Positions 1 to 64,000 of a stretch of DNA of 64,000 nucleotides are shown here, in pieces. This DNA is from Planctomycetota bacterium (lineage in GTDB: Bacteria > Planctomycetota > Phycisphaerae > UBA1845 > UTPLA1): positions 1-64,000 of the forward strand of contig JAATGM010000021.1 of the NCBI GenBank assembly GCA_015654675.1. Direction: 5' to 3'. The position numbers were made by a program, and so were the translations under genes. The notes below the pieces were generated by a model, which saw nothing but the letters and a program-made list of their open reading frames with translations, was not told where the DNA came from and did not search any database. Numbering within the stretch: position 1 is the stretch's first letter; the number at the start of each line of letters is the position of its first letter.

Positions 1-1
1 G

Positions 2-130
2 ATCGTGGAACGGACAATTGCGTGGCTCTCGACCTTCCGCCGCCTGGTCGTGCGATATGAACGGAATCTGACCATGTACCAGGCGTTTTTCCATGTCGCG
101 TGCCTGATCATCACCCTGAGGCGGTTATGA
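2..130 (+). mobile_element. IS5-family transposase, C-terminal fragment (cut by window start)
   Basis: Frame 2 is open from the window edge to a TGA at 128-130 and encodes about 42 residues containing ERTIAWLSTFRRLVVRYER. That string is the typical C-terminal signature of DDE transposases of the IS5 family (IS427-like group), where the final catalytic Glu lies in or just before the ER-WL/F-R-L-RYER block. The rest of the gene lies to the left of the window, so intactness cannot be judged. The stop lies only 8 bp from the stop of the convergent DUF4139-like gene. No terminal inverted repeat is obvious in that gap, so the right end of the element is either very short or lost. Confidence 0.8.
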
Positions 131-138
131 AACTGGTT

Positions 139-1701
139 CTACCACGAATACTTGACCGTGTAGGTGACCTTAACCTCGCCATCCTTGGGGACGCGGACCG
201 GGAAGTAAACCGTTCGCGAGTCGATCTTTTCAAAATCCTGCGACTTCTTCACGATCTCCCAGGTCAGCCAGCGGAACATGTTCTCCTTGACGATGACGTT
301 CACCGGCTCGTCCTTGTGATTGCGAATCTTGATTTCAATTTCCTCTTCCATCGTCTTGCGCGCCGTATCGACCCGGAAGTCGACCTGGCGGCGCTCCCCG
401 ACGACGTCGAAGGCGCTGCCCAGCTTGATCAGCACGCGCTCGTCTTTCGACGTGTGGTCGATCACATCCTCGCCGATGAACTCCTGCGAATCGTCGTCCG
501 GATCGACCTTGCTGACCCGAATCCGCCCCGAGGGCAGCGGCATTCCCATGCCGATTTCCTTGCTGTTCTTGAATTGCAGGTAGATGTCGATCTTGCCGTT
601 GGACTGGGTCCCGAAATTGCGATCAGTCATCACGCTGCCGTAGTAGCCGAAGTTCTCGCCCAATCCGTAATAGACGAGCACCTTTTCGCAGGGGACTTTG
701 CGGGCGGGGTCGAACAGTTCAATCTGCTTGGTCGAGTTTTCCGGCAGCGTGCTGGGCCGTCCGAGCGTGTAGAGGTGATACTCGAAGAAGGCCTTCTCCT
801 CGAAGCCCGGGGCCTTGGCCATGGCGAGCCGCTCCATCCGGCCATCCATCACTCCGCCATAGGGCGCTTGCGGCGGTTGGGCCCGATGCAAATCGCCGGC
901 AATCAGTTTGAGTTTGGCCTCGGGATAGGTCGCGCCGGATTGATTGAGGATGCTGACCCAAGCTGAGATGTCGAGCAATCCGCTGTTAGCGTCCTTGCCC
1001 TCGGTAAATAGCAGGTTGTAGTCGGCCCACCAGGTCATGCCCGTGGTTTGGTAAGTGACGCGCGTCCGCTGCGAGCCACCTTTGGCCGACTGAATGTCCC
1101 AGAGGAGCGTGGGACGGGTTAGCAGGCCGCCCGGCAGCGTGGGAAACTTCGCGCTGGAGTAGCCGTTCACCACGGTTACTCCGCCGTCGCCACCTTTCAG
1201 AACGATTCCGCCGGCGGTGCTGAGAAGAGTGCCGGAATAAGTTGAGATCGCGTCGCCGCGTGTCTGCTCGATCGTGATGGGTCGATCGAGATATCGCTCC
1301 ATCAGTTTGGCGGTGTTGACCAGATCGAACTGGTAGTTCTGCTCGACGACTGCCGTCCCGGCCGGATCGGTGAGCGATTCGAAGGTGACCGTGGTCGGGT
1401 CGATCAGGGCGGACACGTTGGAGAAGCGGACTTCGCCGCGGCCGGCCGGCATCTCGATCGCGCGGTCCTGCTTCACAACGGCATATCCGGGAATTTGCCG
1501 CGGGCCGCCGTAGTTGCCACCCATCGATTCGGGAACAGGTCGATACCACTCGGCCGGTATGGCGCCCGGCTTTGCGGAGCTGTAGATCGTGAGCGCGATT
1601 CCATCCTTATCGGCGCCTAGGACGGGCCGCTGCGCGGTCTGAACCACAGCGAAGGCGACAACCAAGGCGACCGCGATGAAATGACGATTGCAAACACGCA
1701 T
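139..1701 (-). CDS. Secreted DUF4139-like protein
   Basis: The product is 520 aa from the ATG at 1701, which has GGAGGG (complement of 1709-1714) seven bases upstream; a longer open frame to 1740 has no such site. An N-terminal hydrophobic stretch (VALVVAFAVVQ, residues about 10-20) suggests export. The body has the layout of DUF4139 mucoidy-inhibitor-like proteins: an early beta domain (RGEVRFSNVSALIDPTTVTFES), then TGMTWWADYNLLF and WVSILNQSGATYPEAKLKLIAGDL, close to the DUF4139 hallmark of W.a.Y...l......l...a.v.N.sG..w..a.l.l..G. The C-terminal half is beta-rich (VDFRVDTARKTMEEEIEIKIRNHKDEPV). No enzyme motif is seen and the role is unknown. The transposase fragment abuts its 3' end. Confidence 0.7.
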   Translation of the reverse strand: MRVCNRHFIAVALVVAFAVVQTAQRPVLGADKDGIALTIYSSAKPGAIPAEWYRPVPESMGGNYGGPRQIPGYAVVKQDRAIEMPAGRGEVRFSNVSALIDPTTVTFESLTDPAGTAVVEQNYQFDLVNTAKLMERYLDRPITIEQTRGDAISTYSGTLLSTAGGIVLKGGDGGVTVVNGYSSAKFPTLPGGLLTRPTLLWDIQSAKGGSQRTRVTYQTTGMTWWADYNLLFTEGKDANSGLLDISAWVSILNQSGATYPEAKLKLIAGDLHRAQPPQAPYGGVMDGRMERLAMAKAPGFEEKAFFEYHLYTLGRPSTLPENSTKQIELFDPARKVPCEKVLVYYGLGENFGYYGSVMTDRNFGTQSNGKIDIYLQFKNSKEIGMGMPLPSGRIRVSKVDPDDDSQEFIGEDVIDHTSKDERVLIKLGSAFDVVGERRQVDFRVDTARKTMEEEIEIKIRNHKDEPVNVIVKENMFRWLTWEIVKKSQDFEKIDSRTVYFPVRVPKDGEVKVTYTVKYSW

Positions 1702-1850
1702 TGACCATCCCTCCGGAATGACAAAAGGCGCTAACGCCACGATGACGATTTCACATTAGATTGGACGCGAAGGAAGCCCACAAGTTCCAGACGATCGACC
1801 CTGAGATCGAGTGTGCGACGCGCTCGTGTGTCGCTGCGTGCAGAACAAGT

Positions 1851-3371
1851 CTAGGTCGTGGGCTTTTCGATCTCGTACTTCTTGACGCGGTAGCGAAGAT
1901 TATCGCGCGAAATGCCCAGCGCCCGAGCCGCCTTGGACTGATTCCATCCCGACTCGCGCAGCGCCTTGATGATCATCGCCTTCTCGTAACCCCACAGCGA
2001 GCTCTCGGCCTTGTCCAGCGTGGCCGGCATCGGCTCGCCCGCGATTTCGCGCGGCAGATGCGCCGGCGTGATGATGCTTCCGTCGGCCAGCAGCACCGCG
2101 CGCTCCATGACGTTCTGCAGCTCCCGAATGTTGCCCGGCCAGTTGTAGCCCACCAGCATGGACATCACGTCGTCACCGCAGCGCGGCTTGGTGCAATTGA
2201 GCGAAATGGCGGCAAGATTGACGAAGTGTTCAACCAACAGCGGAATGTCTTCGCGACGCTGTCGTAGCGGCGGGAGCTGAATGGGGAAGACGTTAAGCCG
2301 GTAGTAGAGATCCTCACGGAACGACTTCGCGTCAACCGCCGCCCGCAAGTCGCGATTGGTGGCGGTAATGATGCGTACATCAGTGGAGATGGTCTTCGTC
2401 CCGCCGACGCGAACGAATTCCCGCTCCTGCAGGACGCGCAAGAGTTTGACCTGCGTGTTGGCCGAGATGTCGCCGATCTCGTCGAGAAAGAGGGTACCGC
2501 CATCGGCCAACTCGAACCGGCCGATCTTCTGGCTGATGGCCCCGGTGAACGATCCTTTCTCGTGTCCAAACAGCTCGCTCTCGAGCAGCGTCTCGGGCAG
2601 TGCGGCGCAGTTAATCGCGATGAAGGCACGGTCGCGGCGCGGGCTGATCTGGTGAATCTGCCGCGCGGTCACTTCCTTGCCGGTGCCCGTCTCGCCCAGT
2701 AGCAGACAGGTAGCATTGCTGCCCGCCACGCGATTAATCAGATCCTGCACATTTCGGAGAGCCGGCGAGCTGCCGATGATCTGCAACTGGCCCTTGACGG
2801 TTTCGAGCAGCGCCCGCTTCTCGCGCGCCAGTGTTTCGTGCTCCTGGGCGTTGTGGGCCGCATGCGCCGCGAGGTTCGCGAAAATCTGAAGCAGCGAAAG
2901 GTCGTCCTCGTCGAACGACTGGCCGCCATCCTTGTTGAGAACTTCGACGACGCCAATGACTTCGTTCTTGTAGATCAGCGGAGCGGCAATGATGCCGCGC
3001 GTCTGAAAGCTCGACTTGTCGTCAATGCCGCGAAAGAAGTCGTTGTTATCCCGAACATCCTGGACGATGAGCGGCTCGGCCGTGCGGCAGACCCGTCCAG
3101 CAATTCCGAGGTCGGCGTCGAACTCCTCGCCAATGAGCGAGTCGCTCCGGTCGCCGACGGCGGCCCGAAAAATGAGCTTGTTCCGGCGCTTATCGAGCAT
3201 CAGAACGGACGAAGCCGCCGCGCGCATCACCATTGCGGCCATGCGCCCAATTGAGGCAAGCACCGGCCCCGGTTCGAGCGACGCATTGATCGTCGCCGAG
3301 GCCTCGATCAGGGCGGAAAGCGTTCGGGGGGGTAAGCTGCGATAGGGGCTGGTCTCTGTCACGTGAATCAT
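1851..3371 (-). CDS. Sigma-54-dependent transcriptional activator (GAF-AAA+-Fis HTH)
   Basis: This 506-aa bacterial enhancer-binding protein has three parts. An N-terminal GAF sensor spans about residues 20-180. The AAA+ domain carries Walker A GETGTGKE, the sigma-54 contact loop GSFTGA and Walker [12 protein letters not shown]. The C-terminal Fis-type helix-turn-helix includes [27 protein letters not shown]. It would activate RpoN promoters in response to a small ligand or redox signal sensed by the GAF domain; the signal is unknown. The contact loop has Ser where GAFTGA is the consensus, a conservative variant. I chose the ATG at 3371; a TTG at 3401 in frame has no ribosome-binding site. 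It is divergent from the ECF sigma gene, and no clear RpoN target was found in the window. Confidence 0.93.
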
Positions 3372-3577
3372 CCTATCGCGGGAGAGTCGGTGGTTCCCCA
3401 AAATTGGGGATTATTTCCGTTTGAGGCGTGTAGATCATAACCTCTTCTCTGGACGATATTTTTGGACGGGTGTTGTGTCAAGACCAAATTGCGGTTGGGC
3501 AAGGGACCGCTAACATTGGGAACTCGATTCAACGACGAACTTTCGCGACCGCTCCGACGTAAAGGCAGAGGATTACG
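3372..3577. promoter_or_regulatory. Divergent intergenic region between the sigma-54 activator and the ECF sigma gene
   Basis: This 206-bp region must hold both 5' ends. On the plus strand GGAACT at 3519-3524 matches the GGAAC -35 element used by many ECF sigma factors, which would allow autoregulation, but no convincing -10 follows at the usual spacing. AGAGGA at 3567-3572 is the likely ribosome-binding site for the GTG start at 3578. No sigma-54 -24/-12 element was recognised. Confidence 0.3.
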
Positions 3578-4186
3578 GTGCATACTGGCGAGCTGCGGGA
3601 TGTCCCTGACGAACAGTACATGCGGGACTTCCTGGCAGGTGACGCTGGGGCGTTCGAACGGCTGGTTCAACGCTACGCAACTGAGCTTTTTAACTTCGTA
3701 GTCCGCTTTGTGGGCAGTTCGGCCGCGGCCGAAGACGTGGTGCAGGAGACCTTTCTGCAGGTGCACCAGTCGGCCGAGGGCTTTGACCGGGAGCGACGAT
3801 TCAAGCCGTGGTTGTTCACCATCGCGGCGAACAAGGCCCGCGACCATCTCCGGGGTCGCGCGCGAAAGCGCGAACGCTCGGCGGATGCCGTCAGTCGCGG
3901 CGCCGAAAACGAAGGACAGTCGCTCCTCGATGTTCTCTCGGACCCGACCGCGGGACCGGAAGAGCGAATGGAGGAAGACGAACAGCGGCAATTGGTCCGC
4001 GGAATCGTAGACCAGATGCCGGAAAACCTGCGCGAGGTCCTGCTATTGGGTTATTACCAGCGATTTCCATATCGTGATATCGCTGAGGTCTTGGGAATCC
4101 CGTTGGGGACGGTCAAGAGCCGATTGCACGCCGCGGTGGCCCATTTTGCCGCGGCGTACCGGGATCGAGTGGAAAGAAGGTCGTAA
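3578..4186 (+). CDS. ECF-family RNA polymerase sigma factor
   Basis: This 202-aa sigma-70 family protein has only regions 2 and 4, as in ECF sigma factors. Region 2 spans residues about 15-90 (FERLVQRYATELFNFVVRF, then AAEDVVQETFLQV and FKPWLFTIAANKARDHLRGRA). A variable acidic linker follows. Region 4 spans about 140-195 (MPENLREVLLLGYYQRF, DIAEVLGIPLGTVKSRLHAA). It directs RNA polymerase to an unknown regulon. The GTG start follows AGAGGA by five bases. The next gene starts 6 bp after its stop and encodes a membrane protein with a zinc-finger-like cytoplasmic N-terminus, so the pair is probably a sigma/anti-sigma unit. Confidence 0.93.
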   Translation: MHTGELRDVPDEQYMRDFLAGDAGAFERLVQRYATELFNFVVRFVGSSAAAEDVVQETFLQVHQSAEGFDRERRFKPWLFTIAANKARDHLRGRARKRERSADAVSRGAENEGQSLLDVLSDPTAGPEERMEEDEQRQLVRGIVDQMPENLREVLLLGYYQRFPYRDIAEVLGIPLGTVKSRLHAAVAHFAAAYRDRVERRS

Positions 4187-4192
4187 CTGGAT

Positions 4193-5137
4193 ATGTCTGA
4201 AAACAAACACAGCGTGATCGAGTGCCTGCTCGGCTATCACCTCGGAATATGCGAGGAGCACGAGCGGGCCACTGCCGAGACGACACTCAAGGAATCGTCC
4301 GCCGCTCGCGGACACGTCGAGGCGATTCAACGAACGCTCAGCCCGCTCGACTGTTACCAGGTGCAGCACCCCACCGGGCTCGTCAACGGCGTCATGGAGC
4401 GATTGCAGCGCGGCGCGACCATCAAGTTCCCCCGCGGCCGCATGTCGGGACGCACGCTCGAATCGACTGACCAGGTGGCCGGGTCGAGGCCGGTACTGAC
4501 GATGAAGGAAGTCCTCAGTCTCGCCGCCGCGATAGCCCTCTTTGTCGGCGTTTTCCTTCCCTCCTATCAGCACGCCCGAATGTCTGCCGCCCAGAATCTC
4601 TGCCTCGATCACATGCGCCAACTCGGTAGCGCGATGGGCAGCTACGTCGCCGCCAACGACGGTGTCCTACCTTACTCGCCGGCCACGCTGTCAATGTGGT
4701 CGCCGACATCGGGAACTTTGCCGCAGGCCGGAACAAACCTTCAGCAGCTTCAACAGGCAAATATTCTCACCAGTAAGCGGCTGCTGACATGTCCCAGTGG
4801 AAACGATTGCACCAACCTCCGCCCCGACTACAACTTCCAGCTCTACCTCACGCCCATCCGCATCGAATCTCTCCCCTCTCGAATGCCGATCGTCAGCGAC
4901 CCCAATCCCCTTATCGAGGGCGGGCGCTATCTTCCGGTCGACGCGCTCCGCAACTCGGATGCCCACGGTCCCAACGCCGGCCAAAACGTGCTTTATCTCG
5001 ATGGCGCCGCCCTCTGGCAGACGCGACCTACCGTGGGCGTGAAGGATGACGACATCTTCAAGTCCAATGATCTCTCGTCATACACCGCGCCGCGCTCACC
5101 GCGCTCCATTGGCGACGATGTCTTCCTCACGCCGTAG
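4193..5137 (+). CDS. Putative membrane anti-sigma factor fused to a pseudopilin-like (DUF1559-type) exported domain
   Basis: The 314-aa product follows the ECF sigma gene by 6 bp. Residues 16-23 read HLGICEEH, an H-x3-C-x2-H arrangement similar to the HX3CX2C zinc motif of ZAS anti-sigma factors but with His for the last Cys. One membrane segment (VLSLAAAIALFVGVFLPSY, about residues 106-124) separates this cytoplasmic part from an exported part. The latter starts ARMSAAQNLCLDHMRQLGSAMGSYVAANDGVLPYS, which resembles the start of planctomycete type II pseudopilin/DUF1559 proteins, and carries a late NVLYLDG turn typical of that family. From gene order, the N-terminus probably restrains the sigma factor while the outer domain senses or assembles outside the membrane. 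The fusion is inferred; no characterised homologue is recognised. Confidence 0.6.
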   Translation: MSENKHSVIECLLGYHLGICEEHERATAETTLKESSAARGHVEAIQRTLSPLDCYQVQHPTGLVNGVMERLQRGATIKFPRGRMSGRTLESTDQVAGSRPVLTMKEVLSLAAAIALFVGVFLPSYQHARMSAAQNLCLDHMRQLGSAMGSYVAANDGVLPYSPATLSMWSPTSGTLPQAGTNLQQLQQANILTSKRLLTCPSGNDCTNLRPDYNFQLYLTPIRIESLPSRMPIVSDPNPLIEGGRYLPVDALRNSDAHGPNAGQNVLYLDGAALWQTRPTVGVKDDDIFKSNDLSSYTAPRSPRSIGDDVFLTP

Positions 5138-5189
5138 TCCCAGCGCCTAGCAGCGCGTCAGAGCAAACCGAAACATTCCTCCTCTCATG

Positions 5190-5221
5190 AAGGCCCCCGC
5201 CGTGAATGCGTCGGGGGCCTT
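5190..5221 (+). terminator. Hairpin after the sigma/anti-sigma operon
   Basis: A 10-bp perfect stem (AAGGCCCCCG at 5190-5199 and CGGGGGCCTT at 5212-5221) encloses a 12-base loop, 52 bp after the anti-sigma-like stop. It lacks a long T-run but is very GC-rich. It would fall inside the coding region if the next gene began at the ATG at 5187, which argues for the later start at 5238. Confidence 0.6.
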
Positions 5222-5237
5222 ACAATGCGCCGCGAAC

Positions 5238-6503
5238 ATGGCTGCGGTCTCGCGAACACATAAGACGCTGATCTGGATTGCCTTGCTCGCGCTGGCCGGC
5301 GCGGCCGTTGCCATCGGCGCGTACCGCGCCCGCGATGGCGGAACCAGCGACTTCGACGACTTCTGGAAGACCGCCCGCTTCGACTTCCTCGAACATCGCA
5401 CCATGACCGAGCGATTCGGCGTCCACAACTATCTGCCCTTCTTCGTCGTCGTCACCTCGCCACTGGGAATGCTGCCGCTGCGCACGGCCTCGGTAGTCTT
5501 CAATGCTCTCTCGGTCATTGCGTTCGCCGCCTCAATCTGGTTGACGCAGCGGCTCGTCTCCCGGCCGGGCCCGGGCGTCCCCTGGGCGGCCTGGGTGGCG
5601 GGTCTGCTCGTGCTACCCTATGCATTCGACTGCGTGTTACTCGGCCAGGCCGCGTTGTTCATCGTCGCCCTGCTTGTTGTCTGTCTGCAACTCGTCGAGC
5701 GCCGCCGCCACACGGCCGCCGGCTTGGCGCTCGCACTCGCCGTATCTTTGAAGCTGTTTCCAATCGTGCTAGGGCTCTACTTCCTGCTGAAGCGACAGAC
5801 GCGCGTGCTCGTCGGGCTGGTGATCGGCCTCGTTATCTGCAACGGCATCATCCCCGCAGCCGCGTTCGGCGCGCAGCGCAGTTGGGAGCTGCACAAGGCC
5901 TTCTGGCAGCGCAGTGCCAAAGGACAATCGCTTTTGGCGCTATCGGCCCTCGATTCGGACAAGATGCGCTTTACCAATCAGTCGCTCCCGCTGGTCCTGA
6001 AGCGACTCACAAGCCCGACTCATCCCGGCATCAGCCGCGATGGACAACCGCGATACGTCAACATCGCGACCTGGGGGCTGCGCCCCATCCGAATTGCGGG
6101 CATCTCGCTTGCTCCGGTTCAATGGGCAGTGATCGCGGTGGCAGGGACGCTGGCACTGACCGCGGTCATCGTCGCGCGGCGGCCAGCTCGCCAAACCAGC
6201 TTGGCCCGGGCGCGCTACGAATATGCCGGCTTCGTCTTGCTCTCCATCCTTCTCGCCCCGGTGATCTGGACGTTCTATTTCTCACTCTGCTTCCTCCCGC
6301 TCGCCCTGCTGGCCGCCTTTGTCGAGCGGCAGCCCGATCGCGCGCTCGGATCAAAACTCGTCCTCGGTGCGTTCGCCCTCGGCGCTCCGCTGCTCGCCTG
6401 GCCTGAAGCTCGCGCCGTGGGATCGCATTACTGGCTCGCCGTCTTGCTGATGTTCACGATGTGGGCGCGCGCCCACCGAGAATCGGGCCGATCGATCGCG
6501 TAA
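5238..6503 (+). CDS. Glycosyltransferase family 87 / DUF2029-like membrane protein
   Basis: This is a 421-aa polytopic protein with about ten hydrophobic segments, starting TLIWIALLALAGAAVAIGAY. The layout and motifs fit GT-C polyprenyl-phosphate-mannose-dependent alpha-mannosyltransferases (GT87/DUF2029): SDFDDFWKTARFDFLEH early in an extramembrane loop, NYLPFFVVVTSPLGMLP, and AVSLKLFPIVLGLYFLLKRQ, which is close to the family's characteristic lKl.P.ll..yfl.rr. It would transfer a sugar from a polyprenyl carrier on the outer face of the inner membrane. The start at 5238 is preferred because an in-frame ATG at 5187 overlaps a terminator-like hairpin; neither has a strong ribosome-binding site. 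The substrate is unknown. Confidence 0.75.
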   Translation: MAAVSRTHKTLIWIALLALAGAAVAIGAYRARDGGTSDFDDFWKTARFDFLEHRTMTERFGVHNYLPFFVVVTSPLGMLPLRTASVVFNALSVIAFAASIWLTQRLVSRPGPGVPWAAWVAGLLVLPYAFDCVLLGQAALFIVALLVVCLQLVERRRHTAAGLALALAVSLKLFPIVLGLYFLLKRQTRVLVGLVIGLVICNGIIPAAAFGAQRSWELHKAFWQRSAKGQSLLALSALDSDKMRFTNQSLPLVLKRLTSPTHPGISRDGQPRYVNIATWGLRPIRIAGISLAPVQWAVIAVAGTLALTAVIVARRPARQTSLARARYEYAGFVLLSILLAPVIWTFYFSLCFLPLALLAAFVERQPDRALGSKLVLGAFALGAPLLAWPEARAVGSHYWLAVLLMFTMWARAHRESGRSIA

Positions 6504-6510
6504 AAAAAGT

Positions 6511-6532
6511 GACGCCGCCCGAAGGCGGCGTC
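6511..6532 (-). terminator. Rho-independent terminator of the PEP-CTERM gene at 6565-7260
   Basis: A 9-bp perfect stem (GACGCCGCC/GGCGGCGTC) with a CGAA tetraloop is followed on the minus strand by ACTTTTTTTA (complement of 6501-6510). The T-run orientation assigns it to the minus-strand gene. It also abuts the plus-strand stop at 6503. Confidence 0.85.
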
Positions 6533-6564
6533 GTGCAAAGCTCAAACATCAAAAAGCCCGCGAC

Positions 6565-7260
6565 CTACCGCACGGTGCGGCGGCGAAGCAGCATCGCTCC
6601 CAGTCCAACCAGCGCCAGCGTTGCCGGCTCGGGAACGCTGTAGATTGTCGCGACGAAATTGGCGACGCCGGTGTTCGGATTGGGGCCGAACGAGAACAAG
6701 CTCCACGAAGATCCGTCGTAGTACGACGCGTTGTTCGTATAGAAACCCTGAGTCTGGCCCGACGCCGTGCTGCACTGAAAACCCAGCTCGCCGTCATAGT
6801 TGAAATTCGACACGGCTACCGACCAGCCGACGTTGTTGAATCCGCCAAACGTTTCGACGTTGGGAAGCGGAATCGACAGCGTGAAGTAGACCGGCGCCCC
6901 AATGGGACTCGCGGGGATTGCCACATTCGTCAAGGTGGTTGAATAGAGCACGTCCCCGCTCCCGAATACCAATCCGCTCGGATCGCCATCATTGAACGTG
7001 AATGTAATGTCCGTCGTGCCCGGCTCCTCGCTTCCCGACACGGCGAGGCCGAGATCGATTCGATTGAGCGTAAAGGTGTCAAGCTGAAGTCCCGAGAGCC
7101 AGCCGCCGTCGCCGTAGCGAATCGACGGGTTCGAGCTGGACGAAAACGGGATGGTGTAACCATTGTTAGAAAGATTGCTGAAGACGATCGCGCCAGATGC
7201 ACTCGACCCAGCGAGCAAAAGTCCCAAGGCGACAATCGTCGCGGTGATTCGAATCCGCAT
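6565..7260 (-). CDS. PEP-CTERM sorting-domain protein
   Basis: The 231-aa product starts at an ATG with GGAGGA eight bases upstream. It has a clear signal peptide (ATIVALGLLLAGSSASGA, residues about 7-24). The middle is a low-complexity beta-rich region with many Gly, Ser, Asn and Thr and no enzyme motif. It ends in VPEPATLALVGLGAMLLRRR: a PEP motif, a transmembrane helix and an Arg cluster, which is the PEP-CTERM signal processed by an exosortase. It is likely an exported, surface-associated protein. Its neighbours on the same strand are two more PEP-CTERM genes, each with its own terminator, so they are probably transcribed separately. Confidence 0.88.
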   Translation of the reverse strand: MRIRITATIVALGLLLAGSSASGAIVFSNLSNNGYTIPFSSSSNPSIRYGDGGWLSGLQLDTFTLNRIDLGLAVSGSEEPGTTDITFTFNDGDPSGLVFGSGDVLYSTTLTNVAIPASPIGAPVYFTLSIPLPNVETFGGFNNVGWSVAVSNFNYDGELGFQCSTASGQTQGFYTNNASYYDGSSWSLFSFGPNPNTGVANFVATIYSVPEPATLALVGLGAMLLRRRTVR

Positions 7261-7369
7261 ACCATTCCTCCAAATCGCTGCTAACTCTGAATACCCACCA
7301 GTACGAAGATTTTATCTTAGCAAATTCGCGGCTTCGACTCAACCGAGTCAGTGCTGCGCGCAAAAAAAA

Positions 7370-7393
7370 AAGCACCGCCCAAAGGCGGTGCTT
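7370..7393 (-). terminator. Rho-independent terminator of the PEP-CTERM gene at 7423-8541
   Basis: A 10-bp perfect stem (AAGCACCGCC at 7370-7379, GGCGGTGCTT at 7384-7393) has a 4-base loop. On the minus strand it runs into a T-run (complement of A's at 7362-7370). It lies 30 bp after the stop. Confidence 0.9.
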
Positions 7394-7422
7394 AGGTTCT
7401 GACACTATGTCCCGAGGGACAA

Positions 7423-8541
7423 TTACGCTCGCTTCCGGCGGAGCAGAACGGCCCCAAGGCCAAGCAGTGCGATCGTCGTCGGCTCAGGAACCGGCGAAAG
7501 ATCGACGCCGCGGAAGATGAAGTTCGTCCCGGCCGTCTGAAGCGTCGTGAAAGACGATGCAGCGCCCAGATCGGTTATCGCCACGAGCTTGTTCCCGGAA
7601 GTCTCAGCCGTAGTCGCGTAGAGAATCGGAGCGCCCGTCACGTCGAACGTGCCGGCCAGGCCACGCAGGCCCGTGCCGATCTGATTCGTGAGCGTGTACG
7701 CAAGCTGCCACGTATTCAGACCCGCGTTGAACAGCCACTTCTGCAACCCGCCACCGTTCGCGATCGTCCGATCGTCGGCAACATAGAGCGTTGTCGCATC
7801 GGCAAACCAAAAGTCATAGGGCGACGGCGTGCCAGTCCCCGATACGCTGGTTCCAGGCAGCAACGTAATCGTCTGTGGGCCGCTCGTGGCGAGGCCGCCG
7901 CTGACGATGTTAACGCCGATGTTTGAACCCGACGCGCTCGAGACATACACGTTGCCGCTATAGACATTCACGTTGCGGACGTTGTTGACAGCTCCGGCCG
8001 TGGTCTGGGCGAGGCCAGCGCCACCATTGTTGACGAACCAGACGCCGCCCGTCGTGGCAGGGTTGCTGGTGCCGCCCGTCCAGATCGCGGTTCCGTCGGT
8101 AGAGGCGGCGCTTCGGATATTGCTAGTGTTGTAAGCACCGGTCATGGCGGTGTAGTTGACGTTGCCGAGACTATCGATGACGGCCACATTTCGGGTGATT
8201 CCGGCGGCGGTCGCGACGCCAGAAGTTCCAGCGGCCGCGTCATAGCCACCGATCGTCAGGTACTGTCCGTTGCCCGACAGCGTCAGAAAGGCCTCTGAGG
8301 TGGCCGTTCCGCTATTCACGAGCCGTGGGCTCGTCGCGCCTGATGCAAGTGACAAGCTCGAGACCGGGGATGATCCCGGCGTCAGGTTGTATTCCACCAC
8401 GGTCGTCTGCGCCGCGGCGCCGGAAAGAGCGGTCGTCCCATCGCCGAGACGGCTGACGACGATGTTACCGGGCGAGAACGCGGCCGATGCGACCGACGCC
8501 AGCGCGAGAACCGATGTCAATGTGAGCGCAAATCTCTTCAT
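7423..8541 (-). CDS. PEP-CTERM protein, paralogue A of a tandem pair
   Basis: The 372-aa product begins at an ATG behind a strong AAGGAGGT site. Its signal peptide is LTLTSVLALASVASAAF. The mature part starts SPGNIVVSRLGDGT and continues with short beta repeats that resemble a propeller (VYVSSASGSNIGVNIVSGGL, SPYDFWFADATTLYVADDR, WLFNAGLNTWQLAYTL). It ends VPEPTTIALLGLGAVLLRRKRA, a PEP-CTERM sorting signal. The same blocks recur in the same order in the next upstream gene, so the two arose by duplication. No catalytic motif is visible. The ATG-proximal region and the 295-bp upstream gap would carry its own promoter. Confidence 0.88.
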   Translation of the reverse strand: MKRFALTLTSVLALASVASAAFSPGNIVVSRLGDGTTALSGAAAQTTVVEYNLTPGSSPVSSLSLASGATSPRLVNSGTATSEAFLTLSGNGQYLTIGGYDAAAGTSGVATAAGITRNVAVIDSLGNVNYTAMTGAYNTSNIRSAASTDGTAIWTGGTSNPATTGGVWFVNNGGAGLAQTTAGAVNNVRNVNVYSGNVYVSSASGSNIGVNIVSGGLATSGPQTITLLPGTSVSGTGTPSPYDFWFADATTLYVADDRTIANGGGLQKWLFNAGLNTWQLAYTLTNQIGTGLRGLAGTFDVTGAPILYATTAETSGNKLVAITDLGAASSFTTLQTAGTNFIFRGVDLSPVPEPTTIALLGLGAVLLRRKRA

Positions 8542-8777
8542 TTCCTACCTCCTTGCGGTTCCGCGATTACGCAAACGCGACGGGAACCTGATCCACTGAC
8601 CCACGAGTGAGCACTGCCCCCGCATTGCTCTCGCTTCTTTCACGAATCCTTAACATATCAAAATTCGGCCATCCGAATCAATTAGGGATTCGACCAGTAC
8701 TTGAAGTTACAGCTCGCCGATTAACCACAAGTTAAGCATGGATATGGATTTAGTGAAAATGAATCGGCGCAAGAATA

Positions 8778-8810
8778 AGGCAGCGACGACGCGTCTGGTC
8801 GCCGCTGCCT
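8778..8810 (-). terminator. Hairpin terminator of the PEP-CTERM gene at 8837-9973
   Basis: AGGCAGCG (8778-8785) pairs with CGCTGCCT (8803-8810). On the minus strand TTATTCTT follows. It lies 26 bp after the stop. The rest of 8542-8836 is AT-richer than its surroundings and should contain the promoter of the downstream paralogue; no exact -35/-10 pair is asserted. Confidence 0.65.
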
Positions 8811-8836
8811 CAAATCTACCTTAAAAAGCCCCCGAC

Positions 8837-9973
8837 TTAAGCCCGGGCGCGGCGCCGAAGCATCAGCGCTGCCAGGCCAACCAACGCCATCGTCGTCGGC
8901 TCCGGAACAGGAGCAAAATCGACGCCGCGGAACGCGGTATTCGTCGGAGAAGTCTGGAGCACGCTGATCGCCGAACCGGCACCCAGGTCCGTTACGGCAG
9001 TCAGCCGAGTCGCAGCCGTCGACGACGACTCGCCCGTGATCGCATAGAGAACCACCGCGCCATTCACGTCCCGCGTTCCGGCAAGACTGCGGAATCCGGT
9101 GTTGCCCAGCAGTGCATCGGCAAGCGTGTACTGAAGCTGCCACACATTGAGGCCGGCATTAAACAGCCACTTCTGAATTCCGCCGCCGTTCGCGGTGCTG
9201 CGGTCGTCCGTGACGTACAGTGTGCCCGCATCCGCAAACCAGAAATCATACGGTGAAGGCGTTCCGGTGCCCGAAACGTTCGTGCCCGGAAGCAAGGTCG
9301 CCGTCTGAGCGCCGCTCGTCGCGAGTCCGCCGCTCACCAGATTGATTCCGACGTTCTGGCCGGACGCGCTCGAAACATACAGGTTGCTGTTGAAGATATT
9401 GACCACGCGCGTGTTGAGCGAGTTCAGCTGTGCCTGATTGGCGCCGCCCGTATCGCTGTAGCAGAGGCCGCCGGTTGCGCCAGCGCCAGTCGTCCAGTTC
9501 GTCAAACCGTTGCTCGACACCGCACTGCGAATGTTGTTCTGGTTGTAGTTCGTCGCGAACACCGTCGAGAGATTCGCATTGCCGTTGAAATCCACGAGCC
9601 CGGCGACGCGGTTGACGGTGGCGCTGCTCGTACCCGCGATGCTCGCCGTCCCGGCCGTCGCGTTATATCCGGCCAGCGACAGAAAGCGTCCGTCGGCCGA
9701 AAGCGTCAGGGCCCCTTCGGACGTCGCGCTGCCGCTCATCGTGAGTTTGTTGGCCGCGCCGGTCGAATTAAGCGAAAGCGTCGAGACCGACGGCGAAAGC
9801 GGCGTTGTGTTGTATTCCACGAGCGTGACGGGATTGGCGGCACTGGAGACCACGGCGGTTCCGTCGCCAAGCCGCGTGACGACCAGATTTCCCGGGACGA
9901 AGGCGGCCGACGCCAGCGACGTCAGCGCCAATACGACTGATGAACCGATGAAACCCTGAAGCGTTCTAACCAT
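8837..9973 (-). CDS. PEP-CTERM protein, paralogue B of a tandem pair
   Basis: The 378-aa product starts at the ATG at 9973, which follows AAGGAGG by eight bases; an in-frame start at 10018 would add 15 residues before the signal peptide and is less likely. The signal peptide is GSSVVLALTSLASAAF. The mature start VPGNLVVTRLGDGT and blocks such as LYVSSASGQNVGINLVSGGL, SPYDFWFADAGTLYVTDDR and WLFNAGLNVWQLQYTL match paralogue A almost residue for residue. The tail VPEPTTMALVGLAALMLRRRARA is a PEP-CTERM signal. It is exported and probably exosortase-processed. The function is unknown; the repeats suggest a beta-propeller-like fold. Confidence 0.88.
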   Translation of the reverse strand: MVRTLQGFIGSSVVLALTSLASAAFVPGNLVVTRLGDGTAVVSSAANPVTLVEYNTTPLSPSVSTLSLNSTGAANKLTMSGSATSEGALTLSADGRFLSLAGYNATAGTASIAGTSSATVNRVAGLVDFNGNANLSTVFATNYNQNNIRSAVSSNGLTNWTTGAGATGGLCYSDTGGANQAQLNSLNTRVVNIFNSNLYVSSASGQNVGINLVSGGLATSGAQTATLLPGTNVSGTGTPSPYDFWFADAGTLYVTDDRSTANGGGIQKWLFNAGLNVWQLQYTLADALLGNTGFRSLAGTRDVNGAVVLYAITGESSSTAATRLTAVTDLGAGSAISVLQTSPTNTAFRGVDFAPVPEPTTMALVGLAALMLRRRARA

Positions 9974-10214
9974 GTAAGTTCCTCCTTGCGATCGACGGCA
10001 ATCGTCGATCTTTGACACTGAAAAATCCTATAACTACTCGGTTTGGGAAAAGTGCTTTATGCTCGCCCATCCGCTCCCACGAGCTATTTAAGGTACCAGA
10101 ACGGCGCGCGACCTTGCAATGGACTACAGCGAGTTCAACACAACATTAGCGCGACATGATCGGACTCCCCCGGCAAAGGTGCTTGTGCAATGGGCACTTA
10201 GCGCCGTTTTAGCG

Positions 10215-10874
10215 CTACAGAGGGATTTTCCCCGTTCGATTGCGATCGGCGACCATCCGCTCGGTCGCCTCGATCAGGCGAACGGCAACGTCCGACTTTG
10301 ACGCCGCGGGCCAGCGCTGCCAGCGGCCGCCGCGAACAAGCAGCTCTACGCGGGCTCGATCCGCGCCGATGTTGGCCGGACCATTGAGCACAATCGCGTC
10401 GCAATTCTTCTTCGCGAGCTTGCGCTCGGCGTGCTGTCGTCCGGCGTGGTCCTCCATCGCAAAGCCAACCGTCACGCGCCGCCCCTTCACGCCGCCCAGC
10501 ACCGCCGCGATGTCTTCCGTCGGCTCCAGCTTGATCGTGAACGCCCGCGTGACCTTGGGGAGTTTTTTCCGCTGCCGACTGACCGGACGATAATCGCTCA
10601 CCGCGGCAGTAAGGACTGCGACATCGCACTTCGCAAACTCGCGCCGCGCTGCCGCTGCCATCTCAGCCGCGGACTCAACTCGGACGATCTTCAACCCGTC
10701 CGGTGCGTCGATCGAAACCGGCCCGCTAACCAGCACCACGCTGTGCCCGCGATCCCGCGCGGCCACGGCCAGCGCGTATCCCATCTTGCCGCTCGATGGA
10801 TTCGAAATGAAACGAACGGGATCCAGATACTCGCGGGTCGGACCGGCCGTAATCAGAATTCGAAGTCCGGGCAT
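10215..10874 (-). CDS. coaB: Phosphopantothenate-cysteine ligase (CoaB)
   Basis: The 219-aa enzyme joins cysteine to 4'-phosphopantothenate, the second step from pantothenate to coenzyme A. It shows the CoaB signatures ILITAGPTREYLDPVRFISNPSSGKMG at the N-terminus (nucleotide-binding loop), VLTAAVSDYRP and IVLNGPANIGAD. The invariant Asn of the dimer active site lies in AVLTAAVSDY/ISNPSSG context, and the lysine-rich KLPKVTRAFTIKLEPTEDI block is the family's moving lid. The ATG at 10874 has AGGAG eight bases upstream and is preferred to a GTG at 10895. In most bacteria CoaB is fused to CoaC as Dfp; here it is a separate gene 34 bp behind coaC. Confidence 0.93.
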   Translation of the reverse strand: MPGLRILITAGPTREYLDPVRFISNPSSGKMGYALAVAARDRGHSVVLVSGPVSIDAPDGLKIVRVESAAEMAAAARREFAKCDVAVLTAAVSDYRPVSRQRKKLPKVTRAFTIKLEPTEDIAAVLGGVKGRRVTVGFAMEDHAGRQHAERKLAKKNCDAIVLNGPANIGADRARVELLVRGGRWQRWPAASKSDVAVRLIEATERMVADRNRTGKIPL

Positions 10875-10908
10875 TTGAAAAGCTCCTGGCGTCACCGGCT
10901 ACAGGCCG

Positions 10909-11463
10909 TCATGGCTTGCGGCGCGAGCCCACTGATTCCATTGCGGCCGCGACAATCTCGTCCGGCTCCGACATTCGCCCGACCCCCACCGTGCGGCATG
11001 CCATCCAGCCCGACCCTGGCCCGACGAAGCGATATCCGTTCGCTCGCAGCGTCTCGACATTGCGCCGAACGATTCTGTTTTCCCACATCCGCGCGTTCAT
11101 GGCCGGCGCCAGTAATACCGGGCACGCCGCCGCCAACAGCATGGTGCTGACCAGATCGTCGGCCAGTCCGTGCGCCATCTTGGCGACGACGTTGGCGGTC
11201 GCCGGCGCAACGATGAACAGATCGGCCCGCTCCGTCAGCCGAAGGTGCTGCGGATCGTAGTCGTCCGCCACATCCCACACACTGTTGAAAACGCGTCGCC
11301 CGGTCAGGGCTTCGAAAGTGAGCGGAGTGATGAACTTCTGCGCGGCCTCGGTCATGGCGACCGTTACCCCCGCGCCGCGCTGCACGAGTGCCGAGACGAC
11401 CGCGGCCGTCTTATACGCGGCAATCCCGCCGCAGACGGCCACCACGATCTCGCGATCTGCCAT
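10909..11463 (-). CDS. coaC: Phosphopantothenoylcysteine decarboxylase (CoaC)
   Basis: This 184-aa flavoprotein decarboxylates 4'-phosphopantothenoylcysteine to 4'-phosphopantetheine in CoA synthesis. Visible marks are the N-terminal VAVCGGIAAYKTA (FMN-binding), HLRLTERADLFIVAPATANVVAKMAHGLADDL with the catalytic His, PAMNARMW (the family's PXMNXXMW motif), and GSGWMACRTVGVGRM, equivalent to the substrate-clamp segment with its conserved Cys. The length matches a stand-alone CoaC. I chose the ATG at 11463; the frame is open to 11547 but would then overlap rpoZ. It is probably co-transcribed with rpoZ upstream and coaB downstream. Confidence 0.93.
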   Translation of the reverse strand: MADREIVVAVCGGIAAYKTAAVVSALVQRGAGVTVAMTEAAQKFITPLTFEALTGRRVFNSVWDVADDYDPQHLRLTERADLFIVAPATANVVAKMAHGLADDLVSTMLLAAACPVLLAPAMNARMWENRIVRRNVETLRANGYRFVGPGSGWMACRTVGVGRMSEPDEIVAAAMESVGSRRKP

Positions 11464-11500
11464 CGTCCGCGACACGGCCGATGCGGGATTCGCGCGCGGC

Positions 11501-11734
11501 TTAGCGTTTGGTCGGGGCGTGCGGCGGGGCAAGGCGGCTCGCCTCATAATCGATGGCCAATTTTCCCTGCACGATCTCTTCGAGCACGATTTCCATCGGC
11601 GTGCGCTTGCCCGGCTCGATCATCGGGCGCGAGCCCTGCATGAGTTCCAGCCAGCGCTTCTGAACCAGGGACGTCAGCTTGAACCGCCCCCCCACCTTGT
11701 CGACAATGTCGTCGTTGCGCAATGCTTCAATCAT
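11501..11734 (-). CDS. rpoZ: DNA-directed RNA polymerase omega subunit
   Basis: This 77-aa small subunit assists assembly of the beta' subunit of RNA polymerase. The identification rests on length, on the omega-like core (NDDIVDKVGGRFKLTSLVQKRWLELMQG, then PMEIVLEEIVQGKLAI), and on position: it directly follows gmk with an ATGA start/stop overlap at 11731-11734, the common gmk-rpoZ-coaBC order. The C-terminus is short and basic. Confidence 0.85.
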   Translation of the reverse strand: MIEALRNDDIVDKVGGRFKLTSLVQKRWLELMQGSRPMIEPGKRTPMEIVLEEIVQGKLAIDYEASRLAPPHAPTKR

Positions 11735-12345
11735 CTGGCCTGCTCCTGTCTGAGGGATTCAATTATCTCGGTCACGCTGCGATCCACGTCGTCATTAACG
11801 ATGAAACGATCATAGCACCCGCTCTCGTTCGCGAAGCGGATTTCTCCGTCGGCCAGTTTCAGCCGCTCGGCGATGGTCTGGGCCGCGTCCGTCCGTCGGC
11901 CCTCAATTCGGCGACGCTGCTCGTCCGGAGTCGGCGGCAGCAGGAAAAACGTCCGGGCCGCCGGATAGCGCCGCCGCACCTGCACCGTCCCGTGAATGTC
12001 GATCTCGAGCACGATCGTCCGCCCGTCCGCCAGTGCCTGTTGCACCGGTTCGAGCGGCGTGCCATACGAATGTCCGTACACGTGCGCCGACTCCAGCATC
12101 CCGCCCGACGCATGCAGTCGGTCAAACTCGGCCTGCGACACGAAGCGGTAGCTGCTCCCGTCCACCTCGTTCGGACGGATGGGCCGCGTCGTGTACGAAA
12201 CACTGAACTCCGCCGGAAGTCGCTCGCACAATCGCGAACAAATCGTGCTTTTGCCGACTCCGCTCGGCCCGCTGATGATGACCAGCAGGCCCGACCCGCG
12301 CGGCCCCGCCGAAGATTTCGGGTTGGTCGCTTGCAGGCCGTTCAT
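11731..12345 (-). CDS. gmk: Guanylate kinase
   Basis: The 204-aa enzyme phosphorylates GMP/dGMP to GDP/dGDP with ATP. Walker A is SGPSGVGKST at about residues 25-34. The GMP-binding segment is SYTTRPIRPNEVDGSSYRFVS with the usual conserved Arg and Tyr. LEIDIHGTVQVRRRYP matches the family's LEIDVQGA region, and the lid includes RRRIEGRRTD. An N-terminal extension of about 18 residues precedes the core. It overlaps yicC upstream and rpoZ downstream by 4 bp each, so the three are translationally coupled. Confidence 0.97.
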   Translation of the reverse strand: MNGLQATNPKSSAGPRGSGLLVIISGPSGVGKSTICSRLCERLPAEFSVSYTTRPIRPNEVDGSSYRFVSQAEFDRLHASGGMLESAHVYGHSYGTPLEPVQQALADGRTIVLEIDIHGTVQVRRRYPAARTFFLLPPTPDEQRRRIEGRRTDAAQTIAERLKLADGEIRFANESGCYDRFIVNDDVDRSVTEIIESLRQEQAR

Positions 12346-13223
12346 TCGACGTTTTGCACCTGCTCTTTGATGCGATCGATCAACGCCTTGATTTCGACCA
12401 CTTGCCGCGAAATCGCCGAATCGCTCGCCTTGCTGCCGATCGTGTTTGCCTCACGCAGCATTTCCTGCGAGAGAAACTCCAGCTTGCGGCCGGCTTCTTC
12501 GTCGCCGCGACTCAGCGTTGTAAAATGATCAAGATGCCCGTCAAGCCGCGAAAGCTCTTCGCTGATGTCGCATCGCTCGGCGAAAATCGCCACCTCGCGG
12601 ATCAGGTCGTCTTCCTTCAGCTTCAGTTCGCCAGCCGCCAGCAGTGAATTGACGCGCGAGCGCAGTCGCTGGTGATAATCCTCCACCACCGATGGACATC
12701 GCTCGCGAATGATGCTGGCCGTCCGCCGAATCTTCTCGCAATGCTCCAACAGGTCGCGCTGCAGCGCGCTTCCTTCGGCCCGTCGCATCTCGATCAGCCG
12801 GTCTGCCGCTTCGTCCGTCAGTCCCTCGACGGTTGACTGAAATGCCTGCAACGTCTTTTCGTCCATTTCGCGCGGCTGGCAAACGCCGGGGAGCGCGACC
12901 AGCCCGGCCAGGTCAATCCGCACGCCGGCAGCCGAAACCTTGGTCTTCAGAAGCTGCTCAACATAGGCCTGAAGCGCACCGACGTTGATTTGCTGTGCCG
13001 CGCTCGGGCTTTCATCGCGAAATGTCAGCGTGTAGGTAATGCTCCCGCGGCCCACGCGCGAGCGAAGTCGTCGCTCAATCACCGGCTCCAGCGCCGCCAG
13101 CGCGTCCGGCAATTTCATCCCCAGCTTGAAGTACCGGCCGTTGAGACTGCGAATCTCCACGCGATAGCTCACACCCTCATGGTGTCGCTCCGCCGCGCCA
13201 AAGCCGGTCATGCTCAAGATCAT
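12342..13223 (-). CDS. YicC-family endoribonuclease-like protein
   Basis: The 293-aa protein begins MILSMTGFGAAE, the near-invariant N-terminal signature of the YicC family, and ends in the DUF1732 region (EMLREANTIGSKASDSAISRQVVEIKALIDRIKEQVQNVE). Family members such as E. coli YicC have been described as endoribonucleases acting on small RNAs, so a role in RNA turnover is likely. The length is typical. It is the first gene of the yicC-gmk-rpoZ-coaC-coaB series, a common bacterial arrangement. No promoter was pinned down in the 89-bp gap to secG. Confidence 0.93.
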   Translation of the reverse strand: MILSMTGFGAAERHHEGVSYRVEIRSLNGRYFKLGMKLPDALAALEPVIERRLRSRVGRGSITYTLTFRDESPSAAQQINVGALQAYVEQLLKTKVSAAGVRIDLAGLVALPGVCQPREMDEKTLQAFQSTVEGLTDEAADRLIEMRRAEGSALQRDLLEHCEKIRRTASIIRERCPSVVEDYHQRLRSRVNSLLAAGELKLKEDDLIREVAIFAERCDISEELSRLDGHLDHFTTLSRGDEEAGRKLEFLSQEMLREANTIGSKASDSAISRQVVEIKALIDRIKEQVQNVE

Positions 13224-13312
13224 TCGACAATTCTCAAGACGTGTGCGGCGCCTTTAGGCGCGACGCGAAGTCTTCAATGGTTCTTAACCGCTCGTTCGAC
13301 TCCGTGAACCGG

Positions 13313-13861
13313 TCACGGCTTCTTCGTATCGGTACCGGTTGGAGCCGGAGCGGGAGGTACTGCTGCGGGGCTTCCGGTCGGTGGCGTCGACGACGCCCCA
13401 CTGGGTGGCGGCATGCTCGAACCAGCCGACGGAGCAGGCGACGGCGAGACAGGTCGAGGGGCGGCCGGCGTCGTACGGCCCGGAATCCTGATGGTCTGTG
13501 ACGCACCGGTGGGCGGCGGGATCGGCAACGGAGATTGCGACGAACCAGCCGGCATTCCGGGCATACCCGGCGTCACCGGCGGCGGATTAATACCAAGCTG
13601 CTCGGCCGAAGTACTCGGCGTAAACGCGTAGTTCGCGACGACTGCCAGAAGGATCAGCGTCGCCGTGAAGCCGACCGTAATCCAGGTCAGAAAGTCGCCG
13701 GTCTTGGTTCCGAATGCGGAGTGTCCGCCCACGCCGCCGAATGCCCCGGAGAGTCCGGCTCCGCGGTTCTTCTGCAGCAGGATGATGCCGATCATCAGCA
13801 ATCCCACCAGCACAAAGAGCACCGACAGCATGCCTTGGAAAAACGTCGCAAGCATGAGCAT
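13313..13861 (-). CDS. secG: Preprotein translocase subunit SecG with a proline-rich tail
   Basis: This 182-aa protein has the two-helix SecG topology. Helix 1 is VLFVLVGLLMIGIILLQ, followed by the conserved KNRGAGLSGAFGG...AFGTKTGDFL loop and helix 2 ITVGFTATLILLAVVANYAF. It is a non-essential stimulating part of the SecYEG channel. After about residue 85 a Pro/Gly/Ser/Thr-rich tail of some 95 residues (PPPTGASQ, PAPSAGSSMPPPSG) extends it well beyond the usual 75-110 aa. Such tails are known in planctomycete SecG, and the function is unknown. GAGGA precedes the ATG by seven bases. Confidence 0.92.
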   Translation of the reverse strand: MLMLATFFQGMLSVLFVLVGLLMIGIILLQKNRGAGLSGAFGGVGGHSAFGTKTGDFLTWITVGFTATLILLAVVANYAFTPSTSAEQLGINPPPVTPGMPGMPAGSSQSPLPIPPPTGASQTIRIPGRTTPAAPRPVSPSPAPSAGSSMPPPSGASSTPPTGSPAAVPPAPAPTGTDTKKP

Positions 13862-13950
13862 AAGTGGGTCCTCGGGCGGCCGTTTTCAGTCGATGGAAAC
13901 ACCGCCATCGCGTGAGAGCGATTGAAGGCCGATCGTGCCGTCTGACCGTT

Positions 13951-14754
13951 CTACTTCAATCTTTTGGCCGTAACGCAACCCATCATAATACCGAGAAAAT
14001 CGTCGGCGACCAGACTGGCGCCGCCCACCAACGCCCCGTCGACGTCCGGCGAAGCCGTCAGCTCGGCCGCGTTCGACGCCTTGACGCTTCCGCCATACAG
14101 GATGCGAACCGCGTCCGCGGCCTTGGCGGTGTGTGCTGACGCAAGTCTTTTCCTGATATGCACATGCGCCTCGGCGGCCTGCTGCGGAGTCGCGTTTCGC
14201 CCGGTCCCGATCGCCCACACCGGCTCATAAGCTACCACCAATCCCGCCACCTGCTCAGTTGTCAGTCCCGTTAGCCCGCCGCGCACTTGTTGCGTCAGGA
14301 CATCCTCGGTTTGACCGGCATCGCGTTGCCCCAACGTCTCACCGACGCACACAATCGGTATCAACCCCGCCGCCAGGGCCGCCTTGGTCTTCCGATTTAC
14401 CATGTCGTCATCTTCCCCGCACACGCGCCCCACCGCGTCCTTCGGACCGATCGTATGCCGCCGCTCGCTGTGCCCGATGATCACATACGTGCACCCCGCA
14501 TCCTTGAGCATCAGCGCCGACACTTCGCCCGTGAACGCCCCTTTTTCGTCCGTCGAAAGATTCTGCGCTCCGAGTTTGATTGCACTGCCGTCAATGGCTT
14601 TAGCCACCGGAAACAGATATGGAAACGGCGGACTAACGCAAACGTCATAAGCAAGATGAGGCGAAAGCTTCGCACGCAACCCGGCAATCAGCTCGCGCGC
14701 CGAAGCCAGATTCAAATTCATCTTCCAGTTTCCGGCAATGAACGGGCGGCGCAT
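13951..14754 (-). CDS. tpiA: Triosephosphate isomerase
   Basis: The 267-aa TIM-barrel enzyme interconverts dihydroxyacetone phosphate and glyceraldehyde-3-phosphate in glycolysis and gluconeogenesis. It has the N-terminal IAGNWKMN (catalytic Asn and Lys), the catalytic His in YVIIGHSERR, the PROSITE-type AYEPVWAIGTGRNA block with the catalytic Glu, and the phosphate-binding ILYGGSVKASNA and GALVGGASL loops. The length is normal. secG lies 89 bp downstream on the same strand, a common pairing. Confidence 0.98.
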   Translation of the reverse strand: MRRPFIAGNWKMNLNLASARELIAGLRAKLSPHLAYDVCVSPPFPYLFPVAKAIDGSAIKLGAQNLSTDEKGAFTGEVSALMLKDAGCTYVIIGHSERRHTIGPKDAVGRVCGEDDDMVNRKTKAALAAGLIPIVCVGETLGQRDAGQTEDVLTQQVRGGLTGLTTEQVAGLVVAYEPVWAIGTGRNATPQQAAEAHVHIRKRLASAHTAKAADAVRILYGGSVKASNAAELTASPDVDGALVGGASLVADDFLGIMMGCVTAKRLK

Positions 14755-14773
14755 ACGAAACTCCTTGCGAATA

Positions 14774-14790
14774 ATCCGGCCGCGCCGGAT
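14774..14790 (-). terminator. Weak hairpin between the M14 peptidase gene and tpiA
   Basis: ATCCGGC and GCCGGAT form a 7-bp stem with a 3-base loop, followed on the minus strand by TTATTCG. It lies about 40 bp after the peptidase stop and close to the tpiA start. The short T-run makes its function uncertain. Confidence 0.35.
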
Positions 14791-14831
14791 CTCGCCGTAT
14801 CAAAGCAAATCACTGATACTGACGCAATCGC

Positions 14832-17141
14832 TCACGAACCGATGAGCATACCCACGAATTGCTCGATGTCGCCGCCATTTGTCGCCGAATCGCCGTTCAG
14901 ATCGCCGCGCGCCGCCGAACAGCTGGGATACGCTGCTGCATAACCCGACGGGTCTATCAGGGCCAGCACAAGCGCTTGAACGTCGGTGGAATTGACCACG
15001 CCATCGCAATTAAGATCGCCAGCAAAGACTGACCCCGCGCACTCGAAGCTCTCGACCACTATGTCGTCGACCGCCGCCTCGGTAATCGAATCATTTGGAT
15101 TGTCCGATGCCGAAAATCGAAGCCGCATCTGATTCGTCGGCGCCACGAAATCGGCGATGCGGAAGGTCTTCTGTCGCCAGGCCGGATCGCTCGAAACCGT
15201 CTCCAGTGTCGCCCAATTGCCGCCATTGTTATTCGAAATCTCGACCACCATGCTGTCCGATCCGCTCGAATAGAACCATCGCCAGTAACTCACCTGCGCG
15301 GATGCCAGCCCGCTTGCGTCAATCACGGGTGACGTCAGTCGCGTCGGTCCGCCGTCCAGATCGCTCGTCCCCGCCGTGCCGCCGACGCCGCCCTGACCCG
15401 TCACATAGCACATTGTCCCCGAATCCGTATGATCGTCCTCGGGTTGCGCCGGAACTCCCGCGTTCGTTGTGCCGACCGGATCGACGCGCACCCACGCGCC
15501 GGCCGTTACCGACACGTTCGCCACCGTCCAGCCCTGGTTTGTTTCAAAGTCATCCGAGAACGCCAGTGTCTGCGTCCCGACTGGAATTGAGTAGGCCGAC
15601 GCAGGCGCATTTGCTGGACTGAATACGGTAGCGCCACTGCTCCCGTTCGCCGTGATGTAAAATTCCGTCGGGCTCCCGCACCCGCGCGGTGGGAACGTCG
15701 CGATGTATTCGTAAATCGAAATGAAGTCCAACGGGATCGAAGTAAATGAATCGCTCGGCGATGTGCGGTAGTGGAGGGTAGGACTCTCCAGGATGATGCC
15801 ATCCCAGCCCGGCGTCACGCGCACATAAATCTCGGTAATCATGCCGGGCTCCAGCGCAGGCGGAATCCCCTCGGGCATCTCAATCCGAACCGCTGGGCTG
15901 ATCGTGCTCGCATAGTCCGCTTGGTAGAGCAGCGCCGGCAGCGTTTCCTGACAGCTCGGTAGAATTTGATCGGCCGGAAGCGTAAACCCGTTTTCCCCGG
16001 TGTCGCGCAGCTCGTACGAAAATGACAGCACGTTCTGAATGCCGTACGCCCAGTCCACAGAGACTCCCGACGCCGGATAGATATTCGTATAGATCTGTCC
16101 GGGATCAAAGGTCGTTCCGTAAACCCCCACAATCAGCGCGTACATCTGATTTCCCATCAGATCGAACGTCGCCTGATCATCCGTCGGCGTCGGCGTATAT
16201 CCCCACGGCCAGAGAATGAGTTGCGAATAGCTATGCAGATCATTGTGCGTCACGATGTTCGGGTGCGCCAGAAAGAAATCACGCATAGCGCGGGTTTCCG
16301 GCTCCGAGAACGCCGACGGCCCACGATAGGTTTCGTTCGATGGCGAACTGCTCGCCCCCTCCCCGCCCCAGTTGTAGCCCCAGTTCCGATTGATATCGAC
16401 ACCGTCGCTGTTGTTGATAACACCGTTGTTGTCGTTGTCGCGAAGGTTCTTCCGCCACAGTCGGTTCGCCGACCAAGTGTACACATATCCGTCTACGTTG
16501 AACACGGGAACGATGAAGAACTCGCACCGGTCTACCAACGAATGAATGTACGGATCCGTGTCGTAACGTCGCACAAGCTGATCGGCCACGTATAACGCGA
16601 CCGGAACCGTGATCCATTCGCGCGCATGCTCACATCCATGAAACAAGACACCCGGCTTAGCGCCGCTGCCGGATCCCGTAATGCGAATTCCCTTGATGCT
16701 CCGATTCTGCAACGACTGGCCCACCACAATTGGCTGCGCAAGGTCTGGCCGCAACGCCACCAGCGTCGCCATGTACGCATTCACATCGTCATTCGGCATG
16801 TAATTGTCGAACGTCGCCCTGCCGTGCGGCGCATTTCGCTCGCGATCAATCAGCGTCTGAACGTCCTCGATCAGCACCTTGAATGGCAGCCCAGTGTTCG
16901 CCAGCCGCGCGTACTGCCCTGGCGAAACGCGAATATCCAGTGGCCCCACGCCAGTCCGCTCGCTCCAGACATCGTCCGTCAACGATAGCACCGTCTTGAG
17001 CTCGGCTTCGTTCGAGGTTGTAACGCGCACAACCCGCTCTCCGTCGAATCGTGCCACCACCGGCGGATCGGCCTGCGCCGGCCCAATCCCGCAAAACAAA
17101 TACGCAAACGCAATCAGCGCGGTAATCCGACGGAACTGCAT
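14832..17141 (-). CDS. Secreted M14 zinc carboxypeptidase with a dockerin-like C-terminus
   Basis: The 769-aa exported peptidase starts at the ATG at 17141 behind GGAGAT; the signal peptide is ALIAFAYLFCGIGPAQA. The M14 domain spans about residues 100-390: the zinc ligands HGCE (His168, Glu171) lie in FHGCEHAREWITVP, a third His is in THNDLHSYSQLILWPWG, and the catalytic Glu is in SFSYELRDTGENGF. It should remove C-terminal residues from peptides outside the cell. A beta-sandwich region follows (WTVANVSVTAGAWVR... VSYWRWFYSSGSDSMVVEISNN), like the jelly-roll domains of secreted planctomycete enzymes. The last 60 residues are a pair of dockerin-like Ca-binding repeats (GDLNCDGVVNSTDV, GDLNGDSATNGGDI). 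Confidence 0.92.
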   Translation of the reverse strand: MQFRRITALIAFAYLFCGIGPAQADPPVVARFDGERVVRVTTSNEAELKTVLSLTDDVWSERTGVGPLDIRVSPGQYARLANTGLPFKVLIEDVQTLIDRERNAPHGRATFDNYMPNDDVNAYMATLVALRPDLAQPIVVGQSLQNRSIKGIRITGSGSGAKPGVLFHGCEHAREWITVPVALYVADQLVRRYDTDPYIHSLVDRCEFFIVPVFNVDGYVYTWSANRLWRKNLRDNDNNGVINNSDGVDINRNWGYNWGGEGASSSPSNETYRGPSAFSEPETRAMRDFFLAHPNIVTHNDLHSYSQLILWPWGYTPTPTDDQATFDLMGNQMYALIVGVYGTTFDPGQIYTNIYPASGVSVDWAYGIQNVLSFSYELRDTGENGFTLPADQILPSCQETLPALLYQADYASTISPAVRIEMPEGIPPALEPGMITEIYVRVTPGWDGIILESPTLHYRTSPSDSFTSIPLDFISIYEYIATFPPRGCGSPTEFYITANGSSGATVFSPANAPASAYSIPVGTQTLAFSDDFETNQGWTVANVSVTAGAWVRVDPVGTTNAGVPAQPEDDHTDSGTMCYVTGQGGVGGTAGTSDLDGGPTRLTSPVIDASGLASAQVSYWRWFYSSGSDSMVVEISNNNGGNWATLETVSSDPAWRQKTFRIADFVAPTNQMRLRFSASDNPNDSITEAAVDDIVVESFECAGSVFAGDLNCDGVVNSTDVQALVLALIDPSGYAAAYPSCSAARGDLNGDSATNGGDIEQFVGMLIGS

Positions 17142-17321
17142 TCCAATCTCCAGGCCCCCCGGTGCAACATTCGGCCGGTCGCCGATATTGCTGCGGCTCA
17201 ACCAGATTGTACCTCCCGCAGAGCCCGAATCACAAATGCGTTAACGAGCCCGATTCATCAACTCCTGCCCCACCGACTGCATCTATCCAACTACAATCCC
17301 AACACGCCGGAGAGACCCCCC

Positions 17322-18401
17322 ATGCTCATGTTCCTCATTGCCGCCACACTCGCCATTGGACAAACCGATCTCGATCGTGACGAGGAGATCGTGTTCTACC
17401 CCGTATATGCCAGTCGTGGCGACGACGGACTCTGGCGCGCCGCCGTCCGCGGCTGGATCTTCGAAACCGACTCAGCCCCTGTTGTTGTCGAGTCGCTCTG
17501 CAAACGCTTCGAAATCCTTGCTTCCACCGAGCTATCGCCCGAAGAGAAAAAGTTGCTCATCGAACGCGCCGCGCCATTCCTCGTTGACAACGAACGCAAT
17601 CAGCGCGTCGCCATCCGCCTCGCCGACCGCACGCTCACTTCCGAGCCCTCCGAAAAAAACGGCCACTTCCTCGTCCCCGTCATGCTCCAGGATCAACAAC
17701 TCACCCTACTTCGTAGCCGTGGCGAACTCGCGGACACCTGGCTCCGCTACTCCGCCATCGTCAAACCCGGCGACGGCCGCATCCCGCGCGGCGAAATCCA
17801 ATTCATCCCCACGGCTGGTCTCAGCGTGATCTCCGACATTGACGACACCATCAAAATCACCAACGTCCGCGACAAGAAAAAGCTGATGGAGAACACCTTC
17901 CTCAAACCGTTCATGCCCGTCCCCGGCATGGCCGACCTCTACCGATCCTGGGCCGCACGCCCCAATACCGTGTTCCACTACGTCTCGGCCAACCCCTACC
18001 AGCTCTATCGCCCGCTCCGCGAGTTCATCGACGCCGAGCATTTCCCCGCTGGCACCTATTTCCTGAAATCATTCCGAGCCAAGGACAGTTCCCTCCTCGA
18101 GTTCCTCGGCAAGCAGGACGACTTCAAGACCCGCATGATCCAACCCATCCTCGCGGACTTCCCGTTCCGAAAATTCATCCTCGTCGGAGACTCCGGCGAA
18201 CAGGACCCCGAGATTTACGCGGCGCTCGCTCGACAAAACCCTATGCAGATCGAACACATCTACATCAGAAATGTGACCGCCGAACCCGCCACGGCCCCGC
18301 GTTACGCCAAGACATTCCAGGGGGTAGAGCAAACCATCTGGACCGTTTTCGAAGACCCTTCCTCCCTCTCGCCAACCTCGAGTGAAAAGCTGAGCAGGTA
18401 G
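17322..18401 (+). CDS. App1/DUF2183-like phosphatase, probably exported
   Basis: The 359-aa protein has a short hydrophobic leader (MLMFLIAATLAIGQ). The catalytic region from about residue 165 contains SDIDDTIK, where Asp172, Asp174 and Thr176 form the HAD-like DxDxT motif, then FHYVSANPYQLYRPLREFI and FPFRKFILVGDSGEQDPEIYAALA. These are signatures of the APP1 catalytic domain (DUF2183), whose yeast member is an Mg-dependent phosphatidate phosphatase. The substrate here is unproven. GGAGAG lies seven bases before the ATG. It is divergent from the M14 peptidase gene. Confidence 0.85.
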   Translation: MLMFLIAATLAIGQTDLDRDEEIVFYPVYASRGDDGLWRAAVRGWIFETDSAPVVVESLCKRFEILASTELSPEEKKLLIERAAPFLVDNERNQRVAIRLADRTLTSEPSEKNGHFLVPVMLQDQQLTLLRSRGELADTWLRYSAIVKPGDGRIPRGEIQFIPTAGLSVISDIDDTIKITNVRDKKKLMENTFLKPFMPVPGMADLYRSWAARPNTVFHYVSANPYQLYRPLREFIDAEHFPAGTYFLKSFRAKDSSLLEFLGKQDDFKTRMIQPILADFPFRKFILVGDSGEQDPEIYAALARQNPMQIEHIYIRNVTAEPATAPRYAKTFQGVEQTIWTVFEDPSSLSPTSSEKLSR

Positions 18402-18503
18402 ATTGGCTCGCACGGCGCTCGGCTTGCGCGAAATCGTTAGCGGCCGACCGCGCTGCAGCCAATTCCTGTTCCCACTCGATACTCATCCGCTATAACCCGC
18501 TGA

Positions 18504-20264
18504 ATGACCGCCTTACCCGCTGTCTCAGCCCTGCCGCCACCCACTCGCTATCGTTGGTTCGTCAAAGGGGACATCGACGGGTTCTTCGGTCTCGCCGTCG
18601 ACAATCTCGTCCAGGTGCTCGTCATCACCGCGCTGTGCAAAACTCTGTGCGGCATGACCGACGCGATCATCTTCGGCCGCATCCTGCCGGGCGTCGCCGT
18701 CAGTCTCGTCATCGGCAATCTCTTTTACGCCTGGCACGCCGTCCGCGTCGCCCGCCGCGACAACAACGGACACTGCACCGCCCTGCCCTTCGGCATCAAT
18801 ACCCCCAGCGTCTTCGCCTACATCTTTTTCATCATCTCGCCAGTCTTCATGGAAAATCAGGCGGCGCTGGGAAAGGACGCGGCCGGCGAACTAGCGTGGA
18901 AGGTCGGACTGCTGGCTTGTCTGGGAAGCGGGCTGATCGAGTTCTTCGGGTCGTTTGTGGGTGGCTGGATTCGCCGCGTGACGCCGCGTGCGGCCCTGCT
19001 CTCGGCCCTGGCCGGTATCGGCATCGTATTCATCGCGAGTCCGTTTGCGTTTCAGATCTTTGAGCGGCCGCTCATCGCGATGGTGCCGATGTTCGTCGTG
19101 CTGGTGGTCTATTTCGCCCAGGTGCGATTCCCGATGGGCCTGCCGGGCGGACTGGTGGCCCTACTCATGGGAACGATACTGGCGTGGGCCGCGCCTTTGT
19201 GGGGCGATCGGGCGCTGATGAGCCCCCATGCGGTCGGCGAGGCGGCCAGGGCCGTCGGCTGGCACGCGCCGCACGTCTATTGGTACGAAGTCGTCGATAT
19301 GCTGCGGAACCAGCCGGGATTGTTCGTGCGGTTTCTCGGCGTCATCGTCCCGATGGGTGTTGTGAACGTGCTGGGGTCATTACAGAACATTGAGTCGGCC
19401 GAGGCCGCCGGCGACAAGTTCAGCACCGGCCCGTGTCTCGCGGTAAACGGCTTGGGGACAATTGCGGCCGGTCTGTGCGGCAGCTGCTTTCCGACGACGA
19501 TCTACATCGGCCACCCGGGTTGGAAGGCGCTGGGCGCCCGGGCGGGCTACTCAGTTTTGAACGGCGTGTTCTTCACGCTGGCGTTTTTCCTCGGGCTCGG
19601 CGAGCTTATCACGTCGGCGATACCGATGGAGGCGGGCATTGCGATCGTGATGTGGATCGGTGTCGTCATCACCGCCCAGAGCTATGAAGTCACGCCGGTG
19701 AAGCACTATCCGGCCGTCGCCATCGGCATGTTTCCGGCGGTCGCGGCAATGGCGATGTTTCTAGTTCCGTTTGTTCTCTCAGGTTCGGGCGCGACGGGCG
19801 GCATCCTGCCGATGATCAACGCCCACCTGACGACGCTCCAGCAACAGCGCACCGACGAGTGGTGGCCGATCGGAGTTTACGCGCTCGTCGGCGCCAATAG
19901 TGGCTTCGTCATCACCGCCATGATGATCTCTGCCATCTCGGCGTTTTTGATCGATCGTCGTTTCCGCGCGGCCGGCGTCTGGTGTCTGCTCGCCGCGATG
20001 CTCACGCTGCTCGGCTTCCAGCACGCCTTCCGCGTCGAGCCCGGCCAATTCAGTCTGACTCCGCAGGAACTGATGATCTGGCAGCGCCCAGAGCAGTGGT
20101 TTGCCGGCACCAAGTTGTTCGCGACGTTTCCGCCGCATACGTTTCTGCATCGCGGAAATCGAATTGCGCTGGCCTATGCCATCGCCGGAATCATGCTCCT
20201 GGTGGTCGCCCGTCTGCGCCGCAAAGGCAAGTCGTTTGGCGATCTTTCCGGTCCCGCGGTTTGA
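18504..20264 (+). CDS. NCS2-like permease (putative nucleobase or xanthine/uracil-type transporter)
   Basis: The 586-aa integral membrane protein has about 13 hydrophobic segments. The segment CTALPFGINTPSVFAYIFFI resembles the AxPxGINTPS helix break of the NCS2/AzgA transporter family, and GDIDGFFGLAVDNLVQVLVI near the N-terminus and GVVNVLGSLQNIESAEAAGD in the middle also fit the AzgA pattern (N.lGslqn.esA...D). It should be a proton-coupled importer; the substrate cannot be read from sequence. It is transcribed alone, downstream of the App1-like gene by 102 bp; TATAAC lies just before its start. Confidence 0.72.
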   Translation: MTALPAVSALPPPTRYRWFVKGDIDGFFGLAVDNLVQVLVITALCKTLCGMTDAIIFGRILPGVAVSLVIGNLFYAWHAVRVARRDNNGHCTALPFGINTPSVFAYIFFIISPVFMENQAALGKDAAGELAWKVGLLACLGSGLIEFFGSFVGGWIRRVTPRAALLSALAGIGIVFIASPFAFQIFERPLIAMVPMFVVLVVYFAQVRFPMGLPGGLVALLMGTILAWAAPLWGDRALMSPHAVGEAARAVGWHAPHVYWYEVVDMLRNQPGLFVRFLGVIVPMGVVNVLGSLQNIESAEAAGDKFSTGPCLAVNGLGTIAAGLCGSCFPTTIYIGHPGWKALGARAGYSVLNGVFFTLAFFLGLGELITSAIPMEAGIAIVMWIGVVITAQSYEVTPVKHYPAVAIGMFPAVAAMAMFLVPFVLSGSGATGGILPMINAHLTTLQQQRTDEWWPIGVYALVGANSGFVITAMMISAISAFLIDRRFRAAGVWCLLAAMLTLLGFQHAFRVEPGQFSLTPQELMIWQRPEQWFAGTKLFATFPPHTFLHRGNRIALAYAIAGIMLLVVARLRRKGKSFGDLSGPAV

Positions 20265-20297
20265 CTTGCTGGTCCGCCGCCGCTGAAATCAGAGGTA

Positions 20298-20372
20298 CGG
20301 GGCGTAGCTCAGCCCGGCTAGAGCGCCTGGTTTGGGTCCAGGAGGTCGCAAGTTCGAATCTTGTCGCCCCGA
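20298..20372 (+). tRNA. tRNA-Pro (anticodon UGG)
   Basis: The cloverleaf folds completely. The acceptor stem is CGGGGCG/CGCCCCG with discriminator A at 20372. The D-arm is GCTC...GAGC, the anticodon stem is CCTGG/CCAGG with loop TTTGGGT giving anticodon TGG at 20333-20335, and the T-arm is GCAAG-TTCGAAT-CTTGT. The CCA end is not encoded. It lies between the permease and secA genes. Confidence 0.97.
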
Positions 20373-20907
20373 TTTTCGCCGGCACAAGTCAAGAAGCTGA
20401 TTCCACCTGCCGAGGCATGCGGCGCTTCGACAAGGCATAGCAGCAAGCTTACACTCCCTCGATTCGATGAACCGGCGTTCCACGACAGTCCGATCCGATG
20501 GCCGCTCAAAACGGCTACTCGTCGTAGCGGTTGCTGCGGCCGGGTTGGCCGTCGCATCAGCAAACGACGTCCGCCGACCGCCGGCGGTTTCCGCGTCAGT
20601 TTTTGAGCGGAGCGTGACTCGCACTGTCGCCGTGGCGACGGCACTGGCCGGATTGTCGTGCGGATTGATCGCCATTGCGGCTCAGCTTCGCGCCTGCCGC
20701 CAGCCGGTTTCGATTCTCCCGGCGGTTACCCGATTTCGCATGACTGCCATACAAGGCGAGCGACGCACCGACCGCGCCTGCTTCCTCCGAACCCTTCATC
20801 TCGGCGGCCGTTTCGGCCCGTAAGTCTGCCCTCCGCATTCTCGCACGATCGTCATTCATTGTTTGCTGATTCTCTGCCCGACTCCTTTTTGCTGAATCGC
20901 TATCACC
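20373..20907. other. 535-bp region without a convincing gene
   Basis: An open frame at 20467-20823 (+) could encode a 118-aa protein with two hydrophobic stretches (LLVVAVAAAGLAVASA and TVAVATALAGLSCGLIAIAA). Its third-position GC is clearly lower than in neighbouring genes and it has no visible ribosome-binding site, so I do not call it. Minus-strand frames here run into the tRNA or antisense to secA. The secA promoter should lie in the AT-richer last 100 bp. Confidence 0.4.
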
Positions 20908-24915
<4,008 letters not shown>

Positions 24916-24974
24916 TGCGTCGGCCGAGCAGCGCCGCGATAAGATAGGGGTGAGCCGCAACGGACCCACCCGCC

Positions 24975-25871
24975 ATGTCTGATTGTCTTCAGATCACCCG
25001 CATCTATCGCAGCGACGTCGTCGCGATGGACGACGTCCGCTGCCGGCCGCACGGGCCTGAGCGGAGCTGCGAGGAATGCTGCACGGCAAATGAGATCGCA
25101 TTCACGCGATCGGGGATGTTCGTTCGGCACGTCGGCAGCCGTCAAACCGTCGTCGATGCAAATCAGGCCCTGTTCTTCGCGGCCGGCGAGCCCTATCAGG
25201 TCAGCCATCCCGCTGGTGCGGGTGACGATTGCACGGCCATCCGATTCTCACCGTCCGTCCTGGTCGACGCGTGTGCACAGGTCGATGCGTCCGCTTTGGA
25301 CCGGGCCGATCGGCCGTTCCGCTTTTCGGCTGCTCCGGTCAGCCCCGCGACGTTTCTTCACGCGGAGCGGCTGCGACGCGGCATTCGCCATGGCAGATTG
25401 GAACCGCTTGCCGCCGACGAATCCGCGATCGAACTCCTGAGCGAAGTTTTGCATGATGCCCACCAACTGAAACGATCACGCTCGCCGGCTGCGCACAGAC
25501 GAACACGAGCCGCGCACCGCGCCTGGGTCGACGGAGTCCGAATTGAGATGGGCCGCCGATTCACCGAGCGACTCACGCTCGCGGATGCGGCGCGGTCCGT
25601 GCATTGCTCCCCCTTTCATCTGGCGCGATTGTTTCGCCAACATACCGGAACGCCATTACATCGCTACGTCAATCGTCTCCGACTTCGCGCCGCGCTCGAC
25701 CGGCTGGGCGACGTGCACGATCTGACTGGCCTCGCGCTGCAGCTTGGGTTTTCAAGTCACAGTCACTTCACGACCGCATTTCGATTGGAATTCGGCGCAT
25801 CTCCGGCGGCGATTCGCCGGGAGCTCACCGCACCCCGGCGCCGCGAAATGAGCAAGATTCTGAAAGCATAG
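24975..25871 (+). CDS. AraC-family transcriptional regulator
   Basis: The 298-aa protein has an N-terminal sensor domain of about 150 residues, with RPHGPERSCEECCTANEIAFTRSGMFVRH and QALFFAAGEPYQVSHP as expected of the cupin-like AraC ligand domain. The C-terminal AraC/XylS DNA-binding domain of two helix-turn-helices spans about 195-290 (LTLADAARSVHCSPFHLARLFRQHTGTPLHRYVNRLRLRAALDRL, then LTGLALQLGFSSHSHFTTAFRLEFGASP). The N-terminal domain carries CEECC, a cluster that could bind a metal or sense redox; this is only a suggestion. The gene lies 59 bp after secA; the next gene downstream encodes an NTF2-like protein. Confidence 0.92.
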   Translation: MSDCLQITRIYRSDVVAMDDVRCRPHGPERSCEECCTANEIAFTRSGMFVRHVGSRQTVVDANQALFFAAGEPYQVSHPAGAGDDCTAIRFSPSVLVDACAQVDASALDRADRPFRFSAAPVSPATFLHAERLRRGIRHGRLEPLAADESAIELLSEVLHDAHQLKRSRSPAAHRRTRAAHRAWVDGVRIEMGRRFTERLTLADAARSVHCSPFHLARLFRQHTGTPLHRYVNRLRLRAALDRLGDVHDLTGLALQLGFSSHSHFTTAFRLEFGASPAAIRRELTAPRRREMSKILKA

Positions 25872-25942
25872 CCATTGCGCGATCCGCTACCGTTCTCTGA
25901 TTGACCACGACGATGTGTCGTGGCACGACGGCAGGGTGCGTG

Positions 25943-26470
25943 ATGTTATTCGCAAAGCTGAACCACACCGGGGCGGAACGCGCAGCCGTGATCATCGGCA
26001 TCGCGGTCCTGAGTATTGCGGGAATCGCAATTGCCTTTGGAGACAAACGCGTGACGAATGAGAAGACGATTTCAGATGATCGCAAGGCGATACTGGGTCA
26101 TATCGACGGCATTTTCAACGCCTACTTCCGCGGTGATCGCGATGCGATTCGGCGCGGGCATACGCAGGATTGGATCGGATTTCCGGTTCGCGCGACCGGT
26201 ATTGTTCGCGGAATCGACGGCTACATGCAGTCGGCCGACGCGGCCCTCAAGCACATTCCCGGCGTGCGCTATGAATTGCTCGATAAGGAAGTTCAAATCT
26301 ACGGGGACATGGCCGTCGTCTATTACGTCGCGCGTGAATGGATGCGTGCTGACGCCAGCGGCCCCAAGTCCATCCTGCTCCGATCGGTTGACATTTATCG
26401 GCGCGAAGCGGCCGGCTGGAATCAATGCGGCTCGAACATCATCGTCCTTCCCGACGATTCGCGATCCTGA
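25943..26470 (+). CDS. Membrane-anchored NTF2/SnoaL-like (DUF4440-type) protein
   Basis: The 175-aa product from the ATG at 25943 has one N-terminal hydrophobic helix (AAVIIGIAVLSIAGIAIAF). An NTF2-like domain follows (ILGHIDGIFNAYFRGDRDAIRRGHTQDWIGF, then VYYVAREWMRADASGPKSILLRSVDIYRREAAGWNQCGSNI), the pattern of DUF4440/SnoaL-like cone-shaped small-ligand or enzyme domains. No specific catalytic residues are evident. An earlier in-frame start at 25901 would add a hydrophilic leader. It may be co-transcribed with the AraC regulator 71 bp upstream. Confidence 0.7.
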   Translation: MLFAKLNHTGAERAAVIIGIAVLSIAGIAIAFGDKRVTNEKTISDDRKAILGHIDGIFNAYFRGDRDAIRRGHTQDWIGFPVRATGIVRGIDGYMQSADAALKHIPGVRYELLDKEVQIYGDMAVVYYVAREWMRADASGPKSILLRSVDIYRREAAGWNQCGSNIIVLPDDSRS

Positions 26471-26621
26471 CGCCCCTGATCCAGCGCCTCGAAGCTAAGT
26501 CCAGCATGGCGCAATCGTTAATTCCGGCTCAGCCGAAATTTCCAAGCGTTGATTGCCACCCGTCGGACCGATAGAATTGGGGGCTGGATGGGGTGATCAT
26601 CATTCGAAACGCGGGAAAGCG

Positions 26622-28475
26622 ATGAAATTGGCGAGCCGAATCGTTTGGACCGTCGTTGGCGCGGCGGCCGTTGTGACACCTGTCCGCGCGCAGATGCCGC
26701 TGGGCACGACCACGGCCGATTTCTTCCTTCGCGGCACGCAACCCAATTCCCTGACCGCTCCAATTGTCATTCACAACAACTGCTCTAACTGCCACAACAA
26801 CGCCGACGGTCTGATCACCAAGCATTGGCAGGGCAGCATGATGTCGCATGCAGGGCGCGATCCGCTCTTTTACGCCTGCCTCGACGTTGCCAACAACGTG
26901 GCGCCGCAATCGGGCGACATGTGTATCCGCTGCCACATGCCCAAGGCCTGGCTCGAAGGTCGATCTTCCCCGACCGATGCCACGGCGGTGGTCGCCAACG
27001 ATCGCGATTCGATCAATTGCAACTTCTGCCACCGACTCGTGAATCCCGCCGGTGGTGCCGGCGAGCCGGCCAACGATGCCAACATCCTCGCGGCTCTGTT
27101 CGATGGTCCGCCGCTGAGCCCGGGAAATGGCAGCTTCGTTGTTGATCCGGCTGACATTCGCCGTGGCCCGTTCTCCGATTCGCAATGCGGTCCGTTTCAC
27201 GCCTTCCAAGTGTCGCCTTTTTTCAAGACGTCCGCCCTTTGCGGCACGTGCCATGACGTCAGCAACCCCGTATTCACGAAACAGCCCGACGGGAGCTACG
27301 CCCTGGGAACGCTCAACGAACGCCACCCCACCGGCAACAAACTCGACATGCGGCCCGTCGAACGAACCTACAGCGAGTGGGCACAAAGTAGCTACGCCAT
27401 TGTTCCGGGCGTGGATGCCGGCGGTCGATTCGGCGGGACCGGCCAGACCTACGTCAGCACCTGCCAGGATTGCCACATGCCGGATACCAGCGGCCACGGC
27501 TGCAATTATGCTGGTGCTCCGCTCCGACCGGACATGCCCCGGCATCATCTCAATGGTGCGGCCAACTGGGTGCTCGATGCTGTCGTAACGAAGTACGGCC
27601 CGACCGGCTCGAATGAGCTTTCGGCTGCACAGGTGACGGCCATCGGCGAGGCCAAAGTCCGCAACGCCGATATGCTCACCCGGGCTGCCACGCTCGAAAC
27701 CAGCGTCACGCCGAACTACGGATCGATCAAGGTTCGCGTCACCAACGAAACCGGCCACAAGCTGCCCAGCGGCTATCCCGAGGGCCGGCGCGTCTGGCTC
27801 AATGTTCAATTCCGCGATTGCCTTGGCAACCTGCTGGCCGAGCGCGGCGCGTACGACGCTTCGACCGCGATCCTGAGCACCGGCGACACCAAGGTCTACG
27901 AAATCGAAAGTGGAATAGACAACTCCGTCGCGACCGCTACCGGCCGACCGGAAGGCCATTCGTTCTTTTTTGTTCTCAACAATGTCATTCTGAAGGACAA
28001 CCGCATTCCGCCGCGCGGCTTCAACAACATCGCCTTCGCCTCGATTCAGGCCGCCCCAGTCGGTGTGACCTACGATGACGGGCAATACTGGGACGACACT
28101 TACTTCGCCATCCCGGGCAATGCGGTCGCGGCCGACGTCAAGCTTTACTACCAGACGTCCAGCAAGGACTACGTGGAGTTTCTCCGCGATCACAACCCCA
28201 GCACGCAGCCGGTCAATCGCGGCACCGAGCTTTACGATCTCTGGGTCGCAACCGGCAAAGGCGCGCCATTGCTGATGGCGTCCAATACGTCGGTCAACGT
28301 GGCCCTCGCCGGGGACCTGAACGGCGATCGCAGCGTGAGCGTGGCCGACATCCCCCCGTTCGTGTCGGTTCTGCTCGGACAGGACACCGACCCGATCCAC
28401 GTCTGCGCTGCCGACGTGACCGGCGGCGGGGTCAACGGCGACGACATCGGCCCGTTCTGCAACCTTCTCTACTGA
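26622..28475 (+). CDS. Secreted five-haem cytochrome c with a dockerin-like C-terminus
   Basis: The 617-aa product begins at ATG 26622, directly before the signal peptide (IVWTVVGAAAVVTPVRA). It has five c-type haem sites: CSNCH at residue 54, CIRCH at 101, CNFCH at 133, CGTCH at 207 and CQDCH at 281. These lie in the first half, as in octahaem/cytochrome c554-like multihaem families. The second half is beta-rich without haem motifs (VRVTNETGHKLPSGYPEGRRVWLNVQF). The final 55 residues are dockerin-like (GDLNGDRSVSVADI, VTGGGVNGDDI). It should carry electrons outside the inner membrane; no partner oxidase or reductase lies nearby. An alternative start at 26553 would bury the signal peptide. 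Confidence 0.88.
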   Translation: MKLASRIVWTVVGAAAVVTPVRAQMPLGTTTADFFLRGTQPNSLTAPIVIHNNCSNCHNNADGLITKHWQGSMMSHAGRDPLFYACLDVANNVAPQSGDMCIRCHMPKAWLEGRSSPTDATAVVANDRDSINCNFCHRLVNPAGGAGEPANDANILAALFDGPPLSPGNGSFVVDPADIRRGPFSDSQCGPFHAFQVSPFFKTSALCGTCHDVSNPVFTKQPDGSYALGTLNERHPTGNKLDMRPVERTYSEWAQSSYAIVPGVDAGGRFGGTGQTYVSTCQDCHMPDTSGHGCNYAGAPLRPDMPRHHLNGAANWVLDAVVTKYGPTGSNELSAAQVTAIGEAKVRNADMLTRAATLETSVTPNYGSIKVRVTNETGHKLPSGYPEGRRVWLNVQFRDCLGNLLAERGAYDASTAILSTGDTKVYEIESGIDNSVATATGRPEGHSFFFVLNNVILKDNRIPPRGFNNIAFASIQAAPVGVTYDDGQYWDDTYFAIPGNAVAADVKLYYQTSSKDYVEFLRDHNPSTQPVNRGTELYDLWVATGKGAPLLMASNTSVNVALAGDLNGDRSVSVADIPPFVSVLLGQDTDPIHVCAADVTGGGVNGDDIGPFCNLLY

Positions 28476-28593
28476 TTTTTCAAGGCGACTGACACCTCCC
28501 AAACTGTGGTACACTACCCATTCGGGCGTGGAACCGCGGGTTTGCGCGCCGCCGGGTAGACGGCCGACCGTTAACCCTCGTCGGGAGATGAAG

Positions 28594-29142
28594 ATGATGA
28601 CAAAGCACGAATTCCTACGCGAACAGTTCATCACATTGCGGGACGAGATTAAGGCGACCAAGCAGCGTTCGTTCCTGATCGTCTTTTTCGGGCTGATCGC
28701 CGTGCCGCTCATTTCGTATCTCGCGGTGACCAATCGCGACGCGCTCACCTACGCCGGGCCGCTCCTCCCGTTTCTCGTGTTGATCATCACCGTGCTCTTC
28801 TTCGCCGAGCAGAACGCACTCATGCGTTGCGGGCATTTCATCCGCTCGGTTGTCGAACCCAGCGTGCCCGAGACGGCCGGCTGGGAGGCCTGGCTTGAGT
28901 CGCGACCTGAGTTGCGGCGGATGGACAAGTATTTCGCCGCATGCTTCATGATCGTGTTCTTCGTGTTCTACTTTTTCTCGGTCTACATCGCCCTGAGCTC
29001 AGACCTCTGGAAGAGCTTTCGGTTCGGGAACAAGCAGGATTACGGCCTCTACGCGGGCGGCGTGACCTATGCGATCGGCGCGGTCTGGATGGTGATGACG
29101 CTGGTGCACCACTGGACCTACTGCACCACGACGCGCGATTGA
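28594..29142 (+). CDS. Four-helix membrane protein of unknown function
   Basis: The 182-aa product starts at the ATG at 28594, six bases after GGGAG; an in-frame ATG at 28588 is too close to that site. Hydrophobic segments are at about residues 27-45 (FLIVFFGLIAVPLISYLAV), 53-70 (AGPLLPFLVLIITVLFF), 115-137 (FAACFMIVFFVFYFFSVYIAL) and 155-172 (GVTYAIGAVWMVMTLVH). No family is recognised. It precedes the Tat-exported RidA gene by 15 bp and is probably in the same operon as that gene and the aminotransferase gene. Confidence 0.65.
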   Translation: MMTKHEFLREQFITLRDEIKATKQRSFLIVFFGLIAVPLISYLAVTNRDALTYAGPLLPFLVLIITVLFFAEQNALMRCGHFIRSVVEPSVPETAGWEAWLESRPELRRMDKYFAACFMIVFFVFYFFSVYIALSSDLWKSFRFGNKQDYGLYAGGVTYAIGAVWMVMTLVHHWTYCTTTRD

Positions 29143-29157
29143 GCACGGAGCGAGGCG

Positions 29158-29637
29158 ATGGCCGACGGGTCGCGGCGGACATTTCTCAGGAATGCGGCGG
29201 TGGCGGCGCCGATCACGGCCCTGGCCGGGTCGCTCGCTCCGAGCGCGGCCGCCGAGCCGACCGATGCGTGGACGCCCCTGTCGATCGAACCCGGGCCCAA
29301 TTACTCACGAGCGATGATCTTCGCCGGCGTGGCGCACGTCGCCGGTGTGCTGGGCACGAAAGTTGGCACGCGCGAGCTGGCCTCGGCCGACTTTGAGAGC
29401 CAGTGCCGCCAGGCCCTTGAAAACCTGAAGTCCTCAGTCGAAGCGGCCGGATCGCGCATGGATCGCGTGCTCAAGTGCACCTGCTTTCTGACGGAGGCCG
29501 CCGATTTCGCGACGATGAACAAGGTTTACGTGACATTTTTCCCGCGCAACCCGCCCGCCCGATCCACGGTGATCGTGAAGGCGCTGGTTCTGGACGGGGC
29601 AAAGATTGAGATCGACTGCGTCGCCGCGGTGATCTGA
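29158..29637 (+). CDS. Tat-exported RidA/YjgF-family protein
   Basis: The 159-aa protein starts with a twin-arginine leader (SRRTFLRNAAVAAPITALAG). The RidA domain shows HVAGVLGT, LENLKSSVEAAGSRMDRVLKCTCFLTEAADFATMNKVYVTFFP and PARSTVIVKALVLDGAKIEIDCVAAV, which contains the Arg and Glu used for imine hydrolysis in RidA. RidA proteins hydrolyse reactive enamine/imine products released by PLP enzymes. The next gene, 26 bp downstream, encodes a PLP-dependent enzyme that also has a Tat-like leader, which supports a shared extracytoplasmic pathway. Confidence 0.88.
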   Translation: MADGSRRTFLRNAAVAAPITALAGSLAPSAAAEPTDAWTPLSIEPGPNYSRAMIFAGVAHVAGVLGTKVGTRELASADFESQCRQALENLKSSVEAAGSRMDRVLKCTCFLTEAADFATMNKVYVTFFPRNPPARSTVIVKALVLDGAKIEIDCVAAVI

Positions 29638-29663
29638 CGGGACGCATCGACAATGGAGGTTTC

Positions 29664-30974
29664 GTGGTCAGTCGTCGGCAGTTCCTGGGAGCGATGGCGG
29701 TGCCGAGCGCGTCGGCAATAGCGGCCGGAGTGGTGCTTTCTTCAGCCAAGCGCGTCCGCGCCGCGACGGCTCTGAAGAAGTTCGCCGCCATCGAGGGCAG
29801 CGCCGGCGAGATCGCGCAGGACGATGCGCTTTGGTTCGAGATTTCGCAGGCATTTGACGTCGATCGATCGATCATCAATCTCAACAACGGCGGCGTGTCC
29901 CCCTCGCCGCGCTCGGTCATCGCTTCCGTCCAGCGGAACTGGAACTTCGCCAACGCCGCCCCGGCCTACAACATGTGGCAGGTCCTCGAGCCGCAGCGCG
30001 AGGGCGTCCGCGGCAAGATGGCCGACGAGTTCGGCTGCGACAAGGAAGAAATCGCTTTCACCAGAAACGCATCGGAAAGTCTCGAAACCTGCCAGCTCGG
30101 ACTCGAGTTCAAACGCGGCGACGAAGTCCTGACCACCACGCAGGACTACCCGCGGATGATCACCACCTTCAAACAGATGGAACGCCGGCACGGAATCGTC
30201 CTCAAGCAATTCAAGATTCCGGTCCCATGCGAAGACCTCGGCCAGATCGCGCGGCTCTTCGAACAGAACATCACTGATAAGACGCGGATGATCCTCATCA
30301 GCCACGTTATCAACCTGACTGGGCAGATCCTGCCCGTGAAGGAAGTCGCCGCCCTCGGCCGCAAACGAAACATCCCCGTCGTCGTCGACGGCGCGCACGC
30401 CTTCGCCCATCTCAATTTCAAGATTCGCGATCTCGATTGCGACTACTACGCATCGAGTCTGCACAAGTGGCTGTGCGCCCCGCACGGCACCGGCCTGCTC
30501 TATGTCCGCCGCGAGAAAATCCCGGGCCTCTGGCCGCTCATGCCGGCCGAGCAGAAGCAGGACGCCGACATCCGAAAGTTCGAGGAAATCGGCACCCACC
30601 CGGCCGCCATCTACCTAGCGATTGGCGAGGCCCTGACCTTCCACCAGGGCGTCGGCTCCGCTCGCAAGCTCGCCCGGCTGCTTTACCTCCGCGACTACTG
30701 GGCCAAGCGGCTGGCCCGTAACGATCGCGTCAAGCTGCACACCAGTCTGGCGCCTGGCTGCTCCTCGGGACTCGGCAACATTCAGATAGAGGGTATCGAT
30801 ACCGCCAAATTGTTCGAGTGGCTGTGGCGAGAGCACAAGATTTACACCACCGCCATCATCCATGACGAGTTCCAGGGTCTGCGAATCTCCCCCAGCCTCT
30901 ACACCCTGACCCCCGACCTCGACCGCTTCTGCGACAAGATGGAATACGCCATCAAGCACGGTCTGCCCACCTAG
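29664..30974 (+). CDS. Tat-exported class V aminotransferase-like PLP enzyme
   Basis: The 436-aa product begins at a GTG behind GGAGG. Its leader is twin-arginine-like (VSRRQFLGAMAVPSASAIAAGVVL). The catalytic fold type I domain resembles isopenicillin-N epimerase/cysteine desulfurase-like enzymes: LNNGGVSPSPRSV, ITFTRNASESLETC-type substrate loop, VVVDGAHAFAHLNFKIRDLDCDYYASSLHKWLCAPHGTGLLYVRR with the Asp pairing to the PLP pyridine and the Schiff-base Lys in SLHKW. It could be an epimerase, desulfurase or lyase; the substrate is unknown. PLP enzymes fold with cofactor in the cytoplasm, so Tat export is logical. It partners the RidA gene upstream. Confidence 0.85.
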   Translation: MVSRRQFLGAMAVPSASAIAAGVVLSSAKRVRAATALKKFAAIEGSAGEIAQDDALWFEISQAFDVDRSIINLNNGGVSPSPRSVIASVQRNWNFANAAPAYNMWQVLEPQREGVRGKMADEFGCDKEEIAFTRNASESLETCQLGLEFKRGDEVLTTTQDYPRMITTFKQMERRHGIVLKQFKIPVPCEDLGQIARLFEQNITDKTRMILISHVINLTGQILPVKEVAALGRKRNIPVVVDGAHAFAHLNFKIRDLDCDYYASSLHKWLCAPHGTGLLYVRREKIPGLWPLMPAEQKQDADIRKFEEIGTHPAAIYLAIGEALTFHQGVGSARKLARLLYLRDYWAKRLARNDRVKLHTSLAPGCSSGLGNIQIEGIDTAKLFEWLWREHKIYTTAIIHDEFQGLRISPSLYTLTPDLDRFCDKMEYAIKHGLPT

Positions 30975-31017
30975 GGGCGCGGTAGAATGTGGGGGTTGAT
31001 CGAATTGGGAGCACACG

Positions 31018-32013
31018 ATGGCACACTGCAAACCATTGTTCTGGGCCGGCTTGTTCATTTTGGTCGCGGCGCCCGCAAAGGGAGACGGCACAATCACGGC
31101 CGGGACGGCCTCCTTCACGTGGCACAACCTTGCAACCAGCGCAACCGAGGGCAACGCTGATTTCCGCGCCGCCTCGGCGTCACCCGATCACGTGCATCAG
31201 CTTTGGTGGTGGTATCGCGTCGACAGTGGTGCAATGCCGGATGCGCATGAGTTTCCGTTTCCCGCGCCGGACACTGAGTCCTATGACCCCGCTCGCTCGG
31301 TTCTCAGTTGGAACGCGCTCGGGCCACCTGGCTCGCAATTTCGCGCGGAACTGACGACGCTAATCCACCAAAATTCCTCGAATTCCGCATATGTCTCTCA
31401 GGGCATCGCGATAACCAATCTCGAATCGTCCCCCTTGGCAATGCAGGTCATTGTCTACCTCGATCCCGATGTGGGAGGTTCGCCCGGCGCTGATGTGGTC
31501 ACTCAATTTGAGGCCCTTGAATATGTGTACAACCGCGCGACAGATGGTGTTGATTCCATCGACTCCGCAGCTGGGCCCTACCATGTGGCCATTCCGATCA
31601 GTGAGGGTCATACTGGGAACAACACCATTCTTGCTGCTCATAATGATGGAGTCGTGAATCTGACCTTGCCGGGTCTCTCGTTGCCTTTTTCGGGTGATGT
31701 CGCTTGGGGGGTCAACCTGCCGATTACAATTTCACCTCAGATTCCGTCTATTTCGCTCGCGTTCGAAGTCGCTTTGAATCGACCGATCGGGTCCTTCTGC
31801 TTCACGCCGACGTGTCTCGGAGATTTCAATGGCGACAATCGCGTGAATGGGTCAGACGTTGCCGGGTTCGTTCGCTGCGCTGCAACGGGCGCGGCCAGCC
31901 CCGGCTGCGAATGTGCTGACATGAACTGGGACAACGCGATCGACTCCGGTGATCTGTCGGTCTTCGTACCGAAACTACTGGGCGTCGGCGATCCCAATCC
32001 AAACTGCCCATAA
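31018..32013 (+). CDS. Secreted protein of unknown function with dockerin-like repeats
   Basis: The 331-aa protein has GGGAG before the ATG and a signal peptide (CKPLFWAGLFILVAAPAKGDG). Residues 25-265 are beta-rich with no recognised family; marks include TASFTWHNLATSATEG, HVHQLWWWYRVDSGAMPD and LVIVYLDPDV-like stretches, reminiscent of plain beta-sandwich domains. The last 60 residues contain two Ca-binding repeats (GDFNGDNRVNGSDV and ADMNWDNAIDSGDL), a dockerin-like module shared with four other proteins here. A function cannot be assigned. Confidence 0.75.
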   Translation: MAHCKPLFWAGLFILVAAPAKGDGTITAGTASFTWHNLATSATEGNADFRAASASPDHVHQLWWWYRVDSGAMPDAHEFPFPAPDTESYDPARSVLSWNALGPPGSQFRAELTTLIHQNSSNSAYVSQGIAITNLESSPLAMQVIVYLDPDVGGSPGADVVTQFEALEYVYNRATDGVDSIDSAAGPYHVAIPISEGHTGNNTILAAHNDGVVNLTLPGLSLPFSGDVAWGVNLPITISPQIPSISLAFEVALNRPIGSFCFTPTCLGDFNGDNRVNGSDVAGFVRCAATGAASPGCECADMNWDNAIDSGDLSVFVPKLLGVGDPNPNCP

Positions 32014-32335
32014 CCGCTGCCACCACGTTGCTTCGCCACCTCGCCGATGCCTTGCCGCCACGCGCTAGGTAAGGTCTGTCGTCAAATCAAGTTGCAATTC
32101 AACGCCGAATGTTCGTGATGCGCGGGCGAATCCGCACGCCGAGTTCCGCATTTCGGTCGCCGAACTCGAACCCGTCGGAATCGCTCGACTTCGGCGCACC
32201 GGCGAAGTTATCTCGACGCCTGGCACGCCAATCGCATGTCCTGGGGGAGCCGGCGGCACACGCGTGTCAGTCGGTCGCCGATAACCGCCCGCTGGGCGAT
32301 CGGCGGGAAGAAGTCGGTTGGAATTGGGGGATCAG
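32014..32335. other. 322-bp region without a convincing gene
   Basis: Short frames exist on both strands, but none has a ribosome-binding site with a start or resembles a known family. The tail (GGGGGAT before the ATG at 32336) is the ribosome-binding site of the next gene. No hairpin terminator for the upstream gene was found. Confidence 0.5.
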
Positions 32336-32959
32336 ATGAACTTGAAGTCAATCATGAGCGTGGTGGCGGTCCTTGGTGCGGCGGCGTCGGCTTCGGCCGG
32401 GTTGGTCGAGGTCAAATACGACGGACTCGGATACAACAAGCAGGTCACTGTCGATTACTTCGGCGACGACGTCACCGTCAAGGCCGGCCAGATCAAAATC
32501 AGCATCAACGGCGCACCCGACAAGAACTCCTACTGTGTGGACTTCGACCACACCATCAAGAACAACTGGACGGCCGAGTTCGGCTCGCCCTCCGCGATCA
32601 ACGCCGGCCCGCAGATCGCCTACCTCTACAACACCTACGCGGCCGGAATCGACTCCGACAAGAAGGCCGCCGGCCTGCAGCTCGCGATCTGGAAGCTGCT
32701 CACCGATTACGGAACCGCCAGCGCCACGACGCTCTCGGGCGGCCACTTCCGAGTCGATTCGAATCAGCAGGGCTACGCCGAAGCGGTGGGCTACCTGAGC
32801 AATATCCCGGCCTCGTACACCGCCTTTACGCCGCCGGTCGTGCTGTTCTCCGGTTCGAGCCCCCGCAGCCAGAACCTGCTCGTCCCCGAGCCGGCCACGA
32901 TGGCCCTGCTGGCGGGCGGCCTCGTCTGGCAACTCGCCCGACGCCGACGAACGGCCTAA
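32336..32959 (+). CDS. PEP-CTERM protein with a candidate Cys-Gln thioester domain
   Basis: The 207-aa product begins at the ATG at 32336 with GGGGGAT six bases upstream; the signal peptide is SIMSVVAVLGAAASASAG. Residues 66-70 read YCVDF and residues 113-119 read GLQLAIW. These match the paired YC[VIL]D and Q-x-AIW motifs that form an internal Cys-Gln thioester in thioester-domain surface adhesins; here the pair would be Cys67 and Gln115. Cys67 is the only cysteine in the protein. It ends VPEPATMALLAGGLVWQLARRRR, a PEP-CTERM sorting signal. A covalent adhesion role is inferred. A rho-independent terminator follows. Confidence 0.75.
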   Translation: MNLKSIMSVVAVLGAAASASAGLVEVKYDGLGYNKQVTVDYFGDDVTVKAGQIKISINGAPDKNSYCVDFDHTIKNNWTAEFGSPSAINAGPQIAYLYNTYAAGIDSDKKAAGLQLAIWKLLTDYGTASATTLSGGHFRVDSNQQGYAEAVGYLSNIPASYTAFTPPVVLFSGSSPRSQNLLVPEPATMALLAGGLVWQLARRRRTA

Positions 32960-33004
32960 CTCGAACACAATCCCCTCACAACCCAAGTAATTACAACCAG
33001 ATAG

Positions 33005-33027
33005 GACCCGCGACCCAGTCGCGGGTC
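33005..33027 (+). terminator. Rho-independent terminator of the thioester-candidate PEP-CTERM gene
   Basis: A 10-bp perfect stem (GACCCGCGAC/GTCGCGGGTC) with a CCA loop is followed by TTGTCTTTTT. It lies 45 bp after the stop and ends the single-gene unit. Confidence 0.95.
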
Positions 33028-33123
33028 TTGTCTTTTTACGCATTTGTTTCGATTCCGAATGATGGACTCAAGCCCGGCATTACGGCTATCTAGGTGGCAG
33101 TCATTTTTTTCGGGAGAAACATC

Positions 33124-36100
33124 ATGCCGCTGAATCGCATCAATCGGATCATCACGCAATCCATCCTGGCCACGGTGCTTGTCGCTGCCGGCGCGGCGCC
33201 GTCGTTGGCGGCCACCTTTATCGTCAGCAACTTGTCGGATGGCGCGGCTCCCGGACCGGCCGGCAGTCTGCGGCGGGCGGTCAACGATGCCAACGTGATC
33301 GTGGGGACCGACATCATCAACTTTCAGGCGGGCGTCGCGGGCGTCATCACGCTGACCAACGGCGAGCTGAACATTTCCGGCGACGTGACCATCAACGGCC
33401 CGGGTGCGAACGTCATCATCGTCAGCGGCAACAACGCGAGCCGCGTCTTCTCGCTCAACTTCGGCGTCTCGGCCACCATCAACGGGCTGGGCCTGACCAA
33501 CGGTCTGTCCGACCGCGGCCCCGGGCTCGCCAGCGCCGGAAATTTTACGCTAAACAACTGCTCGGTGACGAGCTGCAACGCCACGGTCGACGGCGGCGGA
33601 ATCATTCTGCTCGACGGTCGCGGGACGATGTCCGGTTGTGCCGTCGCCAACAATCACTGCAATGGCAACGGCGGCGGTATCTGGCTGGGCCAGGGCGGGG
33701 CGGCCATCCGCTCGCTGAGCATGACCAACTGCACCGTTTCAGACAATGCGGCTGACGGCATCGGCGGCGGCATCCGCCAGGGCGCTAACGCCACCACCGA
33801 CCTGACGCTGACCAACTGCACCATCGCTGGCAACAGCTCGAACGGTAACGGCGGCGGCATTAATCGCTCCTTCGGCACGCTGACGATGAAAAACACCATC
33901 ATCGCCAAGAACAACAACGCGACGAACCCGGACATCTCCAGCACCGGCGGCACCATCACTTCCAATGGCTACAACATCGTCGGCAACAACACCGGAGCCG
34001 CCTTCGCCGCCGGCCCCGCCGACCAGATCGGCACGTCGGCGTCGCCGATCGATCCGTTGCTCGCGCCGCTCGCATTCAACGGCAGCGGGACGCAGACCCG
34101 TGCATTGCGGCTCGGCAGCCCGGCCATCGACGCCGGCAGCGTTCCGCCGTCCTCCGTTGTCGATCAGCGCGGTCAGCCCCGACCGGCCGCGGCAGTATGC
34201 GGACTTGCCATCTCGGACATCGGCGCGTTTGAGATGCTGCGTTATTCGGTGACCAACCTGAACGATGCCGGCGGCGGCTCGCTTCGACAGGCGATTCTCG
34301 ACAATAACAACTGGGGCGGCGGACAAATCTGCATGGGCGTGACCGGCACGATCACGCTGACGAGCGGGGCACTGAATATCGCGCGCATGGCGAACATCGG
34401 CGGGCCGGGGGCAGCGGCACTGACTATCAGCGGCAACAATGCCGACCGCGTGGCCGTCGTGAACGGTCCGGGCACGACCATCGCGAACGTCACCGTCGCG
34501 AACGGTAAGGGGTCGGATGGGGCGGGCGTGATCAGCTTCGTCGATCTGTACGTCGACGGCTGCTTTTTCACGCACAATGTCGGAACAGTCGTCACGAATG
34601 GCGGCGGCGGAATCGAGATCGTCACCGGCCGGCTGACGGCGCGAAACAGCACGTTTGACGGCAACACCCATCCGCAGCTCGGTGGAGGCATCGGCGTCCT
34701 CAACGGCAACGCCGACATATCAAACTGCACGTTCAACAACAATGACGGCGGCGTCGGCGGTGGAGCGATCGCCTGCGCCGGACTCGGCGGCGCGGCAACG
34801 GCAACCGTAACGAGCTGCACGATCGTCAATTCGCCTGCACGCGGCATCTTCAACGCGGCCCAGGGCGCGGGCGCGACTTCCAACCTGACCTTCCGCAATA
34901 CCCTCTTCTCAAACAACACCGGCGGCTCGGTACTCGACTTCAATGCCTCAGGCGGGTGCGTTACGCCCTCGGCCGGTCACAATCTCACGTCCGACAGCGG
35001 CAACGGCTTTTTCACCGGATCGGGCGACATCGTGAATACTGCATCACTGGTCAAGCCGTTGGCGAACAACGGCGGGCCGACGTTCACCTGCGCCATCCCC
35101 GGCACCAGTCCGGCCGTCGACGCGGGAACGGCGTTGGGCACGCCGGCCTACGACCAGCGCGGCGCGGTCCGTCCCGGCAGTTTTGGCTGCGGCGGCGCGG
35201 CCCAGCCGGATATCGGCGCGTTCGAGCTGCAACGCTACTCCGTCAACAACATCGCAAATGCCGGACTAGGCACGCTGCGCGACGCCGTGAATGCCAACAA
35301 TGCTTTTGGAGCAAGTGAAATCTGCTTCGCCCTGCCGCCTGGCCCCCAGACCATCGTCGTGACGACGGGCGAGATGAGCATCCTCCTGCCGTTGTCGGTG
35401 TTTGGCCCGGGCGCCAAGCAACTCACCCTCGACGGCAACCTCGCCAGCCGGGCCTTTGCCCTCGGCGGCGGCGTGAGCGCCGACATTCACGGGCTGCGTT
35501 TCGCTAATTGCCGCGCGCCTTTTGGCGGTGCAATCGAGAACTTCGGCGGCACGATCGTGATCGACCAATGCCAATTTGACGGCAACGCCGGCACGGATCC
35601 GACCGACGGCGGCGGTGCGATCGAAAACTTCGGCGGGACGATGACTTTGTTGAACTCAACTTTCCTCAACAACGCACATCCGCAATTCGGCGGGGCGGTT
35701 TCCAACATCAACGGCACGGCCGTCATGACCAACTGCACGCTGCAGGGCAACAATGGCGGCGGAGCCGGAGGGTCGGCGACTAATATCGCCTCAGGCACCA
35801 CCAGCACGCTCGACATGATCAACTGCACCGTGGCCGATACGGTATTTCGAGGTGTGTGCAACTTTGCCGTCACTGCCGGCTCGGCCAAACTCACGATCAC
35901 CAACAATATCTTCTCGTTCAACGGCGCGGTGGCCGTCAATTCTGAAAACCTGGGCGGCACGGCCGTCAACGTCGTGAGTAACGGCCATAACCTGAGCACC
36001 GACAGTGGCAGCGGATTCCTGATCGGTCCTGGCGATCTGATCAACACCAACCCGGTGCTGTTGGGGATTGCCGACAACGGGGCACAAGTCCAGACACGCG

Positions 36101-36405
36101 CTCTATCACTCGGCAGCCCGGCGATTGATGCGGGAGACATGGCGCTCGCCACCACCACCGACGAGCGCGGCTTAGGACGCCGCGGTTGCTCGGCCGACAT
36201 TGGCGCCTACGAGTTTCAGAGCGGCGGCCCGAACAGCGGCGACTTCGACGGCAGCGGCCGCATAGACATCGCCGACTGGCCGATCTTCATCAACGTGTTG
36301 CTAGGCAAACTCTCCGCCCCGGCCTGCATCGGAGACATGAATAACGATGGAAAGACAAACGGCGCCGACGAGCAGCTCTTCGTCGCCGGATTGCTGGCCC
36401 CGTGA
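33124..36405 (+). CDS. Large secreted beta-helix protein (CSLREA-type repeats) with dockerin-like tail
   Basis: The 1093-aa product starts at the ATG at 33124, with GGAGA seven bases upstream, and has a signal peptide (SILATVLVAAGAAPSLAA). Three long repeats each begin with a CSLREA-like block: FIVSNLSDG...GSLRRAVNDAN, YSVTNLNDAGGGSLRQAILDNN and YSVNNIANAGLGTLRDAVNANN. Each continues with right-handed beta-helix rungs (INGLGLTNG, NCTVSDNAADGIGGGI, NSTFDGNTHPQLGGGI), as in Pmp-like surface proteins. Each repeat ends in a choice-of-anchor-like ALRLGSPAIDAG...DQRG....DIGAFE. The final 50 residues are two dockerin-like repeats (GDFDGSGRIDIADW, GDMNNDGKTNGADE). Probably cell-surface or extracellular; binding or enzyme role unknown. 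Confidence 0.9.
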   Translation: MPLNRINRIITQSILATVLVAAGAAPSLAATFIVSNLSDGAAPGPAGSLRRAVNDANVIVGTDIINFQAGVAGVITLTNGELNISGDVTINGPGANVIIVSGNNASRVFSLNFGVSATINGLGLTNGLSDRGPGLASAGNFTLNNCSVTSCNATVDGGGIILLDGRGTMSGCAVANNHCNGNGGGIWLGQGGAAIRSLSMTNCTVSDNAADGIGGGIRQGANATTDLTLTNCTIAGNSSNGNGGGINRSFGTLTMKNTIIAKNNNATNPDISSTGGTITSNGYNIVGNNTGAAFAAGPADQIGTSASPIDPLLAPLAFNGSGTQTRALRLGSPAIDAGSVPPSSVVDQRGQPRPAAAVCGLAISDIGAFEMLRYSVTNLNDAGGGSLRQAILDNNNWGGGQICMGVTGTITLTSGALNIARMANIGGPGAAALTISGNNADRVAVVNGPGTTIANVTVANGKGSDGAGVISFVDLYVDGCFFTHNVGTVVTNGGGGIEIVTGRLTARNSTFDGNTHPQLGGGIGVLNGNADISNCTFNNNDGGVGGGAIACAGLGGAATATVTSCTIVNSPARGIFNAAQGAGATSNLTFRNTLFSNNTGGSVLDFNASGGCVTPSAGHNLTSDSGNGFFTGSGDIVNTASLVKPLANNGGPTFTCAIPGTSPAVDAGTALGTPAYDQRGAVRPGSFGCGGAAQPDIGAFELQRYSVNNIANAGLGTLRDAVNANNAFGASEICFALPPGPQTIVVTTGEMSILLPLSVFGPGAKQLTLDGNLASRAFALGGGVSADIHGLRFANCRAPFGGAIENFGGTIVIDQCQFDGNAGTDPTDGGGAIENFGGTMTLLNSTFLNNAHPQFGGAVSNINGTAVMTNCTLQGNNGGGAGGSATNIASGTTSTLDMINCTVADTVFRGVCNFAVTAGSAKLTITNNIFSFNGAVAVNSENLGGTAVNVVSNGHNLSTDSGSGFLIGPGDLINTNPVLLGIADNGAQVQTRALSLGSPAIDAGDMALATTTDERGLGRRGCSADIGAYEFQSGGPNSGDFDGSGRIDIADWPIFINVLLGKLSAPACIGDMNNDGKTNGADEQLFVAGLLAP

Positions 36406-36426
36406 GTTGAATGCGAAACTTAAACT

Positions 36427-38547
36427 CTAGATGTCTGTCGCCCGGCCCGTGGCGGTGGCCGCGTACAGATCGTCGATTTCCTTCTGGCGACCGGCGGCGG
36501 TCTTGACCCCGGCTTCCGGATCAGTCGCGATGCCCTTGGCCACCAGCCCATCCCAGTGCTTCTCGTTGAAGACGCAGCCGGGATCGCCCGCGTTGAGCTC
36601 GCCGAAGTAAGCATCCGCCCGCGCCCGGCAGCCGCCGCAGTAGTGCTTGAACTCGCACACCTCGCAGTGGTGCGTGCGGCGATCGCGATCGCACAGCAGC
36701 TCCCAGAACTCGTTGTTGCGGAAAATATCGATGAAGCTGCGCTCGCGAATGTTCCCCTGCTTGCGATGCGGTAGATAAACGCACGGCGTGATGACGCCGT
36801 TCGGCTCGATGGCAACGTAGTCGCGGCCGGCCCCGCAGCCGCCCAGATACTTGGCGATCACGCGGGCCTTCTCGCCGCCGCCGCTGCCGGCGTGCGAGCA
36901 CGCCTGCTTCCCGTCCGTCGGAGCATGCGCCACGCACACCCGCCCGAACTGCGGCGCGGTGCTGATGCAGCCGATCTTGCCCGACTGCATCCACGTATTC
37001 AGCGTCCGCAGCAGCCATTCGCGCTGCTGTGGGTTCAGATCGCCATCCACCATCTTCAACCCGCGGCCAACCGGAATGAAGTTGAAGTGAGCAAACACGC
37101 CCGCGCCGATATCGACGCAGAACTTGATCATGTCCTCGACTTCGTCAAAGTTCCCCTGGTGAACGCAGGTCGCGATCCCAAGCCGCAGCCCCTTCTGGGC
37201 CACGACATATCGCGCTCCGCGAACCGTGCGATGCCACATACCCGGGATACCGCGGAACTCGTCATGCCGCTCCGGATAAACCGAGTCGAGCGACATCTCA
37301 ATGTACTTGCAGCCGACTTCGGCCAGCTCGGCCGCCAGCTTCTGCGTCATCGTCCCGCCGTGCGTCGCCAGCGTCGTGTGAATGCCATAGCTGTGGCAAT
37401 GCTTCAATACCGGCATCAGATCCGGCGATAGCGTCGGTTCGCCGCCCGCGAACGCGATCATCGGCACATACTGCTCGGCGATCTGATCGACGAGATTCAG
37501 CTTCTCTTTCAGTGAGAGCTCGTCCGGAAGCGCCTTGTGCTCGGCGTCCTGATAGCAGTGCTTGCATGTCAGATTGCAGAGGTTCGTAAAGTTCCAGACG
37601 ATGAACAACGGCGCCGTAAACCGCTGCGGCAGCGTCAGACCAAACTCCGCCACACTCCGCGCCGCGATCACAAACCCGCGAACCGTGCTCGAGTGCTCCC
37701 CGATCCGCTCCCGGAACGTCTCCGCAGAAACGCTGCCGCGCATCTTGTCGATGAACTTATGCGCCGGCCAGTACTTCATCCGCTGCCATCGCGGCGACTT
37801 GGGATTGTGATAGCTCTGGATGATCTCCTCGATCATCGTCTTGCCGCTGCCGCGCCGCTTGCTGATATAGCCAAAGAGCATCCGCACGATGCGCGTGTCG
37901 AGGATGTCCTCCAGCGGATGGTGGTAATCCATGTCGACATAACGGGCCTTGATCTTGCGTCGCTCCTTCGGAAGCAGCCGCTCAGGGGCCGGCTTGCCGC
38001 GGAGAAACCGGCTGTTGGACGAGTACATCGATGAATTGACGTATCCGTCGTCGTGCCGCGTCGATGACTTGTCTTCGTTGGCGCTAATCGGGGCAACGTG
38101 AATGTATTTCTTGCCGAGCTTCGCCGCGGTGGAATTCTCAGGCGCCTCGGTGGTCGAGTCGTATTCGCCGACAAACTTCCCCTTGCCGTTGACGCGAATG
38201 CGCCCCGTCTTCGGATCAATGTCGAGCCGCTTCACCGGCTTCTGGCCGTTTTCGCCGCGGGCCAAGTGCTCTTCGAGGTCGGTCTGCCCACCCGCCAGCA
38301 GTCCAACAAACTGCGATGCCCCGTAAGGCATATGCTCAGGATTATCGAAAACGTTGCCGTAGGACTGCTCGATCCCGGCCTGCGGAACACCGCCGACCGT
38401 TTTCGCCCCGCCCGTGCCGCAGCCCCCGCCGCCATTGCTCTGTATTTCTCCAATGACCGGCAGCGAGATATTGCTCGGACCCGGTGATTTGGGATTGGAA
38501 TGGGCCCGATTCTCTTGTCCGGCGAGCGGGTTGGCGGAATCGTTCAT
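36427..38547 (-). CDS. Radical SAM/SPASM protein with a 320-residue N-terminal extension
   Basis: The 706-aa product starts at the ATG at 38547, with AAGGA eight bases upstream; two earlier in-frame starts (38556, 38616) lack a site. The radical SAM core begins with CNLTCKHC (Cys324, 328, 331 bind the [4Fe-4S] cluster with SAM), followed by AFAGGEPTLSPDL and MSLDSVYPERHDEFRG. A SPASM-like C-terminus has extra Cys for further clusters (CVYLP, CEVCEFKHYCGGCRARAD, DPGC). Such enzymes commonly modify peptides or make cofactors. The first 320 residues have no recognised domain and include a Gly/Cys-rich NGGGGCGTGGAKT segment. No RiPP precursor or partner is evident nearby. Confidence 0.85.
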   Translation of the reverse strand: MNDSANPLAGQENRAHSNPKSPGPSNISLPVIGEIQSNGGGGCGTGGAKTVGGVPQAGIEQSYGNVFDNPEHMPYGASQFVGLLAGGQTDLEEHLARGENGQKPVKRLDIDPKTGRIRVNGKGKFVGEYDSTTEAPENSTAAKLGKKYIHVAPISANEDKSSTRHDDGYVNSSMYSSNSRFLRGKPAPERLLPKERRKIKARYVDMDYHHPLEDILDTRIVRMLFGYISKRRGSGKTMIEEIIQSYHNPKSPRWQRMKYWPAHKFIDKMRGSVSAETFRERIGEHSSTVRGFVIAARSVAEFGLTLPQRFTAPLFIVWNFTNLCNLTCKHCYQDAEHKALPDELSLKEKLNLVDQIAEQYVPMIAFAGGEPTLSPDLMPVLKHCHSYGIHTTLATHGGTMTQKLAAELAEVGCKYIEMSLDSVYPERHDEFRGIPGMWHRTVRGARYVVAQKGLRLGIATCVHQGNFDEVEDMIKFCVDIGAGVFAHFNFIPVGRGLKMVDGDLNPQQREWLLRTLNTWMQSGKIGCISTAPQFGRVCVAHAPTDGKQACSHAGSGGGEKARVIAKYLGGCGAGRDYVAIEPNGVITPCVYLPHRKQGNIRERSFIDIFRNNEFWELLCDRDRRTHHCEVCEFKHYCGGCRARADAYFGELNAGDPGCVFNEKHWDGLVAKGIATDPEAGVKTAAGRQKEIDDLYAATATGRATDI

Positions 38548-38718
38548 TTGATACATCCTTGTAGTGCGCCCACAGGAGGTGGGCGGGGTTATCCCAGAGT
38601 CGCAGCTATCCTCCAAATAACGACCGACGTCAAGGCGGAAACGTAAGGGAAGGTCTTTCGCCTGCGCTTGGAATCAGGACGGTCAAATCGCACCGGTTCG
38701 ATGCGGAATAGCCGTTGC

Positions 38719-39330
38719 CTAGCTGCCCAGCCCCTGGCGAAGCTTCGGAATGGCGTCATTGAGGATAAGTTGCATGGTGGCGTTCGGATTGACCTTCCCG
38801 TAGGGCCCGGTCACTTTTTGCCCCGCCATTGTCCACAGCGTATGCCCGGTTCGAGCATCGACGCAGCGGCAGGTGAACGCGATATTCTGGTTCGAGCGGA
38901 CCCAGCCGACCCACGCGTCGTCGTTTTCGACATCGCCCAGCACCAGGGCGTTGGCGTCCAGCATGGTCGCGACTTCGGCAAACTTCCCCTGCCGGACCAG
39001 TTCGGCCAGCGTCGGCCCGGGCCGGAGGTGCTCGGCGGTCACGCGCTTGACCGTCTCGCGCGGCACGATCGTCAATCCGGGAATCTCCTTCAGGCGACTC
39101 GAGACGCAGTCGGCCAGCAGCGTGCCGGGCCGATTGGCGGCCACCTCGTCCGGCCCGCCGCGCGTCGGATCCCACGCAAAGTTCAGCACGGCGACGCGCG
39201 TCGGCTCGGTCGATCGGGCTTCGGAATTGACCGTAACGGTCGCAATCGACGCGCAACCGGTCGCGATGCTGACGATCGCCGCCGCGAGGGTCGCGCTCGC
39301 ACCTGATCGAACCGCGAGTGTTTTTTTCAT
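38719..39330 (-). CDS. Predicted lipoprotein with a CsgG/GNA1162-like domain
   Basis: The 203-aa product starts at the ATG at 39330 with AAGGAG six bases upstream. The leader ends IATGCAS, a plausible lipobox. The body begins VAVLNFAWDP and includes LADCVSSRLKEIPGLTIVPRETVKRV, ANALVLGDVENDDAWVGW and CRCVDARTGHTLW, a layout typical of small CsgG/DUF799-like outer-membrane lipoproteins that assemble with secretion or cell-wall machinery. The family assignment is by pattern only. It lies upstream of the radical SAM gene on the same strand and diverges from the PepSY-like gene with only 107 bp between starts. Confidence 0.6.
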   Translation of the reverse strand: MKKTLAVRSGASATLAAAIVSIATGCASIATVTVNSEARSTEPTRVAVLNFAWDPTRGGPDEVAANRPGTLLADCVSSRLKEIPGLTIVPRETVKRVTAEHLRPGPTLAELVRQGKFAEVATMLDANALVLGDVENDDAWVGWVRSNQNIAFTCRCVDARTGHTLWTMAGQKVTGPYGKVNPNATMQLILNDAIPKLRQGLGS

Positions 39331-39437
39331 ACGGGCTCCTTGAGGTCGGCGGCATTGTAGCGAACGACAGCGCGAAACCCATTCCATTTCCGGCCGTAGG
39401 CGTCGCGTCCATCGCGTATAGTGCGGCGGGAGGAAAT

Positions 39438-39824
39438 ATGAGAACCGTCCGGCAGATTCACATGTACGTCGGCTGCGCATTCGCGCCGTTGCTCGTCTTC
39501 TTCATCGTCACGGGCCTGCTTCAAACCTTTGATTTGCACGAGCGCCGGAAAGACAGCCCCTATGTCCCGCCGGCATGGGCGGCGGCCAGCGCCTCGGTTC
39601 ACATGCATCAGCGGCTGCCGCTGGAAGATCGAAACAACCGGCCAAGCCGCACGCCGATGCGCGTGGTGATCGCCGCAACATGCGCCGGCCTCCTGACAAC
39701 CGTGTCGCTCGGCCTCGTCCTGGCCTGGCGGATGGCGAAGGAGCGCCGCGCTGTTTTGTTCTCGATTGCGGCCGGCGTCGTGATTCCGATTGCCGTACTG
39801 ATCATTCAACATCGCGCGCACTGA
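39438..39824 (+). CDS. Small PepSY-associated-like membrane protein
   Basis: The 128-aa product starts at an ATG with GGAGGA six bases upstream. Two membrane segments (YVGCAFAPLLVFFIVTGLLQTF at about 11-32 and MRVVIAATCAGLLTTVSLGLVLAW near residues 73-96) and a third hydrophobic tail (VLFSIAAGVVIPIAVLII) surround a hydrophilic loop. The N-terminal RQIHMYVG...F.VTG.LQTF resembles the PepSY_TM helix of iron-uptake-linked membrane proteins. No substrate or partner is apparent. Confidence 0.6.
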   Translation: MRTVRQIHMYVGCAFAPLLVFFIVTGLLQTFDLHERRKDSPYVPPAWAAASASVHMHQRLPLEDRNNRPSRTPMRVVIAATCAGLLTTVSLGLVLAWRMAKERRAVLFSIAAGVVIPIAVLIIQHRAH

Positions 39825-39956
39825 TCTGCAGAAAAGCCCTTCTTCCGCGTGAATTCGACTTCATTTCGATTGACCATCCATTTCGCGCGACCTAAGACCC
39901 GAATGAGTCCTCGCTGTGATTCAGCGGACGAATCGAGATCTCTGGAGGGTTTTAGA

Positions 39957-40325
39957 ATGCATCGCAATGTGACATGTACGATGTTGGGAGCGGTAATAAC
40001 TGCCGGCCTGGGCCTCTGCCTCTACGGCTGCGGGCTGACGCCGACAGACGGCGATATCGACAACGACGGAATCGTCAACGGGGTCGATAACTGCCCGCTG
40101 CTCGACAACGCCGATCAAAACGATGTCGACTCAGACGGTATCGGCGACGTCTGCGACAACTGCCGCAACGTGCCGAATGCCGACCAGGCCAACGCCGACA
40201 ACGATCAGGTTGGAGACGCCTGCGACAACTGCCCGGGTGACTTCAACCCGTCGCAGGAGGACCAGGATCTAGACGGCTTTGGCGACGTCTGCGACTCCGC
40301 GCCGCTGAACCCGCTGATCCATTAA
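39957..40325 (+). CDS. Small lipoprotein with thrombospondin type 3 Ca-binding repeats
   Basis: The 122-aa product starts at the ATG at 39957 with GGAGGG seven bases upstream. Its leader ends CLYGC, a good lipobox (LYG-C), so it is likely lipid-anchored. The mature part is almost wholly repeats of the D-x-D-x-D-G-x-x-D-x-x-D-N-C type (DIDNDGIVNGVDNCP, DVDSDGIGDVCDNC, DADNDQVGDACDNCP-like, DLDGFGDVCD), as in thrombospondin type 3 / OmpA-associated Ca-binding repeats. It would bind several Ca ions and may act in adhesion or matrix structure. A strong terminator follows. Confidence 0.85.
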   Translation: MHRNVTCTMLGAVITAGLGLCLYGCGLTPTDGDIDNDGIVNGVDNCPLLDNADQNDVDSDGIGDVCDNCRNVPNADQANADNDQVGDACDNCPGDFNPSQEDQDLDGFGDVCDSAPLNPLIH

Positions 40326-40355
40326 TCCCTGAGAGCCCCAGCAGCCTCCCGAAGT

Positions 40356-40387
40356 GCGGAGCGGTCACCCGGCCGCTCCGCTTTTTT
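40356..40387 (+). terminator. Rho-independent terminator after the TSP3 lipoprotein gene
   Basis: A 9-bp stem (GCGGAGCGG at 40356-40364, CCGCTCCGC at 40373-40381) with an 8-base loop is followed by TTTTTT. It also precedes the end of the convergent acetoacetyl-CoA synthetase gene at 40394. Confidence 0.95.
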
Positions 40388-40393
40388 GTTGCG

Positions 40394-42334
40394 TCAAACG
40401 ATGCCCCGGAATTGCTCGAGCGCCTCCGGATTCGCGAGCGCGTCGCGATTCGGGACCTCTTCTCCGTGAATCATGCGCGTCACGGCAATCTCGACTTTCT
40501 TTCCACTGATCGTGTAGGGAATGGCCGTCACCTGCCGGATGTGTTTGGGCACATGCCGCGGCGTTGTTCCGGCGGCGATTTGCTTCCGGATTCGCGTCGC
40601 GAGCTCATCGTCGAGCTTGATACCGTCGCGCAACACAACGAAGAGACAGATTTCGACATCGGCGTCAGCCGTGTCCTTGCCGACTACCACGCTATCCAGC
40701 ACTTCGGGGATCGACTCAATCTGCCGGTAGATCTCCGCCGTCCCGATCCGGACGCCGCCCGGATTCAGCGTCGCATCTGATCGGCCATAGACGATCACCC
40801 CGCCATGCGGCGTCAACTCGGCGAAGTCGCCATGTCGCCAAACGCCGGGGTACACATCGAAGTATGCCTTCCGATACTTCGCACCGTCCGGATCATTCCA
40901 GAACCCGACCGGCTGACTGGGAAAAGGCGAGCAACAGACCAGTTCGCCTTTGTGCCCGACGAGGGGTTTTCCGTCGAAGTCGAAAATGCGAACGTCCATG
41001 CCGAGCCCGAGCGATTGAATCTCGCCCGCATAAACCGGCAGCAACGGATTGCCCAGCATAAAGCAACTGATGATGTCCGTTCCCCCCGAAATACTGGCAA
41101 GCTGCACATCCGGCTTCACGCAATCGTAAACCCAGCGGAAGTTGTCAACGGTGAGCGGCGAACCGGTCGAAAGTACCACGCGCAGGTTGGGCAGCCGGCA
41201 CGCTTCGATCGGCTTGAATCCGGCTTTGTCGCACGCGGCGATAAAACGCGGACTGGTGCCAAAATGCGTAATGCCGGTCCGCTCGGCCAGATGCCACAGG
41301 TGATCAATAGCGGGATGCGACGGGCTGCCCTCATAAAGCACAATCGCGCTGCCGGCGGCCAGCCCGCTGACGAGCCAGTTCCACATCATCCAACCACAAG
41401 TCGTGAAATAGAACAGCACGTCGTCGCGCCGCAGGTCGGAATGAAGCAGGTGTTCCTTCTGATGTTGCAGCAACGTGCCGCCGTGGCCGTGGACGATGCA
41501 CTTCGGCACACCCGTCGTTCCCGACGAATACATGATGAACAACGGGTGATCGAACGGCACCGGGGTGAATGAGAGGTCCGCGACGGGTGTCCCCAGAAAC
41601 TCCGGCCACGCGACCCCATTCGGTACGCCCGACAAATCGGGCGAATCGTTGAGAAACGGCACAACCACTGTTCGTCGAATACTCGGGATGCGGGCAACAA
41701 TGTCGCGCACCCGATCGCGTGTGTCGATCGACTTCCCGTTGTACGTATAGCCGTCGCAGGCGATGAGTAGCTTGGGCTCAATTTGACCAAAGCGGTCGAG
41801 CACGCCGGTCGCCCCGAAATCGGGCGAACAGGACGACCAGATCGCCCCAAGACTCGCCGCCGCCAGCATCGCGATAACGGCCTCGGGAATATTCGGGAGA
41901 AACCCGCCGACGCGATCTCCTTTTTCGACACCGATGGCGCGCATGGCCGCGGCCGCTCGGGCCACCTGATCACGCAGCTCGCTGAATGTGAGCGTCCGCG
42001 TCCGGCCGCGCTCGTCTTCGGCGCTGATGGCGGTGCGGTTGCCGTCGTGCCGCCGCAGATGCGCGGCATAATTGAGCTGCATCCCCGGAAACCAGTGCGT
42101 CCCCAGCATGCCCGCGCCTGTGCAAGTTGCGGTCGCGCGTTGCGTCGGTCGAATCTCACTCAGGTCGAACAAATCCGACCAGAATTGATCGCGGTGCTCG
42201 ACTGACCAGCGGTGCAGCGAGACCCAATCGGCCGTAAAGCCGTATCGCTGTGCCGAGTCGACGAGGAATCGGTGAATACGCGTTTGGCGAACGCGGTCGT
42301 CGGATGGGATCCAGAGCGGCTTCGAGTCGGACAT
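40394..42334 (-). CDS. Acetoacetyl-CoA synthetase
   Basis: The 646-aa ANL-superfamily ligase activates acetoacetate with ATP and CoA. Adenylation motifs are IMYSSGTTGVPKCIVHGHGG (A3), SISGGTDI (A5), YRKAYFDVYPGVWRHGDFAELTPHGGVIVYGRSDATLNPGGVRIGTAEIY (A7-A8) and the C-terminal ISGKKVEI with the catalytic Lys. The length and N-terminal WIPSDDRVRQTRIHRF...W....WS.....FW match acetoacetate-CoA ligases rather than acetyl-CoA synthetase. It could serve ketone-body or polyhydroxybutyrate use; no PHB genes are nearby. AGGG immediately precedes the ATG. Confidence 0.93.
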   Translation of the reverse strand: MSDSKPLWIPSDDRVRQTRIHRFLVDSAQRYGFTADWVSLHRWSVEHRDQFWSDLFDLSEIRPTQRATATCTGAGMLGTHWFPGMQLNYAAHLRRHDGNRTAISAEDERGRTRTLTFSELRDQVARAAAAMRAIGVEKGDRVGGFLPNIPEAVIAMLAAASLGAIWSSCSPDFGATGVLDRFGQIEPKLLIACDGYTYNGKSIDTRDRVRDIVARIPSIRRTVVVPFLNDSPDLSGVPNGVAWPEFLGTPVADLSFTPVPFDHPLFIMYSSGTTGVPKCIVHGHGGTLLQHQKEHLLHSDLRRDDVLFYFTTCGWMMWNWLVSGLAAGSAIVLYEGSPSHPAIDHLWHLAERTGITHFGTSPRFIAACDKAGFKPIEACRLPNLRVVLSTGSPLTVDNFRWVYDCVKPDVQLASISGGTDIISCFMLGNPLLPVYAGEIQSLGLGMDVRIFDFDGKPLVGHKGELVCCSPFPSQPVGFWNDPDGAKYRKAYFDVYPGVWRHGDFAELTPHGGVIVYGRSDATLNPGGVRIGTAEIYRQIESIPEVLDSVVVGKDTADADVEICLFVVLRDGIKLDDELATRIRKQIAAGTTPRHVPKHIRQVTAIPYTISGKKVEIAVTRMIHGEEVPNRDALANPEALEQFRGIV

Positions 42335-42382
42335 CCCTGGAATTGTCGCCGTGATGTCGCGGGCGTCAACGCGGTTCCACTG

Positions 42383-44614
42383 CTAGGGGAACGCGAGATT
42401 GACGAGAAGCTGAATGTCCTTGCCATTGACGACGCCATCCAGGTTGATGTCGGCCGCGCACCGCAAGGGCGAGCTCGGATTGCCGGACACGATCACGCCG
42501 ACGAAGGCCGGAATATCCGCCGGGCTGACGACGCCGTCGAAATTGAGATCGCCGGTGGTGCATGGCAGTGCGGTTCGCCAGACGCCGCGACCATATGTGC
42601 CCACCGTGAGCGTCCGGCGCGCAGCGTCGATCGCAAGGTCGGACGCAGCCACATTGGGCAGGTTGAGCGAGTCCTGGATCCACGTCGCGCCATTGTCGTA
42701 CGAGGCGAAGACCCCGACGCCGGTGCCCAGGAACAGTGCCGGCGGCGACGGGTTCCAATCGACGGCCAGCGACACGCCCGACAGTCCGGGTGTCAGCGAA
42801 TTGGCGCGCGAATTCCATGTCACTCCGGCATTGGTCGATTCAAGAACGCGCCCGCCTACATCGAACAGCGTCGATACGAAGAGGTGATTGGAATTCGCCG
42901 GATCAATCACGATGTCCGAAATCGTCTCGCCCGGCGGCAATCCGGCCGAACGGTCAAGCCAGATGATCGAATCCGTCGTCGCGTAGAATGACCCCAGCGA
43001 ACCGCCCGCATAAATCGTATTCGAATTCTGGTTGGACACGGCGATCGAAGTCAGCACCCCGGCCCCCGAAATGCTGGCGACGCTAAGCGGTGTCCAGACC
43101 ACGACCGGCAACGTCGCGTCGGGCGTCCGCCATATGCGCGTCGTGCCGCCGAGCAGCACGCGCGGATTGGACGGATCCATCACCAACGGAGCAACGGCCG
43201 CGGCCGATTCCGTCAGCGTCCACGGGCCCGTGATCTCGGCGTCGTAACCGCTGCTGATGAATCGGAAAATCCGCAGGCCGATGTAAGTGGTATAGCGCCG
43301 CGTGGGTTGCTCAAAATCGTACGCTGCGAAGCCGCCATCGCCCGCAATCAGCTGCGGCCATGCATCGCTCCCCGTGGAGCGCTCAATCGACCCGTTGTCC
43401 TGCGTACCAGCCAGAATTTTTGACGGATCGCTGGGATGGAGTGCGATGGCATAGATCTGCGCCGTTGCGAGCCGTGCATTGCAGTTGATCCAGGTCGTGC
43501 CGCTGTCGGTCGACTTCCAAACTCCGCCGTCGCTCCCCACCCAGATCGTCCCGTCCGGGCCGAAGGCGAGACAGTGCTGGTTGGGATGAATCTGACCCTG
43601 CGTGGATGACACGGTGATGTCAGCCCAGGCGCCCCCGCTGTTCGAGCTCCGGATGATCCCGGCCGGCGCGTACGTCGGAAAGACGCCGCCGGCATAAACC
43701 ACCGCCGCATTGGCCGGATCGGCCGCGACAAAATGATTGAACCATCCCTGCGCCGCGGGATAGTTGGGGGTGTTATTCTTCCGTGTCCAGTTCGCGCCTC
43801 CGTCGACGCTTCCATAGAATCCGAGCAGCCCGCCCGAGGAATTGATGATGCCCGCGTAGACTGTCTGCGGACTGGATCGGCAAAGATCCAGATTGATGCG
43901 CCGCGCTCCCGTCGCGGGCAGGCCGCCAAATAGCTGATTCCATGTCACGCCACCATCGACGGACTTGAAAACCCCGACATCTCTGCGGCCGCAGTAGAGC
44001 GTTGACGGGCTGGTCGGATTGATGACGAGGTCTGAGACATTTTCGAGTTGCAACACCGACCAATTCTGGCCGCCATCGATACTTCGGCTGACGCCCGCGC
44101 TCCCCGCGACATGAATGATCAGCGGGTTGGTCGGATGAATGACGACTCGCGCAATCTGATAGCCCACCTGTGACGGGACAGCAATCCGGATCCAGGTCTG
44201 ACCGCCATCGAGCGACCTGAACAACCCGTTTCCCTCGACGCTCGCGTCGTAGTCGCCGGCGCCGTAATAGATCGTCAGGTGATTCGACGGGTCGATCGCA
44301 ACCGCCCCGCTGATGGGATAGAAAAGCTGATCGGTTAACGGCGTCCAATTCGTTCCGCCGTCGGTGGTCTTCCAGAGGCCGCCGGCCGCCGTGGCCGCAT
44401 AGACGATGGCCGCATCGGTCTGATCGACCGCGATCGTCGAAACACGGCCGCTCGCGTTCGCATTGCCGCTCCAATACTCGTTCGTGATCGGTTGAGGTCC
44501 GAGCGGCGCCCAATTCAACCGCGGCGCGACCGCGCCCGGGGCGACCGGTGTGCCGGCATCTGCGGGCCGGACAATCGGCAAAAGCAATAACAAGATCGCA
44601 AGTCGACGAAACAT
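42383..44614 (-). CDS. Secreted BNR/sortilin-type beta-propeller protein with dockerin-like tail
   Basis: The 743-aa product starts at ATG 44614, before the signal peptide (LAILLLLLPIVRPADAG). About ten Asp-box/BNR repeats of the form S-x-D-x-G-x-T-W are visible, for example KTTDGGTNW, RSLDGGQTW, KSVDGGVTW, KSTDSGTTW and ESTNAGVTW. This is typical of sialidase/VPS10-like propellers and photosystem assembly factor-like proteins. A ~60-aa dockerin-like C-terminus has GDLNFDGVVSPADI and ADINLDGVVNGKDI. Catalytic sialidase residues were not identified, so an enzyme role is not claimed. The frame is open to 44791 upstream but with no leader sense. Confidence 0.85.
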   Translation of the reverse strand: MFRRLAILLLLLPIVRPADAGTPVAPGAVAPRLNWAPLGPQPITNEYWSGNANASGRVSTIAVDQTDAAIVYAATAAGGLWKTTDGGTNWTPLTDQLFYPISGAVAIDPSNHLTIYYGAGDYDASVEGNGLFRSLDGGQTWIRIAVPSQVGYQIARVVIHPTNPLIIHVAGSAGVSRSIDGGQNWSVLQLENVSDLVINPTSPSTLYCGRRDVGVFKSVDGGVTWNQLFGGLPATGARRINLDLCRSSPQTVYAGIINSSGGLLGFYGSVDGGANWTRKNNTPNYPAAQGWFNHFVAADPANAAVVYAGGVFPTYAPAGIIRSSNSGGAWADITVSSTQGQIHPNQHCLAFGPDGTIWVGSDGGVWKSTDSGTTWINCNARLATAQIYAIALHPSDPSKILAGTQDNGSIERSTGSDAWPQLIAGDGGFAAYDFEQPTRRYTTYIGLRIFRFISSGYDAEITGPWTLTESAAAVAPLVMDPSNPRVLLGGTTRIWRTPDATLPVVVWTPLSVASISGAGVLTSIAVSNQNSNTIYAGGSLGSFYATTDSIIWLDRSAGLPPGETISDIVIDPANSNHLFVSTLFDVGGRVLESTNAGVTWNSRANSLTPGLSGVSLAVDWNPSPPALFLGTGVGVFASYDNGATWIQDSLNLPNVAASDLAIDAARRTLTVGTYGRGVWRTALPCTTGDLNFDGVVSPADIPAFVGVIVSGNPSSPLRCAADINLDGVVNGKDIQLLVNLAFP

Positions 44615-44764
44615 GGGCACGGACAATCTCCAGAGTGGATTTTGAACCGGGCCCGACTGGGAACTGCTCCCCTCCGGCTGCTCTCCATGGAGTAGTATTG
44701 TCCCGCCATCAGGGCGGGTCAATCCGATTGCGCGTAAACGGGTTGCTTCCGCCGATGCGACAGG

Positions 44765-46645
44765 ATGAATCGGTTGGGCAGTCGACGGCAACTGGCGACG
44801 AATCTGACGGCGGATCGCGAAAATTCCGGTTCACCGCTCTGGGCCCTTCTTTTCCCGCTGCTGGTCTTCGTCGCAACTTACATCGCATTCGCACCTGCCA
44901 TTCGTGGGGATTTTCTCCAGTGGGACGATGACGTCCTGCTGCTCAACAATCCGGATTATCGCGGATTCGGGGCGGATCAGATTCGCTGGATGTTTTCAAC
45001 CACGATGCTGGGCAACTTTATGCCCTTCACGTGGTTGTCGTACGCAGTCGACTACGCGCTCGTCGGCATGCGACCGGTCGGCTACCACATCACAAACAAT
45101 CTGCTTCATGCCTTTGACGCGGCCCTGGTCTTCGGGCTTGCGCGACTGCTGATTCGCATCGCCCAGCCCACGGCGCGTCCGCCATCCCTGATCGCGGGCG
45201 CATTCGTGGCCGCCATGCTGTTCGGAATCCACCCGCTCCGCGTCGAATCAGTGGCGTGGATCACGGAACGAAAGGATGTACTCTCCGCGTTTTTCCTGAT
45301 CTCCAGCGTGTACACGTATGTTCGATTCGCACGAACCGCCGGGGCGACCTGGTATGCGGCGTCGCTTCTTCTGCTCGCGCTCTCATTGCTTTCGAAAGCA
45401 TGGGGCCTCACGCTCCCCGCCGTTCTTCTGGTCCTCGACTGGTGTCCACTCGCGCGATGGACACGAGATAAGTCGAGAAAACTGATTCTCGAGAAGCTGC
45501 CGTTCGCGGCCGTCAGCGGCGCCATGGCCTGCATCACGCTCTGGGCCCAGACGCGCGAAGTGGCGTCGCTCTCTGGCGCCAACATTCCTGACCGCATCGC
45601 GCAGTCGTTATATGGTCTCGTGTTTTACGTCGGCAAGACACTCATCCCCATTGGCCTATCTCCCATTTACGAACACCCCATTCCCATGAATCCATTCGCG
45701 GCCCCCTTTGTTGCGGCGACTGCCGGCGTGCTGGTTTTGGCGGCCGGCCTCTGGTTCGTCCGGCGCACCGGTGCGGGGAAGGCGGCTTTGGCAGCGTTCG
45801 CCGTGTATGCCATTGTCCTGTTGCCGGTGCTCGGCCTCGTTCAGGTGGGTCCACAACTGGTTGCCGATCGCTACTCCTATGTGGCCTGTATTCCGCTCGC
45901 AATCCTCGCCGGCGGCGCAATCACGCGCGCGGCGGAGCGGCTGACGCGCCGTACATTCGCAATACTCAGCGGCGTGGTGATCGCTGGACTGACGCTGCTC
46001 GCGGCCATGACCTGGCGTCAATGCGGCTATTGGCGCAATTCATGGGTGCTTTGGCAAAGGGCGCTTGAGGTCGATCCGCAGTCATGGACCGCGCACAATG
46101 GCATCGGCGCGCTCTACATGCAGTTCGACGATTTCGAGCGAGCCACGCAGCACCTGCGACAGGCCGCCGATCGACGCCCCGATCACCCCGGAATCGCCAT
46201 CAATCTGGCCGGAGCGTACGCAAAGACCCGCCGCACCGATCAAAGTGCGGCCATGTTTCGCAAGGCCGCATCGATGCCCGGATTAACCAGCGCCGATCTC
46301 CTCCTAATTGGCAACGGTCTCGAGGTCCTGGGACTGCGTGACGAAGCCCGCGATGCCTATAGCCGCGCAATCGAACAAAACGCCGACGAAGCCGAGGCGC
46401 ATTACCGTCTCGCGACGCTTCTGTTCGCGAGCGGTGATCGCAAGTCCGCGAAACAACACTTCATAAAGGCCGTCGAATTGTTGGAGCCGTCCGTCCGCCG
46501 CGGCCAGCACGATGGCGGTATCTTCGTGGATGCGGCGATCTTCGGATCCGCATGCGACGCATTGGCCCGCCAGCTCGATGCGGAAGGCGATGCGCGGACC
46601 GCGAACGAGTATCGCGAGAAGCGGAAATTGTTGCAGGCGAGATGA
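44765..46645 (+). CDS. GT-C-like membrane protein with C-terminal TPRs, first of a tandem pair
   Basis: The 626-aa product has about ten membrane segments in its first 420 residues. Early extracytoplasmic FLQWDDDVLLLNNPDYRGFG has the acidic pair expected in the first loop of GT-C glycosyltransferases. HPLRVESVAWITERKDVLS is the signature of the DUF1736/TMTC group (membrane plus TPR O-mannosyltransferase-like proteins). Residues 445-600 are TPR repeats (AHNGIGALYMQFDDFERATQHLRQAADRRPDH, AHYRLATLLFASGDRKSAKQHFIKAVEL). It may glycosylate exported proteins. The next gene is its paralogue and starts 7 bp after its stop. Confidence 0.8.
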   Translation: MNRLGSRRQLATNLTADRENSGSPLWALLFPLLVFVATYIAFAPAIRGDFLQWDDDVLLLNNPDYRGFGADQIRWMFSTTMLGNFMPFTWLSYAVDYALVGMRPVGYHITNNLLHAFDAALVFGLARLLIRIAQPTARPPSLIAGAFVAAMLFGIHPLRVESVAWITERKDVLSAFFLISSVYTYVRFARTAGATWYAASLLLLALSLLSKAWGLTLPAVLLVLDWCPLARWTRDKSRKLILEKLPFAAVSGAMACITLWAQTREVASLSGANIPDRIAQSLYGLVFYVGKTLIPIGLSPIYEHPIPMNPFAAPFVAATAGVLVLAAGLWFVRRTGAGKAALAAFAVYAIVLLPVLGLVQVGPQLVADRYSYVACIPLAILAGGAITRAAERLTRRTFAILSGVVIAGLTLLAAMTWRQCGYWRNSWVLWQRALEVDPQSWTAHNGIGALYMQFDDFERATQHLRQAADRRPDHPGIAINLAGAYAKTRRTDQSAAMFRKAASMPGLTSADLLLIGNGLEVLGLRDEARDAYSRAIEQNADEAEAHYRLATLLFASGDRKSAKQHFIKAVELLEPSVRRGQHDGGIFVDAAIFGSACDALARQLDAEGDARTANEYREKRKLLQAR

Positions 46646-46652
46646 GCCCGAC

Positions 46653-48497
46653 GTGAATCGAAGCAAGTTTGCTTTCGTGCTGGCGGCCGCCGGTGTCGGC
46701 TTCCTGGCGCTGCTTGTGTTCCTGCCGAGCCGGCACGGAACATTTCTCAATTGGGATGATGACGCGCTCATCGTGCAGAACGCGGAGTTCCGAGGACTCG
46801 GCTGGACACAACTGCGCTGGATGTTCAGCACGACCTTCATGGGCCACTATCAACCGCTGACCTGGGTTAGTTATGCGCTGAACTTCGAGTCCGGCGGTTT
46901 GAATCCCACTGGATATCTCCTGACGAACGTGGTGCTGCACTGCATCGCAGCCGTTCTCGTGTTCGCACTCACGTCGCGAATACTCGCCATTACCATGCCG
47001 CGCATTGGCGCGGCCGTTCTCATCCTTGCTTCGATGGCCGGCGCGTGGCTCTTTGCGCTGCACCCGTTGCGTGTCGAATCGGTCGCATGGATCACAGAGC
47101 GGCGCGACGTGCTCTCGAGTGTGTTCCTTCTGGCGTCGGTCTGGGCTTGGCTGTCGTACGCAATGGGTAGGCGTCAGGCGCACCTTTGGTACATCGCATC
47201 GGTCGGGCTGCTACTCCTCTCGCTCCTTTCCAAGGCATGGGGAATGACGCTGTTCGCCGTGCTGCTGGTGCTCGACATCTACCCATTGCTGCGCTGGTCG
47301 CGCGGCAGCGCTCAGCGGCTGCTGATCGAAAAGCTGCCGTTTCTCATACTCGGAGTCGCTGCGGCCGCCCGGGCGCTGATGGCTCAAAGCTCGGCCGTCA
47401 TGGCCGAACGCGAGCGTGGCTGGCTCTATCGCGCGCTGCAGTCGATCTACGGTCTGGCCTTCTATCCGTGGAAGTCGCTGCTTCCAATCGGCCTCTCGCC
47501 GATCTACGAGCACCCGACACAACTCAGCGTCTCAGAGCTGCGAATACTCGCCGCGATCGCGGCTGTCATTGGCATCACAGTTGTTCTGTTTGTCCTTCGC
47601 CATCGCTGGCCGGCCGGGCTCGCGGCATGGGCGATCTATGTGATCGTGATCTCGCCCGTGCTCGGGCTGGTTCAAGCCGGACCCCAGTTCGTCGCCGATC
47701 GATATAGCTATCTGGCCTGCATCCCTTTCGTGGTTTTGCTGGCGGCCGGCATCGCGAAGCTGGCGGCTCGATTCGGCTCGAAATGGGTTGGCGGCGCGGT
47801 TGCCGCGACGTTGATCGCACTGGTCATCCTCACCGGTCGTCAAATTCCGGTCTGGCGGGATTCGTGGTCGCTGTGGCGTGCGGCCATTGAGCACGATCCG
47901 ACATCCTGGAATGCAAATTCGAATCTGGGATCGCTTTACTTCAAAGCCAATGATTTTCCAGCGGCCGAGCGGCATTACCGGCTGGCTCACGATGCGGTTC
48001 CCCATTTCGCCTTGCCGACAGTCAACCTCGCCTGGTGCCTGGGCCGCATGGGGAAAAATGACGAGTGCCTCGTATTGCTGCGGCAGGCCTCGGCGATGGA
48101 TAGCGTCTCGAACAACGACATGCTGATGATCGCCAACGGCCTGAAAGCGCTGAAACAGTCCGGCGAGGCCCGCGAAATGCTCGAACGCCTGATCGCACGC
48201 GATCCCCGCGACGGCGAAGCGCACTTTCGACTCGCGAACCTGCTCAACGAGTCGGGCGAATCCGATCGCGCCGCCGAACAATTTCGAATCGCGATAGAGC
48301 TATTAGAGCCGTCGATCCTGGTCGGGCCGATCGATCTTCAGCACGATCTTGTCGCGGCCATGTACGCCCGCTCCTGCCGATCGTTGGCCGGGCTGCTCGC
48401 GGCGCGCGGCGATGCCGCCGGGATGGAGAAATACAACGCCAAGCTTCGCGCTATCGAGGCGGCCGCGATTCGACCGGGCAATCTACAGAATCGGTGA
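46653..48497 (+). CDS. GT-C-like membrane protein with C-terminal TPRs, second of a tandem pair
   Basis: The 614-aa product starts at a GTG at 46653, 7 bp after the first paralogue; the frame is open to 46512 but that part overlaps its neighbour in another frame. It has the same plan: FLNWDDDALIVQNAEFRGLG, HPLRVESVAWITERRDVLS, LSLLSKAWGMTLFAVLLVLD and SPVLGLVQAGPQFVADRYSYLACIP, with about ten membrane helices and then TPRs (NANSNLGSLYFKANDFPAAERHYRLAHDAVPH, AHFRLANLLNESGESDRAAEQFRIAIELL). The acidic first-loop residues are conserved between the two, which supports an enzymatic role for both. Its 3' end overlaps the convergent cls gene by 15 bp. Confidence 0.8.
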   Translation: MNRSKFAFVLAAAGVGFLALLVFLPSRHGTFLNWDDDALIVQNAEFRGLGWTQLRWMFSTTFMGHYQPLTWVSYALNFESGGLNPTGYLLTNVVLHCIAAVLVFALTSRILAITMPRIGAAVLILASMAGAWLFALHPLRVESVAWITERRDVLSSVFLLASVWAWLSYAMGRRQAHLWYIASVGLLLLSLLSKAWGMTLFAVLLVLDIYPLLRWSRGSAQRLLIEKLPFLILGVAAAARALMAQSSAVMAERERGWLYRALQSIYGLAFYPWKSLLPIGLSPIYEHPTQLSVSELRILAAIAAVIGITVVLFVLRHRWPAGLAAWAIYVIVISPVLGLVQAGPQFVADRYSYLACIPFVVLLAAGIAKLAARFGSKWVGGAVAATLIALVILTGRQIPVWRDSWSLWRAAIEHDPTSWNANSNLGSLYFKANDFPAAERHYRLAHDAVPHFALPTVNLAWCLGRMGKNDECLVLLRQASAMDSVSNNDMLMIANGLKALKQSGEAREMLERLIARDPRDGEAHFRLANLLNESGESDRAAEQFRIAIELLEPSILVGPIDLQHDLVAAMYARSCRSLAGLLAARGDAAGMEKYNAKLRAIEAAAIRPGNLQNR

Positions 48498-49919
48498 CGC
48501 CATCCGCGCCAGCCCGATCGCGAGCGACTGTGCAAAGCTCCAGTCATCGGCCCCGCGCGGCCGCATGCGCCGCGCCGCCGCCGCCAGCGAATCAAATTCG
48601 TCCTGAAGCTGCCGCGCCAACACCGTGTCGTAGAGAATCGTCGTCAGCTCGAAATTGATCCGAAAGCTGCGGGCATCCATGTTGGCCGAACCGGCAAAGG
48701 CCCACGATTCGTCCACAACGACCACCTTCGAATGCAGCATGCCGATGTCGTATTCGAGAATCTCGACACCAGCCGAGTCGAGTTCGGGGTAATAGCTTCT
48801 GCCCGCACACAACACCAGCCGATGGTCGGTTCGCGACGGAATCAGCAGGCGGACATGCACGCCCCGATAGCCGGCCGACTGTAGCGCGAGAATCATTGCC
48901 GAGTCGGGAACGAAATAAGGCGTCGCGATGGCAATGGAGTGCTTGGCCGCCGCAATCGCCGCGAACAGAAGATGATGCATCACGTCCGCCCGCAAATCCG
49001 GCCCGGTCGGAATGATGTGTACCCTGTTCGGGCCGCAGGTGACCGGATCAGGAAACAGCGGCGCCGGATCGATCGTCTCGGCCGTCGTGAAGTGCCAGTC
49101 TTCGACGAAAAGCTCCTGCAGCTCGCGCACCGCCGGGCCGCGAATTGCGAGATTGACGTCGTGCCAGGGTCCCAGCCGTGCCAGCCGCCCGCGGTATTCG
49201 TCGCCGATGTTCTGGCTGCCGGTGAAGCCGGTCTCGCCGTCAATGACAACCAGTTTGCGATGGTTGCGAAAATTGACATGCCAGCGCCCGCGCCACGGCA
49301 ACACCGGATGGAAGAACTCCACCTGCACACCCGCCGACTGCATCTCCCGAACACAACTGCCCGGCAGCCGCCAGCTTCCGATCGCATCGAGCAACAGCCG
49401 GCAACGGACGCCGGCCCGGGCGCGTTCCATCATCGCCTCGGATATGGCCCGGCCGGTCTCGTCCGGCTGAAAGATGTAGTACTCCATGTGAATGTGCGAG
49501 CGAGCCGACTGAATCGCGAGTCGCAGTGCCAGGAAAAACGCCTCGCCGTCGTGGAAAATGGTTACATCATTGCCGCTGGTGGGCGGTTCGCGCGACAGTC
49601 GCGTCGCGATGTGGACCAGGTTTGCGAGTCCCGGGTTGTCGGCCGGTAATTGTGGCGAGTGCTCAGCGCGGTTCCTGGGTGGCAGCATGCGCGCCAGCCC
49701 CGCGCGGCGTCGATGCCGTTTGCGGCGCGTTCGATCGATCTTGAGCTGCCCAATGGCCGCAAAGAGAAACAACCCCAGACCCGGCAGCAACAAAAGCGCC
49801 AGCACCCACGCCAGCATCGCACGCGGTTCGCGCGGCCGGCGGAGAATGTGCACGATCGCCCCCGCCACCAGCGAATAGTACACAAGCGAAACGACTGTCC
49901 AGAACGAGATATGCGGCAT
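48483..49919 (-). CDS. cls: Cardiolipin synthase (phospholipase D type)
   Basis: The 478-aa enzyme joins two phosphatidylglycerols to cardiolipin and glycerol at the inner membrane. Two N-terminal helices (VVSLVYYSLVAGAIVHIL, AMLAWVLALLLLPGLGLFLFAAIG) anchor it. Two HKD phospholipase D motifs are present: HRKLVVIDGETGFTGSQNIG and HSKVVVVDESWAFAGSANMDARSF. The length is typical of bacterial Cls of the ClsA type. Its stop overlaps the convergent GT-C/TPR gene. The gene upstream on the same strand is a universal stress protein. Confidence 0.95.
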   Translation of the reverse strand: MPHISFWTVVSLVYYSLVAGAIVHILRRPREPRAMLAWVLALLLLPGLGLFLFAAIGQLKIDRTRRKRHRRRAGLARMLPPRNRAEHSPQLPADNPGLANLVHIATRLSREPPTSGNDVTIFHDGEAFFLALRLAIQSARSHIHMEYYIFQPDETGRAISEAMMERARAGVRCRLLLDAIGSWRLPGSCVREMQSAGVQVEFFHPVLPWRGRWHVNFRNHRKLVVIDGETGFTGSQNIGDEYRGRLARLGPWHDVNLAIRGPAVRELQELFVEDWHFTTAETIDPAPLFPDPVTCGPNRVHIIPTGPDLRADVMHHLLFAAIAAAKHSIAIATPYFVPDSAMILALQSAGYRGVHVRLLIPSRTDHRLVLCAGRSYYPELDSAGVEILEYDIGMLHSKVVVVDESWAFAGSANMDARSFRINFELTTILYDTVLARQLQDEFDSLAAAARRMRPRGADDWSFAQSLAIGLARMASPIL

Positions 49920-49966
49920 CCGGCGTCAGCATAACCGGTCGATGCGTGGCGATGCTGCGGCCGGAC

Positions 49967-50437
49967 TCACGGCATTTCGAATTTGTGTTCGGGCGAGCGC
50001 ACCGTCAGCACCGGACAAGGCGACTTGCGCACGACTTTTTCCGTCACTGAACCCATCAGTACATGCGTCAGCCCGCCGCGACCGTGCGTCCCCATGATGA
50101 TCAGATCAATACTGCGGGCCTTCGCGTATTGAATGATTTCAAAAAAAGGCCGGCCAACAGTCACTTCGGCGGTAACCGGCCGCTTGGCCGCGGCAAAGCG
50201 CTCCGTCTTCCACCGGTTCATCTGCTCCTGCGCGCTGTGGAGAATCTCGTCCGGGCTCGGACCGACCGGCAGACTGTTCGGGCCCATCGCCATCCAATAC
50301 TGATACGCCTCGTCCACGACGTGAATAACGTGAATCTCGGCGTTGAACGCTTCCGCGAACGAGCACGCATAGCTCACCGCGTGCGCCGCGAGGTCGGAAA
50401 AGTCGGTCGGGTACAGGATGCGTTGAATTTGAATCAC
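49967..50437 (-). CDS. Universal stress protein (UspA family)
   Basis: The 156-aa product starts at a GTG with GGAGG six bases upstream. It has the UspA fold: ILYPTDFSDLAAHAVSYACSFAEAFNAEIHVIHVVDEA at the N-terminus and MGTHGRGGLTHVLMGSVTEKVVRKSPCPVLTVR at the C-terminus, containing the G-x2-G-x9-G-S ATP-binding motif. It is probably an ATP-binding stress or metabolic-state protein; the target is unknown. Confidence 0.93.
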   Translation of the reverse strand: MIQIQRILYPTDFSDLAAHAVSYACSFAEAFNAEIHVIHVVDEAYQYWMAMGPNSLPVGPSPDEILHSAQEQMNRWKTERFAAAKRPVTAEVTVGRPFFEIIQYAKARSIDLIIMGTHGRGGLTHVLMGSVTEKVVRKSPCPVLTVRSPEHKFEMP

Positions 50438-50591
50438 GGCGTGCCTCCGGCCGCTCGGCCATTGACGCTTCGTGCTGGCTGGCGTCGCGCAGGACTATAC
50501 GCGCCGCGCCAGGCAGGGTCCACGTTTGCGAGCCCGCGTCGCCGCCCGCTATACTCCATTTCGCCGACATTGGAAGGATTTTCAATCGCCC

Positions 50592-51497
50592 ATGCAGTTG
50601 TCCGTCCTTGAAACCCGACACGAGCCGCGGCCCCGCCTGCCGGCCTGGCTGAAAAAGTCGTTGCCCGGCGGCGACGTGCTGATGCAGACCCGCGCCGTCG
50701 TCGCTCGAAGCGGCGTCGCCACCGTCTGCGAAGAAGCCCGCTGCCCGAATCTCTCCGAGTGCTGGTCCAAACGCCACGCCACCTTCATGATTCTGGGCGA
50801 TAAGTGCACCCGCCGATGCACCTTCTGCGCCGTGCTCACCGCCCGGCCCGACCCGGTCGAACACGATGAACCGCGGCGACTCGCGGACGCCGTGGCCGAG
50901 TTGGCCCTGCGGCACGTGGTCATCACGTCCGTCGCTCGCGACGATCTGGATGACGAGGGCGCCGGCCATTTCGCCGCCTGTGTCCGCGCCATTCGCGCGG
51001 CCCTGCCCACCTGCGCCATAGAGGTCCTCCCGGCCGATTTTCATGGCCGGGATGACTGTCTCGCCGCCGTCTGCGAAGCCGGTCCCGACATTTACAACCA
51101 CAACATCGAAACGGTGGCCCGCCTCCAAAAAGCCGTCCGCCCGGCTGCGCGCTACGAGCGTTCCCTCGAACTCCTCCGGCGCGTCAAACAACTCCGCCCG
51201 GCCCTATTCACAAAGAGTGGCATCATGGTCGGCCTGGGCGAGAGCCGTGCCGAACTAAACGAAACGCTCCGCGATCTCCGCGCTCATGACGTGGATATTC
51301 TGACCGTCGGCCAATATCTCCAGCCAACGCCCGGGCATGCGGCCGTCGCCCGCTTCGTTCCGCCCGCCGAGTTTGATGAGATTGCCGCCGAAGCACGCGA
51401 ATTGGGCTTCCACTCCGTCGCATCCGGGCCGTTTGTCCGCAGCTCATACAACGCCGGCGAGGTCTTCGACGCCATTCACGCCCGGCGGGGGCTCTGA
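50592..51497 (+). CDS. lipA: Lipoyl synthase
   Basis: The 301-aa radical SAM enzyme inserts two sulfurs into octanoyl groups on lipoyl domains. The auxiliary-cluster motif is CEEARCPNLSEC (C-x4-C-x5-C), and the radical SAM motif CTRRCTFC follows the usual FMILGDKCTRRCTFCAV. LFTKSGIMVGLGE, TVGQYLQPTPGH and VASGPFVRSSYNAGEVF are family blocks, with the C-terminal RSSY Ser for the auxiliary cluster. The ATG at 50592 is 15 bases after GGAAGGA. It overlaps no gene; the tmk GTG starts one base after its stop. Confidence 0.97.
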   Translation: MQLSVLETRHEPRPRLPAWLKKSLPGGDVLMQTRAVVARSGVATVCEEARCPNLSECWSKRHATFMILGDKCTRRCTFCAVLTARPDPVEHDEPRRLADAVAELALRHVVITSVARDDLDDEGAGHFAACVRAIRAALPTCAIEVLPADFHGRDDCLAAVCEAGPDIYNHNIETVARLQKAVRPAARYERSLELLRRVKQLRPALFTKSGIMVGLGESRAELNETLRDLRAHDVDILTVGQYLQPTPGHAAVARFVPPAEFDEIAAEARELGFHSVASGPFVRSSYNAGEVFDAIHARRGL

Positions 51498-51498
51498 C

Positions 51499-52203
51499 GT
51501 GGCCGCGTCTCCCCTCGCCCGCCTGCGCGGCAAGTTCCTTGTCTTTGACGGCCCCGACGGTTGCGGTAAGAGCACCCAGCTCGGGCTCATGGAAGCCGCC
51601 CTTCGCGCGGCCGGCCTGCCCGTCACGATGGCCAAGGACCCCGGCGGCACCGACATCGGCAACCAGATCCGCCACATCCTGCTCGACTACGACCTGTCGA
51701 AGATGGACGTTCGCTGCGAGGCGTTTCTCTTCATGGCGTCGCGATCGCAACTCGTCGGCGAAGTGATCGATCCGTCGCTCAAGCGCGGCGAAGTCGTCCT
51801 GTGCGACCGTTTTATTTCGTCGACCTGCGCCTACCAGGCGGCGGCCGGCTTCGATGCCAAGCGAATCATCGAGCTCGGCCACTACGCCGTCGGCCAGACC
51901 TGGCCGGCACTGACGATCATTCTCGATCTGCCGCCCGAGCTTGGCTTCGAGCGGACCGGCCGGGTTCCGTCGAATGCTGCGCCGCGACGGCTGAAAGACA
52001 CAGTCGGGCAGCGGATGATGTTCGCCGACGTACGGACCGACGCGATGGAATCGCGGCCGCTCGAGTTCCACCAGCGCGTTCGTCAGCTCTTCCTCAAGCT
52101 GCAGGATCTCTATCCCCGCCCGGTTGTGCACGTGGACGCCAATGGCAGCCGCGAAGCGGTCCATGCCCGCATTATTGAGGCGATCGACCGTGCGACTCTC
52201 TGA
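51499..52203 (+). CDS. tmk: Thymidylate kinase
   Basis: The 234-aa enzyme phosphorylates dTMP to dTDP. It has P-loop FDGPDGCGKSTQLGL near the N-terminus, the DR motif in LCDRFISSTCAYQAAAGFD, and the lid region after IILDLPPELGFERTGR. Start GTG at 51499 begins directly after the lipA stop. The Arg-containing DPGGTDIGNQIR segment matches the dTMP-binding DPGGT. The holB gene overlaps its end by 14 bp, the common tmk-holB coupling. Confidence 0.95.
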   Translation: MAASPLARLRGKFLVFDGPDGCGKSTQLGLMEAALRAAGLPVTMAKDPGGTDIGNQIRHILLDYDLSKMDVRCEAFLFMASRSQLVGEVIDPSLKRGEVVLCDRFISSTCAYQAAAGFDAKRIIELGHYAVGQTWPALTIILDLPPELGFERTGRVPSNAAPRRLKDTVGQRMMFADVRTDAMESRPLEFHQRVRQLFLKLQDLYPRPVVHVDANGSREAVHARIIEAIDRATL

Positions 52204-53335
52204 CGTCCAGCATCAGCCGGTCGCCCAGCGGCGGCTCCAGCAGGCCTTCGCAAGTGGCCGGATTCCGCACGCATTTTTGTTTGCGGGACCCGACGGAGTC
52301 GGCAAACAGATGCTCGCCGCGCGCTTTGCACGGCTTTTGCTTTGCGAGAAGCCCGCGAAGATCGAGCCAATCGCCGACGAAAAACGCCGCACCAAAGACG
52401 ACTTCCAGTGGAAAGATGCATGCGGTCGCTGTGAAGACTGCGTGCTCATGGCGTCCGGCAACCACCCTGACTTTCGGCTGATCCATCGCGGCCTGGCGAA
52501 GTTCCATCCGGAGCGACGGATTCAGAAGAGCCGTTCCGCCGAACTGGTGATCGACGTCATCCGCCATTTCCTCCTCGCCCAGATCGGGCAGCGACCAGCG
52601 CGCGGCCGCGCGAAGGTCTTTGTCATCTCCGAGGCCGAGCGGCTGAATCCCGAATCGCAGAATGCCATGCTCAAGACGCTGGAAGAGCCGCCCGGCGACA
52701 GTTATCTCATTCTTATCGCGCGATCCGCCGATCGCATGTTGCCGACCATCCGCTCACGCTGTCAGGCAATCACTTTCCGCGCGCTTCCAACCGATTTCGT
52801 TACCGAGCGCCTTGCTGCGGCCCACAATGTGCCTACCGCTGATGCCCGTTATCTGGCCGAGCTGAGCGAAGGCCGTCTCGGCGTCGCGATCAAGTTTGCC
52901 GCACAGGGCCTGGCCAAACAGCGACTGCGCGCCTGCGAAATCCTTCAGGCTATCGGCCGCGATCCGCTCGCACTCAACAAGGCCATCAAGGAACTGGCCG
53001 AAGCCATTCCCAACGCACGGGCCGACGACGAACCCGAGACCACCGACGCCGAATCGACCCGCTCCGGAATTCGCACCGCGCTCGCGATGCTCTCCGGCGC
53101 GCTCCGCGACGCCCTGCGTGTCGCCAGCGGCGCTCCGCCGGCCGCCCACGTCGGCGCGGGCGAGCGCAAGCCGCTCGAAGCGCTTGCTTCGGCATGGGGC
53201 CGCCGCGGCCTCATCCGCGCGGTGCGGGCAATCGCCGCCGCCGAATCTGAAATCGATCTGAACGCCAACGTCGCACTCGCCATCGACGGCCTCGGCATCG
53301 AACTCAGCCGCGGCCTGATCGCCACCGCGGTCTAG
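52190..53335 (+). CDS. holB: DNA polymerase III delta' subunit (HolB)
   Basis: The 381-aa clamp-loader AAA+ subunit starts at GTG 52190, overlapping tmk. It shows HAFLFAGPDGVGKQMLAARFARLLLC (Walker A-like), the zinc module Cys (CGRCEDCVLMASGNHPDF), ARGRAKVFVISEAERLNPESQNAMLKTLEEPPGDSYLILIARSADRMLPTIRSRCQAITF with the SRC sensor motif, and a low-complexity C-terminal helical part. It loads the beta clamp with delta and tau/gamma at the replication fork. The zinc module is complete. Confidence 0.93.
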   Translation: MRLSDVQHQPVAQRRLQQAFASGRIPHAFLFAGPDGVGKQMLAARFARLLLCEKPAKIEPIADEKRRTKDDFQWKDACGRCEDCVLMASGNHPDFRLIHRGLAKFHPERRIQKSRSAELVIDVIRHFLLAQIGQRPARGRAKVFVISEAERLNPESQNAMLKTLEEPPGDSYLILIARSADRMLPTIRSRCQAITFRALPTDFVTERLAAAHNVPTADARYLAELSEGRLGVAIKFAAQGLAKQRLRACEILQAIGRDPLALNKAIKELAEAIPNARADDEPETTDAESTRSGIRTALAMLSGALRDALRVASGAPPAAHVGAGERKPLEALASAWGRRGLIRAVRAIAAAESEIDLNANVALAIDGLGIELSRGLIATAV

Positions 53336-53385
53336 CCACACCCATTGTCCGCTGAAATAATTTTTCGAAATCAGCAAACCTTTTC

Positions 53386-53411
53386 TTGACTTGAGCGTCA
53401 TGATGTATAAT
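53386..53411 (+). promoter_or_regulatory. Candidate promoter of the arginine operon
   Basis: TTGACT (53386-53391) and a perfect TATAAT (53406-53411) lie upstream of argR. The spacing of 14 bp is shorter than the usual 17, so the -35 assignment is tentative; the -10 is a perfect sigma-70 match. The adjacent dyads overlap and follow it, as expected for repression by ArgR. Confidence 0.5.
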
Positions 53412-53438
53412 CATACAACTGCTGCATAAACATGCAGC
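53400..53438 (+). promoter_or_regulatory. Tandem ARG-box-like operators
   Basis: Two inverted repeats lie before argR. ATGAT-N5-ATCAT (53400-53414) spans the -10 element. GCTGCAT-AAAC-ATGCAGC (53421-53438) is a perfect 18-bp palindrome and matches the ArgR consensus WNTGAATWWWWATTCANW at most defined positions. The centres are about 22 bp apart, close to the 21 bp typical of paired ARG boxes. ArgR bound here with arginine would block the operon and its own gene. Confidence 0.6.
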
Positions 53439-53460
53439 GAGAGTCGCGGGAAGCTTGCCC

Positions 53461-53919
53461 ATGCCATCCAAGGTGCAACGACAGGAAACGCTTCTGCGGC
53501 TCGTGCGGCAGCATCGCCTCGGGAGGCAGGAGGAAATCGTCCGCTGCATGGCCAAAGCCGGCTTCCCCGTCACCCAGGCCAGCGTCAGCCGCGACATTCG
53601 CGAGCTCGGGCTCGTCAAGCTCGATGGGCGTTATGTCCCGCTCGAGAATCTCGCCGCCGACGCACCGCCGGATGTACCGGCGGGCGCCGCCGGACTCGTG
53701 ACCGCCGTCGATGCGGCCGGCCCCAATCTGCTGGTCATTCGGACCACGCCCGGGGCCGCCAGCACCGTCGCCATCGCGGTCGACAATCAACGCCTTGCCG
53801 GAGTGGCTGGAACCATCGCCGGTGACGACACGGTGTTCGTCGCGGTACGCGGGCGAGCGGCCGTCGAAAAGGCCAGCCGCATCCTTCGCGGCTGGGTGCG
53901 CACGGCCAAGGCGGGCTGA
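53461..53919 (+). CDS. argR: Arginine repressor
   Basis: The 152-aa protein starts at the ATG at 53461. The N-terminal winged helix is ETLLRLVRQHRLGRQEEIVRCMAKAG...VTQASVSRDIRELGLVKLDGRYV. The C-terminal hexamerisation/arginine-binding domain has NLLVIRTTPGAASTVAIAVD and GTIAGDDTVFVAVR with the paired Asp that bind L-arginine. It should repress the adjacent arginine biosynthesis genes when arginine is abundant. It is the first gene of the cluster, 30 bp before argG. Confidence 0.96.
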   Translation: MPSKVQRQETLLRLVRQHRLGRQEEIVRCMAKAGFPVTQASVSRDIRELGLVKLDGRYVPLENLAADAPPDVPAGAAGLVTAVDAAGPNLLVIRTTPGAASTVAIAVDNQRLAGVAGTIAGDDTVFVAVRGRAAVEKASRILRGWVRTAKAG

Positions 53920-53949
53920 GGCCGGCCGAACGTGCGACAGGAGAGAGAC

Positions 53950-55152
53950 GTGAAACCCAAGGTTGTACTGGCATTCTCAGGCGGGCTCGATACGACGTAT
54001 TGCGCCGTCTGGCTTCGCGAGCAGGGCTACGACGTTCACGCCGTCACCGTGCAGACAGGCGGCTTCAATTCGGACGAACTGGCGCTCATCGAACAGCGTG
54101 CCAAGCAGGCCGGCGTGGCCGAGTATCGGCTCTTTGAGGGCCGCCCCGAGCTTTTTGCCGACATGCTGCGGCCGCTCATTTTCGCGAACGCGCTTCGCGG
54201 CGGCGTCTATCCGCTATGTGTTTCCGCTGAACGCATCGTTCAGGCCCGCAAGTGCGCTCAGTACGCCACTGAAATCAAGGCAGCCGCGATTGCTCATGGT
54301 TCGACCGGTGCGGGCAACGACCAGATTCGCTTCGATACGGCCTTCCGCGTGTTTGCCCCCGGCGTGAAGATCCTCACGCCGATCCGCGACCAGGCCCTGA
54401 CACGCGCCGCCGAGACGGCCTGGCTTGCAGATCGCTCCATTCAGATTCCGCCGAAGACGACCAAGTACTCGATCAATCGCGGGCTGTGGGGCACGACAGT
54501 CGGCGGAGCCGAGACGCACAAGAGCGACGGCGTGCTCCCCGAAGACGCCTACGTCCTGACTGCGTCGCCCGACAAGCGCCCAACCAAAGCCGAGCAGATC
54601 ACAATCGACTTCACTCGCGGCGTGCCGACCGCCATCGATGGCAAACCGCTCGACCCGGTTGCATTGATCGAGCAGCTAAACGATCGCGGCGGCGCACATG
54701 GCGTCGGCCGCGGCATGCACGTCGGAGACACTATTCTTGGTATCAAGGGCCGCGTGGCGTTCGAGGCGCCCGCCGCCGTGACGCTCATCGCGGCCCACAG
54801 GGATCTCGAAAAGCTCGTCCTCTCGCGCCAGCAATTGTTCTGGAAGCAGACGCTCGGCGAGCTCTACGGCTCATTCGTTCACGAGGGCCGCTTTTTCGAC
54901 CCGCTGATGCGCGATATCGAGGCCTTCCTCGAGTCTTCGCAACGCCGCGTCACCGGCCGCGCCACCATTCAGTGGCTGGCCGGGCAGGCGATCGTGCTGG
55001 GGGCGACCAGTCCGTATTCGCTGATGAATCCGGCGGTCGCGCTTTATGGCGAAGAGTCATCGCTGTGGACCGGTGCGGAGGCAGGCGCCTTCGCGAAAAT
55101 CTACGGCCTGCAGGACTGGCTCCTCTCGCGCGTGAGCGAGAAAGGTCAATAA
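53950..55152 (+). CDS. argG: Argininosuccinate synthase
   Basis: The 400-aa enzyme condenses citrulline with aspartate using ATP. Start GTG 53950 has AGGAG seven bases upstream; an earlier in-frame GTG at 53932 precedes that site. Motifs are AFSGGLDTTYCAVWL (ATP PP-motif), IAHGSTGAGNDQIRFD, YSINRGLWGTTVGGAE and GIKGRVAFEAPAAVTLI. It is the penultimate step before ArgH. In this cluster it lies early, before X and argC. Confidence 0.97.
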   Translation: MKPKVVLAFSGGLDTTYCAVWLREQGYDVHAVTVQTGGFNSDELALIEQRAKQAGVAEYRLFEGRPELFADMLRPLIFANALRGGVYPLCVSAERIVQARKCAQYATEIKAAAIAHGSTGAGNDQIRFDTAFRVFAPGVKILTPIRDQALTRAAETAWLADRSIQIPPKTTKYSINRGLWGTTVGGAETHKSDGVLPEDAYVLTASPDKRPTKAEQITIDFTRGVPTAIDGKPLDPVALIEQLNDRGGAHGVGRGMHVGDTILGIKGRVAFEAPAAVTLIAAHRDLEKLVLSRQQLFWKQTLGELYGSFVHEGRFFDPLMRDIEAFLESSQRRVTGRATIQWLAGQAIVLGATSPYSLMNPAVALYGEESSLWTGAEAGAFAKIYGLQDWLLSRVSEKGQ

Positions 55153-55154
55153 CC

Positions 55155-56225
55155 ATGCGTCTATCCGTTGACAAGATCGCGTCTGCGACGCGAAACGTTT
55201 CGCTTCGACGCGACACGCGCGTCAGCGATTCAATCGTCGCCGCGCCGGGCTATGTCATGGCCGGGAGAATCCGCGGTCAGAAGAACACCTACAACCAGTT
55301 GGAAGACCTGCACGGCCGAATGGTCACGCTGCACGATGGCGACGTGATTGCCGGTGTGCTGGGCCACCGCAACGCGCTGCACGGCTATTCGGGCGTTGTG
55401 CCCGAGTCCATCGCCGTCGGCGATACGCTCCAACTGTTGAACCTTGGCGGTGTCATTGGTCGCTGCACATCGGAGAATCCCGATCTCGGCCGACCGTTTG
55501 ACGTCGAGATCCTGGGCGCGGTCCTGGTGTTCCCTGAGTTCGAGAGTCGCCAGGGCACGCCGGCCCACATCGGCATGAACGCGATCGAGTATGACGGCAA
55601 CGGCGTTCCGGATGTTCCGGTGATCTATGTCGCCGGCACCTGCATGAGCAGCGGCAAGACCGGTGCGGCGTGTCAGCTCGTGCGGCAACTCGCCACGCGC
55701 GGCGCGGCCGTCGGGGCCTGCAAGCTGACCGGGGTGTCGCTCCGCCGCGATACGCTCGCCATGATGGACTACGGTGCGCGTTGGGCGGTAACGTTCACAG
55801 ACGCGGGCGTGGTCACCAGCAGCCCCGCAACGGCGGTGCCCGTTGCGCGTGGATTGGTGGCATACCTGGCTCGCGAGGGCGCCGATGTGATCGTCGCGGA
55901 ACTGGGCGACGGCATCCTCGGAGAGTATGGCGTGCAGCAAATTCTCGCCGACGAAGTGCTGATGGCCCGCTCGGCCGCGATCGTTCTCTGCGCCAATGAC
56001 CCGGTGGGGGCGTGGGGCGCGAAGGAGTTGCTGACCGATGAGTATGGTCTCGCGATCGATGTCGTCAGTGGCCCGACCACCGACAACGCCGTCGGCACGC
56101 GATTTATTCGCGAGCAACTCGGCCTCGAGGCCATCAATGCCCGCACGCATGGCCGCGACCTGGGCGGGTTTGTGGCCGGCAAGTTGAATGGCCGTCTCAA
56201 GAAAGCCGTGGAGCACGTAGGCTAA
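55155..56225 (+). CDS. Unrecognised P-loop protein X in the arginine cluster, possibly DUF1611/DgcN-like
   Basis: The 356-aa product lies 2 bp after argG and directly before argC. Residues about 20-145 are beta-rich (DGDVIAGVLGHRNALHGYSGVVPESIAVGD). A C-terminal P-loop domain has Walker A-like GTCMSSGKT (Lys168), ACKLTGVSLRRDTLAMMDYGARWAVTFTDAGVVTSS and VIVAELGDGILGEYG. The order of P-loop, TG-containing strand, DF/TD segment and late acidic strand recalls DUF1611, whose characterised member DgcN N-acetylates D-glutamate; the similarity is by eye and weak. No ArgA or ArgJ occurs here, so X could supply the missing N-acyltransferase, or act as a kinase or regulator. Confidence 0.55.
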   Translation: MRLSVDKIASATRNVSLRRDTRVSDSIVAAPGYVMAGRIRGQKNTYNQLEDLHGRMVTLHDGDVIAGVLGHRNALHGYSGVVPESIAVGDTLQLLNLGGVIGRCTSENPDLGRPFDVEILGAVLVFPEFESRQGTPAHIGMNAIEYDGNGVPDVPVIYVAGTCMSSGKTGAACQLVRQLATRGAAVGACKLTGVSLRRDTLAMMDYGARWAVTFTDAGVVTSSPATAVPVARGLVAYLAREGADVIVAELGDGILGEYGVQQILADEVLMARSAAIVLCANDPVGAWGAKELLTDEYGLAIDVVSGPTTDNAVGTRFIREQLGLEAINARTHGRDLGGFVAGKLNGRLKKAVEHVG

Positions 56226-57293
56226 GTGGCGAAGCAACCAATCCATGTCGGCATCCTGGGCGGGAGCGGCTACGGCGCGGGCGAGTTGCTGCGCCTGTTC
56301 ACGCAGCATCCCTCGGCCGAGGTTGTTTCGGTCACGTCGGCCTCATCGGCGGGCGAGTCGATAACCGCGCTTCATCCGCATCTGCGCGGCTTCTACGATT
56401 TCCGCACGACGGAATCGCTCGATCTTCACAAGTTGCTTTCAGCCGAGCACGCCGTAATCTTTTCGGCGCTGCCGCATGCCACCAGCGGCGCGATGATCGA
56501 TCGCCTGCTGCAGGCCGTCGAAAAGCTCTCGGCCCTCGAAAAAGTCAAAATCGTCGATCTCTCGGGCGACCTTCGCCTTCGCGATCCGGCCAATCACGTC
56601 CGGCTATACCCCGAATCACCGCTCATTCCCGAACGGCGGCGAGCGTTCGTCTACGGCATGCCCGAGCTCTTTCGCGAACAGATTCAAACAGCCCGCTGGG
56701 TGGCGAATCCCGGCTGTCTCGCGACGGCGTCAATTCTCGCGGCGGCCCCTCTCGTCGAGCCTCCTTTTGCTGGAACCGTGGCCATCGACGCCAAGACCGG
56801 GTCGTCGGGATCGGGTAGGGCTCTCAAGGACACGACGCACCATCCGACGCGGCATGCCGACTTTCGGGCGTACAAGCCGCTCAATCATCCGCATGAAGCG
56901 GAGATCCTTCAGGCGTGGGGCGATCCGCGCTCGATGCGAATCAAAGTCAGCTTTGTTCCGCAGAGTATGGACGTGTCTCGCGGAATCTTCACCACGGTGC
57001 ATCTCAAGTTGGCCGAGTCCACCACCACGGAAGACCTGCACGACAAGTACGCTGCATTCTACGAGACCTGCCCGTTCGTTCGCGTCGTTCACGACTCGCC
57101 CACTTTGCAGGACGTGGTCGGATCCAATTTCTGCGATGTGTCGGTGGTGTGCCGTGGCCGGCAGGTGATTGCCATGGCGGCCATCGACAATCTCATCAAG
57201 GGCATGGCCGGTACGGCCATTCAGAATATGAACCTGATGTGCGGCCTGCCTGAGACGACCGGGCTGTGGGCCCCCGCGCTCCGACCCGTCTGA
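56226..57293 (+). CDS. argC: N-acetyl-gamma-glutamyl-phosphate reductase
   Basis: The 355-aa NADPH-dependent enzyme reduces N-acylglutamyl phosphate to its semialdehyde, third step. A GTG start immediately follows the X stop. The Rossmann start is GILGGSGYGAGELLRLF and the active-site Cys lies in VANPGCLATASILAAAPL. TGSSGSGRALKDTTHHPTRHADFRAYKPLNHPHEAEI is the substrate-binding block with catalytic His. Length is typical of type 1 ArgC. Acyl group identity (acetyl or succinyl) cannot be told. Confidence 0.96.
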   Translation: MAKQPIHVGILGGSGYGAGELLRLFTQHPSAEVVSVTSASSAGESITALHPHLRGFYDFRTTESLDLHKLLSAEHAVIFSALPHATSGAMIDRLLQAVEKLSALEKVKIVDLSGDLRLRDPANHVRLYPESPLIPERRRAFVYGMPELFREQIQTARWVANPGCLATASILAAAPLVEPPFAGTVAIDAKTGSSGSGRALKDTTHHPTRHADFRAYKPLNHPHEAEILQAWGDPRSMRIKVSFVPQSMDVSRGIFTTVHLKLAESTTTEDLHDKYAAFYETCPFVRVVHDSPTLQDVVGSNFCDVSVVCRGRQVIAMAAIDNLIKGMAGTAIQNMNLMCGLPETTGLWAPALRPV

Positions 57294-57320
57294 CCAACCG
57301 TTGATTTGCAAGGAGAGGAA

Positions 57321-58454
57321 TTGAAATCGAACGCCCTCATTGAGACTTACGCGCAGTTCCCCATCGAAGTGGAGGATGGACACGGCACGCGCGTTCGCGA
57401 CCGCGCGGGTCGCGAATATTGGGACTTCTACGGTGGCCACGCCGTCGCGATCATTGGCCACTCGCATCCCGCAATTACGCGCGCCATCGCCGAACAGGCC
57501 GCGAAGCTCACTTTCTATTCGAACATCGTCCCGATCGAGATCCGCCGCCTCGCCGCCGAACGGCTGTGCGACTTCGCGGGCGAAGGCCTCAACAAAGTCT
57601 GGTTCTGCAACAGCGGCGCCGAGGCCAATGAAAACGCTTTCAAGGTAGCAGTCCAGCAGACCGGGCGGGACCGCATCGCGGGTGTCATTGGCGGCTGGCA
57701 TGGCCGCAGTCTGCTGCCGATGGCCGCCACGACCGACGACAAGATTCGCGCCCCCTTCGAACGCATCTTCTGCGACGCCGTCCGTCTTCGCCCCAACACA
57801 AACGACGATCTCGACCTGATTGACGAGCGCGTCGCGGCCATCATCGTCGAGCCGATCTTCAGCATCGGCGGCATCTATGAATTGAATGCCGAATTCCTTC
57901 GCGCCGTCCGCAAACGCTGCGACGAAGTCGGCGCCCTGCTCATCTACGACGAGGTCCAGACCGGCATCGGCCGGCTGGGCCGCCCTTACGTCGCCGGCGA
58001 CTTTGGCGTTCGGCCCGACATGGTCACCAGCGCCAAGGGTCTGGCCAACGGAATCCCGATGGGTGCGGTCCTCTTTACGGACAACATCGCATCAAAGATC
58101 AAGCTCGGTGACCTCGGCGCGACCTTTGGCGGCGGCCCGGTGCCCTGCGCCGCCCTGATCGCGGTCATCGATGTCATCCAGCGCGAAGGCCTGCTCGAAA
58201 ACGCCCGCAAACTCGGCGAGGCCATGAAAAAGAAACTTCTCGCCGGGCCGGTGCGCGAGGTCCTCGGCCGCGGCTGCCTCATCGGTCTGCGCGTCGAGGG
58301 CCCCTCCAAGCCCGTTCAGGAAAAGCTGATGTCGCTCGGCTTTCTCACCGGCACCAGTGCAAACCCAAGCGTGTTGCGACTGATGCCGCCGATCAACACC
58401 CCCATGCATGCCGTGGACGAACTCGCCGCCGCCCTCGCGCAGGTGGCAAGCTGA
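57321..58454 (+). CDS. argD: Acetylornithine aminotransferase (N-acylornithine aminotransferase)
   Basis: The 377-aa class III PLP enzyme makes N-acylornithine from the semialdehyde and glutamate. The TTG at 57321 follows AAGGAGAGG by two bases more than usual spacing and is preferred to a TTG at 57306, which precedes that site. Motifs are DFYGGHAVAIIGHSHP, FCNSGAEANENAFKVA, IYDEVQTGIGRLG and the PLP Lys in TSAKGLANGIPMGAVL. The family cannot be split by sequence into acetyl- and succinyl-ornithine forms. Confidence 0.93.
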   Translation: MKSNALIETYAQFPIEVEDGHGTRVRDRAGREYWDFYGGHAVAIIGHSHPAITRAIAEQAAKLTFYSNIVPIEIRRLAAERLCDFAGEGLNKVWFCNSGAEANENAFKVAVQQTGRDRIAGVIGGWHGRSLLPMAATTDDKIRAPFERIFCDAVRLRPNTNDDLDLIDERVAAIIVEPIFSIGGIYELNAEFLRAVRKRCDEVGALLIYDEVQTGIGRLGRPYVAGDFGVRPDMVTSAKGLANGIPMGAVLFTDNIASKIKLGDLGATFGGGPVPCAALIAVIDVIQREGLLENARKLGEAMKKKLLAGPVREVLGRGCLIGLRVEGPSKPVQEKLMSLGFLTGTSANPSVLRLMPPINTPMHAVDELAAALAQVAS

Positions 58455-58456
58455 CC

Positions 58457-59452
58457 ATGAAACACTGGCTGAGCATGCTGGATCACGCCCCCGCTGAACT
58501 CGCGGAGCTGATTGCCGACGCCCGCCGCATGAAGGCCGGCGATAGCGCCGACGCCTTGCGCGGAAAAATCCTCGGCATGGTCTTCTTCAACCCATCGCTG
58601 CGCACTCGAACATCGTTCGAAGCCGCCATGCTCCGCTTCGGCGGACACGCGATTTCCCTCGACGTCGGCGGGGACACCTGGAACCTCGAACATCGCGATG
58701 GCGTCGTCATGGACGCCGACCGCGCCGAGCACGTCAAGGAAGCTGCCCCCGTCCTCAGCCGGTACTGCGACGCCCTCGCCGTGCGAACCTTCGCCGGCCT
58801 GAAAAACGCGAACGAAGACGCCGCCGACTCCCTGATCCGCGCCTTCGCCCGTTACTCCACGGTTCCGCTGATCAACATGGAATCTGCCATGGAACACCCC
58901 TGCCAGGGCATGGCGGACTGGATGACCGTCGAGGAAAAACTCGGTCCGACACGTGGCCGAAACTTCGTGCTGACCTGGGCCCCGCAGGCCAAGGCCGTCC
59001 CGATGGCCGTTCCGCACTCGGCCGCACTCTCGGCCGCCGCCGCCGGCATGAACCTGACCATCGCCCATCCGAAGGGCTACGAACTCAATGCGGGCATCCT
59101 CGATCGCGCTCAAAGTTGGTGCGAATCGGCGGGCGGCAAATTCCAAATCACGCACGATCAATCGGCCGCGTGCGAAATAGCCGACGTCGTTTACGTCAAA
59201 AGCTGGGGCAGCACCGCGTTCTACGGCAACGCTGACGCCCAGAAAGAAGACTTCCGCCGCTACGCAAGCTGGATGGTCGACCCTCGCCATCTTGTCGGTC
59301 AGAAAACCATCCTCATGCACTGTCTGCCCGTCCGGCGAAACGTGGTTATCTCCGACGCCGCGCTCGACGATCCGCGCTGTGTCGTTGTCGATCAGGCCGA
59401 AAACCGGCTATGGACTCAGGCGGCCATCCTCAATCGCCTGCTCCGGAGGTAA
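58457..59452 (+). CDS. argF': N-acylornithine carbamoyltransferase (AOTCase/SOTCase-type)
   Basis: The 331-aa enzyme carries FFNPSLRTRTSFE (carbamoyl-phosphate loop) where ordinary ArgF has STRT, and HCLPVRRNVVISDAAL where ordinary ArgF has HCLPAHRGEEV. It lacks the ornithine-binding SMG loop, and has YVKSWGSTAFYG instead. These are marks of N-acetyl- or N-succinyl-ornithine carbamoyltransferases of Xanthomonas and Bacteroides. Thus carbamoylation probably precedes removal of the acyl group. At the position reported to set specificity (Glu92 in Xanthomonas AOTCase, Pro90 in Bacteroides SOTCase), the segment MDADRAEHVKE seems to have Ala; the alignment is by eye. Confidence 0.87.
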   Translation: MKHWLSMLDHAPAELAELIADARRMKAGDSADALRGKILGMVFFNPSLRTRTSFEAAMLRFGGHAISLDVGGDTWNLEHRDGVVMDADRAEHVKEAAPVLSRYCDALAVRTFAGLKNANEDAADSLIRAFARYSTVPLINMESAMEHPCQGMADWMTVEEKLGPTRGRNFVLTWAPQAKAVPMAVPHSAALSAAAAGMNLTIAHPKGYELNAGILDRAQSWCESAGGKFQITHDQSAACEIADVVYVKSWGSTAFYGNADAQKEDFRRYASWMVDPRHLVGQKTILMHCLPVRRNVVISDAALDDPRCVVVDQAENRLWTQAAILNRLLRR

Positions 59453-59459
59453 TGAAGCA

Positions 59460-60401
59460 ATGGCAACCCGCGATCCGCACACCAATCCCAGCATGAAGGC
59501 CCTGCGAACGGCCATCCCCTACATCCGCGCCTACGAAGGCCGTGTGTTTGTCGTGAAGCTTGGCGGCCGCCTCTGCAACCCTGGCCCCGAGCTTGAAAAC
59601 GTCGTCGAACAGTTGGCCCTGCTCGCCACGCTCGGCATCAAGCTGGTCGTCGTCCACGGCGGCGGCGACCAGGTAAGCGACCTTGCGCGCCGCTTCGGCC
59701 ACGAGCCGCAGTTTGTCGCCGGCCGCCGCGTAACCGACGAACACACGCTTGAACTCGCCAAGATGGCCCTGGCTGGAACCATCAACATCAACCTCGTCGC
59801 CGCCTTTCGGCTACATGATGTCCCCGCCGCCGGTCTCACGGGCGTCGACGGCAAGATGATCACGGTCGTGAAGCGGCCGGTTCGCGCAGTCAGCGACCCC
59901 GCGACGGGCGAGACGCGCGACGTCGACTACGGATTCGTGGGCGACATCGTTTCGGCCCGCACGGAACTCATCGAGCATCTGCTCGACAAGCGCTATGTGC
60001 CGGTCATCGGCACGCTCGCATCGGATGCGCAGGGCCGCATCTATAACGTCAACGCCGACACCGTCGCGGCTCGTATCGCAGTTGAGCTCCGCGCCGTGAA
60101 GTACATTCTCCTTACCACCGTCGACGGAGTCCTGCTCAACGTGAACGATGCCGAGACGCTCCAACCCTATCTCGACGTCGCCGATATCGACGAACTGGCC
60201 GGCCGCGGTGTGGTGGCTGGTGGAATGCTGCCCAAAGTGGCCGCCTGTGCCGACGCGGTCCGCGGCGGCGTGCCGCGCGTGCACATCATCAACGGCGCAA
60301 CGCCGGATGCGGTTCTCGCCGAAATCTTCACCAACGAAGGCAGCGGCACCCTCATCGTCGCCGAGCGCGAGCAAAAGCCCGAAGTGAAATCAGATCGATG
60401 A
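59460..60401 (+). CDS. argB: Acetylglutamate kinase
   Basis: The 313-aa kinase phosphorylates N-acylglutamate, second step. GGAGG precedes the ATG at 59460. It has FVVKLGGRL (catalytic Lys), LVVVHGGGDQVSDLARRFG, FVAGRRVTDEHTLE, VNADTVAARIAVELRA and TTVDGVLLN. The segment MKALRTAIPYIRAYEGRV before the first strand is the N-terminal helix seen in hexameric, arginine-inhibited ArgB. Feedback inhibition by arginine is therefore likely, a second control besides ArgR. It overlaps argE by 4 bp (ATGA). Confidence 0.95.
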   Translation: MATRDPHTNPSMKALRTAIPYIRAYEGRVFVVKLGGRLCNPGPELENVVEQLALLATLGIKLVVVHGGGDQVSDLARRFGHEPQFVAGRRVTDEHTLELAKMALAGTININLVAAFRLHDVPAAGLTGVDGKMITVVKRPVRAVSDPATGETRDVDYGFVGDIVSARTELIEHLLDKRYVPVIGTLASDAQGRIYNVNADTVAARIAVELRAVKYILLTTVDGVLLNVNDAETLQPYLDVADIDELAGRGVVAGGMLPKVAACADAVRGGVPRVHIINGATPDAVLAEIFTNEGSGTLIVAEREQKPEVKSDR

Positions 60402-61510
60402 CCACGAGCGCACCGGCCGTGAATGCAGAATCTGTCATCGAACGGCTCACCCGTCTCGTCGCGATCCGCAGCGTCTCGCGCGAAGAAGATGCCATCGCCG
60501 CCGACGTCTTCGCCGAACTCCAATCGGCCGGCCTCAAGCCGCAACGACTCGGCTGCAACGTCTGGTGCGAACTCGGCGACGCCCCGCGCCCGCGCCTGCT
60601 CTTTAACTCGCATCTCGATACCGTCCCGCCCGCCGCCGGCTGGACCGCCGACCCCTGGTCGCCGACGCGACTCGCCGATCGCATCGAAGGCCTCGGTGCA
60701 AATGACGCAAAAGCCAGTGTCTCCGCCATGATCGAAGCCGCCATCGCGCTGCGTAACCAACTGGGGGCTGGCGCAAAACTGGGTGGAACGCTCGTGCTCG
60801 CACTGACCGCCGAAGAGGAAATCAGCGGCAAAGGCCTCTCCGAACTGATCCCGGCACTGCGCCCCATCGATGCCGCCATCGTCGGCGAACCGACCGCACT
60901 TGTTCCCATGATTGCCCAGCGCGGCTTGCTCATCCTCCGTTGCGTCGCCCACGGTCGGACCGGCCACCCCGCCAACACCCCCGGCGACACCAAAGACAAC
61001 GCCATTGCGAACGCCGCCGCCGAAATCCTTCGCTTGCGAGAATTCGACTTCGGCCCGGCTCACCCGCTTCTCGGCCGCTGCCACGCCCACGTCACGAAAA
61101 TCGAAGGCGGCGTCGCCCTCAACGTCATCCCGGACTCGTGCGAGTTTCACGTAGACATCCGCACCACCCCGCTCCAACCCCACGACGAGCTAGTCGCCAA
61201 GCTCAAGGAATACCTGCATTGCGAAGTAAACGTCCGCAGCCAGCGCCTCATCCCTGTTCAAACCAATCCTGATGAGCGAATCGTTCAGGCCGTCGCGCGG
61301 GCCCTCCCCGGCGCCGCCCCCGCCGGAAGCCCGGCCATGAGCGACATGGTCTTCCTCGCGGGAATTCCCAGCGTGAAAATCGGCCCCGGCGACACCCATC
61401 GCTCCCACACCCCCGACGAATTTATCACGCCTGACGAGCTCGCCGCCGGCGCAGCCGCCTACGAACGCATCGCCCGCGAATACTTCGCCGCCGGAGCCAA
61501 CCATGGCTGA
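60398..61510 (+). CDS. argE: M20-family N-acylcitrulline/ornithine deacylase
   Basis: The 370-aa zinc metallohydrolase has NSHLDTVP (metal His and Asp), GANDAKASV, TAEEEISG (catalytic Glu and metal Glu), EPTALVP and GRTGHPA as in the ArgE/DapE-like M20 group. With an acylornithine carbamoyltransferase in the operon, its likely substrate is N-acetyl- or N-succinyl-citrulline, releasing citrulline for ArgG. A role on acylornithine cannot be excluded. It overlaps argB by 4 bp and argH by 8 bp. Confidence 0.88.
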   Translation: MTTSAPAVNAESVIERLTRLVAIRSVSREEDAIAADVFAELQSAGLKPQRLGCNVWCELGDAPRPRLLFNSHLDTVPPAAGWTADPWSPTRLADRIEGLGANDAKASVSAMIEAAIALRNQLGAGAKLGGTLVLALTAEEEISGKGLSELIPALRPIDAAIVGEPTALVPMIAQRGLLILRCVAHGRTGHPANTPGDTKDNAIANAAAEILRLREFDFGPAHPLLGRCHAHVTKIEGGVALNVIPDSCEFHVDIRTTPLQPHDELVAKLKEYLHCEVNVRSQRLIPVQTNPDERIVQAVARALPGAAPAGSPAMSDMVFLAGIPSVKIGPGDTHRSHTPDEFITPDELAAGAAAYERIAREYFAAGANHG

Positions 61511-62855
61511 CCAACCAACCCGCCTCTGGCACAAAGGTCAGCCGCTTGATGAATTGATCCACAGTTTCACCGTCGGTGACGACCCAATCTGGGATCTCAA
61601 GCTCGTGCACGCCGACCTGCTCGGCTCAGCCGCCCACGCCCACACGCTGCACCGGGCCGGGTTGCTTTCCGAAGCGGAGCTCAAAAGTCTCATTTCGGGC
61701 CTGCGCGCGATTGCCACCGCGCACCGCGAAGGCCGCTTCACCATTCCGCGCGAGCTCGAAGACTGTCACACCGCCATCGAAGCCGAGCTCACCCGCGCAT
61801 GCGGCGATACGGGCAAGAAAATCCACACCGGCCGATCCCGAAACGATCAGGTCGCCACCGCCATGCGTCTCTACTTGCGCGCCCAGGTGGTGCGAGCCGT
61901 GGAGCTCCTCGCGGCGTTCGTCAGCACAACGCTCGACCGCATCGAGCGCGACGGCCGAATCGACATGCCCGGCTACACGCACATGCAGCCCGCCATGCCG
62001 TCGAGCGTCGGTCAATGGCTTCAAGCCCACGTCGAAGCCGCGCTCGACCAGATGCGCGCCGCCCTCGCCCTGTTCGATCGCCTCGATAGCTGTCCGCTGG
62101 GCACCGGCGCCGGCTTTGGCGTTCCCTTGGACCTCGACCGCCCCTTTACCGCCCAGCTGCTCGGGTTCGCCCGCGTGCAACGAAATCCGATCGACGTGCA
62201 AAATTCCCGTGGCCGGATGGAGCTCTATTTCGCGCGGCTCGCCGCCGATGTCGGCGCCTTCCTCGAAAAACTCGCCAGCGACTTGCTGCTCTTCTCAACC
62301 GCCGAGTTCGGCTTCTTCTCGCTGCCCGCCGCACTGACGACCGGCTCATCCATCATGCCGCAAAAGCGCAATCCGGATGTGCTCGAACTGATGCGCGGCA
62401 GGTCAGCCCGCCTCCGCGCCCGCGCCATCGAGCTGGAATTGATCATCGCCAAGCTGCCCTCCAGCTATCACCGCGACCTCCAACTCACCAAGGAACCCGC
62501 CTTCCGCGCCGCCGATGAACTCGACGAGCTGCTTCGTGTAGCCGAGCGCGTGGTCGCAACGTTTGAAATCCACCCGGACCGGCTCGCCGCCGCGATGCGG
62601 CCCGAGCTGTTCGCAACCGAGGCCGCCCTCCAGATGTCCAAGTCCGGCACTCCCTTCCGCGAGGCCTATCGCCGCATTGCCGACGACCTGGCCGCCGGTC
62701 GATTCAAACGCCCGTCCACCACAGCCGGCGCTTCTCAGCCGCAGTTGCTCTTTCCCGCCGCCTGCGACGAGATTCGTGCAGAACTGGAAACCCTGACCAA
62801 TCGGTGCCGTCAGCTCTCATCCAAACAGGATCACGCCGAAAAACTGCTTCGTTGA
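61503..62855 (+). CDS. argH: Argininosuccinate lyase
   Basis: The 450-aa enzyme cleaves argininosuccinate to arginine and fumarate, the last step. It has DCHTAIEAELTRACGDTGKKIHTGRSRNDQVAT, the fumarase/aspartase-superfamily signature GSSIMPQKRNPDVLELMRG, and PGYTHMQPAMPSSVGQW (catalytic His). Length is typical. It is the last gene; the operon ends at a hairpin terminator about 150 bp on. Confidence 0.97.
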   Translation: MADQPTRLWHKGQPLDELIHSFTVGDDPIWDLKLVHADLLGSAAHAHTLHRAGLLSEAELKSLISGLRAIATAHREGRFTIPRELEDCHTAIEAELTRACGDTGKKIHTGRSRNDQVATAMRLYLRAQVVRAVELLAAFVSTTLDRIERDGRIDMPGYTHMQPAMPSSVGQWLQAHVEAALDQMRAALALFDRLDSCPLGTGAGFGVPLDLDRPFTAQLLGFARVQRNPIDVQNSRGRMELYFARLAADVGAFLEKLASDLLLFSTAEFGFFSLPAALTTGSSIMPQKRNPDVLELMRGRSARLRARAIELELIIAKLPSSYHRDLQLTKEPAFRAADELDELLRVAERVVATFEIHPDRLAAAMRPELFATEAALQMSKSGTPFREAYRRIADDLAAGRFKRPSTTAGASQPQLLFPAACDEIRAELETLTNRCRQLSSKQDHAEKLLR

Positions 62856-63143
62856 CCATTCGCAACACATTGCCATGAAGCAACTTAAAGAAAATCCCGG
62901 CCCGTTGTAAGGTTTGCCCGGCGATTGGGTCTATAGGGGTGGTGGATGAGGCCGCAATGCGGGAGACGGGCCGAATCCACTCGGGAGCAAATAACGGAAC
63001 GGGCGCGGATGACCAAGAGGCGGGTCATCCGCGTCTTACCGTTTTTACGCACCAACACGTTCCATCGCCAGGTTGCATTCACTCACCAATTCCGCGAAAA
63101 CCCTTCACTTCAATCCTCGCAATAGGTTTTGGAAGGATCTCGC
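62856..63143. other. Intergenic region after the arginine operon
   Basis: Of these 288 bp, 63004-63046 is the operon terminator and the last 20 bp hold the ribosome-binding site (GGAAGGA) of the TPR gene. The rest shows no convincing gene or RNA. Confidence 0.5.
63004..63046 (+). terminator. Rho-independent terminator of the arginine operon
   Basis: An 11-bp perfect stem (CGCGGATGACC at 63004-63014, GGTCATCCGCG at 63023-63033) with an 8-base loop is followed by TCTTACCGTTTTT. Confidence 0.9.
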
Positions 63144-63449
63144 GTGCCCAGTCTCGAACAACTCGACAAGCTGCTCTCGAAAGAGCCCGATGACGTGTTC
63201 CTGAATTTCGCAAAGGCCATGGAGCTGGCCAAAGGTCAGCGCTTCGCCGAGGCCTTCGCCCAGTTCGATCGCGTTATCGCGCTCGATGCAGACTACGCCC
63301 CGGCCTTCTTCCAGAAAGGCCGCACGCTGCTGCAATCGGGCGACACCGAGACCGCCAAGTCGACGCTTCGTCTAGGGATTGATCGCGCCCGCGCAACCGG
63401 CGACTCCCACGCCGCCGGAGAAATGACTGAACTGCTCGATTCGCTCTAA
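63144..63449 (+). CDS. Small tetratricopeptide-repeat protein
   Basis: The 101-aa product starts at GTG 63144 with GGAAGGA seven bases upstream; an in-frame start at 63129 precedes that site. Residues 17-80 form about two TPR helix pairs (FLNFAKAMELAKGQRFAEAFAQFDRVIALDADYAPAFFQKGRTLLQSGDTETAKSTL). It is cytoplasmic by lack of a signal. TPRs bind partner proteins; the partner is unknown. Confidence 0.85.
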   Translation: MPSLEQLDKLLSKEPDDVFLNFAKAMELAKGQRFAEAFAQFDRVIALDADYAPAFFQKGRTLLQSGDTETAKSTLRLGIDRARATGDSHAAGEMTELLDSL

Positions 63450-63462
63450 CCCGCCCGCGAGC

Positions 63463-64000
63463 TCAAACCAACGGCTTCGTCAGCCGGAAGAGATCGTACG
63501 ACATCCAACCCCGTCGCAGCAGCCGCTCCATCAACACCAGATAGAGCAGCCGACCCCGATAACCTGGGATCTTGCCCATGCCGTCGCGAAAGAGTGGCGC
63601 CAGACCCTCGTCCAGCGAGCATGCCGCCTCGCGCGACACGTCTTCATGCACCACCAGCTTCAGCCCCGTCTCCGCAAAACACTTGAGATAGTCACGCGCC
63701 GACCAGAGTTTCGCGTGCGTGCTGAATTGCGTGTCAATCAAATTGACCAGCCGCGCCAATGTAAACAGCACTTTGTGCGTCGTCGTGATGTCGCCGAGGC
63801 AGAGCATCCCGCCCGGCCGAAGCACCCGTCGACACTCGCGAATAAACGCCCGCTTGTCGGAATAGTGCAGCGCCGACTCGAGATTGAATATTACGTCGAC
63901 CGAATTGTCCGCCAGCGGAAGGTAGTGCGCATCGCCCTGAACGAAGCTCGGCCGCACCGGCTTTCCTGCCCAGCGCGACTCGGCCTCGCGAACGCTCGAC
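63463..64000 (-). CDS. SAM-dependent methyltransferase, N-terminus beyond the window
   Basis: The frame stays open from its stop at 63463 through base 64000, so the start is outside; the visible 179 residues are the C-terminal part. FVQGDAHYLPLADNSVDVIFNLESALHYSD and FIRECRRVLRPGGMLCLGDI are motifs II-IV of class I methyltransferases (motif I would lie beyond the edge). The C-terminal half (LLYLVLMERLLRRGWMSYDLFRLTKP) resembles small-molecule or lipid methyltransferases. The substrate is unknown. Confidence 0.85.
   Translation of the reverse strand, partial: SSVREAESRWAGKPVRPSFVQGDAHYLPLADNSVDVIFNLESALHYSDKRAFIRECRRVLRPGGMLCLGDITTTHKVLFTLARLVNLIDTQFSTHAKLWSARDYLKCFAETGLKLVVHEDVSREAACSLDEGLAPLFRDGMGKIPGYRGRLLYLVLMERLLRRGWMSYDLFRLTKPLV

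Follow-up and report, generated by a model that had tools for sequence, protein, structure and literature searches.

The arginine operon and its first step

The window, i.e., the whole 64,000-nucleotide stretch of planctomycete DNA analyzed here, harbors a cluster of nine genes on the + strand, ordered argR-argG-X-argC-argD-argF'-argB-argE-argH according to family models. The cluster begins with the gene of the arginine repressor, argR (53455..53919; PF01316 and PF02863 above cut-off, TIGR01529 104 bits), followed by argG (53932..55152), which encodes argininosuccinate synthase (TIGR00032 324 bits, cut-off 268). The open reading frame referred to here as X (55155..56225) has an ATG start, encodes 356 amino acids plus a stop, and is separated by a gap of 2 bp from the argG stop at 55152. 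It is abutted by argC (56226..57293, GTG start), which encodes N-acyl-gamma-glutamyl-phosphate reductase (TIGR01850 340 bits, cut-off 234). Downstream are found argD (57306..58454, acylornithine aminotransferase; PF00202 284 bits, TIGR00707 322 bits), argF' (58457..59452, acylornithine carbamoyltransferase; NF003384 410 bits, cut-off 288), argB (59454..60401, a stand-alone acylglutamate kinase of 315 residues without a NAT domain; TIGR00761 219 bits, cut-off 151), the gene of an argE-type M20 deacylase (60398..61510; PF01546) and argH (61503..62855, argininosuccinate lyase; TIGR00838 312 bits, cut-off 280). The NCBIfam matches of argR, argD and argE are below their cut-offs. A terminator-like stem-loop 3' of argH (63001..63036, + strand), composed of a 14-pair stem and a T-rich tail, is consistent with a single operon; such sites are weak evidence on their own, as five are found where 9.2 are expected in shuffled sequences.

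The location and neighbors of X are those given in the initial annotation, which also pointed out that the cluster lacks an ArgA, ArgJ or GNAT enzyme. This view agrees with the Pfam and NCBIfam family matches, which identify no GNAT or ArgJ among the nine operon proteins; ArgB scores below cut-off with two ArgA models because the kinase domain is common to both. All later steps of the arginine pathway are encoded within the operon according to the same models, and the small subunit of carbamoyl phosphate synthetase (carA) is found over cut-off in 20 of 22 genomes with X, the source genome included. Hence, it is the first step that constitutes the gap. X could also be pictured as a producer of carbamoyl phosphate, or as serving another step of the pathway, by BioD-like phosphorylation of a carbamate, which is the reaction of BioD; BioD is among the best fold matches of X (see below). 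However, the other steps have assigned genes, and the carA counts led us to reject carbamoyl phosphate supply as the role of X, such that we regard this explanation as highly improbable.

The source genome, which is 96 percent complete, contains neither a match to ArgJ (PF01960) nor a NAT domain of the type found in the bifunctional enzyme NAGS/K (PF04768), and these two enzymes were rejected as occupants of the first step elsewhere in the genome. The genome does contain 16 GNAT (PF00583) matches, 15 of which are over cut-off. Fourteen of the 16 (all but L100 and L105) were scanned against NCBIfam, and none of these 14 reaches the cut-off of an ArgA-type model, the best score being 26 bits against a cut-off of 180. 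The genome-wide search thus supports the initial annotation and shows no other clear candidate for the first step. The 16 GNATs nevertheless form the starting point of an alternative explanation, in which acylglutamate is made by one of them, and the P-loop protein X has an accessory or regulatory function in the operon or serves at another point of it. The low ArgA-type scores and the absence of a GNAT among the operon proteins argue against this explanation, which we consider unlikely also after weighing the genomic distribution of X discussed below.

X itself has no match over cut-off in Pfam or NCBIfam. The known N-acetylglutamate synthases include ArgA, ArgJ, ArgO, S-NAGS and the C. glutamicum type (listed in an excerpt of PMC3827942). 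The step proposed for X is the same as that catalyzed by these enzymes, but none of them is recovered when X is compared with the family models at E values up to 1; GNAT families and PF01960 are likewise absent from the matches.

Distribution of X and of known first-step enzymes

Among 61 genomes, i.e., the source genome and 60 relatives, an X ortholog was found at E < 1e-140 in 15, while four others displayed a distant match only. The argF' model NF003384 is over cut-off in exactly the same 15 genomes. In all 14 orthologs outside the window X is located between argG and argC (15 of 15 with the window), and their identity to the window X, 63 to 82 percent, spans a range similar to that of the neighboring enzymes; the possibility that X is a chance open reading frame was rejected on the basis of this identity. 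A second scan with one genome per species yielded 32 X loci, of which 12 repeat genomes of the first set. The bins are labeled Planctomycetota/Phycisphaerae, Armatimonadetes/Fimbriimonas, Bdellovibrionales, Deltaproteobacteria, Proteobacteria, Myxococcales or just bacterium, and X is found beside at least one arg gene at each of the 32 loci.

In a larger sample of 392 genomes of the phylum, X orthologs (at least 271 bits) are found in 101 genomes, clearly apart from the next score tier of ten loci at 99 to 156 bits. No arg genes were found near the four loci of this second tier that were fetched. In contrast, arg genes are located near X in 97 of the 101 genomes. The argF' gene is found within 15 kb of X in 45 of them, and of the remaining 56 loci, all fetched, 52 hold another arg gene in the stretch, most often argG; no arg gene was found in the fetched stretch at the other four (L153, L163, L174 and L191). 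At 12 of these 56 loci argG is the sole arg gene found near X, which would suit an accessory protein, because a first-step enzyme does not need such a neighborhood, but operon decay can explain this arrangement.

X also has a paralog family, with 28 to 33 percent identity, which is found outside arg clusters in all seven loci read (L034:9401-10510, L035:6532-7638 and L036:5778-6908; also L207-L210). All seven members keep K168, K190, D199, E249 and D282, and those in L034-L036 adjoin an open reading frame of about 590 amino acids that, as judged by eye, resembles an ABC exporter. The existence of these paralogs implies that the fold of X is not tied to the proposed first-step reaction, which is a further point in favor of an accessory function.

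The relation of X to ArgJ is one of near-exclusion. ArgJ is found in 180 of the 392 phylum genomes, i.e., in one of the 101 with X and in 179 of the 291 without, counts that ignore kinship, which inflates such numbers. In the set of relatives, ArgJ is present in none of the 15 genomes with X and in 16 of the 46 others. The same separation is seen within families: f45 comprises six genomes with X and seven with ArgJ, and f33 four and three, respectively, with no genome harboring both. The only phylum genome with both genes, G136, is a 12.3-Mb bin. In the scan with one genome per species both were found in one of 32 bins, L080 (Myxococcales B7T1B8). Here, X and the arg cluster are very close to those of Phycisphaerae bins, and because this X is 72 percent identical to the window X, the contig may derive from a planctomycete and have been mis-binned. 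Neither X nor ArgJ is found in 112 of the 392 genomes. The pairing of X with argF' in the same 15 relatives and the near-absence of ArgJ from genomes with X correspond to checks named in the initial annotation.

In the Xanthomonas type of the pathway a bifunctional NAGS/K is combined with an N-acetylornithine transcarbamylase (as outlined in part of PMC4490483). This system resembles that of the window in that the pathway proceeds via acylcitrulline, with a carbamoyltransferase of the same family. It differs in that the NAT domain is fused to the kinase and in that argF' carries Glu-Asn-Lys at the specificity positions (see below). The NAT domain (PF04768) was sought in 80 genomes, composed of 48 of about 134 known X genomes (15 from the set of relatives, 100 more from the phylum set and 20 more from the species scan, with at least one overlap, L087/G438) and 32 genomes that possess argF' while lacking both X and ArgJ. 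It was found in none of the 48 and in ten of the 32, i.e., among the 80 genomes the NAGS/K occurs only where X is absent. One NAGS/K that was read (L109:4480-5799) is an ArgB of 439 amino acids, with a score of 427.1 bits that lies just above the PRK04531 cut-off of 426. Sets of the Xanthomonas type, i.e., a bifunctional NAGS/K together with an acetyl-type argF', thus occur in some members of the phylum (L106-L113, L273 and L274).

The near-exclusion of ArgJ could partly be accounted for by acylcitrulline pathways that have no use for ArgJ. Two X clusters are informative in this respect because they contain an ordinary ornithine carbamoyltransferase (L077:5137-6099, in a Bdellovibrionales bin, and L078:11305-12165). 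In these clusters deacylation should precede carbamoylation, and their existence indicates that X goes with acylglutamate rather than with acylcitrulline. Together with the exclusion of NAGS/K, they argue that X represents the first step itself; mutual exclusion with ArgJ and NAGS/K is not what one would expect of an accessory protein.

The acyl group of the pathway

Acetyl- and succinyl-ornithine transcarbamylases are distinguished by residues at three positions, numbered 92, 185 and 302 as in the Xanthomonas enzyme: Glu92, Asn185 and Lys302 in the former and A/S/P/V/Q, P and V/I/E, respectively, in the latter (according to an excerpt of PMC4581275). The ArgF' of the window displays Ala90, Pro182 and Val297 at these positions, i.e., the succinyl set. 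A first set of sequences, from the relatives and the species scan, comprised 32 distinct carbamoyltransferases, of which 30 are of the acyl type and two are ordinary ornithine carbamoyltransferases; the fetched stretches of L070, L076 and L081 contained no carbamoyltransferase gene. Of these 30, 26 display the full succinyl set, and the acetyl set is absent. Another 64 distinct argF' were taken from phylum genomes with X (48 near X and 16 elsewhere in the genome): 42 have the full succinyl set, 22 do not, and the acetyl set is again absent. When both sets are combined, X genomes account for 94 distinct acyl-type argF'; 68 of these carry all three succinyl-type residues, 26 are mixed and none is of the acetyl type, and Glu is not found at the first specificity position in any of the 94. 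Among the mixed sequences (that of L199 is cut by the contig end) the first position is most often occupied by Thr, Ile or Asp, or the third by Lys, and the acyl group may in these cases differ from succinyl.

Two observations concern variation within the family. The argF' of L267, L268 and L269 (family f71) and of L251-L254 (f87) carry Asp-Pro-Glu or Thr-Pro-Glu, which is outside both published sets and perhaps reflects yet another acyl group. Furthermore, several genomes of f71, f45 and f95 (e.g., G174, G122 and G382) harbor two acylornithine-type carbamoyltransferases at separate places.

Outside the X genomes the picture is divided. All ten argF' of genomes with NAGS/K have the acetyl set Glu-Asn-Lys. 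The other 30 of the 40 argF' from genomes without X divide into 12 with the full succinyl set and 18 mixed ones. Because 12 of these 40 are of the full succinyl type, a succinyl route can run without X, via another enzyme. Genomes without X in which the full succinyl argF' is found, with no ArgJ or NAGS/K detected, include L115, L116, L118, L119, L120 and L125; either these use another first-step enzyme or X was lost in assembly. No GNAT was seen between the arg genes when the clusters of L115, L116 and L118 were read by eye. In that of L115 the gap between argC and argD is filled by an unmatched open reading frame (L115:7041-8291), the C-terminal part of which may be a small membrane protein.

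The deacylase of the window is closest to the solved structure 3ct9 (229 bits), compared with 77 bits for the acetylcitrulline deacetylase 2f7v. We take 3ct9 to be a Bacteroides thetaiotaomicron protein, which may be the desuccinylase candidate of the pathway in Bacteroidetes. Such a candidate is named for that pathway in an excerpt of PMC7311316. Given the ArgF' residues and a deacylase nearest to 3ct9, the pathway in the window is predicted to operate with succinyl groups, with N-succinylglutamate as the product of X.

A succinylated pathway has been described for Bacteroidetes, in which the carbamoyltransferase is SOTCase and a GNAT, ArgA2/BT3761, was proposed as the N-succinylglutamate synthase (passages of PMC7311316 and PMC9026213). 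The window shares with this system the succinyl-type carbamoyltransferase residues, an M20 deacylase nearest to 3ct9 and a single operon in which the arg genes are joined by an additional first-step gene. In contrast, the additional gene is here X, which encodes a P-loop protein without a match to any GNAT model. The glutamate-succinylating gene is still listed as unidentified in a 2015 review (PMC4490483), which predates the GNAT proposal for Bacteroidetes, and among open-licence PMC papers none was found on X or on a P-loop protein for glutamate acylation.

The fold of X and its possible chemistry

The predicted structure of X (mean pLDDT 93, from a 27-row alignment) is composed of a beta-rich domain (residues 1-147) and a P-loop domain (about 150-346). 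The GTCMSSGKT loop that the initial annotation noted in the C-terminal half is the Walker A loop, residues 161-169 (55635..55661, + strand). Five of its positions (G161, M164, G167, K168 and T169) are the same in all 90 distinct X sequences compared, the window included, and so are K190, D199, E249, D252 and D282. The N-terminal domain modeled alone (pLDDT 91.5) yielded no Foldseek match at E < 1 and no Z value above 3.7, a result that does not show a new fold. A search of solved structures by sequence yielded a best E of 0.16 with X and 0.32 with a 15-row alignment.

The best match of the P-loop domain among solved structures is the DUF1611 protein 2g0t (Z 17.6, 3.0 A over 181 residues), followed by CTP synthase 7rkh (16.8), the DUF1611 protein 2obn (16.5), BioD 3of5 (16.0) and DgcN 7xrj (15.4, 3.2 A over 183 residues). 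Because Z values within 1 of each other are ties, the P-loop fold does not single out DgcN. The likeness to DUF1611 and DgcN proposed in the initial annotation holds for the fold of this domain, such that the outcome it named as a refutation, a lack of structural similarity to DgcN, did not arise, but it does not extend to family membership. The closest hint at the family level is PF07755 (DUF1611) with 12.6 bits, below the cut-off of 25 and confined to residues 153-188, and PF07755 has no hit in the source genome. When 27 orthologs were scanned singly with matches considered up to E 1, MobB was found in 21 (best E 2.8e-5) and DUF1611 in 18 (best E 2.4e-4), and both matches of the window X are located at the P-loop. 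The hhalign alignment between the X profile and 16 DUF1611 proteins of the phylum covers no more than 36 columns around the P-loop (probability 8.4, E 0.004), with no similarity beyond it, the N-terminal domain included; the DUF1611 profile is a fair probe because it finds 7xrj, 2obn and 2g0t at once. In addition, the residue after the Walker A Lys is M in 12, R in two and K in two of the 16 DUF1611 proteins, a lack of Ser/Thr that is a trait of these 16 rather than a published rule, whereas it is Thr in all 90 X sequences. Membership of X in DUF1611 was rejected on these grounds.

These comparisons bear on how X might handle the acyl group. By analogy with DgcN, X could be an acyl-CoA-dependent N-acyltransferase in which the P-loop holds CoA, i.e., a variant of the same first-step role. 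The top rank of 2g0t, the recovery of 7xrj and the word "N-acetyltransferase" in the title of the latter structure speak for this mechanism, and dgcN is described as the key gene of a D-Glu racemization pathway (excerpt of PMC12363236). However, CTP synthase and BioD are as close in fold, the profile similarity is limited to the 36 columns, and the Walker A loops differ as described above. On balance, we consider a CoA-dependent transfer somewhat unlikely.

X resembles BioD and the synthetase domain of CTP synthase in the P-loop fold (Z about 15 to 17) and in the GTxxxxGKT loop, and differs from them in its added N-terminal beta-rich domain and the lack of a sequence match above cut-off. Enzymes with a P-loop domain of this class include ones that activate carboxylates or carbamates, and in BioD and CTP synthase a Lys and an acidic pair of this kind work with Mg-ATP. 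The invariant Lys168-Thr169, Lys190, Asp199 and Glu249 suggest that X may activate succinate with Mg-ATP, as in a ligase of the succinyl-phosphate type. Because the invariant residues resemble those of BioD and CTP synthase, an ATP-dependent ligase is favored, with the CoA transferase as the main alternative.

From the near-exclusion of ArgJ and NAGS/K and the succinyl-leaning ArgF' residues, X is most likely a non-GNAT N-acylglutamate synthase. We consider it probable, judging from genomic context, that X is the first enzyme of arginine synthesis and acylates L-glutamate, most likely with a succinyl group, by means of its P-loop domain; what X catalyzes, which acyl group it attaches and by which mechanism are all inferred. 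X would acylate the alpha-amino group of L-glutamate to yield N-succinylglutamate for ArgB, working through a P-loop domain of the BioD/CTP synthase/DUF1611 class rather than a GNAT fold. ArgC, ArgD and ArgF' would then take the succinylated intermediates to N-succinylcitrulline, the ArgE-type deacylase would strip the succinyl group, and ArgG and ArgH would complete arginine. Of the new non-GNAT glutamate N-acyltransferase proposed in the initial annotation, the first-step role is thus supported by the arg linkage in 97 of 101 genomes and by the near-exclusion of the known enzymes, while the placement in DUF1611 is not; the acylated pathway it would feed is also supported by context. A more far-reaching proposal is that X founds a new family of ATP-dependent, possibly CoA-independent, glutamate N-succinyl ligases on a P-loop scaffold, which would replace ArgA, ArgJ and NAGS/K in numerous planctomycetes as well as in some lineages of Armatimonadetes and Proteobacteria. 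This is possible, and we offer it tentatively.

If the proposed role is correct, X would, to our knowledge, be the first P-loop N-acyl-L-glutamate synthase, and the step that protects glutamate would have been invented once more on an unrelated fold. It would also follow that the succinylated pathway known from Bacteroidetes occurs in further phyla. A genome without a recognised first gene of arginine synthesis may wrongly be called an auxotroph, and for about one in four of the phylum genomes sampled here (101 of 392) X offers a candidate to fill this gap.
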